Both the position numbers and the translations under genes were made by a program. Below are positions 1 to 64,000 of a stretch of 64,000 bases of DNA, piece by piece. This DNA is from Pseudorhodoferax aquiterrae. Lineage in GTDB: Bacteria; Pseudomonadota; Gammaproteobacteria; Burkholderiales; Burkholderiaceae_C. The stretch's first letter is position 1. The number at the start of each line of letters is the position of its first letter. Location: the NCBI RefSeq assembly GCF_014652235.1, contig NZ_BMYK01000001.1:330982-394981 (forward strand). The letters run 5' to 3'. The notes under the pieces were generated by a model. It did not search any database. It saw only the letters and a list, made by a program, of their open reading frames with translations, and had not been told where the DNA came from.

Positions 1-968
1 GCATGGCACCAGGCCGGCAGCGCCGTGATGACGGGCGAGAGTTCGGTCATGCCATAGAGCTGGCAGAACTGCGCGCGCGGCAGCTTGTCCAGCGCCTGCA
101 GCAGCAGCGCGTCGTCGATGGGCGCGGCGCCGTAGAGCACCAGCTGCAGGCTGCTGGTGTCGAATTCGGCGAAGCGCGGGTGCTCGATCAGGCGCTTGAG
201 CATGGTCGGCACCATGAAGGTTTCGCTGCAGCGCTCGGTCTGCAGGGCCTGCAGCACGGCCTGCTCGTCGAAGGCCGGCAGGATGACCTGCTTGGCCAGC
301 CGCATCATGAGCTGCAGCGTGAGGCCGGCGCCGCCGACGTGGAACATGGGCGCCATGTTCAGGCCCACGGCCTCGTCGGGCCGGCGTGCGGCCATGTTGG
401 CCGACAGCTGGCCGGCATAGAGATTGGTGTGCGACAGCATCACGCCCTTGGGCAGGCCAGTGGTGCCGCCGGTGTACATGACGGCCGCCAGGTCGCTGCC
501 GCCGCGGCGTGCGTCGGCCACGGGCGTGGCGGCGGCCAGCAGCGCCTCGGCGTCGGCGAAGCCTTCGGGCGCCGGGCCATCGCCGAAATGCACCAGGGTC
601 GCGAGGCTCCTGGAGAGCTGGCGCTGCTCGGCCGCCACGGTGCCGAAGTGCTGGTCGGCCAGCAGGATGCGCGTGTCGCAGTCGTCCAGCGAGTAGGCGA
701 CCTCGCGCGCGCTCCAGCGGATGTTGACGGGGTTGACGACGCCGCCGGCCCACCAGGTGGCATAGAGGTATTCGACGTAGCGGTCGGAGTTCAGCGCGAG
801 GAGGCCCACGCGGTCGCCCGGCGCCACGCCGAGTTCGCGCAGCACGGCGGCCAGGCGTGCGACACGGTCGACGAACCGGGCGAACGTGCTGCGGCGCGTG
901 CCGCAGACCAGGGCTTCGGCCTGCGGGCGTTCCTGCAGGGCCTTGTGAAGGGGTTGGGTCAGTTCCAT
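1..968 (-). CDS. AMP-dependent acyl-CoA synthetase (3' part outside window)
   Basis: The first 322 residues are visible and the gene runs off the left edge. The translation starts MELTQPLHKAL and carries the adenylate-forming signature YTGGTTGLPKG near residue 170 and the A5 motif YGMTELSP near residue 307. Family members activate a carboxylic acid with ATP and CoA through an acyl-adenylate. The ATG lies only 4 bp after the stop of the Bug receptor gene, so it is the last visible gene of the minus-strand operon that starts at 3839. The substrate cannot be told; the neighbouring CoA-transferase and receptor suggest an imported organic acid. Confidence 0.9.
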   Translation of the reverse strand, partial: MELTQPLHKALQERPQAEALVCGTRRSTFARFVDRVARLAAVLRELGVAPGDRVGLLALNSDRYVEYLYATWWAGGVVNPVNIRWSAREVAYSLDDCDTRILLADQHFGTVAAEQRQLSRSLATLVHFGDGPAPEGFADAEALLAAATPVADARRGGSDLAAVMYTGGTTGLPKGVMLSHTNLYAGQLSANMAARRPDEAVGLNMAPMFHVGGAGLTLQLMMRLAKQVILPAFDEQAVLQALQTERCSETFMVPTMLKRLIEHPRFAEFDTSSLQLVLYGAAPIDDALLLQALDKLPRAQFCQLYGMTELSPVITALPAWCH

Positions 969-972
969 GGGG

Positions 973-1941
973 TCACTCCAGGCGGATGTTCTTGTCCTTG
1001 ACCACCTGGCCCCACACCGCCTGGTCGGCGCGCATGGTCTGCGTGAGCTGCTCGGGCGTGCTGCCGACCGGGATCACCCCCAGGGCCTCGATGCGCGGTT
1101 TGAGCGCCGGGTCGCGGGCGACCTCGGCCACGGCCTCAGAGATGCGCTGCACGATGGGCGCGGGCGTGCCGGCCGGCGCGAACATGCCGAACCAGCCGAC
1201 CAGGTCCATCGCGGTGTAGCCCTGCTCGCGGAAGGTCGGCACCTCGGAGGCCAGCGGCGCGCGCGCGGTGCCGACGACGGCGATGGACTTGGCCTTGCCC
1301 GCCGCCACGTGCGGCGAGACACCGCGCGCGGAGACGAACACCGCGTCCACGCTGCCGCCCAGGAGGTCGGTGATGGCCGGCGCCTCGCCCTTGTAGGGCA
1401 CGTGCAGCAGCTGGATGCCGGCGGCGTCCTGCAGCAGCTCCATGTACAGGTGCGCGCTGGAGCCCGCGCCGAAGGAGCCGTAGGAGAGCTTGCCCGGCGC
1501 GGCGCGCGCCTTCTCGACGAAACCGGCCAGCGAGTCCACGCCCAGCTTGGTGCTGACGGTGAACACGATGGGCAGCCGGCCGGCCTCGGACACGGGCGCG
1601 AAGTCCTTGAACGGGTCGTAGCCCGCGTTGGCGTAGAGCAGCGGGTTTTGCACGATGGAGGTCAGCGTGAACAGGAGGGTGTAGCCATCGGCCGGCGCGC
1701 GCTGCACGGCCGTCAGGCCCAGGCCGCCGTTGGCGCCGGGCCGGTTGTCGACCACCACGCTCTGGCCCAGGCGCTTGCCCACGCCTTCGGCGACGATGCG
1801 CGCGAAGCCGTCGGTCGCGCCGCCGGCCGCGTACGGAACGATGAGGCGAATGGCTTTGTCGGGCCAGGCACCCTGGGCCAGGGCGCCGGTGCAGGCCAGC
1901 GTGGCAGCGAACGCCAGCAGCGTGCGGCGGGCAATGTTCAT
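973..1941 (-). CDS. Bug-family (TctC-like) periplasmic solute receptor
   Basis: This 322-residue protein starts with an export signal (MNIARRTLLAFAA, cleavage probably after ALA) followed by the Bug-family opening WPDKAIRLIVPYAAGG and the VVVDNRPGANG and ADGYTLLF segments. Bug proteins bind carboxylates or amides in the periplasm, classically for tripartite tricarboxylate transporters, but most are orphans. A strong AAGGAGGAG ribosome site precedes the ATG. No TctA or TctB membrane gene is visible in the window, so its transporter is elsewhere or it acts as a sensor. It lies between the nitroreductase and acyl-CoA synthetase genes of the same operon. Confidence 0.93.
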   Translation of the reverse strand: MNIARRTLLAFAATLACTGALAQGAWPDKAIRLIVPYAAGGATDGFARIVAEGVGKRLGQSVVVDNRPGANGGLGLTAVQRAPADGYTLLFTLTSIVQNPLLYANAGYDPFKDFAPVSEAGRLPIVFTVSTKLGVDSLAGFVEKARAAPGKLSYGSFGAGSSAHLYMELLQDAAGIQLLHVPYKGEAPAITDLLGGSVDAVFVSARGVSPHVAAGKAKSIAVVGTARAPLASEVPTFREQGYTAMDLVGWFGMFAPAGTPAPIVQRISEAVAEVARDPALKPRIEALGVIPVGSTPEQLTQTMRADQAVWGQVVKDKNIRLE

Positions 1942-1983
1942 GGTCTCCTCCTTGTCGTTGTGTGTGCGGCTCGGCCGCCGGCG

Positions 1984-2655
1984 TCAGATGCCGTGGAAGC
2001 TCGCCACCTCCGCCAGCGGTGCGCGCGCGGTCTCCAGCGCGTCCACCGCGTGGCTGCGGTCGGCGTAGCCGATGGCCATGCCGCAGAACAGCATGCGGCC
2101 CTCGGGCAGTTCCAGGAAGTTGCCGATGGTCTGCGGGTACAGCGCCCAGCATTCCTGGGCGCAGCTGTCCAGGCCCTCGGCGCGCAGCAGCAGCATCACG
2201 CTTTGCAGCAGCATGCCCAGGTCGGACCACTGCGGCGGGCCCATCAGCCGGTCGACCGTGCAGAACAGCGCGAGCGGGGCGTCGAAGAACTGGAAGTTGC
2301 GCGCGAACCAGCGCAGCCGCGCGGGCTTGTCGTCGCGCGGGATGCCCAGGCTGGCGTACATGGCCTCGCCCACGGCGAAGCGGCGGTCGCGGTAGGGCGA
2401 GGGCAGGTTCTCCGGGTAGACGTTGTATTCCTTGGCCTCGCCGCCGGGCGCCTGCTGCACGCGCTCGCGCATGGTGGCCTTGAGCGCGTCCAGCCGCTCG
2501 CCGCCGACGGCGTGCAGGTGCCAGGGCTGCAGGTTGCCGCCCGAGGGCGCGCGCAGCGCCTGTGCAAGCACGCGGCGGATCAGCTCGCCGGGCACCGGTG
2601 TCGGCAGGAAGGCACGCACCGAGCGGCGCGTGGCGATGGCTTCTTGGACATTCAT
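1984..2655 (-). CDS. nitroreductase-family FMN oxidoreductase
   Basis: The 223-residue product MNVQEAIATRRSVRAF has the nitroreductase FMN-binding start (RRSVRAF, then RAPSGGNLQPWHLH) and a C-terminal ALYPQTIGNF...GMAIGYAD segment typical of this family. Such enzymes use NAD(P)H and FMN to reduce nitro groups, quinones or enones; the actual substrate is unknown. The chosen ATG overlaps the stop of the CoA-transferase gene (ATGA), implying translational coupling. A related protein occurs at 60787-61473 with the same architecture. Confidence 0.9.
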   Translation of the reverse strand: MNVQEAIATRRSVRAFLPTPVPGELIRRVLAQALRAPSGGNLQPWHLHAVGGERLDALKATMRERVQQAPGGEAKEYNVYPENLPSPYRDRRFAVGEAMYASLGIPRDDKPARLRWFARNFQFFDAPLALFCTVDRLMGPPQWSDLGMLLQSVMLLLRAEGLDSCAQECWALYPQTIGNFLELPEGRMLFCGMAIGYADRSHAVDALETARAPLAEVASFHGI

Positions 2656-3839
2656 TGCTTCTCTCCCTTGGTGGGCACGGGCACGCCCAGTTCGCGCGCC
2701 AGTTCGGCGCTGTGTTCGCCGGCATGCGGTGCGTGGGCGCGCTCGGCGCGGTCGTAGGCGGAAAAGCGCACGGGCGGCGCCACCTCCAGGTAGTCGCCCT
2801 CGGTCGGATGGGTGCGCTTCCTGAACAGGCCGCTGGCCACGAGCTGCGGATCGTTCGGCAGGTCGGCCACCTCGTTCACGCGCATGGCCGGCACGTTGGC
2901 GTGGCGCAGGATGTCCAGCCACTCATCGGTGCCGCGCTCGGGCATGATGCGCGCGGCGGCCTGGTACATCAGGTGCATGTTCTTGCGGCGCAGGTCCTTG
3001 TCGGCCAGTTCCGGACGCTGCAGCTCCTCGGGATGGCCGGCGGCCTGGAAGAAGCGCAGCCAGCGCGCGTCCTGGTAGGGCGCGATGGCGATCCAGCCGT
3101 CGCGCGTGCGCATGGGCTGGCGGCTCGGGTCGATCTGGCGCGGATAGAGGGCCGGGCCGGTGGGCGGCACGAAGGTGGCATCGCACAGGTGTTCGAGCAG
3201 GTTGAAGCTCGTGACCGACTCGAACATCGGCACCTCGATGCGCTGGCCTTCTCCGGTGCGCAGCCGGTGCACCACGCCCGCCATCACGGCGTAGGCCGCG
3301 TGCAGGCCCGAGACCTTGTCGGCCATGGTCATGGGCACGAAACGCGGTGCCGGGTTGCCGTCGACCTTGGGCGGCAGCGAGGCCACGCCCGCGGCGGCCT
3401 GGATGATGTCGTCGTAGGCCTGCAGGCCCGCATAGGGGCCGCTCTGGTCGAAGCCGGTGCAGTGCACGTACAGGATGTCGGCCTTGATCGCCTTGACCTC
3501 TTCGTAAGACAGGCCGGCCCGCGCGATCGCCTCGCTGCGCACGTTGTGGATGAAGATGTCGGCCGTCTTCAGCAGCGCACGCATGGCGGTGCGGCCTTCC
3601 TCGCTCTTGAGGTTCCAATCGACCGAACGCTTGCCGCGGTTCAGGCGCAGGTGCACCGGGCTCATGCCGGGCGTCTTCGCCGGCGTGCCGATGATGCGGG
3701 TGTGGTCGCCCTCGGCGGGCTCGACCTTGATGACCTCCGCGCCCAGGTCGGCCAGGATCTGGGTGCAGTAGGGGCCGAAGATCACGGTCGTCAGGTCGAC
3801 GACGCGCAGGCCTTCGAGCATGCGGGGGGAAGCGGACAT
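2652..3839 (-). CDS. CaiB/BaiF (family III) CoA-transferase
   Basis: This 395-residue protein begins MSASPRMLEGLRVVDLTTVIFGPYC and shows the family III CoA-transferase layout: LADLGAEVIKVE near residue 30, LNRGKRSVDWNLK near 68, the segment IFIHN near 93, and VHCTGFDQSGPY near 125. These enzymes move CoA between carboxylic acids through an aspartyl-CoA thioester. It is the first gene of the operon 3839 to 1, with GAGGAG just before the ATG, and its stop overlaps the nitroreductase start. Formyl-, succinyl- or carnitine-CoA type specificity cannot be decided. Confidence 0.93.
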   Translation of the reverse strand: MSASPRMLEGLRVVDLTTVIFGPYCTQILADLGAEVIKVEPAEGDHTRIIGTPAKTPGMSPVHLRLNRGKRSVDWNLKSEEGRTAMRALLKTADIFIHNVRSEAIARAGLSYEEVKAIKADILYVHCTGFDQSGPYAGLQAYDDIIQAAAGVASLPPKVDGNPAPRFVPMTMADKVSGLHAAYAVMAGVVHRLRTGEGQRIEVPMFESVTSFNLLEHLCDATFVPPTGPALYPRQIDPSRQPMRTRDGWIAIAPYQDARWLRFFQAAGHPEELQRPELADKDLRRKNMHLMYQAAARIMPERGTDEWLDILRHANVPAMRVNEVADLPNDPQLVASGLFRKRTHPTEGDYLEVAPPVRFSAYDRAERAHAPHAGEHSAELARELGVPVPTKGEKQ

Positions 3840-3936
3840 GGATCTCCTCGGAGCAGGTGGTTTCCGGGATCATCGCCGCGGCGCTGGAAAGCCCCTGTCG
3901 CAGGCGCATCCTAGGGTCAACCCGCTGGCGCGCTCA

Positions 3937-3954
3937 ATCGTCCGTTCCGACGAT
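3937..3954. promoter_or_regulatory. inverted repeat ATCGTC-n6-GACGAT, candidate operator (copy 1)
   Basis: In the 203-bp divergent gap between the CoA-transferase and binding-protein genes there is a perfect inverted repeat ATCGTC-CGTTCC-GACGAT. The same 19 bases, CAATCG through GACGA, recur at 5279-5297 before the acyl-CoA ligase. The repetition in two promoter positions is seen directly; that it binds a shared regulator is inferred. Confidence 0.5.
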
Positions 3955-4042
3955 GTGCCCCCCTGAGGGGCCTGCCTACGATGCGGCCGATTTCCTGGGC
4001 AGTCCGCCCGGAACACCCTCAGAACAGCGGGAGACTTCGAAG

Positions 4043-5263
4043 ATGAACCATGGTGTTTCGCGGCCGCTGCGCCGTTTCCTCCAAGCCGGTGTGGCCTTGG
4101 CGATGGGGGTGGCGCTGGCCGGCACGGCCCAGGCACAGAAGAAGTACGACACGGGCGCGACGGACACCGAGATCAAGATCGGCCACCTCGTGCCCTACAG
4201 CGGCCCGGTCTCGGCGTACGGCACCATCGGCAAGGCGGCAGGCGCGTACTTCGCCAAGCTCAATGCCGAGGGTGGCATCAACGGGCGCAAGATCAACTTC
4301 CTGTCGCTGGACGATGCCTACACGCCTTCGCGCACCGTGGAGCAGGCACGCAAGCTGGTCGAGCAGGACGAGGTGCTGCTGCTGTTCGGTACCCTGGGCA
4401 CGGCCCACAACATGGCGATCCAGCGCTACATGAACGCCAAGAAGGTGCCGCAGTTGTTCGTGGCCACGGGCGCCACGCGCTTCGGCGACCCCAAGGCCTT
4501 CCCATGGACCATGGGCTGGCAGCCGACCTACCAGGCCGAGGGCCAGATCTACGCCCAGCACATCCTCAAGAACAAGCCGGACGCCAAGATCGGCATCCTG
4601 ATGCAGAACGACGACTTCGGGAAGGACTACCTCAAGGGCTTCCTGGATGGCCTGGGCGACAAGGCCAAGACCATGGTGGTCTCCCAGCAGACCTACGAGG
4701 TGACGGACCCGACGGTGGACAGCCAGCTCGTGGCGCTCAAGGGCTCGGGCGCCGACGTGTTCTTCTCGATCACCACGCCCAAGTTCGCGGCCCAGGCCAT
4801 CCGCAAGGTGGTCGAGATCGGCTGGAGGCCCACGCACTACCTGGCCAGCGTCTCGCAGTCGGTGACCTCGGTGTTCAAGCCGGCCGGCTTCGAAAACGCC
4901 AAGGGCGTGATCTCGGCGGCCTACCTGCGCGACCCCACGGACTACAAGGACACCAAGGAAGTGCAGGAGTACCTGGCCGTGATGGCCAAGTACTACCCGG
5001 GCGGCGACCCGAACGACTCGCTCAACGTGCTGGGCTATTCCTCGGCCCAGACATTGGAGGCGGTGCTGCGCAGGGCCGGCGACAACCTCACGCGCGAGAA
5101 CATCATGAAGGTCGCGGCCAACCTGCAGCTGAACCTGCCCATGCTGTACCCGGGCATCGACCTGAAGACCGCGCCGGACGACTTCTACCCGATCGAGCGC
5201 ATGCAGCCGCAGCAGTTCGACGGCACCAAGTACGTGCCGCTGGGCCCGGTGCTGGGACGTTGA
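4043..5263 (+). CDS. branched-chain amino acid/carboxylate ABC transporter substrate-binding protein (LivK-like)
   Basis: The 406-residue product from ATG 4043 has a signal peptide (MNHGVSRPLRRFLQAG..., cleavage near AQAQ), then the periplasmic-binding type I fold: IKIGHLVPYSGPVSAYGTIG, INGRKINFLSLDD and LVEQDEVLLLFGTLG. I chose the internal ATG because it starts the signal peptide. Proteins of this group bind branched amino acids, aromatic acids or short carboxylates. No permease gene follows; the nearest Liv-type permeases are at 12.3-15.6 kb, so it may feed those or stand alone. It is followed 125 bp later by an acyl-CoA ligase. Confidence 0.92.
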   Translation: MNHGVSRPLRRFLQAGVALAMGVALAGTAQAQKKYDTGATDTEIKIGHLVPYSGPVSAYGTIGKAAGAYFAKLNAEGGINGRKINFLSLDDAYTPSRTVEQARKLVEQDEVLLLFGTLGTAHNMAIQRYMNAKKVPQLFVATGATRFGDPKAFPWTMGWQPTYQAEGQIYAQHILKNKPDAKIGILMQNDDFGKDYLKGFLDGLGDKAKTMVVSQQTYEVTDPTVDSQLVALKGSGADVFFSITTPKFAAQAIRKVVEIGWRPTHYLASVSQSVTSVFKPAGFENAKGVISAAYLRDPTDYKDTKEVQEYLAVMAKYYPGGDPNDSLNVLGYSSAQTLEAVLRRAGDNLTRENIMKVAANLQLNLPMLYPGIDLKTAPDDFYPIERMQPQQFDGTKYVPLGPVLGR

Positions 5264-5278
5264 GGCAGCACGGCGGCG

Positions 5279-5297
5279 CAATCGTCCGTTCCGACGA
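5279..5297. promoter_or_regulatory. candidate operator (copy 2 of CAATCGTC-n6-GACGA)
   Basis: The gap between the binding protein and the acyl-CoA ligase holds a second, nearly identical copy of the inverted repeat seen at 3937-3954. The left half is unchanged and the right half differs only at its last base. Copies in both upstream regions suggest one regulator for both units; no regulator has been tied to it. Confidence 0.5.
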
Positions 5298-5388
5298 CGC
5301 CGCCGGCGGCGCTGCCGCCTAGCATGCCGGCGCACCGCCGAGCCCGCCGGCCGGCACGGCATTCGAGTTGAAAGAGGACACACACGCC

Positions 5389-7035
<1,647 letters not shown>

Positions 7036-7059
7036 GCCCGCTCCCCGGGGTCGTCCGGT

Positions 7060-7734
7060 CTACCGGCCCGGCGCCCCCGCGTTGAGGCCGCTGCGCACGA
7101 ACTGCATGTAGGTGCGCACCACCGATTCGGGAATGCCGCTGTTCTGCTTGGACCGGTGCAGGTGGTACAGGTACAGGTAGTCGCGCGCGGCGATCAGCAG
7201 ATAGGCCAGGGTGTCGAGCTCGTCCTCTCGGTACTGCGTGATCACGCCGGCCTGGCGGGCGCGTCTCAGAAACTTCAGGTAGCGCCGCACCACCTCTTCG
7301 TGGTGCCGCGCCCAGGCTGCGGGTGCCTCGACCTCGGCCTCGTTCAGCACGCGCCAGAACCAGGGGTTCTCCTGCAGGTATTCGAACACCGCACGCGCAC
7401 CAATTTCCTCGATCTCGAAGAAGTCGCTCTTGCCATGGGCGCGCTCACGCACGTGCTCGAGCATGTGCAGGCCGAAGTGCGGCAGCAGCTCGTCGAACAG
7501 CGCCTGGCGTGATGCGAAGTACAGGTAGAACGTGCCCTGCGCCATGCCCGCATCGGCCGTGATGCGCTGGATCGAGGCGTCGCGGTAGCCGAACTCCCCG
7601 ACCACGCGCGCGGCCGACACCAGCAACTGCTCGCGCGTGCGCGCCGCGCGCTCCTCGCGCGTGACTTGCACCGCTGCGGAGAAGACCTTGCGCGGCCTTC
7701 CCGCCCGGCTGCTTGCTGCGCTTGCCACATCCAT
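7060..7734 (-). CDS. TetR/AcrR-family transcriptional regulator
   Basis: The 224-residue protein has an N-terminal TetR helix-turn-helix (ASIQRITADAGMAQGTFYLY, residues about 53-72) after a basic stretch, then a helical ligand-binding part. It faces the acyl-CoA dehydrogenase operon across a 151-bp gap containing the palindrome at 7866-7883, the expected place for its operator. TetR regulators of such operons usually sense an acyl-CoA or the free acid and act as repressors; this role is inferred from position. Confidence 0.92.
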   Translation of the reverse strand: MDVASAASSRAGRPRKVFSAAVQVTREERAARTREQLLVSAARVVGEFGYRDASIQRITADAGMAQGTFYLYFASRQALFDELLPHFGLHMLEHVRERAHGKSDFFEIEEIGARAVFEYLQENPWFWRVLNEAEVEAPAAWARHHEEVVRRYLKFLRRARQAGVITQYREDELDTLAYLLIAARDYLYLYHLHRSKQNSGIPESVVRTYMQFVRSGLNAGAPGR

Positions 7735-7865
7735 TCCTTTCCTGCTGTTGGGCCTGCGCTCGCATGCCGCTCATGGGTTCGATTTCAGTTTACTGGCCTG
7801 TTTCGGTCGGCCCCGTTCGGGTGTTTTCCCTAGTGCCAGGGCCTGGTAAATGGCTGAAACTGATT

Positions 7866-7883
7866 AATGAATCACTGTTCATT
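7866..7883. promoter_or_regulatory. palindrome AATGAA-n6-TTCATT, likely TetR operator
   Basis: The inverted repeat AATGAATCACTGTTCATT ends 2 bases before the ATG of the acyl-CoA dehydrogenase gene and lies in the gap shared with the divergent TetR gene. It is an AT-rich island in GC-rich sequence. It occupies the place of a ribosome binding site, and no Shine-Dalgarno sequence is visible, so binding here could block transcription or the mRNA could be nearly leaderless. Confidence 0.6.
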
Positions 7884-7885
7884 TT

Positions 7886-9091
7886 ATGTTGCAAACCACC
7901 ACTTCCGCGCAGGACCGCCAGGCCGAGGACGCTTTCCGCGCCGAGGTCCGCGCGTACTGCGCGCACGAACTGCCGGCCCACGTGCGCACCAAGGTGCAGG
8001 CCAATCTGTTCCTCACGAAAGAGGACAACCTGGACTTCCTGCGCTCGCTGGCGCCGCGCGGCTGGGTCGCGGGCCACTGGCCGCGCGTCCACGGCGGCGC
8101 CGAGTGGACGCCGCTGCAGCGCTTCGTCTTCGAGGAGGAGAGCACGCGGCTCGGCGCGCCCTGGCTGATCCCGTTCGGCGTGAACTACGTGGGCCCGGTG
8201 ATCTACACCTTCGGCTCGGCGGCGCAGAAGGCGCGCTTCCTGCCGCCCATCCTGGCGTCCGAAGAATGGTGGGCCCAGGGTTATTCGGAGCCCGGCGCGG
8301 GCTCGGACCTCGCGGGCCTGAAGACCCGCGCCGTGCGCCACGGCGACCACTACCGCGTGACGGGCCAGAAGATCTGGACCAGCTATGTGCAATGGGCCGA
8401 CTGGATGTTCTGCCTGGTGCGCACCAGCGAGGAGGCGCGGCCGCAGCAGGGCATCTCCTTCCTGCTGATCGACATGCGCAGCCCCGGCGTGCGCGTGCAG
8501 CCCATCCGCACCATGGACGGCTGTCACCATGTCAACGAGGTCTTTTTGGACGATGTGCGCGTGCCGGTCGAGAACCTGGTGGGCGAGGAAGGCCGCGGCT
8601 GGACCTACGCCAAGTTCCTGCTCAGCAACGAACGCATCCTGGCGGCCGAGACCGGCCGCTCCATGCGCCAGCTCGAGCATTTGAAGCGCCTGGTGCGCGA
8701 GGTGCCCAGCGCCAGCACCACCGACCGGCCGGCTTTCGAGCGCCGCGTCGCGCGCATCGAACTGGCGCTGCACGCGCTGCGCGCCTACTGCCTGTCCTAC
8801 GCGCGGCGCATGGACGCCTCGGGCCCGCCCGGCGTGGAGGCCTCCATCATGAAGCTGCGCGGCTCCGAGCTGCAGCAGCAGATCTCCGAGGCCACGCTCG
8901 ACTGGCTGGGCCAGGCCGCCATCGTCTACGACCCGGCCGACGTGCATGCCGACGCGGCCCGCTCGCCGCTGGGCCCGATGGATGCCAGCGGTGCCGTGCG
9001 CGAATACCTGCACGGCCGCGCCTCCACCATCTACGGCGGGTCCAACGAGATCCAGCGCAACATCATCAGCAAGGCGGAGCTCGGCCTGTGA
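7886..9091 (+). CDS. acyl-CoA dehydrogenase (large subunit, PimC-like)
   Basis: The 401-residue flavoprotein shows acyl-CoA dehydrogenase blocks: YSEPGAGSDLAGLKT near residue 135, IWTSYVQWADWMF near 165, ERILAAETGRS near 250 and the C-terminal IYGGSNEIQRNI. The usual C-terminal catalytic Glu before the GxNEIQ block is Gly here, as in families that place the base elsewhere. Its gene overlaps the next dehydrogenase gene by 4 bp (GTGA), a layout known for two-subunit enzymes such as pimeloyl-CoA dehydrogenase. The FAD enzyme would introduce the alpha-beta double bond of an acyl-CoA. Confidence 0.92.
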   Translation: MLQTTTSAQDRQAEDAFRAEVRAYCAHELPAHVRTKVQANLFLTKEDNLDFLRSLAPRGWVAGHWPRVHGGAEWTPLQRFVFEEESTRLGAPWLIPFGVNYVGPVIYTFGSAAQKARFLPPILASEEWWAQGYSEPGAGSDLAGLKTRAVRHGDHYRVTGQKIWTSYVQWADWMFCLVRTSEEARPQQGISFLLIDMRSPGVRVQPIRTMDGCHHVNEVFLDDVRVPVENLVGEEGRGWTYAKFLLSNERILAAETGRSMRQLEHLKRLVREVPSASTTDRPAFERRVARIELALHALRAYCLSYARRMDASGPPGVEASIMKLRGSELQQQISEATLDWLGQAAIVYDPADVHADAARSPLGPMDASGAVREYLHGRASTIYGGSNEIQRNIISKAELGL

Positions 9092-10152
9092 CCCACAAGA
9101 CCTGGTTCGACGACACCGACGCGGCCCTGGACGAGGCCGCCCAGCGCTACCTGGCCGAGCGCTACCCCTTCGCCCAGCGCCAGCGCCTGGCGCCGGCGGC
9201 GCGCCGCTTCGATGCGGCCATCTGGGAAGGCCTGGCGCAGATGGGCTGGTGCAGCGTGGCCAATGAAGCCGAGCAGGGCGGCCTGGGCGTGCGCGTCTCC
9301 TCGATCTGCCTGCTGGCCGAACGCGCCGGCCAGGCGCTGCTCAACGAGCCCTGGCTGTCCAGCGGCGTGCTGGCGCCCTGGCTGGTGGGCCGGTACGCCG
9401 GCGTCGCGCAACAGCAGGCCTGGCTGCCGCCCCTGCTCGGTGGCCAGCGCCGCGCCGCCTGTGTGCTGGAGCCGCAGGCCATGGCCGCGCAGGGCGGCAC
9501 GCTGACGGGCCGCCAGGCCCTGGTGCCCGATGCCGACCTGGCCGAGCAGTTGTTCGTGGCCGCCGAGGGCGCGCTGTGGCAGGTCGACACCGCGCAGGAC
9601 GGCGTGCGCCGCCGGCCGCTGCCGCTGCTCGACGGCCGCGGCGCCGCCAGCGTCGAATTCGTGGGCGCGCAGGCCACGCGGCTGGACGGCGCGCTGCCGT
9701 TCACCGCCGGCCCCGTGTTGCAACTGGCCGCGCTGGCCACCGCCTGCGACGCCTGGGGCGCGTTGCGCGCGGCCTTCGACCTCACGCTGGACTACCTCAA
9801 GACGCGCCGCCAGTTCGGCGTGCCGCTGGGCTCCTACCAGGCGCTGCAGCACCGCATGGTGGACTTCTACATCCGCGTCGAGGAAAGCCGCGCCGTGCTG
9901 GACCAGGCCATCGCCGCGCTCGCAGCCGGCGACGCAGTGTCTGCCGCGCGCGACGTGCATGCCGCCAAGGCCCTGGTCTGCGAGAACGCGCGGCTCGGCG
10001 CGCAGGAGGCCGTGCAGCTGCACGGCGGCATCGGCATCACCGAGGAGTACGCCGCCAGCCACTACCTGCGCCGCGTGCGCGTGGACGAGCAGCTCTACGG
10101 GGCCGGCGAGCAGCACTTCCTGGCTTTCGCGGCCACGGCCGCGACCGTCTGA
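9088..10152 (+). CDS. acyl-CoA dehydrogenase (small subunit, PimD-like)
   Basis: Translation from GTG 9088 gives a 354-residue protein whose stop-overlapping start implies coupling to the preceding dehydrogenase. The N-terminal half is divergent, while the C-terminal half keeps the fold: LDYLKTRRQFGVPLGSYQAL near residue 235, then AVQLHGGIGITEEYAASHYL near 315. Partner subunits of this type usually form a heteromer with the larger dehydrogenase. Substrate is unknown; dicarboxylic, cyclic or branched acyl-CoAs are typical for this architecture. Confidence 0.9.
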   Translation: MTHKTWFDDTDAALDEAAQRYLAERYPFAQRQRLAPAARRFDAAIWEGLAQMGWCSVANEAEQGGLGVRVSSICLLAERAGQALLNEPWLSSGVLAPWLVGRYAGVAQQQAWLPPLLGGQRRAACVLEPQAMAAQGGTLTGRQALVPDADLAEQLFVAAEGALWQVDTAQDGVRRRPLPLLDGRGAASVEFVGAQATRLDGALPFTAGPVLQLAALATACDAWGALRAAFDLTLDYLKTRRQFGVPLGSYQALQHRMVDFYIRVEESRAVLDQAIAALAAGDAVSAARDVHAAKALVCENARLGAQEAVQLHGGIGITEEYAASHYLRRVRVDEQLYGAGEQHFLAFAATAATV

Positions 10153-10168
10153 ACGGAGACCGGACACC

Positions 10169-10963
10169 ATGGACTTTTCCAGCTACGAGTGCATCGAATT
10201 GCAGCGCGAGGGCCGCATCCTCACCATCGCGCTGAACCGCCCCGCGCAGCGCAATGCCGTCAACGCGCGGCTGCACCACGAACTCTCGCGCGTGTTCACC
10301 GACGCGCAGCGCGACGAGGCGTCCGACATCGTGGTGCTGACCGGCAACGGCAGCGCCTTCTGTGCCGGCGGCGACATCGACTGGATGCAGCGCTCGGTCG
10401 ACGAGCCCGCCGAGTTCGAGCGCACCGCGCGCGAGGCCAAGGACATCGTCTACACCCAGCTCGACCTGGAGAAGCCGCTGATCTGCAAGCTCAACGGCCA
10501 CGCCACCGGCCTGGGCGCGAGCCTGGCGCTGCTCAGCGACATCATCGTCATGGCGGCCGAAGCCCGCATCGGCGACCCGCATGTCAGCGTGGGCCTCGTG
10601 GCCGGCGATGGCGGCGCACTGATCTGGCCGCAGCTCGTGGGCTATGCCAAGGCCAAGAAGTATTTGCTGACGGGCGAGCTCATGACCGCGGCCGAAGCCG
10701 AGCGCATCGGCCTCGTGACCGAGGTGGTGCCGCGTGCCGAGCTCGACGCCCATGTGGCCGCGCTGGCCCAGCGCCTGGCGGCGGGCGCCACCAAGGCCAT
10801 CCGCTGGAGCAAGGTCACGACCAACCTGCCGCTGCGCCAGCTGTTCCACAGCTATTTCGATGCGGGCGTGGCCTACGAGTGCCTGTCCAACCTGACGGCC
10901 GACCACGCCGAGGCCGTGCGCGCCTTCCGCGAGCGCCGCCCCCCCGTGTTCACGGGCCGCTGA
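10169..10963 (+). CDS. enoyl-CoA hydratase/isomerase family protein
   Basis: This 264-residue crotonase-fold protein starts MDFSSYECIELQREG at ATG 10169, 16 bp after the dehydrogenase stop with GGAGA upstream. It contains LNRPAQRNAVNARL near residue 26, the oxyanion-hole segment FCAGGDIDWM near 66 and GLGASLALLSDIIVMA near 112. It would hydrate the double bond made by the preceding dehydrogenase pair, although isomerase or hydrolase activities share this fold. A Liv-type transporter operon follows on the same strand 41 bp later. Confidence 0.92.
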   Translation: MDFSSYECIELQREGRILTIALNRPAQRNAVNARLHHELSRVFTDAQRDEASDIVVLTGNGSAFCAGGDIDWMQRSVDEPAEFERTAREAKDIVYTQLDLEKPLICKLNGHATGLGASLALLSDIIVMAAEARIGDPHVSVGLVAGDGGALIWPQLVGYAKAKKYLLTGELMTAAEAERIGLVTEVVPRAELDAHVAALAQRLAAGATKAIRWSKVTTNLPLRQLFHSYFDAGVAYECLSNLTADHAEAVRAFRERRPPVFTGR

Positions 10964-11004
10964 ATCCCCATCCGCCACCGCACCACCACACCCAGGAGAC
11001 ACCC

Positions 11005-12261
11005 ATGCCCGCCATCCCACGCAGAAGCGTCCTCAAGGCCTCGGCGCTCGCCGCCGCTGCCGCCACTGGCCTGCCGGGCCTGGTGCGCGCGCAATCCGGC
11101 CCGCTCAAGATCGGCCTGATCACGCCGCTCAGCGGCCCGCAGGAGTTCATCGGCTCCTATGTCAAGAACGGGGCCGACGTGGCGATCGAGCAGATCAACA
11201 AGGCCGGCGGCATCCTGGGCCGCCAGGTGGCCCTGGAGATCCGCGACGACAAGGCCAACCCCGCCGCCGCGCTGGCGGCCGCGCGCGAACTGCTGGGCGC
11301 TGGCGTGAACCTGCACACGGGCGGCATCTCCAGCGCCGTGGTGCTGGCCTTGGGCCCGGTCATGCAGCAGGAGAAGGGCGTGTTCATGACCTGCGGTGCC
11401 GGCACCGAGAAGATGAACCACGAGAACTACTCGCCCAACCTGTTCCGCCCCGGCGACGCACCCGATGCGCGCACACGCGCCCAGGCCAAGCTCATGGCGC
11501 AGAAGTACCCCGACATCACGCGCTGGACCGGCCTGGTGCCCGACCACGAGTACGGCCGTACCACCTGGAGCATCTTCGTCGACGCGCTGCTGGAGTTCTA
11601 CCCGGCCATCGCGGGCAAGAAGCCCACGGTGCTGGAACCCATCTTGATGCCCTACGGCGTCTCCGACTACCGCAACTCCATCACGCAGGCGCTGCGCCAG
11701 CAGGCCGACGGCGTCTTCAACTGCACCTACGGCGGCGACGCCATCACCATGTTCCAGCAGGCGCGTGGTTTCAATCTGATGGGCCGCTACAAGGTGATCT
11801 GCGACGCGGCCAACGAGTTCCTGGTGGCGCGTGGCCTCAAGCAGCAACTGCCGCCGATGTGGACCGGCATGCACTACTACGCCGAGGCCAACAAGGGCAA
11901 TGCGCTGAGCGACCGCTTCGTCGCCGACTACGCGGCCAAGACCCGCGACAGCGAGCCGCTGGGCTGGGCCGCCGAGGCCCATGCCAGCCTGTACGCCTAC
12001 AAGCAGGCGATCGAAAAGGCCAGGTCCACCGACACCGAGGCCGTGATCGCCGCGCTCAAGGGCCTGACCTGGGACACCGTGACCGGCCCGCGCACCATGC
12101 GCGCCGAGGACAACCAGGCCATCAAGGACGTGGAGCTGGTCTACCTGGAACCCGCTAGCACGGACAAGGGCTACAAGGTGTCGCAGTACGTCAAGGTCGA
12201 CGGCAAGACCGTGATCTTTCCGCCCACACCGGGCAAGAAGCTCACGCTGCGCACCGCCTGA
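11005..12261 (+). CDS. Liv-type ABC transporter substrate-binding protein
   Basis: The 418-residue product has a twin-arginine-like or Sec signal (MPAIPRRSVLKASALAAAAA, cleavage near VRAQ) and a type I periplasmic-binding fold (LKIGLITPLSGPQEFIG, INKAGGILGRQVALEI). CAGGAGAC precedes the ATG. It is the first gene of a complete importer (binding protein, two permeases, two ATPases) reading straight through to 15594. Its place directly after acyl-CoA dehydrogenase and hydratase genes suggests an organic acid rather than a branched amino acid as ligand. Confidence 0.93.
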   Translation: MPAIPRRSVLKASALAAAAATGLPGLVRAQSGPLKIGLITPLSGPQEFIGSYVKNGADVAIEQINKAGGILGRQVALEIRDDKANPAAALAAARELLGAGVNLHTGGISSAVVLALGPVMQQEKGVFMTCGAGTEKMNHENYSPNLFRPGDAPDARTRAQAKLMAQKYPDITRWTGLVPDHEYGRTTWSIFVDALLEFYPAIAGKKPTVLEPILMPYGVSDYRNSITQALRQQADGVFNCTYGGDAITMFQQARGFNLMGRYKVICDAANEFLVARGLKQQLPPMWTGMHYYAEANKGNALSDRFVADYAAKTRDSEPLGWAAEAHASLYAYKQAIEKARSTDTEAVIAALKGLTWDTVTGPRTMRAEDNQAIKDVELVYLEPASTDKGYKVSQYVKVDGKTVIFPPTPGKKLTLRTA

Positions 12262-12268
12262 ACCACGC

Positions 12269-13153
12269 ATGCTGCTGGCCGACATCGCCACGCTGCTGGT
12301 CAACAGCCTCACCTGGGCCATGGCGACCTTCCTGGTCGCCGCCGGGCTGACGCTGGTGTTCGGCACGCTGCACATCCTCAACTTCTCGCACGGCGGCTTC
12401 TTCATGATCGGGGCCTACGGCGCGTACTCATTGGCCCAGGCCCTGGGCGCCGGCAACTCGATCGCGTTCTACCTGTTCGGCTCGCTCGTGGCCGGCGTGT
12501 TCGTGGCCCTGCTGGGCCTGGCGGTGGACCGGCTGGTGCTCCGGCGCCTGGCGGGCGTGGAAGACGCCTACGTGCTGATCGCCACCTATGCACTGCTGCT
12601 GGTCTGCGAGGGCGCGACCAAGCTGGTCTGGGGCCTGAACTACCACAGCGTGATGCCGCCGGCCGCGCTGGACGGCGCCTGGCTGCTCGGCAATGCCGTG
12701 GTGCCGCGCTTCTCGCTGTTCATCATCGCAGCGGGCATCGTCGTCTTCGTGGCGCTGGAGGTGTTCCTGAACCGCACCGGCCCGGGCCGGCTGGTCAAGG
12801 CCATCGCGGTGGACCCCTGGATGGCCCGGCTGCTGGGCGTCAAGGTGCGCTGGGTCTACACCGCCACGGTGGCCATCGGCTTCGCGCTGGCGGGCCTGGC
12901 CGGCGGCCTGCTGCTGGCCAACCAGACCCTGTCGCCCACGCTGGCCAGCGCCTTCGTGATCCAGGCCTTCGGCGTCATCATCATCGGCGGCATGGGCAGC
13001 ATCAGCGGCGCCTTCTTCGGCTCCATCCTGCTGGGGCTCATCGACGCGGTGGGGCAATGGGTGCTGCCGGGATTGCCGGGGCTGCCGTTCTTCGTCGCCA
13101 TGACGCTGATCCTGTTGATCCGGCCGCAGGGCCTCATGGGCAAGAGGCACTGA
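12269..13153 (+). CDS. livH: branched-chain-type ABC transporter permease, LivH family
   Basis: The 294-residue hydrophobic protein has about eight membrane segments and the LivH signature FGTLHILNFSHGGFFMIGAY near residue 30, with the conserved EAA-like loop region AIAVDPWMARLLGVKV near 180 and GGMGSISGAFFGSILLGL near the C-terminus. It forms the membrane channel with the LivM-like partner whose ATG follows 2 bp after its stop. The symbol denotes family; the ligand is not known. Confidence 0.93.
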   Translation: MLLADIATLLVNSLTWAMATFLVAAGLTLVFGTLHILNFSHGGFFMIGAYGAYSLAQALGAGNSIAFYLFGSLVAGVFVALLGLAVDRLVLRRLAGVEDAYVLIATYALLLVCEGATKLVWGLNYHSVMPPAALDGAWLLGNAVVPRFSLFIIAAGIVVFVALEVFLNRTGPGRLVKAIAVDPWMARLLGVKVRWVYTATVAIGFALAGLAGGLLLANQTLSPTLASAFVIQAFGVIIIGGMGSISGAFFGSILLGLIDAVGQWVLPGLPGLPFFVAMTLILLIRPQGLMGKRH

Positions 13154-13155
13154 CG

Positions 13156-14129
13156 ATGCAGGCTTCGACCTTCGCGGGCGCCCATCCCCGGCGCGACGCC
13201 CTCGTGCTGCTGCTGGTCATGGGCGCGGCCCTGCTGGCACCGGCCTTCCTCAACCGCGGCCTGGTGTTCATCGCCGGCATGGTCTGGATCAACGCCGTGT
13301 TCGGCCTGGCCTTCAACCTGCTGTTCGGCCTGTCGGGCGTGCTGAGCTTCGGCCAGGCCATGTTCTTCGCGGCCGGCGCCTATGCCACGGCGCTGCTGAC
13401 GCAGGGCAGCGGGCTGCCGTTCCTGCTGGTGCTGCCGCTGTCGGCGCTGGTCGGCGCGGTGCTGGCGGCGGCCGTGGGCGTGGTGGCCTTGCGGCGCAGC
13501 GAGGGCGTGTACTTCGCCATCCTGACGCTGGCCTTCGCCGAACTGCTGCACCTCTTGATCGCCAACACCGGTGCGCTGGGCCGCAACGACGGGCTGGCCG
13601 GCCTGGCGCGGCCGGTGCTCGCGCTGGGCGGCTGGCGCATCGACCTGGCGGCCGGCGACAACTTCTACTACTGCATCGTGGCCATCTGCGGCGGGCTCAT
13701 CGCCTTTGTGCGCTGGCTCATCGGCACGTCCTTCGGGCGGGCATTGCAGGCCGTCAAGCAGGATCCCGAGCGCGCCGAGTTCCTGGGCATTCCGGTGCGC
13801 CGGCACCGGCTGGCCATCTTCGTGCTGGCGGGCGCCGTCACGGCCACGGCCGGTGCGCTGGTCGCGCCCTGGGCGCAGATCGTCACGCCCGAGCTGGCCC
13901 ATTGGTCCAACTCCACCAACCCCATCCTCTACACGCTGCTGGGTGGCAGCGCCTACTTCTGGGGGCCGGTGCTGGGCGCGTTCGTGCTGTCCTGCGTGTT
14001 CTACGTCACGCGCACGCTGGTGGGCCTGTCGGACATGGTCACGGGCCTCTTGCTGCTGGTCGTGGTGGTGGGGCTGCCGGGCGGCATCCTGGGTCTGCTG
14101 GCGCGGCTCACGCAGCGGGGAGACAGGCG

Positions 14130-14133
<4 letters not shown>
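13156..14133 (+). CDS. livM: branched-chain-type ABC transporter permease, LivM family
   Basis: From ATG 13156 the 325-residue protein is strongly hydrophobic and carries LivM hallmarks: AFNLLFGLSGVLSFGQAMFF near residue 52, RSEGVYFAILTLAFAELL near 115, and the loop SFGRALQAVKQDPERAEFLG near 193. An upstream in-frame start at 13057 would overlap LivH and lacks support. The stop overlaps the start of the first ATPase gene (ATGA). It pairs with the preceding LivH-like permease. Confidence 0.93.
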
Positions 14134-14889
<756 letters not shown>

Positions 14890-14897
<8 letters not shown>

Positions 14898-15594
14898 GGT
14901 GCGCGACCTGCATGCGCAGTACGGCGACAGCCGCGTGCTGTTCGGCATCGACCTGTCCGTGCCCACGCGTGGCGGCGTGGCGCTGCTGGGCCGCAACGGC
15001 GCCGGCAAGTCCACGCTCATGAAGTCGCTGCTGGATGCCGGCCCGCAGGCGCGCGGCGAGGTGCGGCTGAACGGCCAGCAGCTGGCCGGCCTGCCGACCG
15101 AGGCGCGGGCGCGCCTGGGCCTGGCCCTGGTGCCCGAGGACCGGCGCATCTTCACCACGCTGACGGTGCGGCAGAACCTGGAGCTGGCCTGGCATGCGGC
15201 CGGCAAGGACCGCCCGCGCATGCAGGTGGCCGAGGTCGTGGCCCTGTTCCCCTTGCTCGCGACCTTGCTGGACCGGCTGGGCTACCAGCTCTCGGGCGGG
15301 CAGCAGCAGCTGGTGGCGGTGGCGCGCGGCCTCATGGCCTCGCCCCGGCTGCTGATGCTGGACGAGCCAGCCGAGGGCCTGGCGCCCAAGGTCGCGCACG
15401 ACCTGGCGCGCGAGGTGCGCGCCGCGCGCGACAAGCTGGGCCTGACCGTGCTGGTGGCCGAGCAGAGCATCGCCTACGCGCGCCAGTGCACGGAGCACGT
15501 CTACCTGCTGGACAGCGGCACGCTGGTCTTTTCGGGCGACTGGGCGGCCTTCGATGCGAACCCCGAACTGAAGACCCGCTACCTCGCGGTGTAG
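14890..15594 (+). CDS. livF: branched-chain-type ABC transporter ATPase, LivF family
   Basis: Starting at ATG 14890 the 234-residue ATPase has Walker A GRNGAGKST near residue 36, signature LSGGQQQLVAVARGLM near 134, and LLMLDEPAEGLAPKV near 155. A GTG 18 bp upstream would also be in frame but MLEVRDLHAQYGDSRVLFGI is the typical LivF opening. It is the last gene of the importer, and the next gene, a CoA ligase, begins 9 bp after its stop. Confidence 0.94.
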
Positions 15595-15603
15595 GAGAAC
15601 CAG

Positions 15604-17232
15604 ATGCGACGAGACATCAGCGGCTGGAACGTGCGTTGGGACGAGGCCGATGCGCAGCGATGGGTGGCCGAAGGCAAATGGCTGAACCGCACGCTGGCCG
15701 ACGCCGTGCGCGAGGCTGCCCGCGACCAGCCCCAGCGCGTGACCCAGGTCTGCGGCGGGCGCGGCGTGACGGCCGGCGAAATCTGGGAGGGCGCGACGCG
15801 GCTGGCCGGCGCGCTGCAGGGCCATGGGCTGCAAGCCGGCGACGTGGTCGCCTTCCAGACGCCGAACTGGCACGAGGCCGCCTTCATCGACGTGGCCTGC
15901 TGCCTGCTGGGCCTGGTGGTCTGCCCCATCGTGACGATCTACCGCGACCGCGAGGTCGAGCTGATCCTCTCGGACAGCCGGGCCAAGGCCATCTTCATCG
16001 CCGAGAACTTTCGGGGTCACGACTTCTCCGCCATGCTGGCGCGCATCGCGCCCAACGTGCCGAGCCTGCAGCATGTGTGGACAGTGCGCGGTGCGTCCGG
16101 CACAGGGCGTGATCTGCGCGACCTGATCGCCGGTGCTGCACCGCTGGCTACAGCACCGGAGGTGTCGCCGGACACGGTCAAGCTCGTGCTCTACACCTCG
16201 GGCACGACAGGGAGGCCCAAGGCCGTTCTGCACTCGCACAACTCCCTGATCCGCGCCACGCTGATGTGCGCGCAGCACTGGGGCATCCGGCCCGGCGACA
16301 CCACGCTGATGCCTTCGCCGGTCACGCATGTCACGGGCTTCAGCCACGGCCTGGAGATGCCGTTCTACGGCGGCACGCGCTGCGTGCTCATGGAGAAGTG
16401 GGACGCGGCCCAGGCGGCGGACACCATCGACCGCGAGCAGGTGGTCTTCACGATCGGCGCCACGCCCTTCCTGCAGGAACTCATGGACGTGGCCGAGGCG
16501 CAGCAGCGCACCTTGCCCTCGCTGCGCCTGTTCCCCTGCGGCGGCGCGGCGGTGGCACCCGAGACCATCTACCGCGTGCCGCGCGTGCTGCCCCACTGCC
16601 GCGCGTTCCGCGTCTACGGTTCCAGCGAGGCGCCGATGATCACCATGGGCTGGTGCGCGCCGGGCCAGGAGAAGCTGGCGGCCGAGACGGACGGCGAGAT
16701 CGTCGACTACGAGGTGCGCGTGGTCGATGCCGACGGTCGGCTGGCCGCGCCGGGGCAGGAGGGCGAGATCTGCGCGCGCGGCCCGGCGCTGTTCCTGGGC
16801 TATGCGGACGCCGGCCACACGGCCGAGGCCTTCGACGCCGACGGCTTCTTCCACACCGGCGACATCGGCTACGTGCAGGACGGGGCCGTGGTCTTCACGG
16901 GCCGCATCAAGGATCTCATCAACCGCGGCGGCGAGAAGATCAGCGCCAAGGAGGTCGAGGACCTGCTGCACCAGCACCCTGCCGTGCAGGCCGCCGCCGT
17001 GGTCGCGATGCCGCATGCGCGGTTGGGCGAGACCGTCTGCGCCTACGTCATCGCGCGGCCCGGCGCCACGGTGGACGCCGCCGGCATCAATGCGCTGCTG
17101 GACGCGGCCAGCGTCGCGCGCCAGAAGTATCCCGAGCGCTACTTCTTCGTCGACGCCTTCCCGAGCACGGCCTCGGGCAAGGTCAAGAAGGACCTGCTGC
17201 GCAAGGATGCGCTGGAGCGCTGCAAGCGCTGA
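15604..17232 (+). CDS. AMP-dependent CoA ligase, cyclohexanecarboxylate-CoA ligase-like
   Basis: The 542-residue protein carries LYTSGTTGRPKAVLHSHNSL near residue 196, the A5 region VYGSSEAPM near 338, TGRIKDLINRGGEKISAKEV near 432 and PSTASGKVKKDLLRKD near 520 with the catalytic lysine. GTAGGAGAACC gives the ribosome site before ATG 15604. The opening MRRDISGWNVRWDEADAQRW resembles alicyclic acid ligases, so a cyclic carboxylate is plausible but unproved. Position directly behind the importer suggests it activates the imported acid. Confidence 0.88.
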   Translation: MRRDISGWNVRWDEADAQRWVAEGKWLNRTLADAVREAARDQPQRVTQVCGGRGVTAGEIWEGATRLAGALQGHGLQAGDVVAFQTPNWHEAAFIDVACCLLGLVVCPIVTIYRDREVELILSDSRAKAIFIAENFRGHDFSAMLARIAPNVPSLQHVWTVRGASGTGRDLRDLIAGAAPLATAPEVSPDTVKLVLYTSGTTGRPKAVLHSHNSLIRATLMCAQHWGIRPGDTTLMPSPVTHVTGFSHGLEMPFYGGTRCVLMEKWDAAQAADTIDREQVVFTIGATPFLQELMDVAEAQQRTLPSLRLFPCGGAAVAPETIYRVPRVLPHCRAFRVYGSSEAPMITMGWCAPGQEKLAAETDGEIVDYEVRVVDADGRLAAPGQEGEICARGPALFLGYADAGHTAEAFDADGFFHTGDIGYVQDGAVVFTGRIKDLINRGGEKISAKEVEDLLHQHPAVQAAAVVAMPHARLGETVCAYVIARPGATVDAAGINALLDAASVARQKYPERYFFVDAFPSTASGKVKKDLLRKDALERCKR

Positions 17233-17253
17233 TTTGCCTCAACCACAGGAGAC

Positions 17254-18225
17254 ATGATGCACCGCAGAACCTTCACCGCGCTGGCCTTGGCTGCGGCGCT
17301 GGCCGCCGCCCCCGCGCTGGCCCAGGACAGCTGGCCGCAGCGCCCGATCCGCCTGGTCGTTGGCTTCACGCCTGGCGGCTCGACCGACCTGGCGGCCCGC
17401 ATCGTGGCCCAGGCGCTGGGCGAGCGCCTGGGCAAGCCCGTGGTGGTGGAGAACAAGCCCGGCGCCAGCGGCAACATCGCGACCGAGTTCGTGGCCAAGT
17501 CCGCGTCCGACGGCTACACGCTGATGCTGTGCACCATCCCCACGCATGCGATCAACCCGCACCTCTACAAGAACCTGCCTTACGACCACCTCAAGGACTT
17601 CGCGCCGGTCTCGCTGGTGGCCATGCTGCCCAACATCGTCGCCGTCAACCCGCAGGTGCCGGCCCACAACCTCCAGGAACTCGTGGCGCTGGCCAAGAAG
17701 GACCCCGGCAAGTACCAGTTCGCCGCCGTGCCGGGCGGCTCGCCGCACCTGACGGCCGAGGTCTTCAAGGACACGGCCGGCATCCAGCTGCAGCTGGTGC
17801 CCTACAAGGGCGCGAGCCCCGCCATCACCGACGTGATCGCCGGCCATGTGCCCATGGTGTTCGAGAACGTGGCGCCGACCATGGCCTTCGTCCAGAGCGG
17901 CAAGCTGCGGCCCATCGCCGTGACCTCGCCGACACGGCTGCCGGGCCTGGAGTCCGTGCCCACGGTGGCCGAGTCGGGCTACCCGGGCTTCGCGGTGGAG
18001 GGCTGGAGCGGCGTCGTGGCGCCGGCCGGCACGCCGGTCGCGGTGCTGGACCGGCTCAACACCGAGCTGCGCGCCGTGCTGGCCCAGCCCGAGGTGCAGG
18101 CGCGCTTCGTGCAGCTGAACCTGCGCGCGCGGCCCAGTTCGCGCGAGGAGTTCGGCAGCTTCATGCGCGAGCAGACCGATTTCTGGGGCAGGCTCATCGC
18201 GCGCATCGGCCTCAAGCTGGACTGA
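17254..18225 (+). CDS. Bug-family (TctC-like) periplasmic solute receptor
   Basis: This 323-residue receptor starts MMHRRTFTALALAAALAAAP (signal cleaved near ALA-QDS) followed by WPQRPIRLVVGFTPGGSTDL, VVVENKPGASGNIATEFVAK and the VPYKGASPAITDVIAG segment, all Bug-family landmarks. A GGAGAC ribosome site precedes the ATG; the second Met is also possible. It is the second Bug receptor of the window and again lacks TctA/TctB partners nearby. It sits behind a CoA ligase, mirroring the arrangement at 1-1941. Confidence 0.93.
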   Translation: MMHRRTFTALALAAALAAAPALAQDSWPQRPIRLVVGFTPGGSTDLAARIVAQALGERLGKPVVVENKPGASGNIATEFVAKSASDGYTLMLCTIPTHAINPHLYKNLPYDHLKDFAPVSLVAMLPNIVAVNPQVPAHNLQELVALAKKDPGKYQFAAVPGGSPHLTAEVFKDTAGIQLQLVPYKGASPAITDVIAGHVPMVFENVAPTMAFVQSGKLRPIAVTSPTRLPGLESVPTVAESGYPGFAVEGWSGVVAPAGTPVAVLDRLNTELRAVLAQPEVQARFVQLNLRARPSSREEFGSFMREQTDFWGRLIARIGLKLD

Positions 18226-18228
18226 GGC

Positions 18229-18786
18229 ATGTCGCGCATTCCCGCCCTGGCCCCGGAGTCCCTTCCGCCCGCGCTGCAGGCCCTGTTGGCCACGCGGCCG
18301 GCCTACAACGTCTACCGCGTGCTGGCCCATGCGCCCACGGTGCTGCCCGGCTTCCTGCAGATGGCGGGCGCCCTGCTGACGCAGGGCGAGCTCGATCCGC
18401 AGCTGCGCGAGCTGGTGGTCCTGCGCGTGGGCGCGCATTGCAGGTCGGCCTACGAGATCCACCAGCACCTGCGCCTCGCGCGCCATGTGGGTGTCAGCGA
18501 GGCGCGCATCGACAAGGCGCTGCGGCTGGACGGGCCTGCCGCGGCCAGCACGCTGGAGGATCGGCTCCTGGCCTTCACCGACCAGGTGGTGCTGCAGGTC
18601 AAGGCCGATGCCGCGCTGTTCGGGGCCCTGCAGGCCGAGCTGTCGCCGCGCGCGCTGGTCGAGCTGCTGATGACGATCGGCACCTACATGATGGTCTCGC
18701 GCGTGCTGGAGAACCTGGAGGTCGAGATCGAGCGCGACGGCGTGGACATCGCTGGCCGCTACGGCGCGCAAGCCGATGGCCGCTGA
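18229..18786 (+). CDS. carboxymuconolactone decarboxylase family protein (AhpD-like fold)
   Basis: The 185-residue all-helical protein has the CMD-family core LDPQLRELVVLRVGAHCRSA followed by YEIHQHLRLARHVGVSEARI around residues 52-95. AhpD-type thiol enzymes use CxxC followed by His; here the first Cys is present (HCRSAYEIH) but the second position is Ala, so a peroxidase role is unlikely. It begins 3 bp after the Bug receptor stop, so it belongs to the same transcript. Function is not known; decarboxylase, hydrolase or sensor roles occur in this fold. Confidence 0.85.
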   Translation: MSRIPALAPESLPPALQALLATRPAYNVYRVLAHAPTVLPGFLQMAGALLTQGELDPQLRELVVLRVGAHCRSAYEIHQHLRLARHVGVSEARIDKALRLDGPAAASTLEDRLLAFTDQVVLQVKADAALFGALQAELSPRALVELLMTIGTYMMVSRVLENLEVEIERDGVDIAGRYGAQADGR

Positions 18787-18834
18787 CCGGCGAAGCGCGT
18801 CCGAAGGCCACGCCGGCTTCGGTAGCATCGCCGC

Positions 18835-19548
18835 ATGCCACTGCCGCCGTTCACCGCGCTGATCCACCACGCCGCGCCGCTGGAAGATGGCGTCGCGGCC
18901 GAGCGCGGCTGGGCCCAGGCCGTGGCCGAGGGTGCCGCCCCGCAAGCCCACTTGTGGCAGGGCGCACCGGGATGGTCCGTGCCGGCCAGCTACGCACGTG
19001 CGCCCGGTTGGGCGGCCTGGCAGGCGCGCTGCGCTGCGGCTGGTACCCCCGTGCACGTGCGTTCTTCCGGCGGCGGCCTGGTGCCGCACGGCCCGGGCCT
19101 GTGGAACCTGAGCCTGCTGTGGCGCACGGTCAAGGGCGCGCCGGTGCAGGCCGATGCGGTTTACCGCGCGCTCTGCGATGGGCTGGTCCGCGCGCTGGCC
19201 GTGCTCGGTGTGGCGGCTTCGGCGCAGCCCGTGGAAGGTGCGTTCTGCGATGGCCGCTACAACCTGGCTGCGCACGGCCGCAAGCTGGTCGGCACGGCCC
19301 AGGCCTGGCGCCACGTGGCCGGCGCACCCGTGGTGCTGGCCCATGCGGTCATCGTGCTCGATGCCGACCCGGTGGCGCTGACGGCCGCCACCAACGCCTT
19401 CGAGCAAGGCCTGGGCCAGGCCCGCCGCTACCGTGTGGAGGCGCTGACCAGCGTCGCTGCGGAGGCGCTGCGCGCCGGCCAGCCGCCCGGCGACTGGGCG
19501 CAGCGGCTGGCGCAGGCGCTGCGCCAGGACGGCCTCCTGATCCCCTGA
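18835..19548 (+). CDS. lipoate-protein ligase A-like protein (BPL/LplA catalytic fold)
   Basis: The 237-residue product contains the lipoyl/biotin transferase motif RSSGGGLVPHGPGLWNLSLL near residue 76 and the lysine segment CDGRYNLAAHGRKLVGTAQA near 135, the hallmarks of LplA-type ligases. Such proteins attach lipoate or octanoate to E2 or H proteins via an acyl-adenylate. It lacks the C-terminal accessory domain of E. coli LplA, so it could also be a transferase or amidotransferase form. A 48-bp gap separates it from the CMD-family gene; its target protein is not nearby. Confidence 0.8.
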   Translation: MPLPPFTALIHHAAPLEDGVAAERGWAQAVAEGAAPQAHLWQGAPGWSVPASYARAPGWAAWQARCAAAGTPVHVRSSGGGLVPHGPGLWNLSLLWRTVKGAPVQADAVYRALCDGLVRALAVLGVAASAQPVEGAFCDGRYNLAAHGRKLVGTAQAWRHVAGAPVVLAHAVIVLDADPVALTAATNAFEQGLGQARRYRVEALTSVAAEALRAGQPPGDWAQRLAQALRQDGLLIP

Positions 19549-19570
19549 ACAACCCACCAAGGAAACAACC

Positions 19571-19882
19571 ATGGTCCTGCTTGAATTCCAGATGTCGCCG
19601 CGCGCCGAGGGCGACAGCGTGAGCGCCTATGTGGCGCAAATCATCGACATCATCGACAGGAGCGGCGTGCCCTACCAGCTCACGCCCATGGGCACCATCC
19701 TCGAAGGCGAGTGGGACCAGACCTTCGCCGTCGTGAAGGCCTGCTTCGACCATCTGCGCGCGGTGGGCTGCACGCGCATCGGCCTGCACCTCAAGGTGGA
19801 CTGGCGCGAAGGCCCGGCCGGCCGCCTGCAGGCCAAGACGGCCAAGGTAGAGCAGTTGCTGGGCCGCAAGCTGCACACCTGA
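19571..19882 (+). CDS. MTH1187/UPF0045 family thiamine-binding-like protein
   Basis: The 103-residue protein starts MVLLEFQMSPRAEGDSVSAY and follows the UPF0045 (YqgV/MTH1187) pattern: one ferredoxin-like domain with IDIIDRSGVPYQLTPMGTIL and the final LKVDWREG strand. Members bind thiamine or related compounds and may form tetramers; no enzyme activity is established. It lies 22 bp after the lipoate ligase-like gene with GGAAACAACC before the ATG, so the two are probably co-transcribed. Confidence 0.85.
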   Translation: MVLLEFQMSPRAEGDSVSAYVAQIIDIIDRSGVPYQLTPMGTILEGEWDQTFAVVKACFDHLRAVGCTRIGLHLKVDWREGPAGRLQAKTAKVEQLLGRKLHT

Positions 19883-20019
19883 ATCGGGCAGGGCGCGCTT
19901 GCCTGTTTTGCGGGCACGGCGTCGCAGGCCGCGCCAGGCAAGGGTTTCGTCGGATTCCACGGTGCTTGTCCACAGCCTTGCCCACGGCATCCAGGGACAA
20001 GTCGATCGCCCAGAAATGC

Positions 20020-20040
20020 AAAAACCGCCCGAAGGCGGTT
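20020..20040 (-). terminator. rho-independent terminator of the DUF4148 gene
   Basis: Reading the minus strand, stem AACCGCC, loop TTCG, stem GGCGGTT is followed directly by a T run. It stands 29 bp beyond the stop of the minus-strand gene at 20069. On the plus strand the hairpin has no T run, so it terminates mainly leftward transcription. The stem is the same as in the rpsT terminator at 29921. Confidence 0.85.
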
Positions 20041-20068
20041 CGTTCCACGGCGTGAGCCGGGACTGGGT

Positions 20069-20380
20069 TCAGACTTCGCCGCCCACTTGCTGTCCATGGC
20101 GCACGGCGTACACGGCTTCGGCGCGCACGGCGTCGCGGCTCAGCGTGCTCTTGGCGGTGGCCACGGCACCGGTGTCGGCGCCTTCGCCGTACTCGGGCAG
20201 CGTGCCGTTGCGTTCGGCCTGCAGGTAATCGGCGCGCACGGCCTCGCGGGTCAGGCTGCTCTTGGCACTGCTCACTTGCGGCACGTAGCCCACTTCACCG
20301 CTGATGTTGTCACCGGCAAAGCTGGGGGCGGCGGCGAAAGCGGCGGCAGCGACGAGGGCGGAGGCGATGAACTTGTTCAT
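20069..20380 (-). CDS. DUF4148 domain-containing exported protein
   Basis: The 103-residue product from ATG 20380 has a clear signal peptide (MNKFIASALVAAAAFAAAPS, cleavage after SFA) and two copies of the DUF4148 segment: SSLTREAVRADYLQAERNG and STLSRDAVRAEAVYAVRHG. AAAGGA lies 8 bp upstream, fixing this start over longer in-frame ones. DUF4148 proteins are small periplasmic proteins common in Burkholderiales; no function is established. It is monocistronic, with its own terminator at 20020-20040. Confidence 0.88.
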   Translation of the reverse strand: MNKFIASALVAAAAFAAAPSFAGDNISGEVGYVPQVSSAKSSLTREAVRADYLQAERNGTLPEYGEGADTGAVATAKSTLSRDAVRAEAVYAVRHGQQVGGEV

Positions 20381-20390
20381 GATGGATTCC

Positions 20391-20512
20391 TTTCGAGACG
20401 GTGGATGCAACTTCCCATTCGGCGTGGCCAGACCCCATGTCTGCCGCGTCTCGATGAGTCGTCTTGCATGCGTCTCATCGATGGGTTGAATTGTGGAATC
20501 CGCGTCTCGAAA
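20391..20512. repeat. 10-bp inverted repeat flanking the upstream region of the DUF4148 gene
   Basis: TTTCGAGACG at 20391-20400 has its exact reverse complement CGTCTCGAAA at 20503-20512, and a partial copy CGTCTCGA stands near 20447. All lie in the promoter-side gap between the DUF4148 gene and yicC. It could be an operator array, but no regulator is linked to it. Confidence 0.4.
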
Positions 20513-20577
20513 GAAAAACCGGCGCGTGGGCAATGCATCGTTTCCGCGCGCTGAACAATCCTGCGCTGCCGGATGAC

Positions 20578-21495
20578 TTACTCGATGTTCTGCACCTGCT
20601 CGCGCATCTGCTCGATCAGCACCTTCATGTCCACCGAGATGCGCGTGAGCTCCAGCGCGGCGGACTTGGAGCCCAGCGTGTTGGCCTCGCGGTGCAGTTC
20701 CTGGATCAGGAAATCGAGGCGCTTGCCGAGTTCGCCGCCCTTCTTGAGCAGGCGCTCGATCTCGTCCAGGTGCGAGTCCAGCCGCGTGATCTCCTCGGCC
20801 ACGTCGATGCGGATCGCGAAGGCCGTCGCTTCCGTCAGCGCGCGGTCCTGCGCGGCCTCGGGCAGGGTGGCGCCGTCGGCCAGCGCCATGGCCTCCTTCC
20901 AGCGGTCCAGGAAGCGCTGGCGCTGCTGCTCCACGAATTGCGGCACCAGCGGCAGGGCCTGCGCCGCCAGCGCGCGCAGCTGGCCCAGGCGCTCGTGGAG
21001 CATGGCCGCCAGGCGTGCGCCTTCGCGCTGGCGCGCGGCCAGCAGTTCCTTGACGACCTTCTCGGCCAGCGGCAGCAACTCTTCGTCGAGCTCGCCCACG
21101 CCGTGCTGTTCGGCCGAGGACAGCCGGATCACCTCGGCCACCGACAGCGGCGTGGCGGTCGGCAACCAGGAGCGCACCTGGTCCTGCACGCTGTTGAGAC
21201 GCTGCAGCAGGCGCGGCGTGGGCTCGGGCACGCTGCCCGTGTCGATGCTGTCGATGGATGCGCGCAGCTCGACCTTGCCGCGCTTGAGCTTGGCCGTCAG
21301 CAGCTCGCGCAGCGCAGGCTCCTGCTGGCGCAACTCGTCGGGCAGGCGGAAGGCGAGGTCGAGGAAGCGGCTGTTGACGGCACGGATCTCGATGCCCAGG
21401 CGGCGCGACGGCTGCACTTTCGCGTCGGTTTCCGCGGGGTTACTGGCGCCACTTTGCTGGGCGCTTGCGTAACCGGTCATGCTGTAGACTGGCAT
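20578..21495 (-). CDS. yicC: YicC family endoribonuclease-like protein
   Basis: The 305-residue protein begins MPVYSMTGYASAQQ and has the YicC N-terminal region (IEIRAVNSRFLDLAFRLPDE near residue 34) and the C-terminal DUF1732 region (GKRLDFLIQELHREANTLGS and the end ISVDMKVLIEQMREQVQNIE). YicC proteins have been described as RNA endonucleases affecting sRNA turnover. No strong Shine-Dalgarno sequence is visible; the in-frame ATG at 21480 is an alternative start. It is divergent from the kinase gene at 21569 over a 73-bp gap. Confidence 0.93.
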   Translation of the reverse strand: MPVYSMTGYASAQQSGASNPAETDAKVQPSRRLGIEIRAVNSRFLDLAFRLPDELRQQEPALRELLTAKLKRGKVELRASIDSIDTGSVPEPTPRLLQRLNSVQDQVRSWLPTATPLSVAEVIRLSSAEQHGVGELDEELLPLAEKVVKELLAARQREGARLAAMLHERLGQLRALAAQALPLVPQFVEQQRQRFLDRWKEAMALADGATLPEAAQDRALTEATAFAIRIDVAEEITRLDSHLDEIERLLKKGGELGKRLDFLIQELHREANTLGSKSAALELTRISVDMKVLIEQMREQVQNIE

Positions 21496-21568
21496 GAGAA
21501 GGTTTCTGGTCGTTGCAAAGGCCAGAGAATAACGGCTTCCACCCTCCGCGACGATTGCAGCCCTTTCC

Positions 21569-22582
21569 ATGACCAAGAGCAAGCCGGCGCCGTTGCGGCC
21601 CGAGACCGTCATCGGTGGCTACCGCGTCGTGCGCAGACTTTCCTCTGGCGGTTTCGGCATGGTCTATTTGGCCATCGATGGCGAAGGCAACCAGGTGGCG
21701 GTCAAGGAATACCTGCCGTCCTCGCTGGCTTCGCGCGAACCGGGCCAGACGCTGCCCGTGGTGCCGTCCGAGAAACTCTCGCTGTACCGCCTGGGGCTCA
21801 AGAGCTTCTTCGAGGAAGGTCGCTCGCTCGCGCAGATCGCCCACCCCTCGGTGGTCAGCGTGCTGAACTTCTTCCGCGAGAACGAGACCGTCTACATGGT
21901 CATGAACTACCTGGAGGGCGCGACCCTGCAGGACTTCATCATCACCTCGCGCGAACTCAAGCGGCCCAAGGTGTTCCGCGAGTCGACCATCCGCTCGCTG
22001 TTCGACGAGGTCCTGCGCGGCCTGCGCATCGTGCACCAGCACAAGATGCTGCACCTGGACATCAAGCCGGCCAACATCTTCATCACCGACGACGACAAGG
22101 CCGTGCTGATCGACTTCGGTGCCGCGCGCGAGGTGCTGAACAAGGAAGGCAACTTCATCCGCCCCATGTACACGCCCGGCTTCGCCGCGCCCGAGATGTA
22201 CCGGCGCGACGCCACCATGGGCCCCTGGACGGACATCTACGCCATCGGCGCCTGCATCTACGCCTGCATGCTGGGCTTTCCGCCGGCCGAGGCGCCGCAG
22301 CGGCTCGAGAAAGACCGCATCACGGCCTCGCTCGCGCGGCTGCGCGGCGTGTACTCGGACAACCTGATCGAGGTGGTCGAGTGGTGCATGGCGCTGGACC
22401 CGCTGTCGCGGCCGCAGTCGGTGTTCGCGCTGCAGAAGGAGCTCAGCCGCGAGGGCGAACGCCGCTACACCAAGCTGTCCATGGGCGAGAAGATCCGCAT
22501 GCAGTTCGATACGCTGGTCTCGGATGGCAAGAAGAGTGCAGCCACGCCCCCTGCCGGATCGGTGAGCAAGACCTCGCGATGA
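21569..22582 (+). CDS. Hanks-type serine/threonine protein kinase
   Basis: The 337-residue soluble kinase has a glycine loop LSSGGFGMVYLA near residue 25, the ATP lysine in VAVKEYLP near 46, a catalytic loop HLDIKPANIF near 166 (HLD instead of HRD, Asp kept), DFGAAR near 186, and an activation segment ending GFAAPEMY. No membrane segment or PASTA domain follows, so it is cytosolic. Its stop overlaps the start of a PP2C phosphatase, a classic kinase-phosphatase pair. The Asp-containing loop, Lys and DFG are all present, so it should be active. Confidence 0.93.
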   Translation: MTKSKPAPLRPETVIGGYRVVRRLSSGGFGMVYLAIDGEGNQVAVKEYLPSSLASREPGQTLPVVPSEKLSLYRLGLKSFFEEGRSLAQIAHPSVVSVLNFFRENETVYMVMNYLEGATLQDFIITSRELKRPKVFRESTIRSLFDEVLRGLRIVHQHKMLHLDIKPANIFITDDDKAVLIDFGAAREVLNKEGNFIRPMYTPGFAAPEMYRRDATMGPWTDIYAIGACIYACMLGFPPAEAPQRLEKDRITASLARLRGVYSDNLIEVVEWCMALDPLSRPQSVFALQKELSREGERRYTKLSMGEKIRMQFDTLVSDGKKSAATPPAGSVSKTSR

Positions 22583-23466
22583 GGTTCTCGGTCTTCCAGG
22601 TCAGCCGGCGCGGTGGCCGGGCCAAGAACGAGGACCGCATGGGCTACTGTTACACGCGCGAGTCCGGCCTGTTCGTGCTGGCCGACGGCATGGGTGGCCA
22701 TCCCGAGGGCGAGGCCGCTGCCCAGCTGGCGGTGCAGACGGTCTCGGCGTTGCACCAGCAGCAGGCCACGCCGCAGCTGGCGCGGGCCAGCGACTTTCTC
22801 GTGCATGCGCTGCTGGCCTCGCACCGACGCATCCTGCGCTACGGCGAGGAGCGCGGCCTGGCCGACACGCCGCGCACCACGCTGGTGGCGGCTGTGCTGC
22901 AAGGCGACAGCCTGACCTGGGTGCATTGCGGCGATTCGCGCCTGTACCTGGTGCGCGGCGGCGCGCTGCTGGCGCGCACGCGCGACCATTCCTACCTCGA
23001 ACAGATGTCGCCCGACATGGCGCGCGCAGGCCGGGTCAGCCGCAACGTGCTTTACACCTGCCTGGGCTCGCCCGTGGCGCCCGAGTACGAGCTGACCGGC
23101 CCGGTGGCGCTGCAGCGCGGCGACAAGATCCTGCTGTGCTCGGACGGCCTGTGGTCCAGCGTGAGCGACGAGCGCATCGTCGAGCAGCTGGGCGCCATGC
23201 CCGTGGCGCAGGCCGTGCCGGAACTCGTGGAGCAGGCGCTGCGCGCGGCAGGGGATAGCAGCGACAACGTGACCGCGCTGGCGCTGGAATGGCGCTCGGC
23301 CGATGCCTTCGCTTCCACGCGCGGCCAGGCACCCGATGCATTCGCCGCCACCGTGCAGGGGATGGATCCGAAGGCCGCCGTGCCCGAGCTGGACGAAGCC
23401 GCCATCGACCGCTCCATCGCCGAGATCAACGACGCCATCCGCCGCACGGCCGCGCGCCGGATTTGA
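22579..23466 (+). CDS. PP2C-family serine/threonine phosphatase
   Basis: The 295-residue protein from ATG 22579 shows PP2C metal-site motifs in order: KNEDRMGY near residue 16, ADGMGGHPEGEAA near 38, HCGDSRLYLV near 115, CSDGLWSSVSD near 190 and SSDNVTALAL near 230. It ends in an extra tail of about 60 residues rich in Ala and acidic residues. PP2C enzymes use two Mn/Mg ions to remove phosphate from Ser/Thr. The 4-bp overlap with the kinase gene shows they work as a pair. The gene for RNase PH follows 42 bp later. Confidence 0.94.
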   Translation: MRFSVFQVSRRGGRAKNEDRMGYCYTRESGLFVLADGMGGHPEGEAAAQLAVQTVSALHQQQATPQLARASDFLVHALLASHRRILRYGEERGLADTPRTTLVAAVLQGDSLTWVHCGDSRLYLVRGGALLARTRDHSYLEQMSPDMARAGRVSRNVLYTCLGSPVAPEYELTGPVALQRGDKILLCSDGLWSSVSDERIVEQLGAMPVAQAVPELVEQALRAAGDSSDNVTALALEWRSADAFASTRGQAPDAFAATVQGMDPKAAVPELDEAAIDRSIAEINDAIRRTAARRI

Positions 23467-23508
23467 CCTGCGCCGGGCGCAGGCTTCGCGCTTGGCGACA
23501 ATCGCCCC

Positions 23509-24237
23509 ATGACTGAATTTGCAAGAACCGGCGGCCGCGCTGCCGACCAGCTGCGCCCGGTGCGCATCACCCGCGGCTTCACCATCCACGCCGAGGGTTC
23601 GGTGCTGATCGAGTTCGGCCAGACGCGCGTGCTGTGCACCGCCTCGGTCGAGGAAAAGGTGCCGCCGCACCAGAAGGGCAGCGGCGAGGGCTGGGTCACC
23701 GCCGAATACGGCATGCTGCCGCGCGCCACCCACACGCGCGGCAGCCGCGAGGCCGCCAAGGGCAAGCAGAGCGGCCGCACGCAGGAGATCCAGCGCTTGA
23801 TCGGCCGCTCCCTGCGCGCCGTGTTCGACCTCAAGCGACTGGGCGAGCGCACCATCCACCTGGATTGCGATGTGCTGCAGGCCGACGGCGGCACGCGCAC
23901 CGCTGCCATCACGGGCGCCTTCGTGGCCGCGCAGGACGCGGTCAACAAGCTGCTGGCCGAGGGCAAGCTCGCCGCCTCGCCCATCGTGCACCCGGTCGCC
24001 GCGGTGTCGGTCGGCATCGTCCAGGGCACGCCGCTGCTGGACCTCGAGTACGTCGAAGATGCTGCCTGCGACACCGACATGAACGTGGTCATGACCGGTG
24101 CCGGCCACTTCGTCGAGGTGCAGGGTACGGCCGAAGGCGCGGCCTTCACGCGTGCCGAGATGGACCAGCTGCTGCAGCTGGCCGACAAAGGCATCCAGGA
24201 ACTCATCGCGCTGCAGCTGCAGGCGCTGGCGGGCTGA
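23509..24237 (+). CDS. rph: ribonuclease PH
   Basis: The 242-residue protein matches full-length RNase [22 protein letters not shown] at the start, [18 protein letters not shown] near residue 62, the phosphate-binding [15 protein letters not shown] near 88 and [20 protein letters not shown] near 117. It phosphorolytically trims the 3' end of tRNA precursors. It is the first of three tightly spaced genes rph, rdgB, hemW, a common order in beta- and gammaproteobacteria. Confidence 0.97.
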
Positions 24238-24245
24238 GGACGGGC

Positions 24246-24845
24246 ATGGACCTGGTCCTCGCTTCCAACAACCAGGGCAAGCTGGCCGAGCTGCAGGCCT
24301 TGTTCGCGCCGCTGGATGTGCGCCTCGTGGCCCAGGGCGAACTGGGCGTGCCCGAGGCCGAGGAGCCTTACCGCACCTTCGTCGAGAACGCGCTGACCAA
24401 GGCCCGCAACGCCGCGCGCCACACGGGCCTTGCCGCGGTGGCCGACGACGCCGGCCTGTGCGTCGATGCCTTCGGCGGCCTGCCCGGCGTGGACACGGCC
24501 TACTACGCCACGCAGTTCGGCTATGCCAAGGGCGACGACAACAACGTGCGCGCGCTGCTCGAGCAGATGCGCGGCGTGCAGAACCGCCGCGCCGCGCTGG
24601 TCAGCACGCTGGTGGCCGTGCGCAGCCCGGAGGATCCCGAGCCGCTGATCGCGGTCGGCCGCGCGGTCGGCCGCATCACCGAGGCGCCGGTGGGCGAGGG
24701 CGGTTTCGGCTTCGACCCCGTGATGTGGATAGCGGCCTTCGGCAAGACCTTCGCCGAGCTGCCGGCCGAGGTCAAGAACGCCCACAGCCACCGCGGCCAG
24801 GCCGCGCGCGAGATGCTGCGGCTCATGCGCGAGCGCTGGTTCTAG
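24246..24845 (+). CDS. rdgB: non-canonical purine NTP pyrophosphatase (RdgB/HAM1)
   Basis: The 199-residue product from ATG 24246 begins with the HAM1 motif LASNNQGKLAEL and contains FVENALTKARNAA near residue 40, ADDAGLCVDAFGGLPGV near 68 and GEGGFGFDPVMW near 154. The enzyme hydrolyses ITP, dITP and XTP to monophosphates and so cleans the nucleotide pool. It begins 8 bp after the rph stop and its stop directly abuts the start of hemW. Confidence 0.96.
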   Translation: MDLVLASNNQGKLAELQALFAPLDVRLVAQGELGVPEAEEPYRTFVENALTKARNAARHTGLAAVADDAGLCVDAFGGLPGVDTAYYATQFGYAKGDDNNVRALLEQMRGVQNRRAALVSTLVAVRSPEDPEPLIAVGRAVGRITEAPVGEGGFGFDPVMWIAAFGKTFAELPAEVKNAHSHRGQAAREMLRLMRERWF

Positions 24846-26114
24846 ATGTCCGGCCAGGCTCCCCGCGCGCTGACGGAGTACATGCGGCCCGGCCTGCTGC
24901 AGCTGCAGGCCCAGCCGCCGCTCGCGCTGTACCTGCATTTGCCCTGGTGCATCCGCAAGTGCCCCTACTGCGACTTCAACTCGCACGCCGTGCGCGGCGA
25001 CGAGGCCGTGGTGCGCTGGGCCGGTGCCGATGCGCCGGCCGTGACGCAGGTGGCTGCGCCCGCCGAGCTGCCCGAGCAGCGCTACATCGACGCGCTGATC
25101 GCCGACCTCGAAGTCGCGCTGCCGCTGGTCTGGGGCCGCACCGTGCACAGTGTCTTCATCGGCGGCGGCACGCCCAGCCTGTTCTCGCCCCAGGCCATCG
25201 ACAGGCTGCTGGGCGACGTGCGTGCGCGGCTGCGGCTGGAGGCCGACTGCGAGATCACGCTGGAGGCCAACCCCGGCACCTTCGAGAAGGACCGCTTCCG
25301 CGCCTACCGCGCGGCCGGTGTCACGCGGCTGTCGGTCGGTGTGCAGAGCTTCGACGACGGCCTGCTGCAGGCCGTGGGTCGCGTGCACGACCGCCGCCAG
25401 GCCATCGCCGCGCTGGAAGAGGCGGCCCAGGCCTTCGACACCTTCAACCTGGACCTCATGTATGCGCTGCCGGGCCAGACGCCCGCGATGCTGGCGCAGG
25501 ACCTCGCCACCGCGCTTGCGCTGGCGCCGCCGCACCTGTCGGTCTACCACCTGACCATCGAGCCCAACACCTTCTTCGCCAAGCACCCGCCGGTCCTGCC
25601 CGAAGACGATGTCGCGTACGGCATGCTGGACCAGATCACCGAGGCGACGGGCCGGGCGGGCCTGGAGCGCTACGAGGTCTCGGCCTATGCGCGCCCCCGG
25701 CACCGCTGCGTGCACAACCTCAACTACTGGCAGTTCGGCGACTACCTCGGCATCGGCGCGGGCGCCCACAGCAAGCTCAGCTTCGCGCACCGCGTGGTGC
25801 GCCAGGTGCGGCTGCGCGAGCCGGGGCTCTACATGGCGCAGGCCCTGGCCGGCGCCGCGCTGGCGCAGGACGAGGACGTGCGCCGCGCCGACCTGCCGTT
25901 CGAGTTCATGCTCAATGCGCTGCGCTTGCGCGAGGGCTTCGCCTTGCAGGACTTCACCGAGCGCACGGGCCTGCCGCTCTCGGCCATTGCGGCCGGCCTG
26001 GCCGAGGGCGAACGCCGCGGCCTGCTGCTGCGCGACGCAGCGCGCGTGCGGCCGACCGAGAAGGGCTTCGACTTCCTGAGCGACCTGCAGGAGATCTTCC
26101 TGGCCGGCGCTTAG
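24846..26114 (+). CDS. hemW: heme chaperone HemW (radical SAM, coproporphyrinogen oxidase-like)
   Basis: The 422-residue protein has the HemW radical SAM motif LPWCIRKCPYCDF near residue 37 (CxxxCxxC), IGGGTPSLFS near 104, and NLDLMYALPGQTP near 202, with the HemW C-terminal domain. It lacks the CxxxCxxCxC form of true HemN, so it is a heme-binding chaperone rather than the oxidase. An insert of about 25 residues after the cysteine motif (RGDEAVVRWAGADAPAV...) makes it longer than E. coli HemW. The ATG follows the rdgB stop without gap. Confidence 0.93.
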   Translation: MSGQAPRALTEYMRPGLLQLQAQPPLALYLHLPWCIRKCPYCDFNSHAVRGDEAVVRWAGADAPAVTQVAAPAELPEQRYIDALIADLEVALPLVWGRTVHSVFIGGGTPSLFSPQAIDRLLGDVRARLRLEADCEITLEANPGTFEKDRFRAYRAAGVTRLSVGVQSFDDGLLQAVGRVHDRRQAIAALEEAAQAFDTFNLDLMYALPGQTPAMLAQDLATALALAPPHLSVYHLTIEPNTFFAKHPPVLPEDDVAYGMLDQITEATGRAGLERYEVSAYARPRHRCVHNLNYWQFGDYLGIGAGAHSKLSFAHRVVRQVRLREPGLYMAQALAGAALAQDEDVRRADLPFEFMLNALRLREGFALQDFTERTGLPLSAIAAGLAEGERRGLLLRDAARVRPTEKGFDFLSDLQEIFLAGA

Positions 26115-26146
26115 CGCCTTTTCATCCCACTTCACCGGAGCGACCC

Positions 26147-26944
26147 ATGGATCTGCAATTGACGGGCCAGCATGTCTTGATCACGGGCGGCAGCAAGGGC
26201 ATCGGCCTGGCCTGCGCCCAGGCCTTCCTGCGCGAGGGCGCGCGCGTGAGCCTGGTCTCGCGCGATGCCGGCAACCTGGAGCGCGCCGCGATGGCCTTGC
26301 GCGCCGATTTCGCCGACGCCGGCACGCGCGTGCAAACCCACGCGGCCGACCTGCGCGATGCGGCCGCGGCGCTGGCCGCGGTCGATGCCGTCGAACAGCA
26401 GGCCGGCGCCGTGCAGGTGCTCGTGAACTCGGCCGGCGCGGCCAAGCGCACGCCCCCGGACGAGCTCACGCCGCAGGCCTGGCACGACGCGATGGACGCC
26501 AAGTACTTCAGCTACATCCACGTGCTGGACCCGCTGGTCAAGCGCATGGCCGAGCGCGGCGGCGGCGCCATCGTCAACGTCATCGGCGCGGGCGGCAAGG
26601 TGGCCAGCCCCATCCACATGCCCGGTGGTGCGGCCAATGCGGCGCTGATGCTGGCCTCGGCCGGCATGGCCGCGGCCTACGCGGCCAAGGGCGTGCGGGT
26701 GAACGCGGTGAACCCGGGGCTCACGCTGACCGAGCGGCTCAAGGAAGGCTTGGCGGCCGATGCACGGCTGCAGGGCATCGAAGCGGAGGAGGCCTTGCGC
26801 CGCGCCACCGCGCGGCTGCCGCTGGGCCGCATCGCCGAGCCGGCCGAGATCGCCGACGCCGTGCTGTTCCTGGCCTCGGCCCGCGCGAGCTACATCACGG
26901 GCGCGATCCTGGCCATGGACGGCGCCGTGACGCCGATGATCTGA
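26147..26944 (+). CDS. SDR-fold oxidoreductase lacking the catalytic YxxxK
   Basis: The 265-residue protein from ATG 26147 has the SDR cofactor motif TGGSKGIG near residue 13 and the NSAG motif near 91, so nucleotide binding is expected. In the catalytic region GAIVNVIGAGGKVASPIHMP is followed by GGAANAALM where YxxxK should lie: alignment by eye to usual SDR proteins puts Gly at the Tyr and Asn at the Lys. The rest, including VRVNAVNPGL, is intact, arguing against decay. It may be a non-enzymatic or unusual SDR. It follows hemW by 32 bp and is convergent with the SirB1-like gene. Confidence 0.85.
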   Translation: MDLQLTGQHVLITGGSKGIGLACAQAFLREGARVSLVSRDAGNLERAAMALRADFADAGTRVQTHAADLRDAAAALAAVDAVEQQAGAVQVLVNSAGAAKRTPPDELTPQAWHDAMDAKYFSYIHVLDPLVKRMAERGGGAIVNVIGAGGKVASPIHMPGGAANAALMLASAGMAAAYAAKGVRVNAVNPGLTLTERLKEGLAADARLQGIEAEEALRRATARLPLGRIAEPAEIADAVLFLASARASYITGAILAMDGAVTPMI

Positions 26945-27802
26945 TCAGTGCCGTGCGCGCCGCAGCGCGGAGACGCGGTCGGCGATGACGGCCGTGTCGC
27001 GCGCCTCGTCGGCGCAGACCAGGTACTTCTCCAGATCGAGGACGGCCTCGTCGGTGTTGCCCAGATCGGCGTGCGTGAGGCCGCGGTCGCGGTACTCGGA
27101 CCAGGCCTCGGGCAGCAGCACCACGAGCCGGTTCTGCACCGCCAGCAGGCGTTGGGCGTCCGACTGGCTGCGGTGGATTTCCTTGAGGTTGCGCAGCATG
27201 CGCGCCAGGATGTCACGCGGCTTGGCCGACTGCAGGTACAGGCCCAGCGGCACGTCGAAGTCCTCGCCGTGCTCGGCCTGTTGCTGCTGCTTGTAGGGCG
27301 CCAGGCGCTCGACCAGCTCCTCGCGGCTCAGCGACTGGCCGACGAAGGGGTCGATCACCACCTGCCCCTTCGGCAGGTTGACCTTGACCAGGAAGTGGCC
27401 CGGGAAGTTGATGCCGCGCACCTGCAGGTGCAGGCCCTGGGCCAGCTCCATCCAGAGCACGGCCAGCGAGATCGGGATGCCCATGCGCGTGCGCAGCACG
27501 GCATTGAGGTAGCTGTTGTCGGGATCGTAGTAGTTGTTGACGTTGCCGCCGAAACCCAGCTCCCGGTAGAAGAACTGGTTCAGCATGCGCAGCCGGTGCA
27601 GTGGCGGCGCGTCGGCGGCCAGGCGGCGCTGCAGGCGGGCCTGCAACTGGTCCATGTCGCCCAGCACCTGTTGCACGTCCAGCTCGGGGTACTCGTCCTG
27701 GGCCAAGCTGGCGCAGGCCTCGAGCAGCGGGAATTGCTCGTCGCTCTGGACCAGGGCGGTGAAGTACTCGAGCGGGGTCGGGATCGAATAGCGGGGCGGC
27801 AT
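26945..27802 (-). CDS. SirB1/transglutaminase-like family protein with TPR-like tail
   Basis: The 285-residue protein MPPRYSIPTPLEYFTAL has the SirB1-family core: NQFFYRELGFGGNVNNYYDP near residue 70, YLNAVLRTRMGIPISLAVLW near 92, and GINFPGHFLVKV near 120, in which Cys is not at the transglutaminase position. The C-terminal third is helical (ADLGNTDEAVLDLEKYLVCA), TPR-like. Function is unknown. It ends directly against the SDR gene on the other strand, and its upstream neighbour is murJ on the same strand 53 bp away. Confidence 0.88.
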   Translation of the reverse strand: MPPRYSIPTPLEYFTALVQSDEQFPLLEACASLAQDEYPELDVQQVLGDMDQLQARLQRRLAADAPPLHRLRMLNQFFYRELGFGGNVNNYYDPDNSYLNAVLRTRMGIPISLAVLWMELAQGLHLQVRGINFPGHFLVKVNLPKGQVVIDPFVGQSLSREELVERLAPYKQQQQAEHGEDFDVPLGLYLQSAKPRDILARMLRNLKEIHRSQSDAQRLLAVQNRLVVLLPEAWSEYRDRGLTHADLGNTDEAVLDLEKYLVCADEARDTAVIADRVSALRRARH

Positions 27803-27855
27803 CGGTTCTTTGTAATGGACGGGCCTGGGCGCGTCAAGCAAGGACGCCGATGCCC

Positions 27856-29424
<1,569 letters not shown>

Positions 29425-29486
29425 CGCAGCGAGTGTAGCCAGCGGCCAGGGCCGTTCCAGGTGCGCCAGCCGGATCTTGACGCCGC

Positions 29487-29495
29487 TGTTATACT
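29487..29495 (+). promoter_or_regulatory. extended -10 element, likely rpsT promoter
   Basis: TGTTATACT in the murJ-rpsT gap fits an extended -10 (TG-N-TATACT). No good -35 hexamer lies 17 bp upstream, which an extended -10 tolerates. It would start transcription about 40 bp before the rpsT ATG. Confidence 0.5.
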
Positions 29496-29542
29496 GGCGG
29501 GCTTTGCTGGCAACATCCTCAAGCCTTTAAGGAACACATACC

Positions 29543-29848
29543 ATGGCAACCAAGCCGAAGAAGAAGAACCCGCGCCTGGCGTCGGGCCGCAAGCGCGTCC
29601 GCCAGGACATCAAGATCAACGCCGCGAACACCTCGCTGCGTTCCAAGTACCGCACCTTCATCAAGAACGTCGAGAAGGCCGTGGCCGCCGGCGACAAGGA
29701 GAAGGCCACCGAACTGTTCGGCAAGATGCAATCCGTGGTCGACACCGTCGCCGACAAGGGCATCTTCCACAAGAACAAGGCCGCGCGCGACAAGAGCCGC
29801 CTGGCCGCCAAGGTCAAGGCCCTGGCCACTGCTCCGGCCGCAGCCTAA
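29543..29848 (+). CDS. rpsT: 30S ribosomal protein S20
   Basis: The 101-residue highly basic protein starts [20 protein letters not shown] and has the S20 helices with [20 protein letters not shown] and the final helix [20 protein letters not shown]. It binds 16S rRNA early in 30S assembly. TAAGGAACACATACC gives a clear ribosome site, and a terminator at 29921 closes the one-gene unit. It is about 13 residues longer than E. coli S20 because of an Ala-rich tail. Confidence 0.98.
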
Positions 29849-29920
29849 ACCAGCCAACCCGCCCGGGTTGCATCCGCAACCCGCCGTTTGACCGGGTGCG
29901 CTGCCAGCAAAGAAAAAGAG

Positions 29921-29944
29921 AAACCGCCTTCGGGCGGTTTTTTT
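29921..29944. terminator. rho-independent terminator, UUCG tetraloop, after rpsT
   Basis: Stem AAACCGCC, loop TTCG, stem GGCGGTTT is followed by a T run to 29944. It lies 72 bp after the rpsT stop and 26 bp before the stop of the convergent DUF3579 gene. In the other direction the hairpin is followed by CTCTTTTTCTTT, so it probably serves both genes. Confidence 0.9.
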
Positions 29945-29970
29945 CTTGGGCGGATGAAACGGAAGAGGTG

Positions 29971-30288
29971 TCAGCGCTTGGGCGGCTCGGGCACCAGGCA
30001 GGCCTCGGCCACCTGCAGCTCGTTGTCGCGCGCGAAGTTCATCGCGAAGTCCCAGGCCATCACGTCGTAATCGCGCAGGTCGCGGTGCACGATCACGCAC
30101 TTGATGCCGTTCACCGTGGTCGGCACGCACCACGGCGAGTAGCCCAGGTGGCTGCCCGGCTGCGGCCCGCCCGGCCGGAACTGGCTCAGCACACCGGCCA
30201 GCCGCTCGGCCCAGTCGCTGGGGCGAAAGGTGCGTCCGTCGCGGGTGATGCCCTGGATGAAGACTTCCTTGGACGGGGGCGGGGTCAT
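29971..30288 (-). CDS. DUF3579 family protein
   Basis: The 105-residue protein from ATG 30288 starts MTPPPSKEVFIQGITRDGRT and keeps the DUF3579 pattern FRPSDWAERLAGVLSQF, YSPWCVPTTVNGIKCVIV and MAWDFAMNFARDNELQV. The family is restricted mainly to betaproteobacteria and its function is unknown; it has no signal peptide or membrane segment. It is often found next to argD-argF in this group, as here, where it diverges from argD over 279 bp. Confidence 0.88.
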   Translation of the reverse strand: MTPPPSKEVFIQGITRDGRTFRPSDWAERLAGVLSQFRPGGPQPGSHLGYSPWCVPTTVNGIKCVIVHRDLRDYDVMAWDFAMNFARDNELQVAEACLVPEPPKR

Positions 30289-30470
30289 CTGGTGGGGTCG
30301 ATGGGGAAAGAGGCGCTGGGACGCTGCATTGTGTGCAGGACTTCTCGCAAGAACGGTGCCGTTCTCTTGCTGCGGTGCACCAGAGTTTATCCGAGGCGCC
30401 TGTCTCTGCCCTGCCGTCCGCCGCATAGCTGTGATGCGGATTTGTCAAAAAAGCGAGCAATCGCTGCGCC

Positions 30471-30476
30471 TAGAAT
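30471..30476 (+). promoter_or_regulatory. candidate -10 box (TAGAAT) for argD-argF
   Basis: In the 279-bp gap between the DUF3579 gene and argD, TAGAAT stands about 92 bp before the argD ATG. A TTGTCA at 30442-30447 is 23 bp away, too far for a normal -35, so the assignment is weak. Nothing else was recognised in this gap. Confidence 0.3.
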
Positions 30477-30567
30477 CGCCGTTCAGCGGGCCCAGGCAAC
30501 TGCCGAGAGGCGCCGGTCTTGCTGAATCCCCCGTGTTTCGCACCGTTGTACTGGAGAGATCAGCACC

Positions 30568-31776
30568 ATGACCGCCGCCGCAGAGCCCACCTCCCCCCAC
30601 GTCATGAACACCTACGGCCGCGTGCCGATCGCGCTGTCGCATGGCCAGGGCGTGCGTGTGTGGGACACCAACGGCAAGCAGTACCTCGACGCGCTGGGCG
30701 GCATCGCGGTCAACACGCTGGGCCACAACCATCCCAAGCTGGTGCCGGCGCTGCAGGACCAGCTGACCAAAATCATCCACAGCTCCAACTACTACCACGT
30801 GCCCGGCCAGGAGAAGCTGGCGGCCAAGCTGACCGAGCTGGCCGGCATGACCAACGCCTTCTTCTGCTGCACGGGCCTGGAGGCCAACGAGGCCGCCATC
30901 AAGCTGGCGCGCAAGTTCGGCCACGACAAGGGCATCGACAAGCCCGAGATCGTCGTCTACGAGAAGGCCTTCCACGGCCGCAGCATCGCCACGCTGTCCG
31001 CCACCGGGAACACCAAGGTGCAGCAGGGCTTCGGCCCGCTGGTCGAGGGCTTCATCCGCGTGCCGCTCAACGACATCGCCGCGCTGAAGGCCAAGACCGA
31101 AGGCAACCCCAACGTGGTGGCCGTGTTCTTCGAGACCATTCAGGGCGAGGGCGGCGTGAATCCCATGCGCGCCGAGTACCTGCAGCAGGTGCGCAAGCTT
31201 TGCGACGAGCGCGACTGGCTGCTCATGATCGACGAGGTGCAGTGCGGGATGGGCCGCACCGGCAAGTGGTTCGCGCACCAGTGGGCCGGCATCGTGCCCG
31301 ACGTGATGCCGCTGGCCAAGGGCCTGGGCTCGGGCGTGCCGATCGGTGCCGTCGTCGCCGGTCCCAAGGCCGCCGGCATCTTCGGCCCCGGCAACCACGG
31401 CACCACCTTCGGCGGCAACCCCCTGGCCATGCGCGCGGGCATCGAGACCATCCGCATCATGGAAGAAGAGGGCCTGCTGGAGAACGCCGCCCAGGTGGGC
31501 GCGCACCTCAAGCAATCGCTGGCGCAGGCCTTCGAGGGCATGGCCCAGGTCAAGGACATCCGCGGCCAGGGCCTCATGATCGGCGTGGAGCTGGACCGCC
31601 CCTGCGGCGTGCTCACTGCGCGCGCGGCCGAACGTGGTCTCCTGCTCAGCGTGACGGCCGATTCGGTCATCCGCATGGTGCCCTCGCTGATCCTGACCAA
31701 GGCCGATGCCGACGAGATCGTCGCCATCCTCGCGCCGCTGGTCAAAGAGTTCCTGGCCGAGCCGGTGGCAGCATGA
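30568..31776 (+). CDS. argD: acetylornithine aminotransferase
   Basis: The 402-residue class III aminotransferase has LDALGGIAVNTLGHNHPKLV near residue 40, IHSSNYYHVPGQEKLAAKL near 71, CTGLEANEAAIKLAR near 98, LMIDEVQCGMGRTGKWFAH near 223 and the PLP lysine in LAKGLGSGVPIGAV near 254. It converts N-acetylglutamate semialdehyde to N-acetylornithine, and may also serve lysine synthesis. The second Met (MNTYGRV, residue 13) is an alternative start. Its stop overlaps the argF start. Confidence 0.95.
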   Translation: MTAAAEPTSPHVMNTYGRVPIALSHGQGVRVWDTNGKQYLDALGGIAVNTLGHNHPKLVPALQDQLTKIIHSSNYYHVPGQEKLAAKLTELAGMTNAFFCCTGLEANEAAIKLARKFGHDKGIDKPEIVVYEKAFHGRSIATLSATGNTKVQQGFGPLVEGFIRVPLNDIAALKAKTEGNPNVVAVFFETIQGEGGVNPMRAEYLQQVRKLCDERDWLLMIDEVQCGMGRTGKWFAHQWAGIVPDVMPLAKGLGSGVPIGAVVAGPKAAGIFGPGNHGTTFGGNPLAMRAGIETIRIMEEEGLLENAAQVGAHLKQSLAQAFEGMAQVKDIRGQGLMIGVELDRPCGVLTARAAERGLLLSVTADSVIRMVPSLILTKADADEIVAILAPLVKEFLAEPVAA

Positions 31777-32690
31777 GCATCAAGCACTACCTGCAGTTCA
31801 GCGACTTCACGGCCGACGAGTACGCCTACCTGTTCGCGCGCGCCGCGCTGATCAAGCGCAAGTTCAAGGCCTACGAGAAGCACCACCCGCTGGCCGACCG
31901 CACGCTGGCCATGATCTTCGAGAAGGCCAGCACGCGCACGCGCGTGAGCTTCGAGGCCGGCATGTACCAGCTCGGCGGCAGCGTCGTGCACCTGACCACG
32001 GGCGACAGCCAGCTGGGCCGGGCCGAGCCCATCGAAGACAGTGCCAAGGTCATCAGCCGCATGGTCGACCTGGTCATGATCCGCACCTTCGGCCAGGACA
32101 AGATCGAGCGCTTCGCCGCGCATTCGCGCGTGCCCGTCATCAACGGCCTGACCAACGAGTTCCATCCCTGCCAGATCCTGGCCGACATCTTCACCTTCAT
32201 CGAGCACCGCGGCTCGATCCAAGGGAAAACGGTGGCCTGGGTCGGCGACGGCAACAACATGGCCAACACCTGGCTGCAGGCCGCCGAGATCCTGGACTTC
32301 AAGGTCCATGTCAGCACGCCCAGCGGCTACGAGATCGACCAGTCCGTCGCCGGCCTGCGCTCGGCCGACAGCTACCAGGTGTTCAAGGACCCGATGGACG
32401 CCTGCCGCGGCGCCGACCTCGTGACCACCGACGTCTGGACCAGCATGGGCTACGAGGCCGAGAACGAGGCCCGCCGCAAGGCCTTTGCCGACTGGTGCGT
32501 GGACGAGGACATGATGAAGGTCGCCAGGCCCGATGCGCTGTTCATGCACTGCCTGCCCGCGCATCGCGGCGAGGAGGTGCAGGCCGAGGTCATCGACGGG
32601 CCGCAGTCCGTGGTCTGGGACGAGGCCGAGAACCGCATGCACGTGCAAAAGGCGCTCATGGAGTATTTGCTGCTGGGGCGCATCGCCTGA
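31773..32690 (+). CDS. argF: ornithine carbamoyltransferase, anabolic
   Basis: The 305-residue enzyme starts MSIKHYLQFSDFTADEYAYL and has the carbamoyl-phosphate motif STRTR near residue 49, the EFHPCQ motif near 127, and the ornithine-binding MHCLPAHRG near 260. It forms citrulline from ornithine and carbamoyl phosphate. The ATGA overlap with argD shows an arginine operon; argG is often next in relatives but here an uncharacterised gene follows after 8 bp. Confidence 0.97.
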   Translation: MSIKHYLQFSDFTADEYAYLFARAALIKRKFKAYEKHHPLADRTLAMIFEKASTRTRVSFEAGMYQLGGSVVHLTTGDSQLGRAEPIEDSAKVISRMVDLVMIRTFGQDKIERFAAHSRVPVINGLTNEFHPCQILADIFTFIEHRGSIQGKTVAWVGDGNNMANTWLQAAEILDFKVHVSTPSGYEIDQSVAGLRSADSYQVFKDPMDACRGADLVTTDVWTSMGYEAENEARRKAFADWCVDEDMMKVARPDALFMHCLPAHRGEEVQAEVIDGPQSVVWDEAENRMHVQKALMEYLLLGRIA

Positions 32691-32698
32691 TTCCTGCG

Positions 32699-33268
32699 AT
32701 GCAGCTGATGCGGCACTACCTGCCGCAGTTCCAGTTCGCCGAGGAGCACAGCCGCCATGTGCCGGCCCCGCCGGCACGCGTGCTCGACGTCGCGGCGCGG
32801 CCCGAGGTCGTCGACGACCCCGTGGCCCGCGGCCTCATCGCGCTGCGCGAACTGCCGAGCCGCATGGGGGCGCGCTTGGGCATGGCTTCGGCGCTGCGCA
32901 TGCGCCCGGCCTTCAGCCTCGCCGACTTCACACCATTGGGCCGCGACGGCGACCGCGAACTCGCGTTCGGCTTGGCCGGCCGCTTCTGGCAGGCCGACTA
33001 CGGTCTGGTGGCGCTACCGGATGCGCAGGCCTTCGCCGCGCTCGATGCCAAGGGCATCGCCAAGCTGGTGCTGCAATTCACGGCCGAACCCGAGGGCGCC
33101 GGCACCCGGCTGACCACGCGCACGCGCATCTACTGCGGCGACGCGGCCGCGCAGCGCCGCTTCAGGGCCTATTGGCTGCTGATCCGGCCTGCCAGCGGGT
33201 TGATCCGCCACCGGCTACTGCGCCGCGTGCACCACGCCGCGCTGGCGGGCTCGGTATCGCGCTGCTAG
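32699..33268 (+). CDS. uncharacterised SRPBCC/DUF2867-like protein
   Basis: The 189-residue product MQLMRHYLPQFQFAEEHSRH has an opening like ligand-binding helix-grip proteins (EEHSRHVPAPPARVLDVAAR), a middle segment LAFGLAGRFWQADYGLVALP and an end RLTTRTRIYCGDAAAQRRFR followed by AYWLLIRPASGLIRHRLLRR. I place it tentatively with DUF2867/SRPBCC-type proteins on this pattern. It starts 8 bp after argF, so it is co-transcribed, and its stop overlaps that of the convergent peptidase gene. No function can be given. Confidence 0.6.
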   Translation: MQLMRHYLPQFQFAEEHSRHVPAPPARVLDVAARPEVVDDPVARGLIALRELPSRMGARLGMASALRMRPAFSLADFTPLGRDGDRELAFGLAGRFWQADYGLVALPDAQAFAALDAKGIAKLVLQFTAEPEGAGTRLTTRTRIYCGDAAAQRRFRAYWLLIRPASGLIRHRLLRRVHHAALAGSVSRC

Positions 33269-34836
33269 AACAGCCACGCCCCCAACTGGTAATAGTCGAA
33301 GCCGCTGCTGCGCCCGCCCAGGCAGCCGGCCAAGAAGTCCTCGGTCTTGCGGTACAGGGCCAGGTTGTTGTTCCACTTCTGGTTGCCGTGGCCATCGCCC
33401 CGGAAGGTGAGGTACTCGACCGGTTTGCCGGCCGCGCGCAGTGCGGCCACCATGCGCTCGGACTGGTCCAGCTTGACGCGCGCATCGTTCACGCCATGCA
33501 TGACCAGGACCGGGCCCCGGGCCTGCTGCGCGCGGTACAGCGGCGACTTCTCGCGCATGCGCGCGAGGTCGTCGGCCTTGGCGGGGTCGCCCACGAAGCG
33601 GTGCCACCAGGGGCGGCCCAGCTCCCAGTAGGGCGGCGCATCCTTGAGCAGGCTGGCCAGGTCGCTCATGCCCACCACGTCGACGGCGCAGGCGAACACC
33701 TCGGGCGTGAAGGTCGCTCCCACCAGTGCGGCATAGCCGCCGTAGCTGGCGCCGTAGATCGCCACGCGCGCCGGGTCGGCGACGCCTGAAGCCACGGCCC
33801 AGCGCACGCCGTCGACCAGGTCGTCGTGCATGCGGCCGGCGAACTCGCCGATGGCCTTTTCCATGAAGGCCCGGCCGTAGCCGCTGGAGCCGCGGTAGTT
33901 GAGTTGCAGCACCGCGTAGCCGCGGTTGGCCAGGAACTGCTGCAGCGCGCGGTTGGTCGCGCCGCTGCCCCAGCGGTCCCGGATCCAGGGGCCGCCGTGC
34001 ACGAGCAGCACCATGGGCAGGCCGCGCGGCTGCACGCCGGGCGGCAGCGTGAGGTAGCCGTGCAGCGCCAGCCCATCGCGGCTGGTGACGGTGATCGGCC
34101 GGGTGCTGGCCAGCTCCGCCGCGACCATGCTGAGGCTGTTCTCGCCGAGCAGCTGCGCCGGCCGGTCGCCGCGCAGCAGATGGCTGCGGCTGCCGCGGTC
34201 CGTGGTCACGACCGCCACCAACACCGTCTCGCTGTCGTCCATGCTGGCGATCTGCACGTCGGCCGGCCCGTCGCCGGCCAGGACGTCCAGCCGGCGGGCC
34301 AGGCCGTCGTCGAGCACGCGGCGCGCCGGGTAGCCGGGCATGGAATGGATGACCAGGGGCTGCTGCGTCCTGCGGCTCAGGACCACGCTGTCCAGGTCCA
34401 CCGCGGGGTCCGCATGCACCAGCTCCTCGGCCCCGCTGTCCAGGTCGAAGCGCACCAGGGCCAGCTTGTCGCGGCCGCGGTTGGACAGCGCCCAGGCCCG
34501 GCGGCCGTCCTCCTGCAGGCCGAACAGCACCACCGTCTCCCAGCGGCTCCACTGCGCCAGGTCGCGCCAGCGACCGTCGGCCTGCGGCCCTTGCAGCCGG
34601 CTGTCCGCCCCGTCCAGTGCGACGCGGGCGAGCACGCGGCCCTGGCGGTCCACGCCCCACCAGGCCACGTTGCCCGGATTGGTCTGCAGCAGCTGGCGTG
34701 CGCCGCTGCGCGCGTCGATGCGGTACAGGTCGAAGACCTTCTTGTCGCGCAGATTGGAACTGACCACGAAGGCCGCCGTGCCGTCTACCGGCATCACGAT
34801 GTGCGAACCGGTGCGCGCGAACGGCGTGAGGTCCAC
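33265..34836 (-). CDS. S9 family (prolyl oligopeptidase-like) peptidase, N-terminally truncated
   Basis: The C-terminal hydrolase domain is intact: VLLVHGGPWIRDRWGSGATN near residue 270, the nucleophile in YGASYGGYAALVG near 365, Asp in MHGVNDARVK near 450 and His in RGDGHGNQKW near 483. The readable start is a GTG before DLTPFARTGSHIVMPVDG, a segment that in related peptidases lies about 100 residues inside the propeller domain. No signal peptide or early propeller blades precede it. Upstream sequence switches to a response-regulator remnant on the other strand, so the 5' end appears deleted; the gene is probably inactive or lacks a promoter. Confidence 0.8.
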   Translation of the reverse strand: MDLTPFARTGSHIVMPVDGTAAFVVSSNLRDKKVFDLYRIDARSGARQLLQTNPGNVAWWGVDRQGRVLARVALDGADSRLQGPQADGRWRDLAQWSRWETVVLFGLQEDGRRAWALSNRGRDKLALVRFDLDSGAEELVHADPAVDLDSVVLSRRTQQPLVIHSMPGYPARRVLDDGLARRLDVLAGDGPADVQIASMDDSETVLVAVVTTDRGSRSHLLRGDRPAQLLGENSLSMVAAELASTRPITVTSRDGLALHGYLTLPPGVQPRGLPMVLLVHGGPWIRDRWGSGATNRALQQFLANRGYAVLQLNYRGSSGYGRAFMEKAIGEFAGRMHDDLVDGVRWAVASGVADPARVAIYGASYGGYAALVGATFTPEVFACAVDVVGMSDLASLLKDAPPYWELGRPWWHRFVGDPAKADDLARMREKSPLYRAQQARGPVLVMHGVNDARVKLDQSERMVAALRAAGKPVEYLTFRGDGHGNQKWNNNLALYRKTEDFLAGCLGGRSSGFDYYQLGAWLF

Positions 34837-34884
34837 GGCCCGGTCCAGACCGTGCGCGGCGTCGGCTATCTGCTCGTGCCATGA
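34828..34884 (+). pseudogene. C-terminal remnant of an OmpR-family response regulator
   Basis: In the plus frame ending at the TGA of 34882-34884 the codons read EVHGPVQTVRGVGYLLVP, the canonical end of the OmpR/PhoB winged-helix domain (TVRGVGY). The TGA overlaps the ATG of the histidine kinase gene, exactly as regulator-kinase pairs normally do. Upstream of about 34828 the frame dissolves into sequence that codes the S9 peptidase on the minus strand, so everything but the last codons of the regulator has been lost. Confidence 0.75.
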
Positions 34885-35657
34885 AGCGTCTGTCCGCCTG
34901 GCTGGCCGAGCCGACGCTGGTGCGGCGCAGCACCTGGTCGGTGCTGCTGGCGTTCGTCGTGGTCTGGGCCGCGCTGCTGGCCTACGAGTACGCGCTCAAC
35001 CGGCAGGCCCTGGCGACCGGGCCGAGCCTGCAGAAATTCGGCCATGCACTGCTCGGCGCCCTGGCCGAGATCGACGATGCCGCCCAGGCCCGCGCCGCGC
35101 TGGCAGCCACCGCCCGCTGGGTCAACGAGCGGCGTCCGCAGGACCAGCGCTTCACCGGCCGCTACCGCTTCGCGCTGGCCGACCAGGACGGCCAGACGGT
35201 CTTTGCCTCGCCGGGCTTCACTGCCGATGCCGCACAGCCCGCGCACCCGGTCTCGTACGCCGAGATCGACGGCCGGCAGCACCGCATCTTCAAGGCCGGC
35301 GCCGGCCGCTGGACGCTGCGCGTCGCCGAGCCCCAGCGCATGCCCGCCGACTTCCTGGCCTACAACGCGCTGCACTATGGCGGGCCCGGCTGCACGGTGC
35401 AGGTCACGCTGTCGGCCGGGCCGGCGCAGGGCTGGTCGCTGTGCGTGCAGGACGACGGGCCCGGCATCGCGCCCCCCGAGCGGGCTCGCGTGTTCGACCG
35501 CTTCTTCCGCGGTGCCGGACAGTCAGCCAGCGGCTCGGGCCTGGGCCTGGCCATCGTGCGCCAGGCCGCGCTGCGCCTTGGCGGCAGCGTGGCCATCGCC
35601 CCCGGCCTGGCCGGGCGAGGCGTCGGCCTGCAGCTGCGCGTGCCGGCGCAAACCTAG
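34881..35657 (+). pseudogene. sensor histidine kinase with internal deletion (no HAMP/HisKA)
   Basis: The 258-codon frame begins as a QseC/TctE-like kinase: cytoplasmic start, one membrane segment (VLLAFVVVWAALLAYEYAL) and a periplasmic sensor part to about residue 152 (LRVAEPQRM). It then jumps to the ATPase domain: YNALHYGGPG (N box) near 163, DDGPGIAPPERARVFDRFFR near 191 and GSGLGLAIVRQAALRLGG near 216. The second membrane helix, HAMP linker and the phospho-accepting His domain, about 200 residues, are absent. With no His and a lost partner regulator it cannot signal normally. Confidence 0.8.
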
Positions 35658-35694
35658 AATTGCGCGCCGCGGTGTGCCCGGCGCCGCCCGTCCC

Positions 35695-36915
35695 ATGTCC
35701 GATTCCCACGCCATCACGCCCGCGCTGCGGCGCTCCATCCTGCTGCTGTCCCTGTCGAATTTTTCGAGCATGTCGGTGCAGCGCATCTGCGATGCCATGC
35801 TGCCCGCGCTGGCGCAGGAGTTCTCCGTCTCGCTGGCGCAGGCCGCGCAGGTGGTCTCGTTCTTCGCCATCGCCTACGGCGTGGCCCTGCTGTTCTACGG
35901 TCCGCTCGGTGACCGCTTCGGCAAGTTCAAGCTGATCGCGCTGTGCACGCTGGCCTGCAGCGTGGGCAGCGTGGTGTCGGCGCTGGCGCCGGACCTGGCC
36001 ACGCTGGTGCTGGGCCGCGTGCTCGTGGCCGTGGCTGCCGCGGCGATGATCCCGATGGCGCTGGCCTGGGTCGGCGATGCGGTCGGCTACGAGAAGCGCC
36101 AGGAGACGCTGGCGCTGCTGGGCCTGGGCTCCACGCTGGGCCTCGTCAGCGGCCAGCTGCTGGGCGGCCTGTTCACCGACTGGTTCGGCTGGCGCTGGGC
36201 GTTCTGGTTCCTGACCGCGCTGTTCGGCGTGGTCGGCACGCTGCAGTGGCGCGACTGGCGCGCGCAGCAAGAGCGTCCGCACCACATGGCCGGGCTGGCC
36301 GGCGCGGCCGGCCAGCCGCAGGGCTTCGCCGCCCAGCTGCACAGCCTGTGGCGGCGCCCGCATGCACGGGCCGTGCTGCTGGTTTCGCTGCTGCAGGGCG
36401 CGCTGGCCTTCGGTGCGATGGCGATCTGGGCCTCGCACCTGCATGCGCACCTGGGGCTGTCGCTGGCCGCCTCGGGCGCCAGCGTGGCGCTGGCCGGCGT
36501 GGGCGGCGTGCTGTACATGCTGACCGCGCGCCAGTTGATCCCGCGGCTGGGCGAGCGCGGCCTGGTGCTGACGGGGGCCACGCTGCTCGCACTGGGCGCC
36601 TGCGGCCTGGCCTTCGTGCCGCACCCGGCGCTGGCGCCCGTGGCCACGCTGGTCGCGGGCTTCGGCCTCTTCATGCTGCACAACACGCTGCAGACCAATG
36701 CCACGCAGATGGCGCCCGAGGCGCGCGGTCTGGGCGTGGCCATGTTCTCCACCTTCCTGTTCATGGGCCAGTCCCTGGGCGTGGTGCTGGCCGCCGGGCT
36801 GGTGGGGCGCTGGGGCTCCACGGCCGTCGTGGCCGCGGCCGGTTGCGGGGTGCTGTGCATGGGCGTGTTCTTCGCCCGGGCGCTGCGCCGCCGCGATGCA
36901 CTGCGCGGCGTCTGA
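35695..36915 (+). CDS. MFS transporter, DHA1-type
   Basis: The 406-residue protein has about 12 membrane segments, the MFS loop YGPLGDRFGKFKLIALCT near residue 68, and DHA1-like ASSGASVALAGVGG-type repeats in the second half. It starts MSDSHAITPALRRSILLLSL at ATG 35695, with a TAGAAT -10-like hexamer about 40 bp upstream. Members export drugs or metabolites by proton antiport; no substrate can be assigned. The next gene begins 4 bp after its stop. Confidence 0.88.
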   Translation: MSDSHAITPALRRSILLLSLSNFSSMSVQRICDAMLPALAQEFSVSLAQAAQVVSFFAIAYGVALLFYGPLGDRFGKFKLIALCTLACSVGSVVSALAPDLATLVLGRVLVAVAAAAMIPMALAWVGDAVGYEKRQETLALLGLGSTLGLVSGQLLGGLFTDWFGWRWAFWFLTALFGVVGTLQWRDWRAQQERPHHMAGLAGAAGQPQGFAAQLHSLWRRPHARAVLLVSLLQGALAFGAMAIWASHLHAHLGLSLAASGASVALAGVGGVLYMLTARQLIPRLGERGLVLTGATLLALGACGLAFVPHPALAPVATLVAGFGLFMLHNTLQTNATQMAPEARGLGVAMFSTFLFMGQSLGVVLAAGLVGRWGSTAVVAAAGCGVLCMGVFFARALRRRDALRGV

Positions 36916-36919
36916 AGCC

Positions 36920-37240
36920 ATGGCCGAATCCGTCTCGCCCTGTCAGTCCTGCGGCGCCTGCTGCGCCAACTTCCGCGTCGACTTCTCGGTCTACGAGCTC
37001 GAGAGCGAAGGCGGCCGCGTGCCCGACGGCCTGACCGTGGAGGTCAACGGCAACACCGCACGCATGCGCGGCACCGACCATGTGCCGATCCGCTGCGCCG
37101 CGCTGACCGGCAAGCTCGGCCAGCACGTGGGCTGCGGCATCTACGAGTGGCGGCCCTCGCCCTGCCGCGAGTTTGAGGCCGGCAGCGACGCCTGCGACCG
37201 GGCGCGGGCGCGCCACGGCATGGCGCCGCTGGATTCCTGA
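36920..37240 (+). CDS. YkgJ family cysteine cluster protein
   Basis: The 106-residue protein MAESVSPCQSCGACCANFRV has the YkgJ/UPF0153 cysteine pattern: CxxCGACC at residues 8-15, a Cys in IRCAAL near 58, then GCGIYEWRPSPCREF near 74-88. Such clusters bind zinc or an iron-sulfur centre; the role is unknown. Its stop TGA directly abuts the stop of the convergent racemase-family gene, with no bases between. Confidence 0.9.
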   Translation: MAESVSPCQSCGACCANFRVDFSVYELESEGGRVPDGLTVEVNGNTARMRGTDHVPIRCAALTGKLGQHVGCGIYEWRPSPCREFEAGSDACDRARARHGMAPLDS

Positions 37241-37984
37241 TCAGCCGCGCGCCAGCATGCGCGCGATGGCCTCCGGCAGCCCGGCGTTGGGCTTGAGCGG
37301 CGGCGGCGCGAAGCTGCCGCGCGTGGCCTTGCCAGGCGCCAGCGCGACCAGCGACTCGGCATGCCGCACGGCGCTGGACACACCATCGACCACAGGCACC
37401 GGCAACTGCCCGCGCAAGCTGCGCGCCAGGCCCGCCAGCGGTGCGCCGGCCAGCACGATCACGTCGGCACCGTCCTCGGCGACGGCGCGCTCGCACAGCG
37501 CCTTCAGGGCCAGTGCGTGGTCGGTCTGCACGCTGGCGATGCCGGCGAGCGGCTGGTCCAGCGCGCGGATGCTGGCGAGCCGGCCGATGAGGCCGTTGGC
37601 CTCCACCACCTCGCGGTACCAGGCGCTGATGCGCTGGGAGATCGCGACGATGGAAAAGCGCTGGCCCAGCAGGCAGGCGCTGGCCAGGGCCGACTCCGTG
37701 AGGCCCAGCACGGGCATGGGCAGCACCTCGCGCAGTCCGGCCAGGCCCGGGTCGCCGAAGGCGGCGACGATCACGGCGTCGTGGCCGGGTGCGTGCTCGG
37801 CCGCGACCTGGGCCGTGGCGTACGCGCCGATCAGCGCCTCGAAGCGCGTCTCGATGTAGGCCACGCCGAACGGCGCGGTCTGCATCGTCAGCGCGGTGGT
37901 GGCCGACGCGCTGCGGCGCGCCTCGGCCTCGATCAGCGCCGTGACGCTGGTGGAGATGTTGGGGTTGACGATCAGCAGGCGCAT
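37241..37984 (-). CDS. Asp/Glu/hydantoin racemase-family protein without catalytic cysteines
   Basis: The 247-residue protein MRLLIVNPNISTSVTALIEA has the hydantoin/allantoin racemase fold. The two catalytic Cys of the family are missing: VIVAAFGDPGL (normally ACFGDPG) near residue 75 and IVLAGAPLAGLA (normally a Cys after LG) near 180. It may therefore not epimerise by the two-thiol mechanism. It is the last of the seven-gene operon 43835-37241, 4 bp after the hydantoinase gene, a pairing typical of racemase plus hydantoinase. Confidence 0.88.
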   Translation of the reverse strand: MRLLIVNPNISTSVTALIEAEARRSASATTALTMQTAPFGVAYIETRFEALIGAYATAQVAAEHAPGHDAVIVAAFGDPGLAGLREVLPMPVLGLTESALASACLLGQRFSIVAISQRISAWYREVVEANGLIGRLASIRALDQPLAGIASVQTDHALALKALCERAVAEDGADVIVLAGAPLAGLARSLRGQLPVPVVDGVSSAVRHAESLVALAPGKATRGSFAPPPLKPNAGLPEAIARMLARG

Positions 37985-37988
37985 GGGC

Positions 37989-39407
37989 TCAGGCCTTGGG
38001 GCGTTGGGGCAGCAGGGAAGGCTTGCCGCAGGCGAGCAGCGCGCCCTGGCCAGGGCGCGCATGGAACTGCCCGTCCCACACCACCTCGCCGCGGCACAGC
38101 GTGATGCCGGGCCAGGCCTTGAGCCGCATGCCCTCGTAGGGCGTGTAGTCCACTTCGTGGTGCAGCTGTTCATTGCGCAGCACGAATTCGCGCTCGTCCC
38201 AGATGACGAGGTCGGCGTCCGCGCCGATCGCGATCGTGCCCTTGCGCGGGTGCAGACCGTAGGCCTTGGCCGGGCCCGTGGCGGTCAGTTCGACGAAGCG
38301 GTGCGGCGTCATGCGGCCCCCGAGCACCCCCTCGGACCACAGCAGCGCCATGCGCGTCTCCAGGCCCGGGATGCCGTTGGGGATGTGGCGGAAGGCCACC
38401 TCCTGGCGGTCCGGCTTCTTGCCCTCGGGCGCGTCGAACTTGAACGGCGCGTGGTCGGACGAGAACACCGTGAACAGCCCGTCGTTGAGACCGTCCCAGA
38501 TCACCTGCTGGTTGGCGCGGTCGCGCGGCGGCGGGCTGCAGACGCACTTGGCGCCCTTGTAGCTGTCGTCGATGCCGAGGTCCTCGGCCGTCAGGAACAG
38601 GTACTGCGGGCAGGTCTCGGCGAAGATGTTGAGGCCATGCGCGCGCGCCCAGCGGATCTGCTCCACGGCCTCGCGGCCCGAGACGTGCACGATCAGGATG
38701 GGCACGTCGACGAGCTCGGCCAGCGCGATCGCGCGGTGCGTGGCCTCGCGCTCCACGAGCATGGGCCGGGCATGCGCATGGAAGCGCGGCGCCGTGCGGC
38801 CCGCGGCCTCCAGCCGGCGCGTGAGCCACTCGATGCAGTCGGCATTCTCGGCATGGACCATGGCCAGCGCGCCGTGCTGGCGCGCCACGTCCAGCACGTC
38901 CAGGATCTGGCCGTCGTCGAGCTTCATGTCGTCGTAGGTCATGTAGATCTTGAACGAGGTGAAGCCCTCCTTGATGAGCGAAGGCAGTTCTTCCTGCAGC
39001 ACGGTGGGCGTGGGGTCGCTCACGATCAGGTGGAAGGCGTAGTCGACGTGCGCCTTGCCCGCGGCGCGCGCGCGGTAGTCCTCCACCGCGGCGCGCAGCG
39101 ACTGGCCCTTTTGCTGTGCCGCGAACGGGATCACCGTGGTGGTGCCGCCGCAGGCGGCCGAGCGCGTGCCGGTGTCGAAGTCGTCGGCCGTGCGCGTGGG
39201 CGGCGGCATGGGCTGGTCCAGGTGGCAATGCGCATCGACGCCGCCGGGCGTCACCGTGCGGCCGGCCGCGTCGATCTCCTGCTTGCCCGCAGGCAGGGCG
39301 ACGCCCAGCTGGGCGATGCGGCCGGCGCGGATGCCGATGTCGCAGTCGAAGCTGTCGGAGGCGGTGACGGCCCGCGCGTTGCGGATCACGAGGTCGAAGT
39401 CGGACAT
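37989..39407 (-). CDS. dihydropyrimidinase/D-hydantoinase-like amidohydrolase
   Basis: The 472-residue enzyme has the dinuclear amidohydrolase ligands: DAHCHLD near residue 59 (HxH), the carboxylated lysine in FKIYMTY near 152, VHAEN near 185, HVSGREA near 242 and SSDHAPF near 318. It hydrolyses cyclic amides such as dihydropyrimidines or 5-substituted hydantoins to N-carbamoyl acids. It is one of the clearest enzymes of the island and suggests a cyclic ureide or imide as substrate. A 31-bp gap follows the SDR gene. Confidence 0.92.
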   Translation of the reverse strand: MSDFDLVIRNARAVTASDSFDCDIGIRAGRIAQLGVALPAGKQEIDAAGRTVTPGGVDAHCHLDQPMPPPTRTADDFDTGTRSAACGGTTTVIPFAAQQKGQSLRAAVEDYRARAAGKAHVDYAFHLIVSDPTPTVLQEELPSLIKEGFTSFKIYMTYDDMKLDDGQILDVLDVARQHGALAMVHAENADCIEWLTRRLEAAGRTAPRFHAHARPMLVEREATHRAIALAELVDVPILIVHVSGREAVEQIRWARAHGLNIFAETCPQYLFLTAEDLGIDDSYKGAKCVCSPPPRDRANQQVIWDGLNDGLFTVFSSDHAPFKFDAPEGKKPDRQEVAFRHIPNGIPGLETRMALLWSEGVLGGRMTPHRFVELTATGPAKAYGLHPRKGTIAIGADADLVIWDEREFVLRNEQLHHEVDYTPYEGMRLKAWPGITLCRGEVVWDGQFHARPGQGALLACGKPSLLPQRPKA

Positions 39408-39438
39408 GGTGGTGTGGTGTGTGGGAATGGGGGTGGTC

Positions 39439-40245
39439 TCATGCAGCCATCCAGCCGCCGTCGACCATGAGCTGGGCGCCGGTGGTAAAGGTGGAATCGC
39501 GGCTGGCCAAAAACAGCACGGCGCGTGCCACGTCGATGGGCTCGCCCAGGCGCGGCCAGGGCGTGCGGCGCGTGGCGCGGTCCATCACGGCGGGGTCGAG
39601 CGCGCGGCCGCCCTGGCCGGTCTGGATCTTGCCGGGCGCCACCGCGTTGCAGACGATCTGCTGCGCCGCGTAGTCGGTGGCCACCTGGCGCGTGAGGTAG
39701 GCGATGCCGGCCTTGCTCACGCCATAGGCCAGGTCCTCGGGCGCGGCGATCATGCCGTGCTGCGAGGCCAGGTTCACGATGCGGCCGCGCACGCCCTCCA
39801 CGGGCTCCTGGCCCTGCATCTGGCGCACGGCGGCGCGGCAGCAGCGGTAGACGCCCGAGAGGTTCACGTCGAGCACCCGCTGCCAGTCGGCCTCCTCGAG
39901 GTCCAGCAGCGGCCGCGCGTGGCGGATGCAGGCGTTGTTGACCAGCACGTCGAGCCGGCCGAAGCGGGCCACGGTCTGCGCCACGAGCGCATCGACCTCT
40001 ACCGTGCTGGCCACGTCGGTGGCGATGAACGCGGCGCGTCCACCGGCGGCCTCGATGGCCGCCACGGTGGGCGCGCCGCCTTCGATGACTGCGGTGGTCA
40101 CGTCGGCCACGACCACGCTGGCACCGTGTGCGGCCAGCAGGCGCGCGATGGCGCGGCCGATGCCGGAGGCCGCGCCGGTCACGATGCAGACCTGGCCGGC
40201 CATGCGGGCCGCCGCGGCGGGCTGGAGGGCGTAGGGGTCAGGCAT
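39439..40245 (-). CDS. SDR-family NAD(P)-dependent oxidoreductase
   Basis: The 268-residue protein from ATG 40245 has TGAASGIG near residue 24, NNAC in the NNAG position near 105, catalytic Ser in NLASQHG near 157 and YGVSKAG near 173, so the full catalytic set is present. VDGGWMAA ends the classical SDR. It begins inside the last codons of the epimerase gene (8-bp overlap), showing coupling. An alcohol or ketone formed from the imported compound is a plausible substrate. Confidence 0.9.
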   Translation of the reverse strand: MPDPYALQPAAAARMAGQVCIVTGAASGIGRAIARLLAAHGASVVVADVTTAVIEGGAPTVAAIEAAGGRAAFIATDVASTVEVDALVAQTVARFGRLDVLVNNACIRHARPLLDLEEADWQRVLDVNLSGVYRCCRAAVRQMQGQEPVEGVRGRIVNLASQHGMIAAPEDLAYGVSKAGIAYLTRQVATDYAAQQIVCNAVAPGKIQTGQGGRALDPAVMDRATRRTPWPRLGEPIDVARAVLFLASRDSTFTTGAQLMVDGGWMAA

Positions 40246-41233
40246 GGGCGGAATTGGGTTGGGTGGCGCGCCGCCAGGCGAAGAAGTCGTCGGCCGCGGT
40301 GCGCAGGTCGTAGCGCGGCACGAAGCCGGTGTCGGCGCGCAGGTGGGCGATGTCCATGGGCGCGCGATCGTAGGGCGCGTAGTAGTCGATGTCGGCCTGC
40401 TCGGCGCCACCGGCCGCGATCTGCCAGGACCAGCCCGGGTGCGCGGCGGCCACCGCGGCGCACCAGTCGGACATGCGGCCCATGAAGCCCGCGGCCACGT
40501 TGTAGACGGGGCGCGGCAGCTGCGGACGGTCCAGCAGGGCCTGCAGCCCTGCGGCGGCGTCGCGCACGTAGAGCCAGTCGCGTGTGCTCTCGCGCGGCAG
40601 CCGCACGGCCTCGCCGCGCTCTGCGCGCAGCAGCACCTGCAGCGGCGCGCTGAGCGTGTCGCGCACGCCGGTGTCGGCCTCCCAGGGGCCGAAGCAGGTG
40701 CCCAGGCGGCCGACCACGAGGTCCAGGCCGTGCAGGGCGGCCAGGCGCCATGCCGCGGCTTCGGCGGCCTGCTTGGAGATGCCGTACAGGCCTTCGGGCC
40801 GCAGCGGCGTGTTGTCCTCGTGCAGCGCCTGCGCGCCGATGCCGCTCGCGCCGTAGACCGACCCGGAGCTGGCGTGCACGACACGGCGCACACCCGTGGC
40901 TGCGGCCGCCGTCACGGCCGCCACCACGCCGCCCAGGTTGACCTCGAAGATCGCGCCGGGCGCGGCGCGCTCGCGCCGCGCGTCGGCCGTGATCGCGGCC
41001 AGCGTGACGAGCCGGTGCGGCCGGTGCGCGAGCATGGCGGCTTCCAGGGCCGCCGCATCTCGCACGTCGCCCTGCACCAGGCTGATGCGGCCCGGCAGCG
41101 CGGCGAAAGCCCGGGCCGCGGCCGGCGGCAGCGGCGCGCGGTCGAAGCCCACGACGGCCTGGCCGTCCCGCAGCAGGCGCTCGGCCAGCGCCAGGCCGAC
41201 GAAGCCGCAGGCGCCCGTGATGAAGGTCGGCAT
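40238..41233 (-). CDS. NAD-dependent epimerase/dehydratase (extended SDR)
   Basis: The 331-residue protein MPTFITGACGFVGLALAERL has the extended-SDR cofactor loop TGACGFVG near residue 6, SSGSVYG near 118 and the catalytic YGISKQ near 143, then RDWLYVRDAAAG near 212. It resembles nucleotide-sugar epimerases and also the NAD-dependent reductases found in catabolic clusters. Its ATG overlaps the stop of the ATPase gene (ATGA) in an operon of transport and hydrolysis genes, so a role in catabolism is more likely than in polysaccharide synthesis. Confidence 0.86.
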   Translation of the reverse strand: MPTFITGACGFVGLALAERLLRDGQAVVGFDRAPLPPAAARAFAALPGRISLVQGDVRDAAALEAAMLAHRPHRLVTLAAITADARRERAAPGAIFEVNLGGVVAAVTAAAATGVRRVVHASSGSVYGASGIGAQALHEDNTPLRPEGLYGISKQAAEAAAWRLAALHGLDLVVGRLGTCFGPWEADTGVRDTLSAPLQVLLRAERGEAVRLPRESTRDWLYVRDAAAGLQALLDRPQLPRPVYNVAAGFMGRMSDWCAAVAAAHPGWSWQIAAGGAEQADIDYYAPYDRAPMDIAHLRADTGFVPRYDLRTAADDFFAWRRATQPNSAHA

Positions 41234-42003
41234 CAGGCCGGCACCGCCATGGGTTCCGGCCGCAGCAACTGCAGGATGCGGCGCTTGGTGTCGTTGAACT
41301 GCGGGCTGGTCGAGTCGCGCGGGCGCGGCAGGTCGATGGTCAGCATCTCGCGGATGCGGCCCGGCCGCGCCGACATCACGGCCACGTGGGTGCCCAGCGC
41401 CAGCGATTCCTCGATGCCGTGCGTCACGAAGACGATGGTGCTCTGGCTGTCGCGCCAGATGCGCACGAGCTCGGCGTGCATCTCCATCTTGGTCTGCTCG
41501 TCGAGCGCGCCGAAGGGCTCGTCCATGAGGATGACCTCGGGGTTCATGAGCAGCGCGCGCGCGATGCCCACGCGCTGGTTCATGCCGCCCGACAGCTCGC
41601 TCGGGTAGTGGTTCTCGAAACCCTTCAGGTTCACCATCTCGATGTAGTGCTGGGCCTTCTTGCGGCGGATCTCCTTGCCCACGCCCTGCATGGTCAGGTG
41701 GAAGGCCACGTTCTCCCAGACCGTGAGCCAGGGCATCAGCGTGGGCTGCTGGAACACCACGCCGCGGTCGGCACCGGGCGCGGTGATGGACTGCCCGCCC
41801 ACGCGCACGCTGCCGCTGGAGGGCTTGTCGAACCCCGCGATGAGGTTCAGCAGCGTGGACTTGCCGCAGCCGCTGGGCCCCAGCAGGCACAGGAAGTCGT
41901 TGCGCGCCACGTGCACGCTGACATCGTCCAGCGCCTTGACGGCGCTGCCGCGCTTGGGGTCGTCGAACAGGCGCGTGACGTGCTCGATTTCGATCAAACT
42001 CAT
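41233..42003 (-). CDS. taurine/nitrate/sulfonate-type ABC transporter ATPase (TauB/SsuB family)
   Basis: The 256-residue ATPase has Walker A GPSGCGKST near residue 41, the family segment VVFQQPTLMPWLTVWEN near 82, signature LSGGMNQRVGIARALL near 137, and Walker B VILMDEPFGALDEQT near 157. VFVTHGIEESLALGTHV holds the switch His. It belongs to the TauABC/SsuABC/NMT1 type importers, which serve sulfonates, pyrimidines and other small organics. One base separates it from the permease gene. Confidence 0.94.
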   Translation of the reverse strand: MSLIEIEHVTRLFDDPKRGSAVKALDDVSVHVARNDFLCLLGPSGCGKSTLLNLIAGFDKPSSGSVRVGGQSITAPGADRGVVFQQPTLMPWLTVWENVAFHLTMQGVGKEIRRKKAQHYIEMVNLKGFENHYPSELSGGMNQRVGIARALLMNPEVILMDEPFGALDEQTKMEMHAELVRIWRDSQSTIVFVTHGIEESLALGTHVAVMSARPGRIREMLTIDLPRPRDSTSPQFNDTKRRILQLLRPEPMAVPA

Positions 42004-42004
42004 T

Positions 42005-42829
42005 TCATGCTTCCTTGGCCTGGAGGGTGGAGCCGCGCTGCCAACGCAGCACGCGGCCGGCGAACAGCTTGATCGCGAGGTCGCTCAGAAAGCCCAGGAG
42101 GCCGATGCTGACCATGGAGGCGATCACGATGTCGTAGCGCAGGAAGTAGTAGGAATCCCAGAGCACATAGCCCACGCCGCTCTTGACGGCCACCATCTCG
42201 GCCGTGACGGTCAGCATCCAGGCCGAACCGATGGCGATGCGCAGGCCCGAGAACACGCTGGGCAGCGCGGCCGGGAACACGATGTGGCGCAAGAGCTTGC
42301 CCGGCGTGCCGCCGGCCATGGCGCCGGCGCGCAGCAGGTTGCGGTCGCAGGTCTTCACGCCGTGGATGGTGGACAGCAGCACCGGGAAGAACGAGCCCAG
42401 GAACACCAGGAAGATGGCGGGCTTGTTGGCGATGCCGAACCAGATGATGGCCAGCGGAATCCAGGACACGGGTGGCACCGGCCGCAGGATCTGCAGCACG
42501 GGCTCGATCAACCGCTCCACGGTGCGCGACCAGCCGATGGCCATGCCGAGGGCGATGCCCAGCACGGTGGAAATGGCGAAGCCGGCGAACACGCGCGAGG
42601 CGCTGGCGGCCACGTCCTGCAGCCAGTGGCCGCTGTAGGTCTGGGTGTTGCCGTCGGTCGCGAAAACCCAGTCCGCCCAGGCCAGCAGCACCTGCGAGGG
42701 GGCCGGCAGCAGCGCGGGCGGCAGCACGCCGGAGCGCGAGAACAGCTCCCAGCCGATCAGCAGCGCCACGGGGACCAGGGCGCGCTCGATGCGGCGGTAG
42801 AAGCGGAGCAGGGCGCAGTTGCGGGTCAC
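42005..42829 (-). CDS. taurine/nitrate/sulfonate-type ABC transporter permease (TauC/SsuC family)
   Basis: Starting at GTG 42829 (GAGGA just upstream) the 274-residue permease has about six membrane segments and the TauC/SsuC-type signatures RPVPPVSWIPLAIIWFG near residue 130, the EAA loop RAGAMAGGTPGKLLRHIVFP near 180, and LRIAIGSAWMLTVTAEMV near 210. It forms the channel of the importer with the neighbouring ATPase and binding protein, 10 bp after the binding-protein stop. Confidence 0.93.
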   Translation of the reverse strand: MTRNCALLRFYRRIERALVPVALLIGWELFSRSGVLPPALLPAPSQVLLAWADWVFATDGNTQTYSGHWLQDVAASASRVFAGFAISTVLGIALGMAIGWSRTVERLIEPVLQILRPVPPVSWIPLAIIWFGIANKPAIFLVFLGSFFPVLLSTIHGVKTCDRNLLRAGAMAGGTPGKLLRHIVFPAALPSVFSGLRIAIGSAWMLTVTAEMVAVKSGVGYVLWDSYYFLRYDIVIASMVSIGLLGFLSDLAIKLFAGRVLRWQRGSTLQAKEA

Positions 42830-42839
42830 GCGGCGGTCC

Positions 42840-43835
42840 TCAATATCCGAGCGCCGACTTGGGCTGGCCGGTGGCGGCTTCCAGGAAGCGGTAGTCCATG
42901 TTCTTCTGGACCGCGGCGCTCACGTCGCTGTTGATGTACTTCAGCTCGCGCATCATCTGCGCGATGGCCACGGCGGATTCGCGGTGCATGGCGTAGTCGG
43001 GGTACAGGTTGGCGGCGGCGCCGGTGGCGATCGCCTTGTCCAGGCCCGTCACCTTCTGGATGGTGTCGATGAACTGCGCCTTGTCGCTCTCCATGAGCTT
43101 GTTGACCTTGATGATGGAGCGCACCGTCTCTTCCACGCCCTTGGCGCGGCCGGCGATCACGTCCGAGCGCGTCACGATCAGGTTGGTCAGCTTGCCGGCG
43201 GCCTGGTCGTAGGGGAAGGCGAAGAATTTGGCGGCCTTCACTTCCCGGATCTGGGTGGCGAAGGGGTCGACCGAGCAGATCAGCTCGACCTCGCCGCGGC
43301 GCAGCGCCTGCACGTGGTCGGACGGGTTCGGGATGTTGACGAACTGCACGTCCTTGTTGATGTCGATGCCCTGCCTGGCGAAGGCGCCGCGCATGTGGAT
43401 GTCCTGCGCATTGCCGCGCGAGGCCGCCACGCGGAAGGGCTTGCCCTGGGCCTTGTACTCGGCAATCAGCTTCTTGAGGCCGGCCCAGTCGTTCTCGGCC
43501 AGCGGCAGGTCGTTGCCCACGAGGATCTGCGAGCCGCCGTTGATCTGGCCCGAGATCGCGACCACGTCGAAGCCCTTGTCGAGCGCGGTGGCGTAGTGCA
43601 GGTAGGTGACCTGGGCCACGTCGATGCTCTTGGAGAGCAGGGCGGTCAGCACGTCGTTGCCGGTGTTGAAGGCGATGGCTTCGAGCTTGACGTTGCTGGC
43701 GTTGGCCGGGGTGAGGGCCAGCGGCGTGCAATGTGCGCACTTGGCGTAGCCGAGCTTGATGGCGTCCTGGGCCTGGCCTGCCAGCGGCAGGAGGGCGGCC
43801 GCCGCGAGGGCGAGGCGGGCGAGAAGTTTGAACAT
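42840..43835 (-). CDS. taurine/NMT1-like ABC transporter substrate-binding protein
   Basis: The 331-residue protein from ATG 43835 has a signal peptide (MFKLLARLALAAAALLPLAG, cleavage near GQAQ) and an NMT1/TauA-like type II binding fold: AIKLGYAKCAHCTPLALTPA, LLSKSIDVAQVTYLHYATAL and GKPFRVAASRGNAQDIHMRG. The pair of Cys in AKCAHC is unusual. Family ligands include sulfonates, pyrimidines and aromatic acids, so the ligand is unknown. It heads the operon that ends with the hydantoinase and racemase genes; two TTGTATCCAA-type sites lie upstream. Confidence 0.92.
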   Translation of the reverse strand: MFKLLARLALAAAALLPLAGQAQDAIKLGYAKCAHCTPLALTPANASNVKLEAIAFNTGNDVLTALLSKSIDVAQVTYLHYATALDKGFDVVAISGQINGGSQILVGNDLPLAENDWAGLKKLIAEYKAQGKPFRVAASRGNAQDIHMRGAFARQGIDINKDVQFVNIPNPSDHVQALRRGEVELICSVDPFATQIREVKAAKFFAFPYDQAAGKLTNLIVTRSDVIAGRAKGVEETVRSIIKVNKLMESDKAQFIDTIQKVTGLDKAIATGAAANLYPDYAMHRESAVAIAQMMRELKYINSDVSAAVQKNMDYRFLEAATGQPKSALGY

Positions 43836-43905
43836 GGGGCTCCCTGGGGTTGGACGGGCCCGCGGGGGCGGGACCTGCAGCCATCCAGCAAGGGATGTGC
43901 CAAGT

Positions 43906-43916
43906 TTGTATCCAAT
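43906..43916. promoter_or_regulatory. TTGTATCCAAT motif, candidate GntR operator A
   Basis: TTGTATCCAAT stands 71 bp upstream of the binding-protein ATG (minus strand). It recurs in the same or one-to-two-base altered form at 45431, 48963 and 48985 and inverted at 44011. The recurrence in promoter gaps of the island is observed; recognition by the GntR/FCD protein at 45467 is inferred. Confidence 0.6.
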
Positions 43917-43926
43917 CTTGTAAGTA

Positions 43927-43938
43927 TTTGGCGCCAAA
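43927..43938. promoter_or_regulatory. 12-bp perfect palindrome TTTGGCGCCAAA
   Basis: A perfect 12-base palindrome lies 11 bp beyond operator motif A in the gap between the amidohydrolase and binding-protein genes. It resembles the half-site TTGG/CCAA of the neighbouring motifs and may be part of the same control region. Confidence 0.45.
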
Positions 43939-44006
43939 CGGTTTCGCTGTTGAACCGGTGCTGGCGCCAGCCGAGCAGGGCACGGAAATGGATCCACGCC
44001 ATGCGC

Positions 44007-44024
44007 CACTTTGGATACAAAGTG
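44007..44024. promoter_or_regulatory. inverted repeat CACTTTG-GATA-CAAAGTG, operator motif B
   Basis: This 18-bp site is a perfect 7-bp inverted repeat with a 4-bp centre and contains TTGGATACAA, the reverse complement of the TTGTATCCAA core. It ends 17 bp from the stop of the amidohydrolase gene, so it could control the downstream operon from about 170 bp or act together with motif A by looping. It could in part be a terminator stem, but it has no T run. Confidence 0.5.
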
Positions 44025-44040
44025 CCCGGCCTTGGTGCGC

Positions 44041-45399
44041 TCAGCGCCAGTAGTGCTTGCCCTCGGCGCCCCACAAGGCACGGGCGGCCTCTTCGGCTTC
44101 GCGGCAGACCGTGTCCATGTCCACGCGCGTGGGCCGGCCGTTCTCCACGAGGACCTCGCCGTCCACGACCACCATGGACACGTCGCGGCCCTGGCCCGTG
44201 TGGACCAGGTTGCCCAGCGGGTTCACATGCGGGCGCAGGTGCGGCCGGTTCGCGTCGAAGACGACGAGGTCGGCCGCCTTGCCGAGTGCCAGGCTGCCCA
44301 GTTCGTCCTGCAGCCCCAGGGCCTTGGCGCCGCCCAGCGTGGCCATGTGGAACACGTCGCGCGGCTGCCAGCTGTCGTCCACGCGGCCCTCCTGCACACG
44401 CGCGGTGACCAGGGCCCAGCGCATGAGTTCCACCATGTCGCCGTGCTGGGTGTCGGTGGCCAGCGCCATGTTCACGCCCGCGCGCTTGAGTAGGGGCGTG
44501 GGCGCCAGCCGTCCCGAGGTGGCGTTGCACTTGGGGATGTGCACGGCGTGCGCGCCGGCCGCGGCCATGCGGGCCGCATCCTCGGGCGTCACGTAGATGC
44601 AGTGGCCGCCCATCAGGCGTTCGTTGAGCAATCCCGTCTCGGCCAGCACCTCGGTGGAACTGCGGCCGCAGCGTGCACGCACGCGCTCCACCTCCACCTG
44701 GCTCTGGCCCAGGTGGGTGCTGACCACCAAGCCATGCTGCTGCGAGGCCGCGGCCACCTCGCGCAAAAAGCCCTCCGAGCAGGTGTCGACCGCATGCGCG
44801 GCCAGGTTCACGCGCACGCGCGGGTGAGAAGCCCAACGCGCGTGCAGGTCCAGGCCGGCCTGCAATGTGGCGTGGCCGATGGCCGCGCTGTGGTGCCAGT
44901 CGCCATGCGCCACGCGCGCGAAGTCCACGTCGTGGATGCGCCAGCTCGGCGCCAGCCGCATGCCGAGTTCGACCATGGCCTCGGTGGTCACGTCGGCATG
45001 CACGAAGTTGTCGCCCAGCACGGTGGAGCCGAACAGCAGGGCCTCCAGCGCGCCGAGGCGGGCGAGCGCGCGCGCCTGCGCGGGGTTGACCTGTGTGCCC
45101 TTGGGAATGCCGGGCGTGTACGAGGGCGCGAAGCCCAGGTCGGCCGCCACGCCGCGCACCATGGAGAGGATGGAGTGCGCATGGGTGTTGACGAAGCCCG
45201 GCGTGACAAAGTGGTCCGGCAGGCGCAGCACGCGCGCGGCCTCGTAGCGCTCGGGCGGCTGGGCGGCCAGCCAGGTGATGCGGCCGTTGTGGATGCCGAT
45301 GGCGGCGCCGCGGATCTCGGGCTGGGCGGGGTCGGCCGTCAGCGCGATGGCATCGAGCAGCAGCAGGTCGAAGGTGGGGGTGTGGTCGGTGGTCGTCAT
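44041..45399 (-). CDS. ATZ/TRZ-family amidohydrolase (metal-dependent deaminase/hydrolase)
   Basis: The 452-residue enzyme has mononuclear amidohydrolase ligands: VNTHAHS near residue 69 (HxH), STHLGQ near 226, GGHCIYV near 262 and LATDTQHGD near 313. Relatives include 8-oxoguanine deaminase, S-adenosylhomocysteine deaminase and triazine hydrolases, which remove an amino or chloro group from N-heterocycles. It lies downstream of the GntR gene on the same strand. A 22-bp perfect palindrome directly precedes its ATG and no normal ribosome site is visible. Confidence 0.9.
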   Translation of the reverse strand: MTTTDHTPTFDLLLLDAIALTADPAQPEIRGAAIGIHNGRITWLAAQPPERYEAARVLRLPDHFVTPGFVNTHAHSILSMVRGVAADLGFAPSYTPGIPKGTQVNPAQARALARLGALEALLFGSTVLGDNFVHADVTTEAMVELGMRLAPSWRIHDVDFARVAHGDWHHSAAIGHATLQAGLDLHARWASHPRVRVNLAAHAVDTCSEGFLREVAAASQQHGLVVSTHLGQSQVEVERVRARCGRSSTEVLAETGLLNERLMGGHCIYVTPEDAARMAAAGAHAVHIPKCNATSGRLAPTPLLKRAGVNMALATDTQHGDMVELMRWALVTARVQEGRVDDSWQPRDVFHMATLGGAKALGLQDELGSLALGKAADLVVFDANRPHLRPHVNPLGNLVHTGQGRDVSMVVVDGEVLVENGRPTRVDMDTVCREAEEAARALWGAEGKHYWR

Positions 45400-45400
45400 G

Positions 45401-45422
45401 CGGCCGTTGCAAGCAACGGCCG
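45401..45422. promoter_or_regulatory. 22-bp perfect palindrome abutting the amidohydrolase start codon
   Basis: CGGCCGTTGC, AA, GCAACGGCCG forms a 10-bp GC-rich stem ending one base before the ATG at 45399 (minus strand). In the mRNA it would occupy the ribosome-binding region. There is no T run, so it is not an ordinary terminator; control of translation or protein binding is possible. Confidence 0.6.
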
Positions 45423-45430
45423 TGCCGACT

Positions 45431-45441
45431 TTGTATCCAAT
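45431..45441. promoter_or_regulatory. TTGTATCCAAT motif, candidate GntR operator C
   Basis: An exact copy of motif A, extended on its right by CTGCG exactly as at 48985-49000 (TTGTRTCCAATCTGCG). It lies in the 67-bp gap between the GntR gene and the amidohydrolase gene, both on the minus strand, 31 bp before the amidohydrolase ATG. Confidence 0.6.
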
Positions 45442-45466
45442 CTGCGGGCGAACTGTCGCCGATGGG

Positions 45467-46204
45467 TCAGCCCAGAAGAGCTTCCGCCAGATCGATCTCC
45501 GGCGCGGCCTCGGCGTCCAGGTTCAGCGACTTCTCGATGTGGTGCAGGTGCTCGTCCATGAGGGCCACGGCCGCTTCGGCATCGCCGGCCTCGATCGCGT
45601 CGAGCAGCACGGTGTGCTCGTCGTTCGGGCAGGCCGCGCCGGTGGGTGCGTCGAAGGTCAGGATGGCCAGGCAGGTCAGCGGCGTCAGTTCACGCAGCAT
45701 GCGCGCCATGATCGCGCTGCCCGACAGCTGGGCCAGCAGCACGTGGAATTCGCCCGACAGCCGCACGGCTGCGCGCCGGTCGCCGTTGGCATGGGCCTGC
45801 TGCTCGCGCTTGACCAGCGTGCGCAGCTGCTTGAGGGCCGTGCTGGCCTTGCCGGCGGCAATGCGCTCGATCAGCCGCCGCACCACGGCCGGCTCCAGCG
45901 TGCGCCGCACCTCCAGCACGTCGTGCGCCTCCTCGGCACTGGGCGTGGTCACGAAGGCGCCGCGGTTGGGAATCAGCGTCACGAGCTGCTCCACGGCCAG
46001 GCGCTGCAGCACGCCGCGCACCTGGGTGCGGCTGACCGCGAACAGCTCGGCCACGCGCTCCTCCGACAGCTTGGTGCCGGGCAGCAGCCGGTGCTCGACC
46101 ACGGCCTCGTAGATGCGTTCGTAGATGTCGTCCTTGGAGGCGGCCTTGCCGCTGGCGTGGGGAGAGGACAGCCGCAGCGTGCGCCGGGACGGAGGGGTGG
46201 CCAT
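45467..46204 (-). CDS. GntR-family transcriptional regulator (FCD subfamily)
   Basis: The 245-residue protein has an N-terminal winged helix (IYERIYEAVVEHRLLPGTKL, then VAELFAVSRTQVRGVLQRLA, residues about 27-68) and a C-terminal helical FCD domain (HDVLEVRRTLEPAVVRRLIE, FHVLLAQLSG, MDEHLHHIEKSL) with metal-binding-type His. FCD regulators bind organic acids or metabolites and usually repress catabolic operons. It sits in the centre of the island, between transport and hydrolysis genes, and repeated TTGTRYCCAAT motifs flank it. Confidence 0.93.
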   Translation of the reverse strand: MATPPSRRTLRLSSPHASGKAASKDDIYERIYEAVVEHRLLPGTKLSEERVAELFAVSRTQVRGVLQRLAVEQLVTLIPNRGAFVTTPSAEEAHDVLEVRRTLEPAVVRRLIERIAAGKASTALKQLRTLVKREQQAHANGDRRAAVRLSGEFHVLLAQLSGSAIMARMLRELTPLTCLAILTFDAPTGAACPNDEHTVLLDAIEAGDAEAAVALMDEHLHHIEKSLNLDAEAAPEIDLAEALLG

Positions 46205-46276
46205 GGTGGACCTGATGACGGTGGTGTAGGGGGTGGGCGGGTGAAGGCGGGCAGATGGTAGCGGCTGGACGGGTGT

Positions 46277-47008
46277 TCAGCCGCCCGGCAGTTCGCTGAA
46301 CAGACGTCCCCAGCCCTGGACGCGGCGCGTGTCCACGCCGGCCAGACGCAGCGACTTCCAGACCGCCGTGGCGATGGTGTCGTAGACGGGCATGCCCAGC
46401 TCGGTCTCCAGGGCCGGCACCAGCTGCGCGGCGCGCAGGTTGGTGCAGAAGGTGGTGATGCACTGCGGACCGGCGGCCGCCAGCGCGCGCGCCATGGCCT
46501 CGATCTGCGCGGGCGTGACCTCGGAGAACTCGAAGTTGACCTGCTTGTCCAGGTGGCGCTCGGCCACGCAGTCGAAGCCGCTGGCGCGGTAGTTGGCCAC
46601 GATGCGCTGCTGCACGTCGTCCAGGTAGGGCGAGGCCAGGCCGAAGCGCGTGCGGCCCGACAGCTGCATGGCCTCGTTGAGCGCCAGCACCGAGGTGCAG
46701 GCCGGGATGCCGGTCTCTTCGGTGATGCGCGCGCACAGGGCCTCGTCGGTCTGGAAGCCCAGCCAGCCCGAGGAGGTGCCGTTCCAGGCGATCACGTCCA
46801 CGCGCGCGTCGGCCAGCAGCCGCGCCGCCTGCAGGATAGGCTCCAGGTCGAACTGGCCCAGCGCCTGGGCACGCAGCGAGATCTCGGTCACGCGAAAGCG
46901 CGCGAAATGCGCCGACACCTCGGGCAGCCCCGCGAGCATGGCGGCCGTGAGCGGCTCCAGCGCGGTGTTGGACGAGGGCGTCAGCATGCCCAGCAATACT
47001 CGTTTCAT
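46277..47008 (-). CDS. Asp/Glu racemase / maleate isomerase / arylmalonate decarboxylase family protein
   Basis: The 243-residue protein MKRVLLGMLTPSSNTALEPL is of the maleate isomerase/arylmalonate decarboxylase group. The first family Cys region reads IAWNGTSSGW near residue 75 (no Cys, but Thr-Ser as in arylmalonate decarboxylase), and the second is kept, TTFCTNLRAA near 193. A single-thiol mechanism such as decarboxylation or cis-trans isomerisation is therefore more likely than two-base racemisation. The 642-bp palindrome ends 24 bp before its ATG, so its promoter must lie in or beyond that element. Confidence 0.86.
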   Translation of the reverse strand: MKRVLLGMLTPSSNTALEPLTAAMLAGLPEVSAHFARFRVTEISLRAQALGQFDLEPILQAARLLADARVDVIAWNGTSSGWLGFQTDEALCARITEETGIPACTSVLALNEAMQLSGRTRFGLASPYLDDVQQRIVANYRASGFDCVAERHLDKQVNFEFSEVTPAQIEAMARALAAAGPQCITTFCTNLRAAQLVPALETELGMPVYDTIATAVWKSLRLAGVDTRRVQGWGRLFSELPGG

Positions 47009-47277
47009 TTCAGCGATCCGTGGTGTCGTGTGGCCGAGCGTAGCGATGGCCCGTGTGTGACCCCGCTCCCGGGGCCCCTGTGCCCACGCCGAGGAGCACA
47101 GTGGCCTGGGCGGCGCGGGGAACCTCGCGCTTCAACATCTGACTCATCGTGCTTGTTTGAGCGAAGTGAACGCAGTGAACGAAGCGAGTTGCACGATGCG
47201 CCCAGGCCGCGAGCACCGCAGGTTGCCCGGAGCGCCAGCGGAGGGTCGTGGGCACCGGGGTCGCCTTCTCTTTGGTT

Positions 47278-47305
47278 ACTTTCTCTTGGCGAGACAAGAG
47301 AAAGT
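47278..47305. repeat. inner hairpin of the left arm (11-bp stem)
   Basis: ACTTTCTCTTG, loop GCGAGA, CAAGAGAAAGT is a perfect stem at the inner end of the left arm of the palindrome. It corresponds in position and sequence to the hairpin at 47404-47436 in the right arm. Confidence 0.75.
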
Positions 47306-47403
47306 GACTGCACTGCCGGGGGCATATCCCGGCCCCTGGTGGTCGTGCATGCGCAGCGCGTTCTATTGGGCACAGAGGCGGGGATTTCGCCCCCGCACGG
47401 CGA

Positions 47404-47436
47404 CCTACTTTCTTGGCTATCGCCCAAGAAAGTAGG
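47404..47436. repeat. inner hairpin of the right arm (13-bp stem)
   Basis: CCTACTTTCTTGG, loop of 7, CCAAGAAAGTAGG is a perfect 13-bp stem at the inner end of the right arm. The 98 bp between the two hairpins (47306-47403) are not shared between the arms and hold no recognised feature. Confidence 0.75.
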
Positions 47437-47762
47437 CAAAGAAGGCGACCCCGGTGCCCCTGTCCCTCCGCTGCGCTCCGGGCAACCTGCGGTGCTCGCG
47501 CCATGGGCTGCATTGCACAACTCGCACCGTTCACTGCGTTCACTCAGCTCGAACAAGTGCAATGAGTCAGTCAACGAAGCGCAAGGTGCCCTTGCGCAGC
47601 CCATGGCGCTGCGCTCCTCGGCAGGGGCACAGGGGAACAAGCGGGGACCATTCGGGCCATCGCTGCGCTCGGCCTGGCGTTCGGGCCGTCGCTTCGCTCG
47701 GCCGACCAACGGCCTGCAGGACCGCGATACAGGCCGTGCAGTGAGAACGTGCAAACGCGGCC

Positions 47763-48812
47763 TCACACCTTGACTTCGCGGTTGAAGCGGTCGATGTACT
47801 CGCCACGGCGCGGGTTGAGCTTGGCCCAGTCCACACCGTTCATGGCTTCGATCTCTGCCACGTTCTTCGCGTAGGCCTGCAGGCCGGGGCTGAACTGTGC
47901 CTTGCTGCTGACCGGCGCGACGAAGTAGGGCGCGGCCGCCATCTGGGTCTGCACCTCGGGGCTCAGCGCGGCGTTGATGTAGGCGGCAGCCAGGTCGGGG
48001 TTCTTGGTGTTCTTGACGATGTGCATCACGCTCTTGATGTGGATCCAGCCCGTCTCGGGCTTGGCCAGCGCCACCGGCACCCCCTTGCCCTGCAGGTCGC
48101 CCACGTTGTTGTTGTAGTGCACGGAGATGTCGATCTGGCCCTGCTGGAACAGCGTGGCCAGCGCGCCGGGGTTGCTGGCCACGGCGCTCACGTTGGGCAG
48201 CAGCTTCTTGACGAACTGGAAGGCGGGCTCGAGGTTCTCCTCGCTGCCGCCGTTCAGGCGCGCGATTTCCACCATCCAGGCCGACATCAGCGTGGAGCCC
48301 ATGCCGGCCAGCCCCACGCGGCCCTTGTACTCGGGCTTGAGCAGGTCGTTCCAGTTCTTGGGCGGGTTCTTGATCTTCTCGGTGTTGTAGGCGATGCCGA
48401 TGATCTGCCCCGACACGAACACGCCCAGGCCGCGCGGGTCCACGAGCTTGGGCGGCACGTCCTTGAGGTTGGGCATCTTGTCCACCGGGATCTTCTCGAA
48501 GATGTCCTGCGACAGCGCGGCCAGGTAGGGCCCTTCGTCCAGGATCACCACGTCGTAGGGCGGGTTGGCCTTGGAGGCGACGATCTTGGAGACCGTGTCC
48601 ACCGCCAGCGAGGAGACCAGGCTGGTCGAGGCCCCGGTGGCCTTGGCGAAGGCCGGCAACAGGATGCTGCGGTGCGCCGACTCCCAGGCGCCCGGGTAGG
48701 TGGTGGCCGAGATGGTCTTGGACTGGGCGTGCGCCAGGCTGGCGTGCAGCGGCAGTTGGGCGGCACCGAAACCGGCGGCGGCCTGCAGCAGCGTGCGGCG
48801 GGACAGGGACAT
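47763..48812 (-). CDS. spermidine/putrescine-type ABC transporter substrate-binding protein (PotD-like)
   Basis: The 349-residue protein from ATG 48812 (AGGAG upstream) has a twin-arginine-type signal MSLSRRTLLQAAAGFGAAQL and a type II binding fold of the PotD/iron(III)-binding class: ISATTYPGAWESAHRSILLP, YDVVILDEGPYLAAL, VFVSGQIIGIAYNTEKIKNP and the WNDLLKPEYKGRVGLAGMGS segment. It diverges from the matching ATPase and permease genes at 49102-51914, and together they form one importer. The ligand is unknown; polyamine-type systems also carry opines and other amines. Confidence 0.92.
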   Translation of the reverse strand: MSLSRRTLLQAAAGFGAAQLPLHASLAHAQSKTISATTYPGAWESAHRSILLPAFAKATGASTSLVSSLAVDTVSKIVASKANPPYDVVILDEGPYLAALSQDIFEKIPVDKMPNLKDVPPKLVDPRGLGVFVSGQIIGIAYNTEKIKNPPKNWNDLLKPEYKGRVGLAGMGSTLMSAWMVEIARLNGGSEENLEPAFQFVKKLLPNVSAVASNPGALATLFQQGQIDISVHYNNNVGDLQGKGVPVALAKPETGWIHIKSVMHIVKNTKNPDLAAAYINAALSPEVQTQMAAAPYFVAPVSSKAQFSPGLQAYAKNVAEIEAMNGVDWAKLNPRRGEYIDRFNREVKV

Positions 48813-48885
48813 GGGTGGACTCCTAGGTTGCGAGGGCGGCCCGATGGCGGGACGGGGCATGCCAGCGCAAGCTTTGTGCCATCGC

Positions 48886-48897
48886 CTGTATCCAAGG
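48886..48897. promoter_or_regulatory. TGTATCCAAG motif, candidate GntR operator D
   Basis: CTGTATCCAAGG shares the core TGTATCCAA with motifs A and C. It lies in the 289-bp divergent gap between the binding-protein and ATPase genes, 74 bp before the binding-protein start. Confidence 0.45.
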
Positions 48898-48962
48898 TTT
48901 TCACGAGCCCACCTCCCAAGCCGGTGCGGCGGCTGCGCCAATGTGGCGCACTTCGCACCAAA

Positions 48963-48973
48963 TTGTGCCCAAT
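48963..48973. promoter_or_regulatory. TTGTGCCCAAT motif, candidate GntR operator E
   Basis: TTGTGCCCAAT differs from TTGTATCCAAT at two positions. It lies about 130 bp before the ATPase start and 22 bp from motif F, two helical turns apart, which would suit cooperative binding. Confidence 0.5.
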
Positions 48974-48984
48974 GAAAAAACAGA

Positions 48985-48995
48985 TTGTGTCCAAT
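48985..48995. promoter_or_regulatory. TTGTGTCCAAT motif, candidate GntR operator F
   Basis: TTGTGTCCAAT with the right flank CTGCG matches motif C over 16 bases with one change. It stands 107 bp before the ATPase ATG in the divergent gap. An additional TTGG lies just downstream at 49003. Confidence 0.55.
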
Positions 48996-49101
48996 CTGCG
49001 CATTGGTTGTAGCCAGCCGAAGTGGCGGCTTGTGGCACGTTTCTTGAGTTGCCGCAGGCAGCGCGGCGCATCCGGTGCCGCATCCCAACCAGGGCCCCCG
49101 C

Positions 49102-50190
49102 ATGCAAGCTTTCGATCGAACCGCCAGTGTCGGCATCGTTCTCGACCAGATCCACCACCGCTACGCCGGCGCCACGGCGGTGGAGTCCGTGTCGCTGGAC
49201 ATCCCGGCCGGCGAACTCGTCGCGTTGCTGGGCCCCAGCGGCTGCGGCAAGACCACGCTGCTGCGCATCGTCGCCGGCCTGTTGCGCCAGAGCGGCGGCC
49301 ATGTGCGCATCGGCGGCGAGATCGTCGATGCGCTGCCGACCAACGAGCGCGGCGCCGGCATCGTGTTCCAGAACTACGCGCTGTTCCCGCACATGACGGT
49401 GGCCGACAACGTGGCCTACGGCCTGCGCGCACGCGGTGTCGCGGCCGCCGAGGCGCGCGACACCGCCGCGCGGATGCTGGCCATGGTGCGCATGGCCGAC
49501 TACGGCCGGCGCTACCCGCGCGAGCTGTCGGGTGGCCAGCAGCAACGCGTGGCGCTGGCGCGCACGCTGGCCGTGCGCCCGCGCGTGCTGCTGCTTGACG
49601 AGCCCTTCGCGGCACTCGACAAGAACCTGCGGCTGGACATGCAGATCGAGATCCGGCGCATCCAGCGCGAGCTCGGCATCACCACCATCCTGGTCACGCA
49701 CGACCAGGAGGAGGCCATGTCCATGGCCGACCGCATCGCCGTCATGCATGCGGGTGTGGTCGAGCAGTTCGACACGCCCGAGGCCATCTACGACCGGCCG
49801 GCCACGCTGTTCGTCGCCACCTTCATCGGCACGGCCAACCTGCTGCCAGGCCAGCTGCGCAGCGCCGAGGGCGGCTATGTGGTGGACTGCGCGGACGGCG
49901 GCGCGATCTCGCTGGAGCGGGCCGCGCCCTGCTCGCGCGTGGGCAGCGTGGTGGTCGCGGCGCGGCCGGAGAACCTGGTGCTGGCCGGCTCCACCCATGG
50001 CGCGCTGCCGGCCCGCGTGGAGATGGTGCTGCCCCTGGGGCCTTCGCTGGTCTACGAACTCGCGCTGGCCACGGGCGGCACGATCAAGGTCACCCAGCCG
50101 CGCAGCGCGGGCCAGATGCGCTTTGAGGCCGGTGAACAGGTGGGCGTGCGGCTGCGCCCCGGTGCCCCCGCTGGCGTGTTCGCGGGCTGA
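49102..50190 (+). CDS. spermidine/putrescine-type ABC transporter ATPase (PotA-like)
   Basis: The 362-residue ATPase from ATG 49102 has Walker A GPSGCGKTT near residue 48, FQNYALFPHMTVADNVAYGL near 92, signature LSGGQQQRVALARTLA near 143, Walker B VLLLDEPFAALDKN near 163 and LVTHDQEEAMSMADRI near 197, then a C-terminal TOBE-type regulatory domain (VVVAARPENLVLAG). It energises uptake by the two permeases that follow. The permease ATG lies 4 bp beyond its stop. Confidence 0.94.
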   Translation: MQAFDRTASVGIVLDQIHHRYAGATAVESVSLDIPAGELVALLGPSGCGKTTLLRIVAGLLRQSGGHVRIGGEIVDALPTNERGAGIVFQNYALFPHMTVADNVAYGLRARGVAAAEARDTAARMLAMVRMADYGRRYPRELSGGQQQRVALARTLAVRPRVLLLDEPFAALDKNLRLDMQIEIRRIQRELGITTILVTHDQEEAMSMADRIAVMHAGVVEQFDTPEAIYDRPATLFVATFIGTANLLPGQLRSAEGGYVVDCADGGAISLERAAPCSRVGSVVVAARPENLVLAGSTHGALPARVEMVLPLGPSLVYELALATGGTIKVTQPRSAGQMRFEAGEQVGVRLRPGAPAGVFAG

Positions 50191-50194
50191 CGCG

Positions 50195-51052
50195 ATGGCC
50201 AGCGCCACCGCACCCCGTTTCGCGCCGCCGCTGGGCCTGGCGCTGCCTTTGGGCCTCTTCTTCGGGGTCTTCGTGCTCGCCCCCATGCTGCTGCTGGGCT
50301 GGATCAGCCTGCACGACGACCAGGGCATGACCCAGTTCGGCATCGCCCAGTACGCCAAGTTTCTGGGCGACGGCTTCAACCTCTCGGTGCTGGGCGGCAC
50401 GCTGTGGCTGGGCCTGAAGGTCACGGCGTTGACGCTCGTGATCGGCTTTCCACTGGCCTACCTCTACACCCAGGCACTCGCGCGCTGGCAGGGCCTGCTC
50501 ATGCTGCTGATCGTGCTGCCGTTGCTCACGAGCTCGGTGGTGCGCACCTTCGCCTGGGTCGTGATCCTGGGACGCCAGGGCATCGTCAACACCGCGCTGC
50601 TGGACTGGGGCCTGATCGCCGAGCCGCTCAAGCTGCTCTACACGCCGGGCGGCGTGACGGTGGCGCTGGCGCAGATCGAGCTGCCGCTCATGGTGCTGCC
50701 GCTCATCACTTCGCTCATGAACACCGACGCCAACCTGCGCCAGGCCTCGTTGGCGCTGGGCGCCGGCCACTGGCGCACCTTCTGGCAGGTCACGCTGCCG
50801 CTCACCATGCCGGGCCTCCTGGCCGGCGCGCTGCTGGTGTTCGCCTCCAGCATCAGCGCCTTCGTCACGCAGACGCTGGTGGGCGGCGGGCAGCAGATGT
50901 TCATGCCCTACTACATGTACCAGCAGGCCATCCAGGCCAACAACTATCCGTTCGCCGCCGCGATCGCGATGCTGCTGCTGGCCAGCGTGCTGGCCGTGGT
51001 CGTCGCCATCAACGCGCTGGGCCGCCGCAGCCGGGGATTCGTCCATGCCTGA
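50195..51052 (+). CDS. spermidine/putrescine-type ABC transporter permease (PotB-like)
   Basis: The 285-residue protein has about six membrane segments with VLPLLTSSVVRTFAWVVILG near residue 110 and the EAA loop LRQASLALGAGHWRTFWQVT near 180 followed by LPLTMPGLLAGALLVF. These are typical of the PotB/CysT class. It overlaps the second permease gene by 8 bp and forms a heterodimer with it. Confidence 0.93.
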   Translation: MASATAPRFAPPLGLALPLGLFFGVFVLAPMLLLGWISLHDDQGMTQFGIAQYAKFLGDGFNLSVLGGTLWLGLKVTALTLVIGFPLAYLYTQALARWQGLLMLLIVLPLLTSSVVRTFAWVVILGRQGIVNTALLDWGLIAEPLKLLYTPGGVTVALAQIELPLMVLPLITSLMNTDANLRQASLALGAGHWRTFWQVTLPLTMPGLLAGALLVFASSISAFVTQTLVGGGQQMFMPYYMYQQAIQANNYPFAAAIAMLLLASVLAVVVAINALGRRSRGFVHA

Positions 51053-51914
51053 TGCCTTCGTTTCCGGCGCGCCCGTGCGCCCCGCCCCCGCGCCGCGTGC
51101 GGCCGAATCGCTGGCCGGCGCCTTCGAGCGGCGCTCGTTCTGTGCCGTGTTCGGCGTGCTGGGCATTTGCGCCGGCGTGCTGCTGCTGGCGCCGACCGTG
51201 GTGGTGCTGATCACTTCGTTCACGAGCGGCTTCTCGCTCAAGTTCCCGCCGCCGGGCTACTCGGTGCGCTGGTACCAGGCGCTGTGGGATTCGCCCGAAC
51301 TGATCGAGGCCGGCGTGCTGTCGCTCAAGCTGGCGGCCGTGGCCACCGCCATCTCGGCCGTGCTGGCCGTGGCCGCCGCGCTCGCGCTGGCGCGCCGCAG
51401 GGAGGGCTGGGCGCGCGCGGCCGAGGCCGTGCTGCTGTCGCCGCTGATGCTGCCTGCGCTGGCCATCGGCCTGTCGCTGCTGATGCTGTTCAACATCGCG
51501 GGCACGGGCCTGTCGTTCACGACGCTGGTGCTGGGCCACATCGCGATCACCACGCCCTACATCCTGCGCACCACCTCGGCCAGCCTGCTGCAGATGGATG
51601 GCGTGCTGCTGGAGAGCGCCCACTCGCTGGGCGCCTCGCCGCTCTATGTCTTCCGCACCATCACGCTGCCGCTGATCGCGCGCGGCGTGCTGGCCGGTGC
51701 CTTCATCGGCTTCATGTATTCGTTCGACAACGTGGCCGTGTCGCTGTTCTTGTCGGACGCGCGCAGCGAGGTGCTGCCCATCCGCATGTGGCACATCATC
51801 GAATCGAACCTGGATGTGCGGGCCGCGGCCGTGTCGGGCGTGCTGATCGCGGCAACCCTCGTGCTGATGGTCCTCATGGAGCGCGTGGCCGGCATCACCC
51901 GCCACATGCGGTGA
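51045..51914 (+). CDS. spermidine/putrescine-type ABC transporter permease (PotC-like)
   Basis: The 289-residue permease has an N-terminal extension of about 30 residues, then about six membrane segments and the EAA loop LLESAHSLGASPLYVFRTIT near residue 190 followed by LPLIARGVLAGAFIGF. The opening part of the membrane domain ends in FTSGFSLKFPPPGYSVRWYQ, usual for PotC. It is the last gene of the importer; the next gene on this strand starts at 52423 beyond a reverse deaminase gene. Confidence 0.93.
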   Translation: MPDAFVSGAPVRPAPAPRAAESLAGAFERRSFCAVFGVLGICAGVLLLAPTVVVLITSFTSGFSLKFPPPGYSVRWYQALWDSPELIEAGVLSLKLAAVATAISAVLAVAAALALARRREGWARAAEAVLLSPLMLPALAIGLSLLMLFNIAGTGLSFTTLVLGHIAITTPYILRTTSASLLQMDGVLLESAHSLGASPLYVFRTITLPLIARGVLAGAFIGFMYSFDNVAVSLFLSDARSEVLPIRMWHIIESNLDVRAAAVSGVLIAATLVLMVLMERVAGITRHMR

Positions 51915-51928
51915 TGCCAGCCACCGGT

Positions 51929-52390
51929 TCAGCTGTGGTGGACCTGGTCGCCGCCCCAGCGAAGACGCAGCGCGAGGTAGTCGGCCTCCAGCACGCCACC
52001 GCGCAGCGCCATGGCACGGCCGGTCAGCGCGCAGAAGCGCTCGACGCTGTAGTCGCCCAGGTCGCTGCGGCGCAGTGTGGCGTGGCGCAACGCCAGCACC
52101 AGCGTGGTCACGCCGGCCAGCTGGAGCGCGCCCGCGCACATGGGGCAGGGCTCCATCGTGCAGTACAGCGTGGCGCCCTGCGCGGCGGCCGGGCCATGGG
52201 CCGCAAAGGCCTGGCGCAGCGCATCGGGCTCGGCGTGCAGCGTGGGGTCGCCCTGGCTGACCTGGCGGTTCTGGCCGCGCGCCAGCAACTTTCCACCCTG
52301 CACCAGCACCGCGCCGGTCGGCCAGTCGCCGCGCGCATAGGCTTCCTGGGCCTCGTTCAGCGCCAGGCGCATCCAGTGCTCGTCGTTCAT
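51929..52390 (-). CDS. nucleoside/cytosine-type deaminase (CDA fold, zinc-dependent)
   Basis: The 153-residue protein from ATG 52390 has the zinc deaminase motifs HAEPDALRQA near residue 53 (His ligand and catalytic Glu) and TMEPCPMCAGAL near 82 (two Cys ligands). Relatives are guanine deaminase, tRNA adenosine deaminase and related purine/pyrimidine deaminases. With its amidohydrolase neighbour it suggests hydrolytic removal of ring amino groups. It is divergent from the amidohydrolase gene with only 32 bp between the start codons. Confidence 0.9.
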   Translation of the reverse strand: MNDEHWMRLALNEAQEAYARGDWPTGAVLVQGGKLLARGQNRQVSQGDPTLHAEPDALRQAFAAHGPAAAQGATLYCTMEPCPMCAGALQLAGVTTLVLALRHATLRRSDLGDYSVERFCALTGRAMALRGGVLEADYLALRLRWGGDQVHHS

Positions 52391-52422
52391 CCCAGACCTT
52401 TCACAACATTCGGAGCCACACC

Positions 52423-53931
52423 ATGAGCAAGAAACGCACCCTGTTGCGCAACGCACGCGTGCTGCTGGGCGATGCGCTCGCGCTGTCCGACGGCCCGCAG
52501 GATCTGTTGGTCGAGGCCGGCCGCATCGCCGCCATCGCGCCGGCGGGCCACCTGGGCGAGGCCGAGCAGGTCGTCGACCTGAGGGACCACCTGCTGGTGC
52601 CCGGCCTGGTCAACGGCCACCAGCATTCGCACGAGCACTTCCAGCGCGGCCGCACGGAGAACCTGCCGCTGGAGCTCTGGATGCAGCTGGTGCGCACGCG
52701 CACGCCGGTGCCGCTCACGCCGCGCCAGGTCTACCTGCGCACCATGGTCGGCGCCATCGAATCGCTGCGCACGGGCGCCACCACCATCGTGGACGACATG
52801 GCGTTGGGCGGCGCGATCGACCGCGAGCGCATCGCCGCCGTGCTGCAGGCCTACGACGACGTGGGCATCCGCGCGCTGCTGGGCTTCGCGATGATGGACA
52901 AGCCCATCGTCGACAACTTCCCGTTTCTTGAGGCCCATGTGCCGCCCGCGCTGGTGGCCGAGCTGCGCGCCGCGCCGCGGCCGGCGGGGGCCGATCAACT
53001 GGCCCTGGTGCGCGACCTGGCGCGCGCGCGGCATCCGCAATCGCGCCGCGTGGGGGTGCTGGTCTCGGCCTCGGCACCGCAGCGCTGCACCGAGCCCTTC
53101 CTGCGGGACGTGCGCGCGCTGGCCGACGAGCTGGCCCTGCCGGTCATCACGCACGTGCAGGAGACGCGGCTGCAGGTCGTCACGGGCCAGCTGTTCTACG
53201 GCTGCCCCATGGTCGAGTACCTGGACCGCATCGGCTTCCTGAAGCCCGCCACCAGCCTGATCCACGCCGTGTGGCTGAACCCGCGCGAGATCGCGGCGCT
53301 CGCGCGCACCGGCGCCACGGCCCAGCACAACCCCTGGAGCAACCTGCTGCTGGGCTCGGGCGTGCAGCCCGTGCGCGAGTTGCTGGACGCCGGCGTGAAC
53401 GTGAGCCTGGGCTCGGACGGCTCGTGCTCCACTGTCACCGTCAACATGCTCAACGTGCTGGGCAGCGCCGCAGCCGTCTCCAAGCTGCGCGGCGACGACC
53501 ACCGGCGCTGGTTGTCGGCGCACGAGGCGTTGCACGCCGGCACGCTGGCGGGCGGACGCGCGCTGGGCTTCGGCGAGCAGCTGGGGGCGCTGCGCGTGGG
53601 TGCCATCGCCGACCTCGTGGGCTACCGCACCGACACGGTCACGTTCACGCCCTTCAACGATCCGGTGCGCCAGCTGGTCTATGCCGAGCGCGGCGCGGGC
53701 CTTGGCTTCTCCATGGTCGATGGCGAGGTCGTGGTCGCAGGCGGCGCGCTGCGTTCGGTCGACGAAGCCGCTTTGCTGCGCGAGATCGAGCGCGAGTTCG
53801 CGCACCTGGCTCCGCGGTACGCCCAGGCCGAGGCCGAGATGGCGCCGGTGGTCGATGCGCTGGAGGGCATCCACCGCGAAGGGCTGGCCACGGGCATTGC
53901 GCCCGATACCTTCGCGGCGAGGTTGGCATGA
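52423..53931 (+). CDS. ATZ/TRZ-family amidohydrolase (second copy)
   Basis: The 502-residue enzyme has amidohydrolase ligands NGHQHSHEHF near residue 66, ITHVQET near 244, LIHAVWL near 280 and LGSDGSCS near 331. It is longer than the enzyme at 44041 and only distantly alike, so the two likely have different substrates. GGAG lies 8 bp before the ATG. Its stop overlaps the start of the PuuE-like gene, the first of three 4-bp overlaps that tie four genes into one operon to 56967. Confidence 0.9.
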   Translation: MSKKRTLLRNARVLLGDALALSDGPQDLLVEAGRIAAIAPAGHLGEAEQVVDLRDHLLVPGLVNGHQHSHEHFQRGRTENLPLELWMQLVRTRTPVPLTPRQVYLRTMVGAIESLRTGATTIVDDMALGGAIDRERIAAVLQAYDDVGIRALLGFAMMDKPIVDNFPFLEAHVPPALVAELRAAPRPAGADQLALVRDLARARHPQSRRVGVLVSASAPQRCTEPFLRDVRALADELALPVITHVQETRLQVVTGQLFYGCPMVEYLDRIGFLKPATSLIHAVWLNPREIAALARTGATAQHNPWSNLLLGSGVQPVRELLDAGVNVSLGSDGSCSTVTVNMLNVLGSAAAVSKLRGDDHRRWLSAHEALHAGTLAGGRALGFGEQLGALRVGAIADLVGYRTDTVTFTPFNDPVRQLVYAERGAGLGFSMVDGEVVVAGGALRSVDEAALLREIEREFAHLAPRYAQAEAEMAPVVDALEGIHREGLATGIAPDTFAARLA

Positions 53932-54827
53932 GCGCGCGCGACTTCTCGGGCTACCGCTGGAACTATCCGCAGCTGCGCTGGCCTGGCGACACCGGCCTGG
54001 CGGTCTCCTTCGTGCTCAATGTGGAGGAGGGTGCCGAGTTCGCGCTCAGCGCGGGCGATCTGCGCAACGAAAGCCACCACGAGGTCAAGCACGAGGTGGT
54101 GGGCGCGCCCGACCTGTGCATGGAGAGCCAGTTCGAGTACGGCGCGCGCGTGGGCTACTGGCGCATCACGCGCGCGCTCATGGAGGCCGGCATCCCGCTC
54201 ACGCTGAACGCCTGTGCGCGGGCGCTGGAGACCACGCCCTGGATCGCCACGGATGCGGCCGAGCAGGGCTTCGAGGTCTGCTGCCATGGCTGGCGCTGGG
54301 AGTCGCATGCGGGCATGGCCGAGGAAGAGGAGCGCGCGCTGATCGCGCGCTGCGTGGAGAGCATCCGCCGCCTGCACGGCCGCGCACCCGTGGGCTGGCA
54401 CACCAAGTCCTCGGCCTCGGTGAACACGCGGCGCCTGCTGGTCGAGCAGGGCGGCTTCCTCTACGACAGCGACGCCTACAACGACGACCTGCCTTACTAC
54501 GTGCGCGTGGCCGGCCGGCCGCATCTGGTGCTGCCGTACGCCTTCGACACCAACGACATGCGCTTCTTCGACAGCTACGCCTACGTGCGCGGCAGCGACT
54601 TCGCCGACTACGCGATCGACGCCTTCGACGCGCTGCTGGCCGAGTCGCGCGCCACGCCGCGCATGCTGTCCATCGGCCTGCACACGCGCATCATCGGCCG
54701 GCCCGGCCGCATCGAGGGCCTGCGCCAGCTGACGCGCCACATCGCGCAGCGCGGCGGCGCCTGGTGCGCCACGCGCGAGCAGATCGCGCGGCATTGGCTG
54801 GCCCACATGCCGCCGGAGGCTGCATGA
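53928..54827 (+). CDS. polysaccharide deacetylase-fold protein, PuuE/allantoinase-like
   Basis: The 299-residue protein starts MSARDFSGYRWNYPQLRWPG and follows the PuuE-like NodB fold: LAVSFVLNVEEGAEFALSAG, FEYGARVGYWRITRALMEAG, CCHGWRWESHAGM near residue 120 and the SIGLHTRIIGRPGR end. PuuE hydrolyses allantoin, so opening of a cyclic ureide is plausible. The usual first acidic metal residue pair appears as NVEEG rather than a TxDDD form, as in PuuE relatives. It is coupled to genes on both sides by 4-bp overlaps. Confidence 0.88.
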   Translation: MSARDFSGYRWNYPQLRWPGDTGLAVSFVLNVEEGAEFALSAGDLRNESHHEVKHEVVGAPDLCMESQFEYGARVGYWRITRALMEAGIPLTLNACARALETTPWIATDAAEQGFEVCCHGWRWESHAGMAEEEERALIARCVESIRRLHGRAPVGWHTKSSASVNTRRLLVEQGGFLYDSDAYNDDLPYYVRVAGRPHLVLPYAFDTNDMRFFDSYAYVRGSDFADYAIDAFDALLAESRATPRMLSIGLHTRIIGRPGRIEGLRQLTRHIAQRGGAWCATREQIARHWLAHMPPEAA

Positions 54828-55582
54828 AGCTGCTGCTGGTCAACCCGAACCTGACCCAGGCCGTGACCGACGCGGTGCTGGCCGCCGCGCGCAGCCGCGC
54901 CGCGCCCGGCACCGAACTCGTGGCCGTGACCGGCCGCTTCGGCCCCGCCGTGATCGGCTCGCGCGCGGAGAACGCGCTCGCGCAGCACGGCGTGCTGGAC
55001 CTCGTGGCGCAGCACGCGCCCGGTTGCGATGCCGTGGTGCTGGGCGTCTCGCTCGACACGGCGCTGTGGGCCTGCCGCGAGTTGCTGGACATTCCCGTGG
55101 TCGGCATGACCGAGGCCGGTTTGCTGTGCGGTGCCACGGTGGCCACGCGCATCGGCCTGTTGACCAACGGCGCACGCATGGGACCGCTGTACCGCGAACT
55201 CGTGCAGTCCTACGACCTGGGCGAGCGTCTGGCCGGCGTGGAGACGCTCACGCTCACGCCGCAGCAGATGGTGGGCGCGCCGCAGGAGGCGCAGCAGGCC
55301 GTGCTGGAGGCTGTGTTGGCAGGTGCCCGCACGCTCGTCGAGCGGGACGGCGCCGAAGCCGTGCTGCTGGCCGGCGCGGCCATGGCGTCCATGGCCGATG
55401 CGCTGCAGCCGCGCCTGCCCGTGCCGCTGCTGGACGGCGTGGGCTGCGCCGTGGCGCTGGCCCAGGCCCTGGTGGGGCTGCGCCTGCCGCGCGCCCGCGT
55501 GGGCAGCGTGAGCCCGACGGGTGGGCGCGCCGTTCAAGGCGTGTCGCCCGCACTCACCGCATTGTTCGGAAGGTCGGCATGA
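54824..55582 (+). CDS. Asp/Glu/hydantoin racemase-family protein without catalytic cysteines
   Basis: The 252-residue product MKLLLVNPNLTQAVTDAVLA has the same fold as the protein at 37241 and similarly lacks the family Cys pair: VVLGVSLDTALWACREL near residue 70 (Cys position is Val) and VLLAGAAMASMA near 182 (Cys position is Ala). Allantoin and hydantoin racemases use both Cys. Its place between a PuuE-like hydrolase and an amidase fits a ureide pathway, but the chemistry must differ or the protein must be non-racemising. Confidence 0.86.
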   Translation: MKLLLVNPNLTQAVTDAVLAAARSRAAPGTELVAVTGRFGPAVIGSRAENALAQHGVLDLVAQHAPGCDAVVLGVSLDTALWACRELLDIPVVGMTEAGLLCGATVATRIGLLTNGARMGPLYRELVQSYDLGERLAGVETLTLTPQQMVGAPQEAQQAVLEAVLAGARTLVERDGAEAVLLAGAAMASMADALQPRLPVPLLDGVGCAVALAQALVGLRLPRARVGSVSPTGGRAVQGVSPALTALFGRSA

Positions 55583-56967
55583 CGGAACTCCATGCGCACA
55601 GCGCGCGCGCCCTGGCGGCGCAGGTCAGGGCGGGCGTGCTCAGCGCGGTGGCCGTGGCGCGCCACTTCATCGACCGTGTGGAGCGCCTGAACCCCGGCCT
55701 CAATGCCATCGTCCAGTTCGATGCGGAACAGGTGCTGGCCGAGGCCGCGGCCGTGGATGCGCGTCTGGCCGCGGGCGAGGATCTGCCCATGGCCGGCGTG
55801 CCGTTCACGGTCAAGGACAACCTCTGGGTCGCAGGCCGGCGCATCGCCCAGGGTTCGCGCCTGTTCGAGGACTTCGTCGCGCCGCGCGACGCCTGGGCCG
55901 TGGCCCGGCTGCGCGCGCGCGGCGCGGTGGTGCTGGGCATCACCAACTGTTCGGAGTTCGCTTGCAAGGGCGTGACCAGCAACCTGCTGTACGGCGCCAC
56001 GCGCCACCCGCTGGACCCGGCGCTGACGCCGGGCGGCTCCTCCGGCGGCGCCGTGTCGGCCCTGGCCGCGGGCCTGGGCCTGCTGGCGCTGGGCACGGAC
56101 GCGGGCGGCTCCACGCGCCGGCCCGCCGCGCACTGCGGACTGGTGGGCTTCAAGCCCAGCAACGGGCTGATCCCGCACCCCTGGGGTTTCGCCGAGCCGA
56201 ACTTCGGCCTTTCGGTGATCGGCCAGCTCGCACGCGACGTGGACGACTGCGCCTGGCTCTACGACCAACTGCTGGCCTTTGATGCGGCCGACCCGGCCGG
56301 TGTGCCGATCGCCGTGGGCCTCGAGGCGTCGCCAGGTCTGCAACAAGCCGTGACCGGCCTGCGCGTGGCCTGGAGCCCGCAGCTGGGCTGCGACTTCGCG
56401 GTCGATGCCGACGTGCTGCAGGCGCTGCAGCAGCGCGTGGACGCCTTGCGCACGGCCGGTTGGCAGATCGACGATGCCGACCCGCCCTGGCCGGCCGAGG
56501 CGCGCGAGTACCCGCTGCTGGCACTGCAGCAGGCCGGCCTGCACGCGCTGTACGGCGCGCGGCTGGCCGACGCGCGCGAGCGCATCGACCCCGTGCTCGT
56601 GGCCCAGATCGAGGCCGGTGCCGAGGTCACGCCCGCGCAGGTGGCGCGCGCATTGCGGCTCAAGGAACGGCTCAGCGCCTGCCTGGTGCGCTTCTTCGAG
56701 CGCTACGACCTGCTGCTGTGCCCCACCACGCCGGTGACGGCCTGGCCGCTCGCCCAGCTCGGCCCGCCCGCCATCGGCGGCCGCCCGGCCGGCCCGCGCG
56801 GGCATGCGGCGTTCACGCCCTTGTTCAACTACTGCGGCGTGCCGGCCTGCTCGGTGCCGGCCGGCACGGTGCGCGGCCTGCCCGTGGGGCTGCAGGTGGT
56901 GGGACCGCGCTTCGAGGATCCGCGCGTGCTGCAGGCGGCACGGGCGGTCGAGGCGCTGGGTTCCTGA
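55579..56967 (+). CDS. amidase signature family protein
   Basis: The 462-residue enzyme has the Ser-cisSer-Lys triad regions: FTVKDNLWV near residue 76 (Lys), [18 protein letters not shown] near 152 (first Ser), [19 protein letters not shown] near 175 (nucleophile). It hydrolyses amides or N-carbamoyl compounds to acid plus ammonia. As the last gene of the four-gene operon it could act after the cyclic hydrolases, resembling the AtzE/AtzF position in triazine pathways. Its ATG overlaps the racemase-family stop (ATGA). Confidence 0.92.
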
Positions 56968-57076
56968 GCACGGACGTCGCGGCGCGCGGCGGCGCAGGTG
57001 CTCGCCTGTCATTCTCGGCGCTGTTGTTGGAAATAACCGACACCACGCCCCCACGCATGGCGCTACCTTCGCGCCC

Positions 57077-57718
57077 ATGTCTTCCGAACCACGCCTGTGG
57101 GACATCTCGCCGCCCGTGCACGCGGGCACGCCGGTGTTCCCGGGCGACACCCCCTACCAGCAGCGCTGGGCCGCCAGCATCGGCCCCGGCTGCCCCGTCA
57201 ACGTCGGCGAGCTGACGCTCTCGCCGCACGTGGGTGCGCACGCCGATGCGCCGCTGCACTACGACCCGGATGGCGCGGCCATCGGCGCCGTGGACCTCGC
57301 GCCCTACCTGGGGCCGTGCCGCGTGGTCCATGCCATCGGCGGTGGGCCGCTCGTGCAGTGGGCGCATCTCGCGCATGCGCTGGACGGCCTGCCGCCACGC
57401 CTGCTCGTGCGCACCTACGCCACCATGCCGCAGGACCGCTGGGACCCGCAGCTCGCGGCCTATGCGCCCGAGACGGTCGAGCGGCTCGCGGCCCTGGGCG
57501 TGCGGCTGATCGGCATCGACACGGCCAGCATCGACCCGGCCGACAGCAAGACGCTTTCCAGCCACCAGGTGATCCGCCGCCACGGCATGCGCGTGCTCGA
57601 GAACCTCGTGCTCGACGACGTGCCCGAGGGCGACTACGAACTCATCGCGCTGCCGCTCAAGCTCACGACGGCCGACGCCTCCCCCGTGCGCGCGGTGCTG
57701 CGCGAACTCCGGAACTGA
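57077..57718 (+). CDS. kynB: kynurenine formamidase
   Basis: The 213-residue protein from ATG 57077 starts [20 protein letters not shown] and has the cyclase-family metal motif [20 protein letters not shown] near residue 54 (HxGxHxDxP) plus [14 protein letters not shown] near 150. It hydrolyses N-formylkynurenine to kynurenine and formate. It opens the kynB-kynU-kynA operon; the 109-bp gap before it contains the TTGTTGGAAATAACCGAC stretch (57023-57040), a likely regulator site, but no KynR gene is in the window. Confidence 0.94.
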
Positions 57719-57721
57719 ACC

Positions 57722-58993
57722 ATGACGACCCTGCAAGACTGCCGCGCGCGCGATGCCGCGGACCCGCTGCGCGCGCTGCGCGACCTGTTCACGATTCCTG
57801 CTGGCGTGATTTACCTCGACGGCAATTCATTGGGCGTGATGCCGGCCGCCGCGCCTGCGCGCATCGCCGCCGCCGTGCGCGAGGAGTGGGGCACGCAGCT
57901 GATCCGCGCCTGGAACGCATCGGGCTGGTTCGACCTGCCGCAGCGCCTGGGCGACCGGCTCGCGCGCCTGGTCGGCGCGCAGCCCGGCGAACTGGTGTGC
58001 ACCGACTCGACCTCGGTCAACCTGTTCAAGGTGCTCTCGGCCGCGCTCAAGATCGCGGCAGAGGACGCGCCGCAGCGCCGCCTGGTCGTCAGCGAACGCA
58101 GCAACTTCCCGACCGACCTCTACATCGCCGAAGGCCTGTGCCGTGAGCGCGGCTACCGGCTGCAGCTGGTCGACGCACCGGAGCAGATCGCCGCGCTGCT
58201 GCCCGAGACCGCCGTGCTCATGCTCACGCACGTGAACTACCGCACCGGCGCCATGCACGACATGGCGGCCATGAGCGCCGCGGCGCACGCGGCCGGCGCG
58301 CTGGCGGTCTGGGACCTCGCGCACAGCGCGGGCGCGGTGCCCGTGGACCTGAACGGCGGCGGCGCCGACTTCGCGGTCGGCTGCGGCTACAAGTACCTCA
58401 ACGGCGGCCCGGGCGCGCCGGCCTTCGTCTGGGTGCACCCGCGCCATGCGCAGCGCTTCTGGCAGCCGCTGTCGGGCTGGTGGGGCCATGCGGCGCCGTT
58501 CGCGTTCACACCCGATTACCAGCCTGCGCCCGGCATCGCGCGCTACCTGTGCGGCACCCAGCCCATCCTGAGTCTGACCGGGCTGGAATGCGGGCTGGAC
58601 ACGGTGCTGGCCGCCGAGCCGCTGGGCGGCATGGCCGCGCTGCGTGCCAAGTCGCTGGCGCTGACCGACCTCTTCATCGCGCTGGTCGAAGAGCGTTGCG
58701 CCGGCCATGGCCTGGAGCTGGTCACGCCGCGCGCACATGCACAGCGCGGCTCGCAGGTTTGCTTGAGCCGCAGCGAGGGCGCCTACGCGATCGTGCAGGC
58801 CCTGATCGCACGTGGCGTGATCGGCGACTACCGGGCCGGCGACGCGCAGATGCCCGACATCCTGCGCTTCGGCTTCACGCCCTTGTACCTGGGCTTCGAG
58901 GACGTCTGGAACGCCGTCGAGCACCTGTGCGAAGTGCTGGCCAGCGAAGAATGGCGCCGCTCCGAGTTCAACGCCAAGCACGCGGTGACCTGA
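57722..58993 (+). CDS. kynU: kynureninase
   Basis: The 423-residue PLP enzyme has [16 protein letters not shown] near residue 30, the dicarboxylate-binding [16 protein letters not shown] near 97, [15 protein letters not shown] near 200 and the PLP lysine in [15 protein letters not shown] near 224. It cleaves kynurenine to anthranilate and alanine. It begins 3 bp after kynB and its stop overlaps the kynA start by one base (TGATG). Confidence 0.96.
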
Positions 58994-59829
58994 TGAGCAC
59001 GGAGAAGATCGTCCACGACGAAAAGGCCCAGCTGGACTTCAGCCGGTCCATGAGCTATGGCGACTACCTGCACCTGGACGAGATCCTGAACGCCCAGCAC
59101 CCGCTGTCGCCCGCGCACGACGAGATGCTGTTCATCGTGCAGCACCAGACCAGCGAGCTGTGGATGAAGCTCATGCTGCACGAGCTGCACGCCGCCATCC
59201 GCGCGATCGCCGGCGACCGGCGCGCCGACGCCTTCAAGATGCTCGCGCGCGTCTCGCGCATCATGGAGCAGCTGGTCAGCGCCTGGACCGTGCTGTCGAC
59301 CATGACGCCGCCCGAGTACAGCGCTATGCGCCCCTACCTCGCGAGCTCCAGCGGCTTTCAGAGCTACCAGTACCGCAGCATCGAGTTCGCGCTGGGCAAC
59401 AAGAACGCGGCCATGCTGCAGCCGCACGCGCACCGCAGCGACCTGCTCGCCCAGGTGGAGGCCGCCTGGCGCGCGCCATCGCTGTACGACGAGGCGCTGC
59501 GCCTGCTCGCACGCGAAGGCCTGGCGATCCCGGCCGACCGGCTGGACCGCGACTGGACCCAGCCCTATGCGGCGAGCCCCGACGTCGAGGCCGCCTGGGC
59601 CGCGGTCTACCGCGACCCGCACCGGCACTGGGACCTCTACCAGCTCGGCGAGAAGCTGACCGACATCGAGGACGCGTTCCGGCTCTGGCGCTTTCGCCAC
59701 GTGACCACGGTGGAGCGCGTGATCGGCTTCAAGCGCGGCACGGGCGGCACGGGCGGGGTGCCCTACCTGCGCAAGATGCTGGACGTGGTGCTGTTCCCCG
59801 AGATCTGGTCGGTGCGCACGGCGCTGTGA
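58993..59829 (+). CDS. kynA: tryptophan 2,3-dioxygenase
   Basis: The 278-residue heme dioxygenase has [20 protein letters not shown] near residue 21, the [10 protein letters not shown] motif near 51, [16 protein letters not shown] near 118, and the C-terminal [18 protein letters not shown] and [13 protein letters not shown] near 252 (substrate loop). It opens the indole ring of tryptophan to N-formylkynurenine. With kynB and kynU it completes conversion to anthranilate. Confidence 0.96.
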
Positions 59830-59850
59830 TGGCCGTGCGCGGGCGGCCGC

Positions 59851-60759
59851 TCAGGGCGCGTCGATGAAGGCGCGGACGTCCGCCAGCACCGGCGCCATCC
59901 AGCGCAGCGGCCAGGCCATGGCGCCGACCAGCGTCGCATGGTTCACGCGCCCGTACAGGCGCAGCGTGACCGGCACCCCGGCCGCCTGCAGCTTGCGCGC
60001 CAGCTGCACGCTGCTGCGCTCGGGGCTGACGAGATCGTCCTGGCGCGCCGTGCCGAGGAAGGTGCGCGGCGCATCGGCCGGCGCGAAGTCGATGGGCTGC
60101 GCCCGCGGCGGGTAGTCCGGGTGGAAGAACACCGGCCGCACATCGGGGTTGTCGGTGGGAAAGAAATCGTAGGGCCCGGCCAGGCCGATCCAGCCCGCCA
60201 GCTCCTGCGGCCGGTGCCCCGTGGCCTGCAGCCAGCGCGCGTCCAGCGCCAGCATGGCGGCGTTGTAGCCGCCCGCGCTGTGGCCCATCACGAACACGCG
60301 GCGCGGGTTCGCCCCCAGGCGCTGCGCCTGCGCGAGCCCCCAGGCCAGGGCCTGGGCACTGTCCTGCAGGAATGCGGGATAGCGCACCTGCGGGTAGAGC
60401 CGGTAGTCGGCGATGAGCGTCAGCACGCCCTGCGCAGCCAGCGCTTCGCCGAGGAAGCGGTAGTCGGCGCGGTCCCCGCTGTTCCAGGAGCCGCCGTAGA
60501 AGAACACCACCATGGGCCAGCCCGCGGTCGGTGGCGTGGCGGTGGGTGTGTAGATGTCCAGGCGCTGGCGCGGGCCGTCCGCATACGGCACGCCGGTCTG
60601 CAGGGTGTAGGTGTCGCGCGCGGACAGCGCATTCAGCGTGCCGGTGCCCGAGCAGGCGCCCAGCAGCGGCAGCGTGGCCAGGGCGGCGAACAGGAGGGCG
60701 AGCGTGCGGAGCAGCGGGCGGGTACGGTGCAAGGGGCGGGGTCCGGGGTGGCGACCCAC
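59851..60759 (-). CDS. alpha/beta hydrolase lipoprotein (esterase/BD-FAE-like)
   Basis: The 302-residue protein has an N-terminal lipoprotein signal (LLRTLALLFAALATLPLLGA-C, lipobox LGAC near residue 36) and an alpha/beta hydrolase domain: VVFFYGGSWNSGDRADYRF near 82 (oxyanion), nucleophile GHSAGGYNAA near 157 and His in VNHATLVGAM near 274. It resembles carboxylesterases and kynurenine formamidase-like hydrolases, so a role with the adjacent kyn genes is conceivable but it is exported. The start is a GTG at 60759; a downstream TTG at codon 10 would also suit. Confidence 0.82.
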   Translation of the reverse strand: MGRHPGPRPLHRTRPLLRTLALLFAALATLPLLGACSGTGTLNALSARDTYTLQTGVPYADGPRQRLDIYTPTATPPTAGWPMVVFFYGGSWNSGDRADYRFLGEALAAQGVLTLIADYRLYPQVRYPAFLQDSAQALAWGLAQAQRLGANPRRVFVMGHSAGGYNAAMLALDARWLQATGHRPQELAGWIGLAGPYDFFPTDNPDVRPVFFHPDYPPRAQPIDFAPADAPRTFLGTARQDDLVSPERSSVQLARKLQAAGVPVTLRLYGRVNHATLVGAMAWPLRWMAPVLADVRAFIDAP

Positions 60760-60786
60760 CCTGTACGCGGCCGCGGCCCGGCCGGA

Positions 60787-61473
60787 TCACGCGGCTTCGT
60801 CGTCGAACCCCACGAAGCGCGCCGCCTCGTCCACCGACTTGCGCTGCGACACCACAGCGTTGGCCGGAAAGCTGTCGTCGGGCCAGCCCATCGCGATGCA
60901 GGTCTGGATCACCTGGTCGTCCGGGATGCCGGCCTCGGCACGCACCACGGGCGACTGCATGATGCCCTGGCTGTTGATCACGCAGCCCAGGCCGCGCGAC
61001 CAGGCGGCATTGACGATGGCGTTGACCACGCCGCCGCAGTCGAAGGGCGCGATGTCGCTGCCGTGGATGGCGCGGTCGTAGGTCACCACGATGGAGACCG
61101 GCGCATCGAACTGGCGAAAGCCGCGCAGCACCCAGTCCTGGCGCGCCGCCTTGTCGTCGCGCGCGATGCCCATGGCGGCGAACAGTTGCTTGGCGATGCC
61201 GATCTGCCGCTCGCGGTGCACGCCCGCGTAGTCCGGCCCCAGGCGGAACTCACGCGAATGCGGGATGCCGGCGAGGTTGCGTTCCACGTTGCCAGCGCGG
61301 ATGCGGTCCAGCACCGCGCCCGTCACCACGTGGAAATTCCAGGGCTGGGTATTGAGCGAGGTCGGCGCCCGCATCGCGAGCGCAAGCACCTCGCGGATCA
61401 AGGCCCGGGGCACCGGCTTGTTCTGGTAACCGCGGATGCTGCGGCGCTGCTGCACCACCTGGTCGAAGTCCAT
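60787..61473 (-). CDS. nitroreductase-family FMN oxidoreductase (second copy)
   Basis: From ATG 61473, with AGGGAGAC upstream, the 228-residue enzyme has RRSIRGYQNKPVPRALIREV near residue 9, APTSLNTQPWNFHVV near 36, and LGCVINSQGIMQSPVVRAEA near 157. It matches the nitroreductase at 1984-2655 in order of motifs, for example the FDAP segment near 120 and the C-terminal GW/MGW block, but with an intact NTQPW FMN loop. Substrate is unknown. It is followed on the minus strand by the esterase gene after 27 bp. Confidence 0.9.
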   Translation of the reverse strand: MDFDQVVQQRRSIRGYQNKPVPRALIREVLALAMRAPTSLNTQPWNFHVVTGAVLDRIRAGNVERNLAGIPHSREFRLGPDYAGVHRERQIGIAKQLFAAMGIARDDKAARQDWVLRGFRQFDAPVSIVVTYDRAIHGSDIAPFDCGGVVNAIVNAAWSRGLGCVINSQGIMQSPVVRAEAGIPDDQVIQTCIAMGWPDDSFPANAVVSQRKSVDEAARFVGFDDEAA

Positions 61474-61566
61474 GCGTGTCTCCCTGTCGTTGCAGTGCGG
61501 TCGCCAGCGGGCCGGCGGCCGGGCGACTGCGCGCGGGATCATGCGCAGGCCCTGCGGCGCCTGCGA

Positions 61567-61962
61567 TCACCTGCGCGACATGCGGACGGCCGGGGCGTAT
61601 CCGTCGGGGCGCGCGGCGGCCTCCAGCAGCCCCGGCGCACGCACATGGCGGCGCAGCGACAGCAGCGTGGCCAGCGCTCCGGCCAGCAGCCAGCCGGCGG
61701 CCGGTTCGGGCTCGGCCGGCGTGGCGGCGCGCGGCCTCGGCGCGCGGTCCTGCACGGGGGCGGGCCGCCCCGGGGGCCGTTCTGCCGCCCGGGTGTCCGC
61801 AGCGGCGGTGATGGCATGTCCCGCCGGCGCCGGCGCCGGACTCGGCGGTGTTGCGGTGCGCACGAGCGCGCTGGCGGGCAGGCTGGCGCAGCAGCACCAG
61901 GCCATGCCCAGTCCGATCGTGTGCAGGCGCGCGCGCTGGCGTCGCGGGGGTCGTGCGTCCAT
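61567..61962 (-). CDS. small hypothetical protein with PEP-CTERM-like tail
   Basis: A 131-residue frame has an N-terminal hydrophobic stretch (IGLGMAWCCCASLPASALV), a Pro/Ala/Arg-rich middle, and near residue 82 an EPEPAAGWLLAGALATLLSL segment followed by RRH. This resembles a PEP-CTERM sorting signal, a Pro-Glu-Pro-like motif, helix and basic end, but 20 more residues follow it. In high-GC DNA an open frame of this size can be chance, so the gene is uncertain. Neither RBS nor homologue is evident. Confidence 0.4.
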   Translation of the reverse strand: MDARPPRRQRARLHTIGLGMAWCCCASLPASALVRTATPPSPAPAPAGHAITAAADTRAAERPPGRPAPVQDRAPRPRAATPAEPEPAAGWLLAGALATLLSLRRHVRAPGLLEAAARPDGYAPAVRMSRR

Positions 61963-62059
61963 TCCTGGCTCCTTCGCTGCCGTGCCCTGCGCCTGCCGAT
62001 CGCGGCGCAGCCCACGGCGGGCGCAGTCTCCAGGGAGTGCAAAGGCGCGGAAATCCCGC

Positions 62060-63073
62060 TTACATGGGATGCCGCGCGGGCACCGGCGCCCGCACCGCGC
62101 TGGGCGGCTGTCCGATCACGCGCTTGAAGGCACGGCTGAACGAGGCCTCGGAGTCGTAGCCGAGCCGGCTGGCGGCCACCGCCACGCGCATGCCCTGTTG
62201 GGCGATCCAGTGCCGGGCCTGGAACATCTTGACCTTGGCCACGTAGCGCGCCGGGCTCTCGCCCACGGTCTTCGTGAAGGCCTCGGCGAAGCGCGAGCGC
62301 GAGGCGCCCATGAGCTCGGCCAGAGCGGGCACGCTCCAGTCGCGCTCGGGCTCGGCATGGATGGCCGCCAGCACCTTGCCGATGTCGGGGCAGTGCACGG
62401 CCGCCAGCCAGCCCGTCGCGTCGCCGCAGGCGCACTCCACCCAGGCGCGGATGATGCTGGCGGCCAGCACGTCGGCCAGCCGCGCGAGGATGCCGCAGCT
62501 GCCGATGCGGTCCAGCGCCACCTCGCGCTCCATCGCGTCCAGCAGGGCCGGCACGCCGGGGTCGCGCAGCGCGAGTTCGCCCGCCCGCATGAGGTCCGGC
62601 ATCAGCGCCATGAGCGGGTGCAGCGGGTCCAGGTTGAAGCGCATGCTGCCGCAGAACAGCAGGTCGGACGGCGCCTGCCCATCGTCCGCCGTGCCGTCGC
62701 GCACGAGATAGACCTGCTCGGACACCGGCACGCGCGGCAGCGCCGCGATGTCGGTGGCCGGCAGGTCGGGCGCGCTGGCCAGCGCGTGCGCGCTGCCGCG
62801 CGGCAGCAGCACGGCGTCGCCGGGGTCCAGCCGCAGCCAGTCGCTGCCGGGCAGGCGCAGCCAGGCGCCGCCGCTGGCGACGAAATGAAAGCGCGCATCG
62901 CGCTGGGCCGGAAAGCGCAGCGACCACGGAGCGCGCACCAGGCAGCGGCCGTACTCCACGCCGTCCAGCCGCAGGCCCAGCAGGATGCGCGTGAGCGTGT
63001 CGCGCCGGTCGGGGGGGATGGTGGGCGCCGCCAGCGTGGCCAGGGCAGAAGGTCTGGAGGATTCGTCAAGCAT
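62060..63073 (-). CDS. AraC-family regulator with cupin-type sensor domain
   Basis: The 337-residue protein from ATG 63073 has an N-terminal cupin-like region (FHFVASGGAWLRLPGSDWLR, then LDPGDAVLLPRGSAHALAS near residue 80) and a C-terminal double helix-turn-helix: VPALAELMGASRSRFAEAFT near 247 and VAVAASRLGYDSEASFSRAF near 298. It belongs to the Cupin_6 AraC group that controls adjacent exporters or oxidoreductases. It is divergent from the MFS gene over 79 bp, the usual layout for a regulator and its target. Confidence 0.92.
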   Translation of the reverse strand: MLDESSRPSALATLAAPTIPPDRRDTLTRILLGLRLDGVEYGRCLVRAPWSLRFPAQRDARFHFVASGGAWLRLPGSDWLRLDPGDAVLLPRGSAHALASAPDLPATDIAALPRVPVSEQVYLVRDGTADDGQAPSDLLFCGSMRFNLDPLHPLMALMPDLMRAGELALRDPGVPALLDAMEREVALDRIGSCGILARLADVLAASIIRAWVECACGDATGWLAAVHCPDIGKVLAAIHAEPERDWSVPALAELMGASRSRFAEAFTKTVGESPARYVAKVKMFQARHWIAQQGMRVAVAASRLGYDSEASFSRAFKRVIGQPPSAVRAPVPARHPM

Positions 63074-63152
63074 TTCGGCTTTTCCGGCATTCAAACGCCG
63101 GGATCTTAGGCCTAAGCTCCGCGCTCTGCTTGTCCAACCTGGGATATACCCT

Positions 63153-64000
63153 GTGTCTTCCGCTTCCTGCACCACCTGCCCCCCCATTGCCGGCGCACCG
63201 CCGGAGCCCACCCAGGCCCATTGGCCGGCCGTCGCCGCGCTGGCGCTGGGCGTGTTCGGCCTGGTCACGGCCGAGTTCCTGCCGGCCAGCCTGCTCACGG
63301 CCATGGCCGCCGACCTGCGTGTCAGCGAGGGCACGGCCGGCCAGACCGTGACGGCCACGGCGCTGGTCGCGGCCGTGGCCGCGCCAAGCCTGCCGCTGCT
63401 CACGCGCAACCTGGACCGCCGCAGCGTGATGCTGGCGCTGACCGTGCTCCTGCTGCTGTCCAACGGCCTGGCCGTGGCGGCCACCAGCCTGCCGGCGCTG
63501 CTGGTGGCGCGCGTGCTGCTGGGCGTGGCGCTGGGCGGCTTCTGGTCGATGTCGGGCGCGCTCGCGCTGCGCCTGGTGCCGGCCGACCGCTTCGCACGCG
63601 CCATGGCGCTGATCCTGACCGGCGTGTCGGTGGCCACGGTCTGCGCCGCGCCCATCGGTGCCTGGATGGGCGAGCAATGGGGCTGGCGCAGCGCCTTCTG
63701 GGCGGCCGGTGCGGTGAGCGTGGTGACGCTGGTGTTCCAGCTCGCCACGCTGCCCGCGCTGCCCCCGCGCGACCGGCCCGACCTGCGCGTGCTGGCCGAA
63801 CTGCTCACGCGGCCCGACGTGCGCGTGGCGCTCTTGGCCGTGCTGCTCGTGATCTCGGGCCACTTCGCGGGCTTCACCTACATCCGCCCGCTCATGGAGA
63901 ACGTGACGCACCTGTCGGTCGGCGCGATCACGGGCGTGCTGCTGGGCTACGGCATCGGCGGCTTTTTCGGCAACCTGGTGGGCGGCGCCATCGCCGAGCG
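63153..64000 (+). CDS. MFS efflux transporter, DHA1/AraJ-PbuE type (3' part outside window)
   Basis: From GTG 63153 the visible 282 residues form an MFS N-half plus part of the second: LALGVFGLVTAEFLPASLLT near residue 32, the loop LLTRNLDRRSVMLALTVLL near 83, ALGGFWSMSGALALRLVPAD near 123, and GWRSAFWAAGAVSVV near 178. The pattern fits the AraJ/NepI/PbuE branch of drug, nucleoside or sugar exporters. No in-frame ATG lies upstream, so GTG is the best start. It is divergent from the AraC gene, its likely regulator. Confidence 0.9.
   Translation, partial: MSSASCTTCPPIAGAPPEPTQAHWPAVAALALGVFGLVTAEFLPASLLTAMAADLRVSEGTAGQTVTATALVAAVAAPSLPLLTRNLDRRSVMLALTVLLLLSNGLAVAATSLPALLVARVLLGVALGGFWSMSGALALRLVPADRFARAMALILTGVSVATVCAAPIGAWMGEQWGWRSAFWAAGAVSVVTLVFQLATLPALPPRDRPDLRVLAELLTRPDVRVALLAVLLVISGHFAGFTYIRPLMENVTHLSVGAITGVLLGYGIGGFFGNLVGGAIAE

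Follow-up and report, generated by a model that had tools for sequence, protein, structure and literature searches.

A palindromic repeat at tight operon junctions in Pseudorhodoferax and the open frame that spans it

Several described families of bacterial repeats offer points of comparison with the element discussed here. As portrayed in PMC10969869, the Rickettsia palindromic elements (RPEs) are palindromes of ~150 bp that exist in many copies, have a frame free of stops and are tolerated within translated sequence, with nearly half of the reported ones lying in-frame within genes and a conserved peptide being encoded. The MITEs (Correia, Chunjie, ERIC) are short repeats with inverted termini that are often intergenic and come without a transposase (a description taken in part from PMC10969869), and Chunjie is cited in that source as a MITE inserted in an operon. 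In the outline given in PMC2817692, REP and BIME sequences are inverted pairs of hairpin units at extragenic sites. The Betaproteobacterial repeat element (BRE) of the Comamonadaceae is summarized in PMC3110155 as a sequence of ~90 bp that is usually intergenic, sometimes lies within coding sequences and occurs in tandem too.

A sequence-only reading of a 64,000-nucleotide stretch of Pseudorhodoferax aquiterrae DNA (contig NZ_BMYK01000001.1, positions 330,982 to 394,981; this whole stretch is the window referred to below) had drawn attention to a large palindrome between two genes. Its observation is confirmed, since an inverted-repeat search and shuffled folds identify a non-chance palindrome of ~0.65 kb at 47032-47703, and its interpretation is partly supported. 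Like the RPEs, as far as the account cited above describes them, this is a palindrome in many copies with a stop-free sense frame (open in 30 of the 30 gap-free co-directional copies), but the element is ~640 bp long, its frame is a separate intergenic one with coupling at both ends, and no peptide is conserved. It shares with the MITEs a short repeat with inverted termini and the existence of relatives whose sites are without the element, whereas it differs from them in that no target-site duplication was detected, in its mostly single orientation between co-directional genes and in the open frame that is kept. REP and BIME sequences, which occur within operons, resemble the element in being extragenic inverted pairs of hairpin units; unlike them, the element has units of ~275-340 bp, is present in tens of copies and has no unit beside the one match to a REP-type transposase in the genome. 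With BRE, in the description available, it has in common that it is a mostly intergenic repeat of the Comamonadaceae, and it is set apart from that ~90 bp element by description rather than by sequence. No paper was recognizable, by its title and the opening of its abstract, as describing this element.

Anatomy of the element and its junction in the window

The features of the element and its neighbours, listed by coordinates in the window, are as follows.

47763..48812, minus strand: upstream gene in order of transcription, extracellular solute-binding protein SBP_bac_6/8 (Pfam)
47005..47766, minus strand: bridge open reading frame of 253 codons, GTG start and TGA stop, with an open counterpart in 30/30 gap-free co-directional copies
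46277..47008, minus strand: downstream gene, arylmalonate decarboxylase / Asp-Glu racemase family (Pfam)
47404..47674, minus strand: R arm (unit positions 1 to 275 on the minus strand), first by transcription order; from inverted repeats and arm typing across copies
47404..47436, unstranded: inner hairpin of the R arm, 13 bp, perfect; from inverted repeats
47309..47403, unstranded: centre, 95 bp; arm spacing elsewhere is roughly 95 or 114 bp
47275..47308, unstranded: inner hairpin of the L arm, 14-nt arms, 93% paired; from inverted repeats
47032..47308, plus strand: L arm (unit positions 1 to ~275 and inner hairpin), second by transcription order; from inverted repeats, L being distinct from the R type across copies
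47680..47703, minus strand: extra copy of the outer end, 22-24 bp (GGCCGAGCG..GGCC), 92% identity with 47651-47674
47118-47199/47510-47591, 47075-47116/47594-47635 and 47200-47235/47473-47508: inverted-repeat blocks, from the inverted-repeat search
47236-47269/47440-47473 and 47032-47053/47653-47674: further inverted-repeat blocks, from the same search

The inverted-repeat blocks, together with the hairpins at 47275-47308 and 47404-47436, bear out the proposal of two head-to-head units, and the proposed duplication of the outer terminus is evident in the second copy at 47680-47703. Terminal inverted repeats are present (22-nt ends, 95% complementary), and 48 of the 51 places in the same genome that carry the outer-end motif with at most one mismatch lie inside BLAST matches to the element. 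The minus strand, which is the transcribed one, folds with an energy of -514 kcal/mol (z -39.8), a value matched by none of 20 shuffles. The linkers at this element are 23 and 59 nt long, and the start codon at 47008 (minus strand) lies 23 nt from the element edge (24 bp in the sequence-only reading).

The earlier statement that no gene is encoded is misleading and needs revision, as a 253-codon frame on the minus strand spans the element and bridges both flanking genes: its GTG start overlaps the stop of the upstream gene (GTGA), and its TGA stop overlaps the start of the downstream racemase-like gene (ATGA). The weight given to this frame comes from the comparison with other copies, its own listing being mechanical only. 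No match to the bridge frame was found in Pfam or NCBIfam, and Rfam covariance models gave no match in the element stretch and the window or in eight loci of relatives. A suggestion that the element carries promoter or termination signals was not borne out, and such a role is rejected, as a scan of 46950-47850 found no sigma-70-like promoter; terminator-like sites are absent from the transcribed strand there, and the two seen in this interval, where 0.6 would be expected, are both on the plus strand.

All four relatives that have the downstream gene lack the element at this locus, so the existence of element-free sites, as used to recognize a MITE, is observed here, with one of the four holding a different insert. 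The junction without the element reads TGATG in two of them (G001 and G005) and TGAgccgATG in a third (G002), and in the fourth (G003) another repeat, of 179 nt, is inserted instead.

Copies, mobility and gene context

A search for further copies, proposed in the sequence-only reading, found many in the same genome and some in each of the six genomes of the genus that were searched, so the refuting condition set in that reading, that other copies be absent everywhere, does not hold. With 40 of 130 candidates scored, BLAST gives at least 52 matches in the host genome. These fall at about 24 places, some of which are contig-end pieces, and the matches outnumber the places because a palindrome matches both strands. 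Contigs C14, C18, C34, C43, C46, C53, C67 and C68 of genome G000 begin or end within copies. Across the bacterial family, at least 144 of 299 genomes and at least 77 of 141 genera match part of the element (two candidates scored per genome). The arm-core pattern occurs in at least 111 stretches of named species genomes, and among the 80 matches listed, a few of which are named to a higher rank only, the genera are Rhodoferax, Variovorax, Polaromonas, Pseudorhodoferax, Ottowia, Xylophilus, Xenophilus, Acidovorax and Diaphorobacter, all of which we take to be Comamonadaceae. Phages gave no match to the element, and two plasmid records, from Variovorax and Comamonas, did.

Two-armed copies in the genus have an L-type arm facing an R-type arm, and arms of the same type are generally more alike across copies than L and R are within one copy; an extra L piece is present in one divergent copy of genome G004 and in one gapped copy (L078). 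In an alignment of 24 copies the termini are conserved and the flanks diverge immediately. ‘Extended’ copies with repeated arm parts were considered and taken for scaffold gaps, because X appears in the frame translations of L074, L076, L078 and L084, which corresponds to N in the assembly. In several scaffolds of relatives, N inside copies mimics duplicated arms. A comparison of five further loci shows that 2 of 6, 5 of 5, 3 of 4, 4 of 5 and 5 of 6 closely matching genomes have the element (one of the last being a fragment), and at one of these loci the element-free junction in G004 is a plain, non-overlapping one (TAA, 10 nt, ATG).

The abundance of copies makes a mobile origin for this repeated element plausible, and this part of the earlier suggestion of a non-autonomous mobile element stands; the target-site duplication that was sought was not detected, as similarity at the junctions of 33 loci is not above that of shuffled pairs (p 0.98 before the stop, 0.09 after). 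A target-site duplication that spans the stop-start junction, which could have explained the coupling at both ends, is rejected on the same data. A REP-type transposase is likewise rejected as the mobilizer, because the only PF01797 match in the host genome has no unit within its 3,276-base locus. No gene lies between the element ends among the arm-typed loci of the genus, which are a non-exhaustive set.

In the genus, 59 distinct copies or pieces were examined, of which 44 have both neighbours called and 15 are without a flank; these calls come from our own codon-model gene finder rather than from curated annotation, so starts may be off, and for the window gene a later ATG was chosen. Among the 44, 39 share one orientation and have co-directional genes on either side, three are co-directional in the opposite orientation, all in the divergent genome G004, and two, which represent one locus in two species, lie between divergent genes.

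A coupled frame that conserves no peptide

The stop-free frame recurs in other copies of the genus. Two-armed copies are wholly open in the R-to-L sense in 36 of 42 cases, compared with 9 of 42 on the other strand. When the 40 co-directional copies are read in their own direction of transcription, the 30 that are N-free are all open (5 of 30 in antisense), and the 10 that contain N comprise six open and four not open. At the locus between divergent genes, no frame is open across the complete copy (L032), and the truncated orthologous copy (L063) is open. Grouping by downstream gene gives 18 of 18 loci with gap-free two-armed copies that are open, one of them via a truncated copy.

Baseline openness is not small in this material: when alignment columns were mixed among 28 of the 30 gap-free copies (leaving out L059, which is truncated, and L040, which has the other orientation), 1152 of 3000 mixtures were open in sense (38%) and 457 of 3000 in antisense (15%), against an observed 28 of 28 in sense. 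Because sense openness so exceeds this null and the antisense count of 5 of 30 is near it, openness in the transcribed sense looks to be held copy by copy, and that in antisense does not. The relatedness of the copies weakens the column-mixing null, so the 18 loci are the safer figure, and common ancestry means that the counts are not independent. Among 19 indel blocks, 17 differ by lengths that are not multiples of three.

The frame also has coupling signals at both ends. There are 38 copies in the majority orientation, of which 35 are open; 33 of the 34 frames for which a start was found begin within -4 to +7 nt of where the upstream stop ends, and 32 of 35 close within -17 to +10 nt of the downstream start. 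Both conditions hold for 32 of 36 fully open frames and for 2 of 78 other frames, a contrast for which the Fisher P is optimistic because these windows (start -4 to +7, stop -17 to +10) were set after the spread had been viewed. In addition, the sequence CTGAnATG is found at 18 of 40 ATG starts that adjoin an element, compared with 7 of 318 others. Because both the stop of the upstream gene and a start for the downstream one fall outside the element, there is no in-frame fusion within a host gene.

What is read across the palindrome varies. In 34 frames, the R core was typed as a in 24 and b in 10, and the L core as a in 20, b in 12 and both in 2, by peptide markers that were picked after the frame translations had been viewed. 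Orthologous copies at one locus can be read in different frames, and for 39.7% of aligned site pairs the reading phase differs. The rates of difference at the three codon positions are almost flat in the element (0.108, 0.109, 0.096), and in a neighbouring gene, for one species pair, they are 0.021, 0.008 and 0.074. The use of different frames and the near equality of codon positions show that openness and coupling are conserved and the peptide is not.

Other repeats bridge junctions in this genus in a similar manner. A second repeat of ~180 bp, unlike the arms, and a third, palindromic one were found at these places.

L140:1310-1490, L155:1316-1500, L058:9992-10178, L070:15180-15375 and L081:4772-4957: second repeat, in gaps between co-directional genes
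L171:1806-2201: third repeat, palindromic, at an orthologous operon junction in G002, with an open bridge and TGAcATG at both ends (1 of 1 open)

The second repeat showed no BLAST similarity to the arms at the two loci compared (L140 and L155), and it is the 179-nt insert at the window locus of G003. In the fetched loci of six genomes, all five of its occurrences are between co-directional genes with one strand sense, two of the five being the same gene pair, by sequence, in two species. In all five, a frame starts at or beside the upstream stop and continues without a stop codon until it is at most 15 nt from the downstream start, or past it; for example, the frame in L058 ends with TAG 12 nt before an ATG, and that in L081 extends a few codons into the next gene. 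More than one frame is used for these bridges.

At 35 of 42 loci in other genera the units are arranged minus then plus, with hairpins outside and outer ends inside, and at seven of 42 the units are on one strand only. The former arrangement, opposite to that in the genus (L098, L100, L105, L123 and others), looks as if circularly permuted. None of the 38 loci with both neighbours called (L099 and L126 have one neighbour only) is between divergent genes. The 34 of 40 loci that could be tabulated, which omit L099, L115, L117, L118, L126 and L134 because of a contig end, a single unit or unclear neighbours, comprise 21 co-directional and 13 convergent ones. Co-directional loci are open in sense in 14 of 21 cases and in antisense in 5 of 21 (antisense counts being read from the table by eye), and of the 13 convergent loci four are open on one strand and six on the other. 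Coupling at both ends, judged by the same windows, is seen at three of the 21 co-directional loci, so the tight bridge belongs to the genus, or to tight junctions, rather than to the whole family.

In 24 compact cores from other genera, picked from 62 representatives and not including the window's own arms, 14 of 25 predicted pairs have changes on both sides, and by cell there are 81 both-sided changes, 5 one-sided changes and 23 that are broken or gapped. In L187, L120, L183, L206 and L266, the stems of the compact cores have been rewritten from one copy to the next and contain very few G-U pairs; these loci have no Rfam match. So few G-U intermediates suggest that these stems may be maintained at the DNA level.

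Proposed translated bridges and alternative explanations

Untranslated RNA within an operon exposes Rho sites and thereby leads to polarity, and overlapping stop and start codons permit re-initiation. We consider it probable that the palindrome is of mobile origin and has been kept as a translated bridge that avoids polarity. The repeats, their orientation, the open frame with its coupling signals, the indifference to frame and the element-free sites are shown by the data; translation of the frame, polarity as the reason for it and arrival through a kind of transposition are what we infer. The element is a member of a repeat family that is present across the host's bacterial family and that, in this genus, takes the form of two inverted units placed mostly at tight junctions within operons. 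Ribosomes that end the upstream gene would restart at a start codon that overlaps or adjoins its stop, read through the entire palindrome for some 230-260 codons, and terminate at the downstream gene's start codon or next to it. Such translation would be expected to keep the giant hairpin unformed, to deny Rho untranslated RNA and to maintain the coupling of the downstream gene. The peptide would be a by-product, and selection would act on the absence of stops and on correct coupling at both ends. In the simplest account, repeats that land in tight junctions persist if, or after, they are turned into translated bridges.

The same frames might instead belong to an ordinary, functionless MITE-like non-autonomous element, with other insertions having been purged and openness resulting from high G+C and common descent. 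Its many copies, its inverted termini and the relatives without it fit this explanation, as do the scarcity of stops, which raises baseline openness, and the fact that bridging is not common in other genera; we nevertheless regard it as unlikely, since sense openness of 28 of 28 exceeds the 38% of the column-mixing null while antisense openness stays near its own null of 15%, coupling at both ends occurs in one frame, two dissimilar repeats behave alike, and neither a target-site duplication (33 loci) nor, in the host genome, a linked transposase was found. A true protein-coding family, with a product of ~250 residues and its own function, would account for a frame that lies open between co-directional genes, with start and stop signals that overlap or adjoin theirs, but it is strongly disfavoured and very improbable, given that the same DNA is read in different frames, with 39.7% of site pairs out of phase, that codon positions differ almost equally and that Pfam and NCBIfam gave no match.

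Two further explanations give the fold itself a role. In a translation-sensing attenuator, the bridge would be translated in good conditions, and stalled ribosomes would let the palindrome fold or Rho act, so that downstream expression falls. The very stable fold and the coupling signals could serve such a device, yet we hold it to be quite improbable, as the frame varies and so offers no conserved peptide or codon run, the few identified flanking genes are of differing kinds, and 46950-47850 holds no terminator-like site on the transcribed strand. There is a very slim chance indeed that the element is an untranslated structured RNA or an mRNA 3'-end or processing element (an RNase III site or a stabilizer), an idea consistent with the covarying stems of the compact core in other genera (14 of 25 pairs) and with the lack of divergent neighbours at the 38 loci there. 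An open and coupled frame would be needless for such an RNA, the 81 both-sided as opposed to 5 one-sided changes make the upkeep of a DNA hairpin at least as likely, and Rfam was negative.

The translated-bridge explanation may extend beyond this one element. We would give even chances to the proposal that, in this genus, a number of dissimilar repeats survive at tight junctions of operons as frame-indifferent translated bridges, with unbroken translation being selected and no peptide, which would mould non-coding repeats into genes without protein function. If this is true, selection for translational continuity in operons would act apart from selection on proteins, and at many loci at once; the copies would be natural test material for the extent of translation needed against Rho; a possible birth route for new coupled genes would exist; and among the ‘hypothetical proteins’ annotated between the genes of an operon, some may be bridges that have no function themselves.

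Two minor observations concern particular copies. One long run of same-strand genes that includes a contractile-sheath gene holds several copies ~5 kb apart, in corresponding positions in two genomes (L056:6785-17648 and L070:6803-17754); a tRNA association of clustered copies was considered and rejected, none being found in 10 loci. In addition, an Rfam search of four copy loci identified a cobalamin riboswitch in one only, near the copy (L073:14384-14609).
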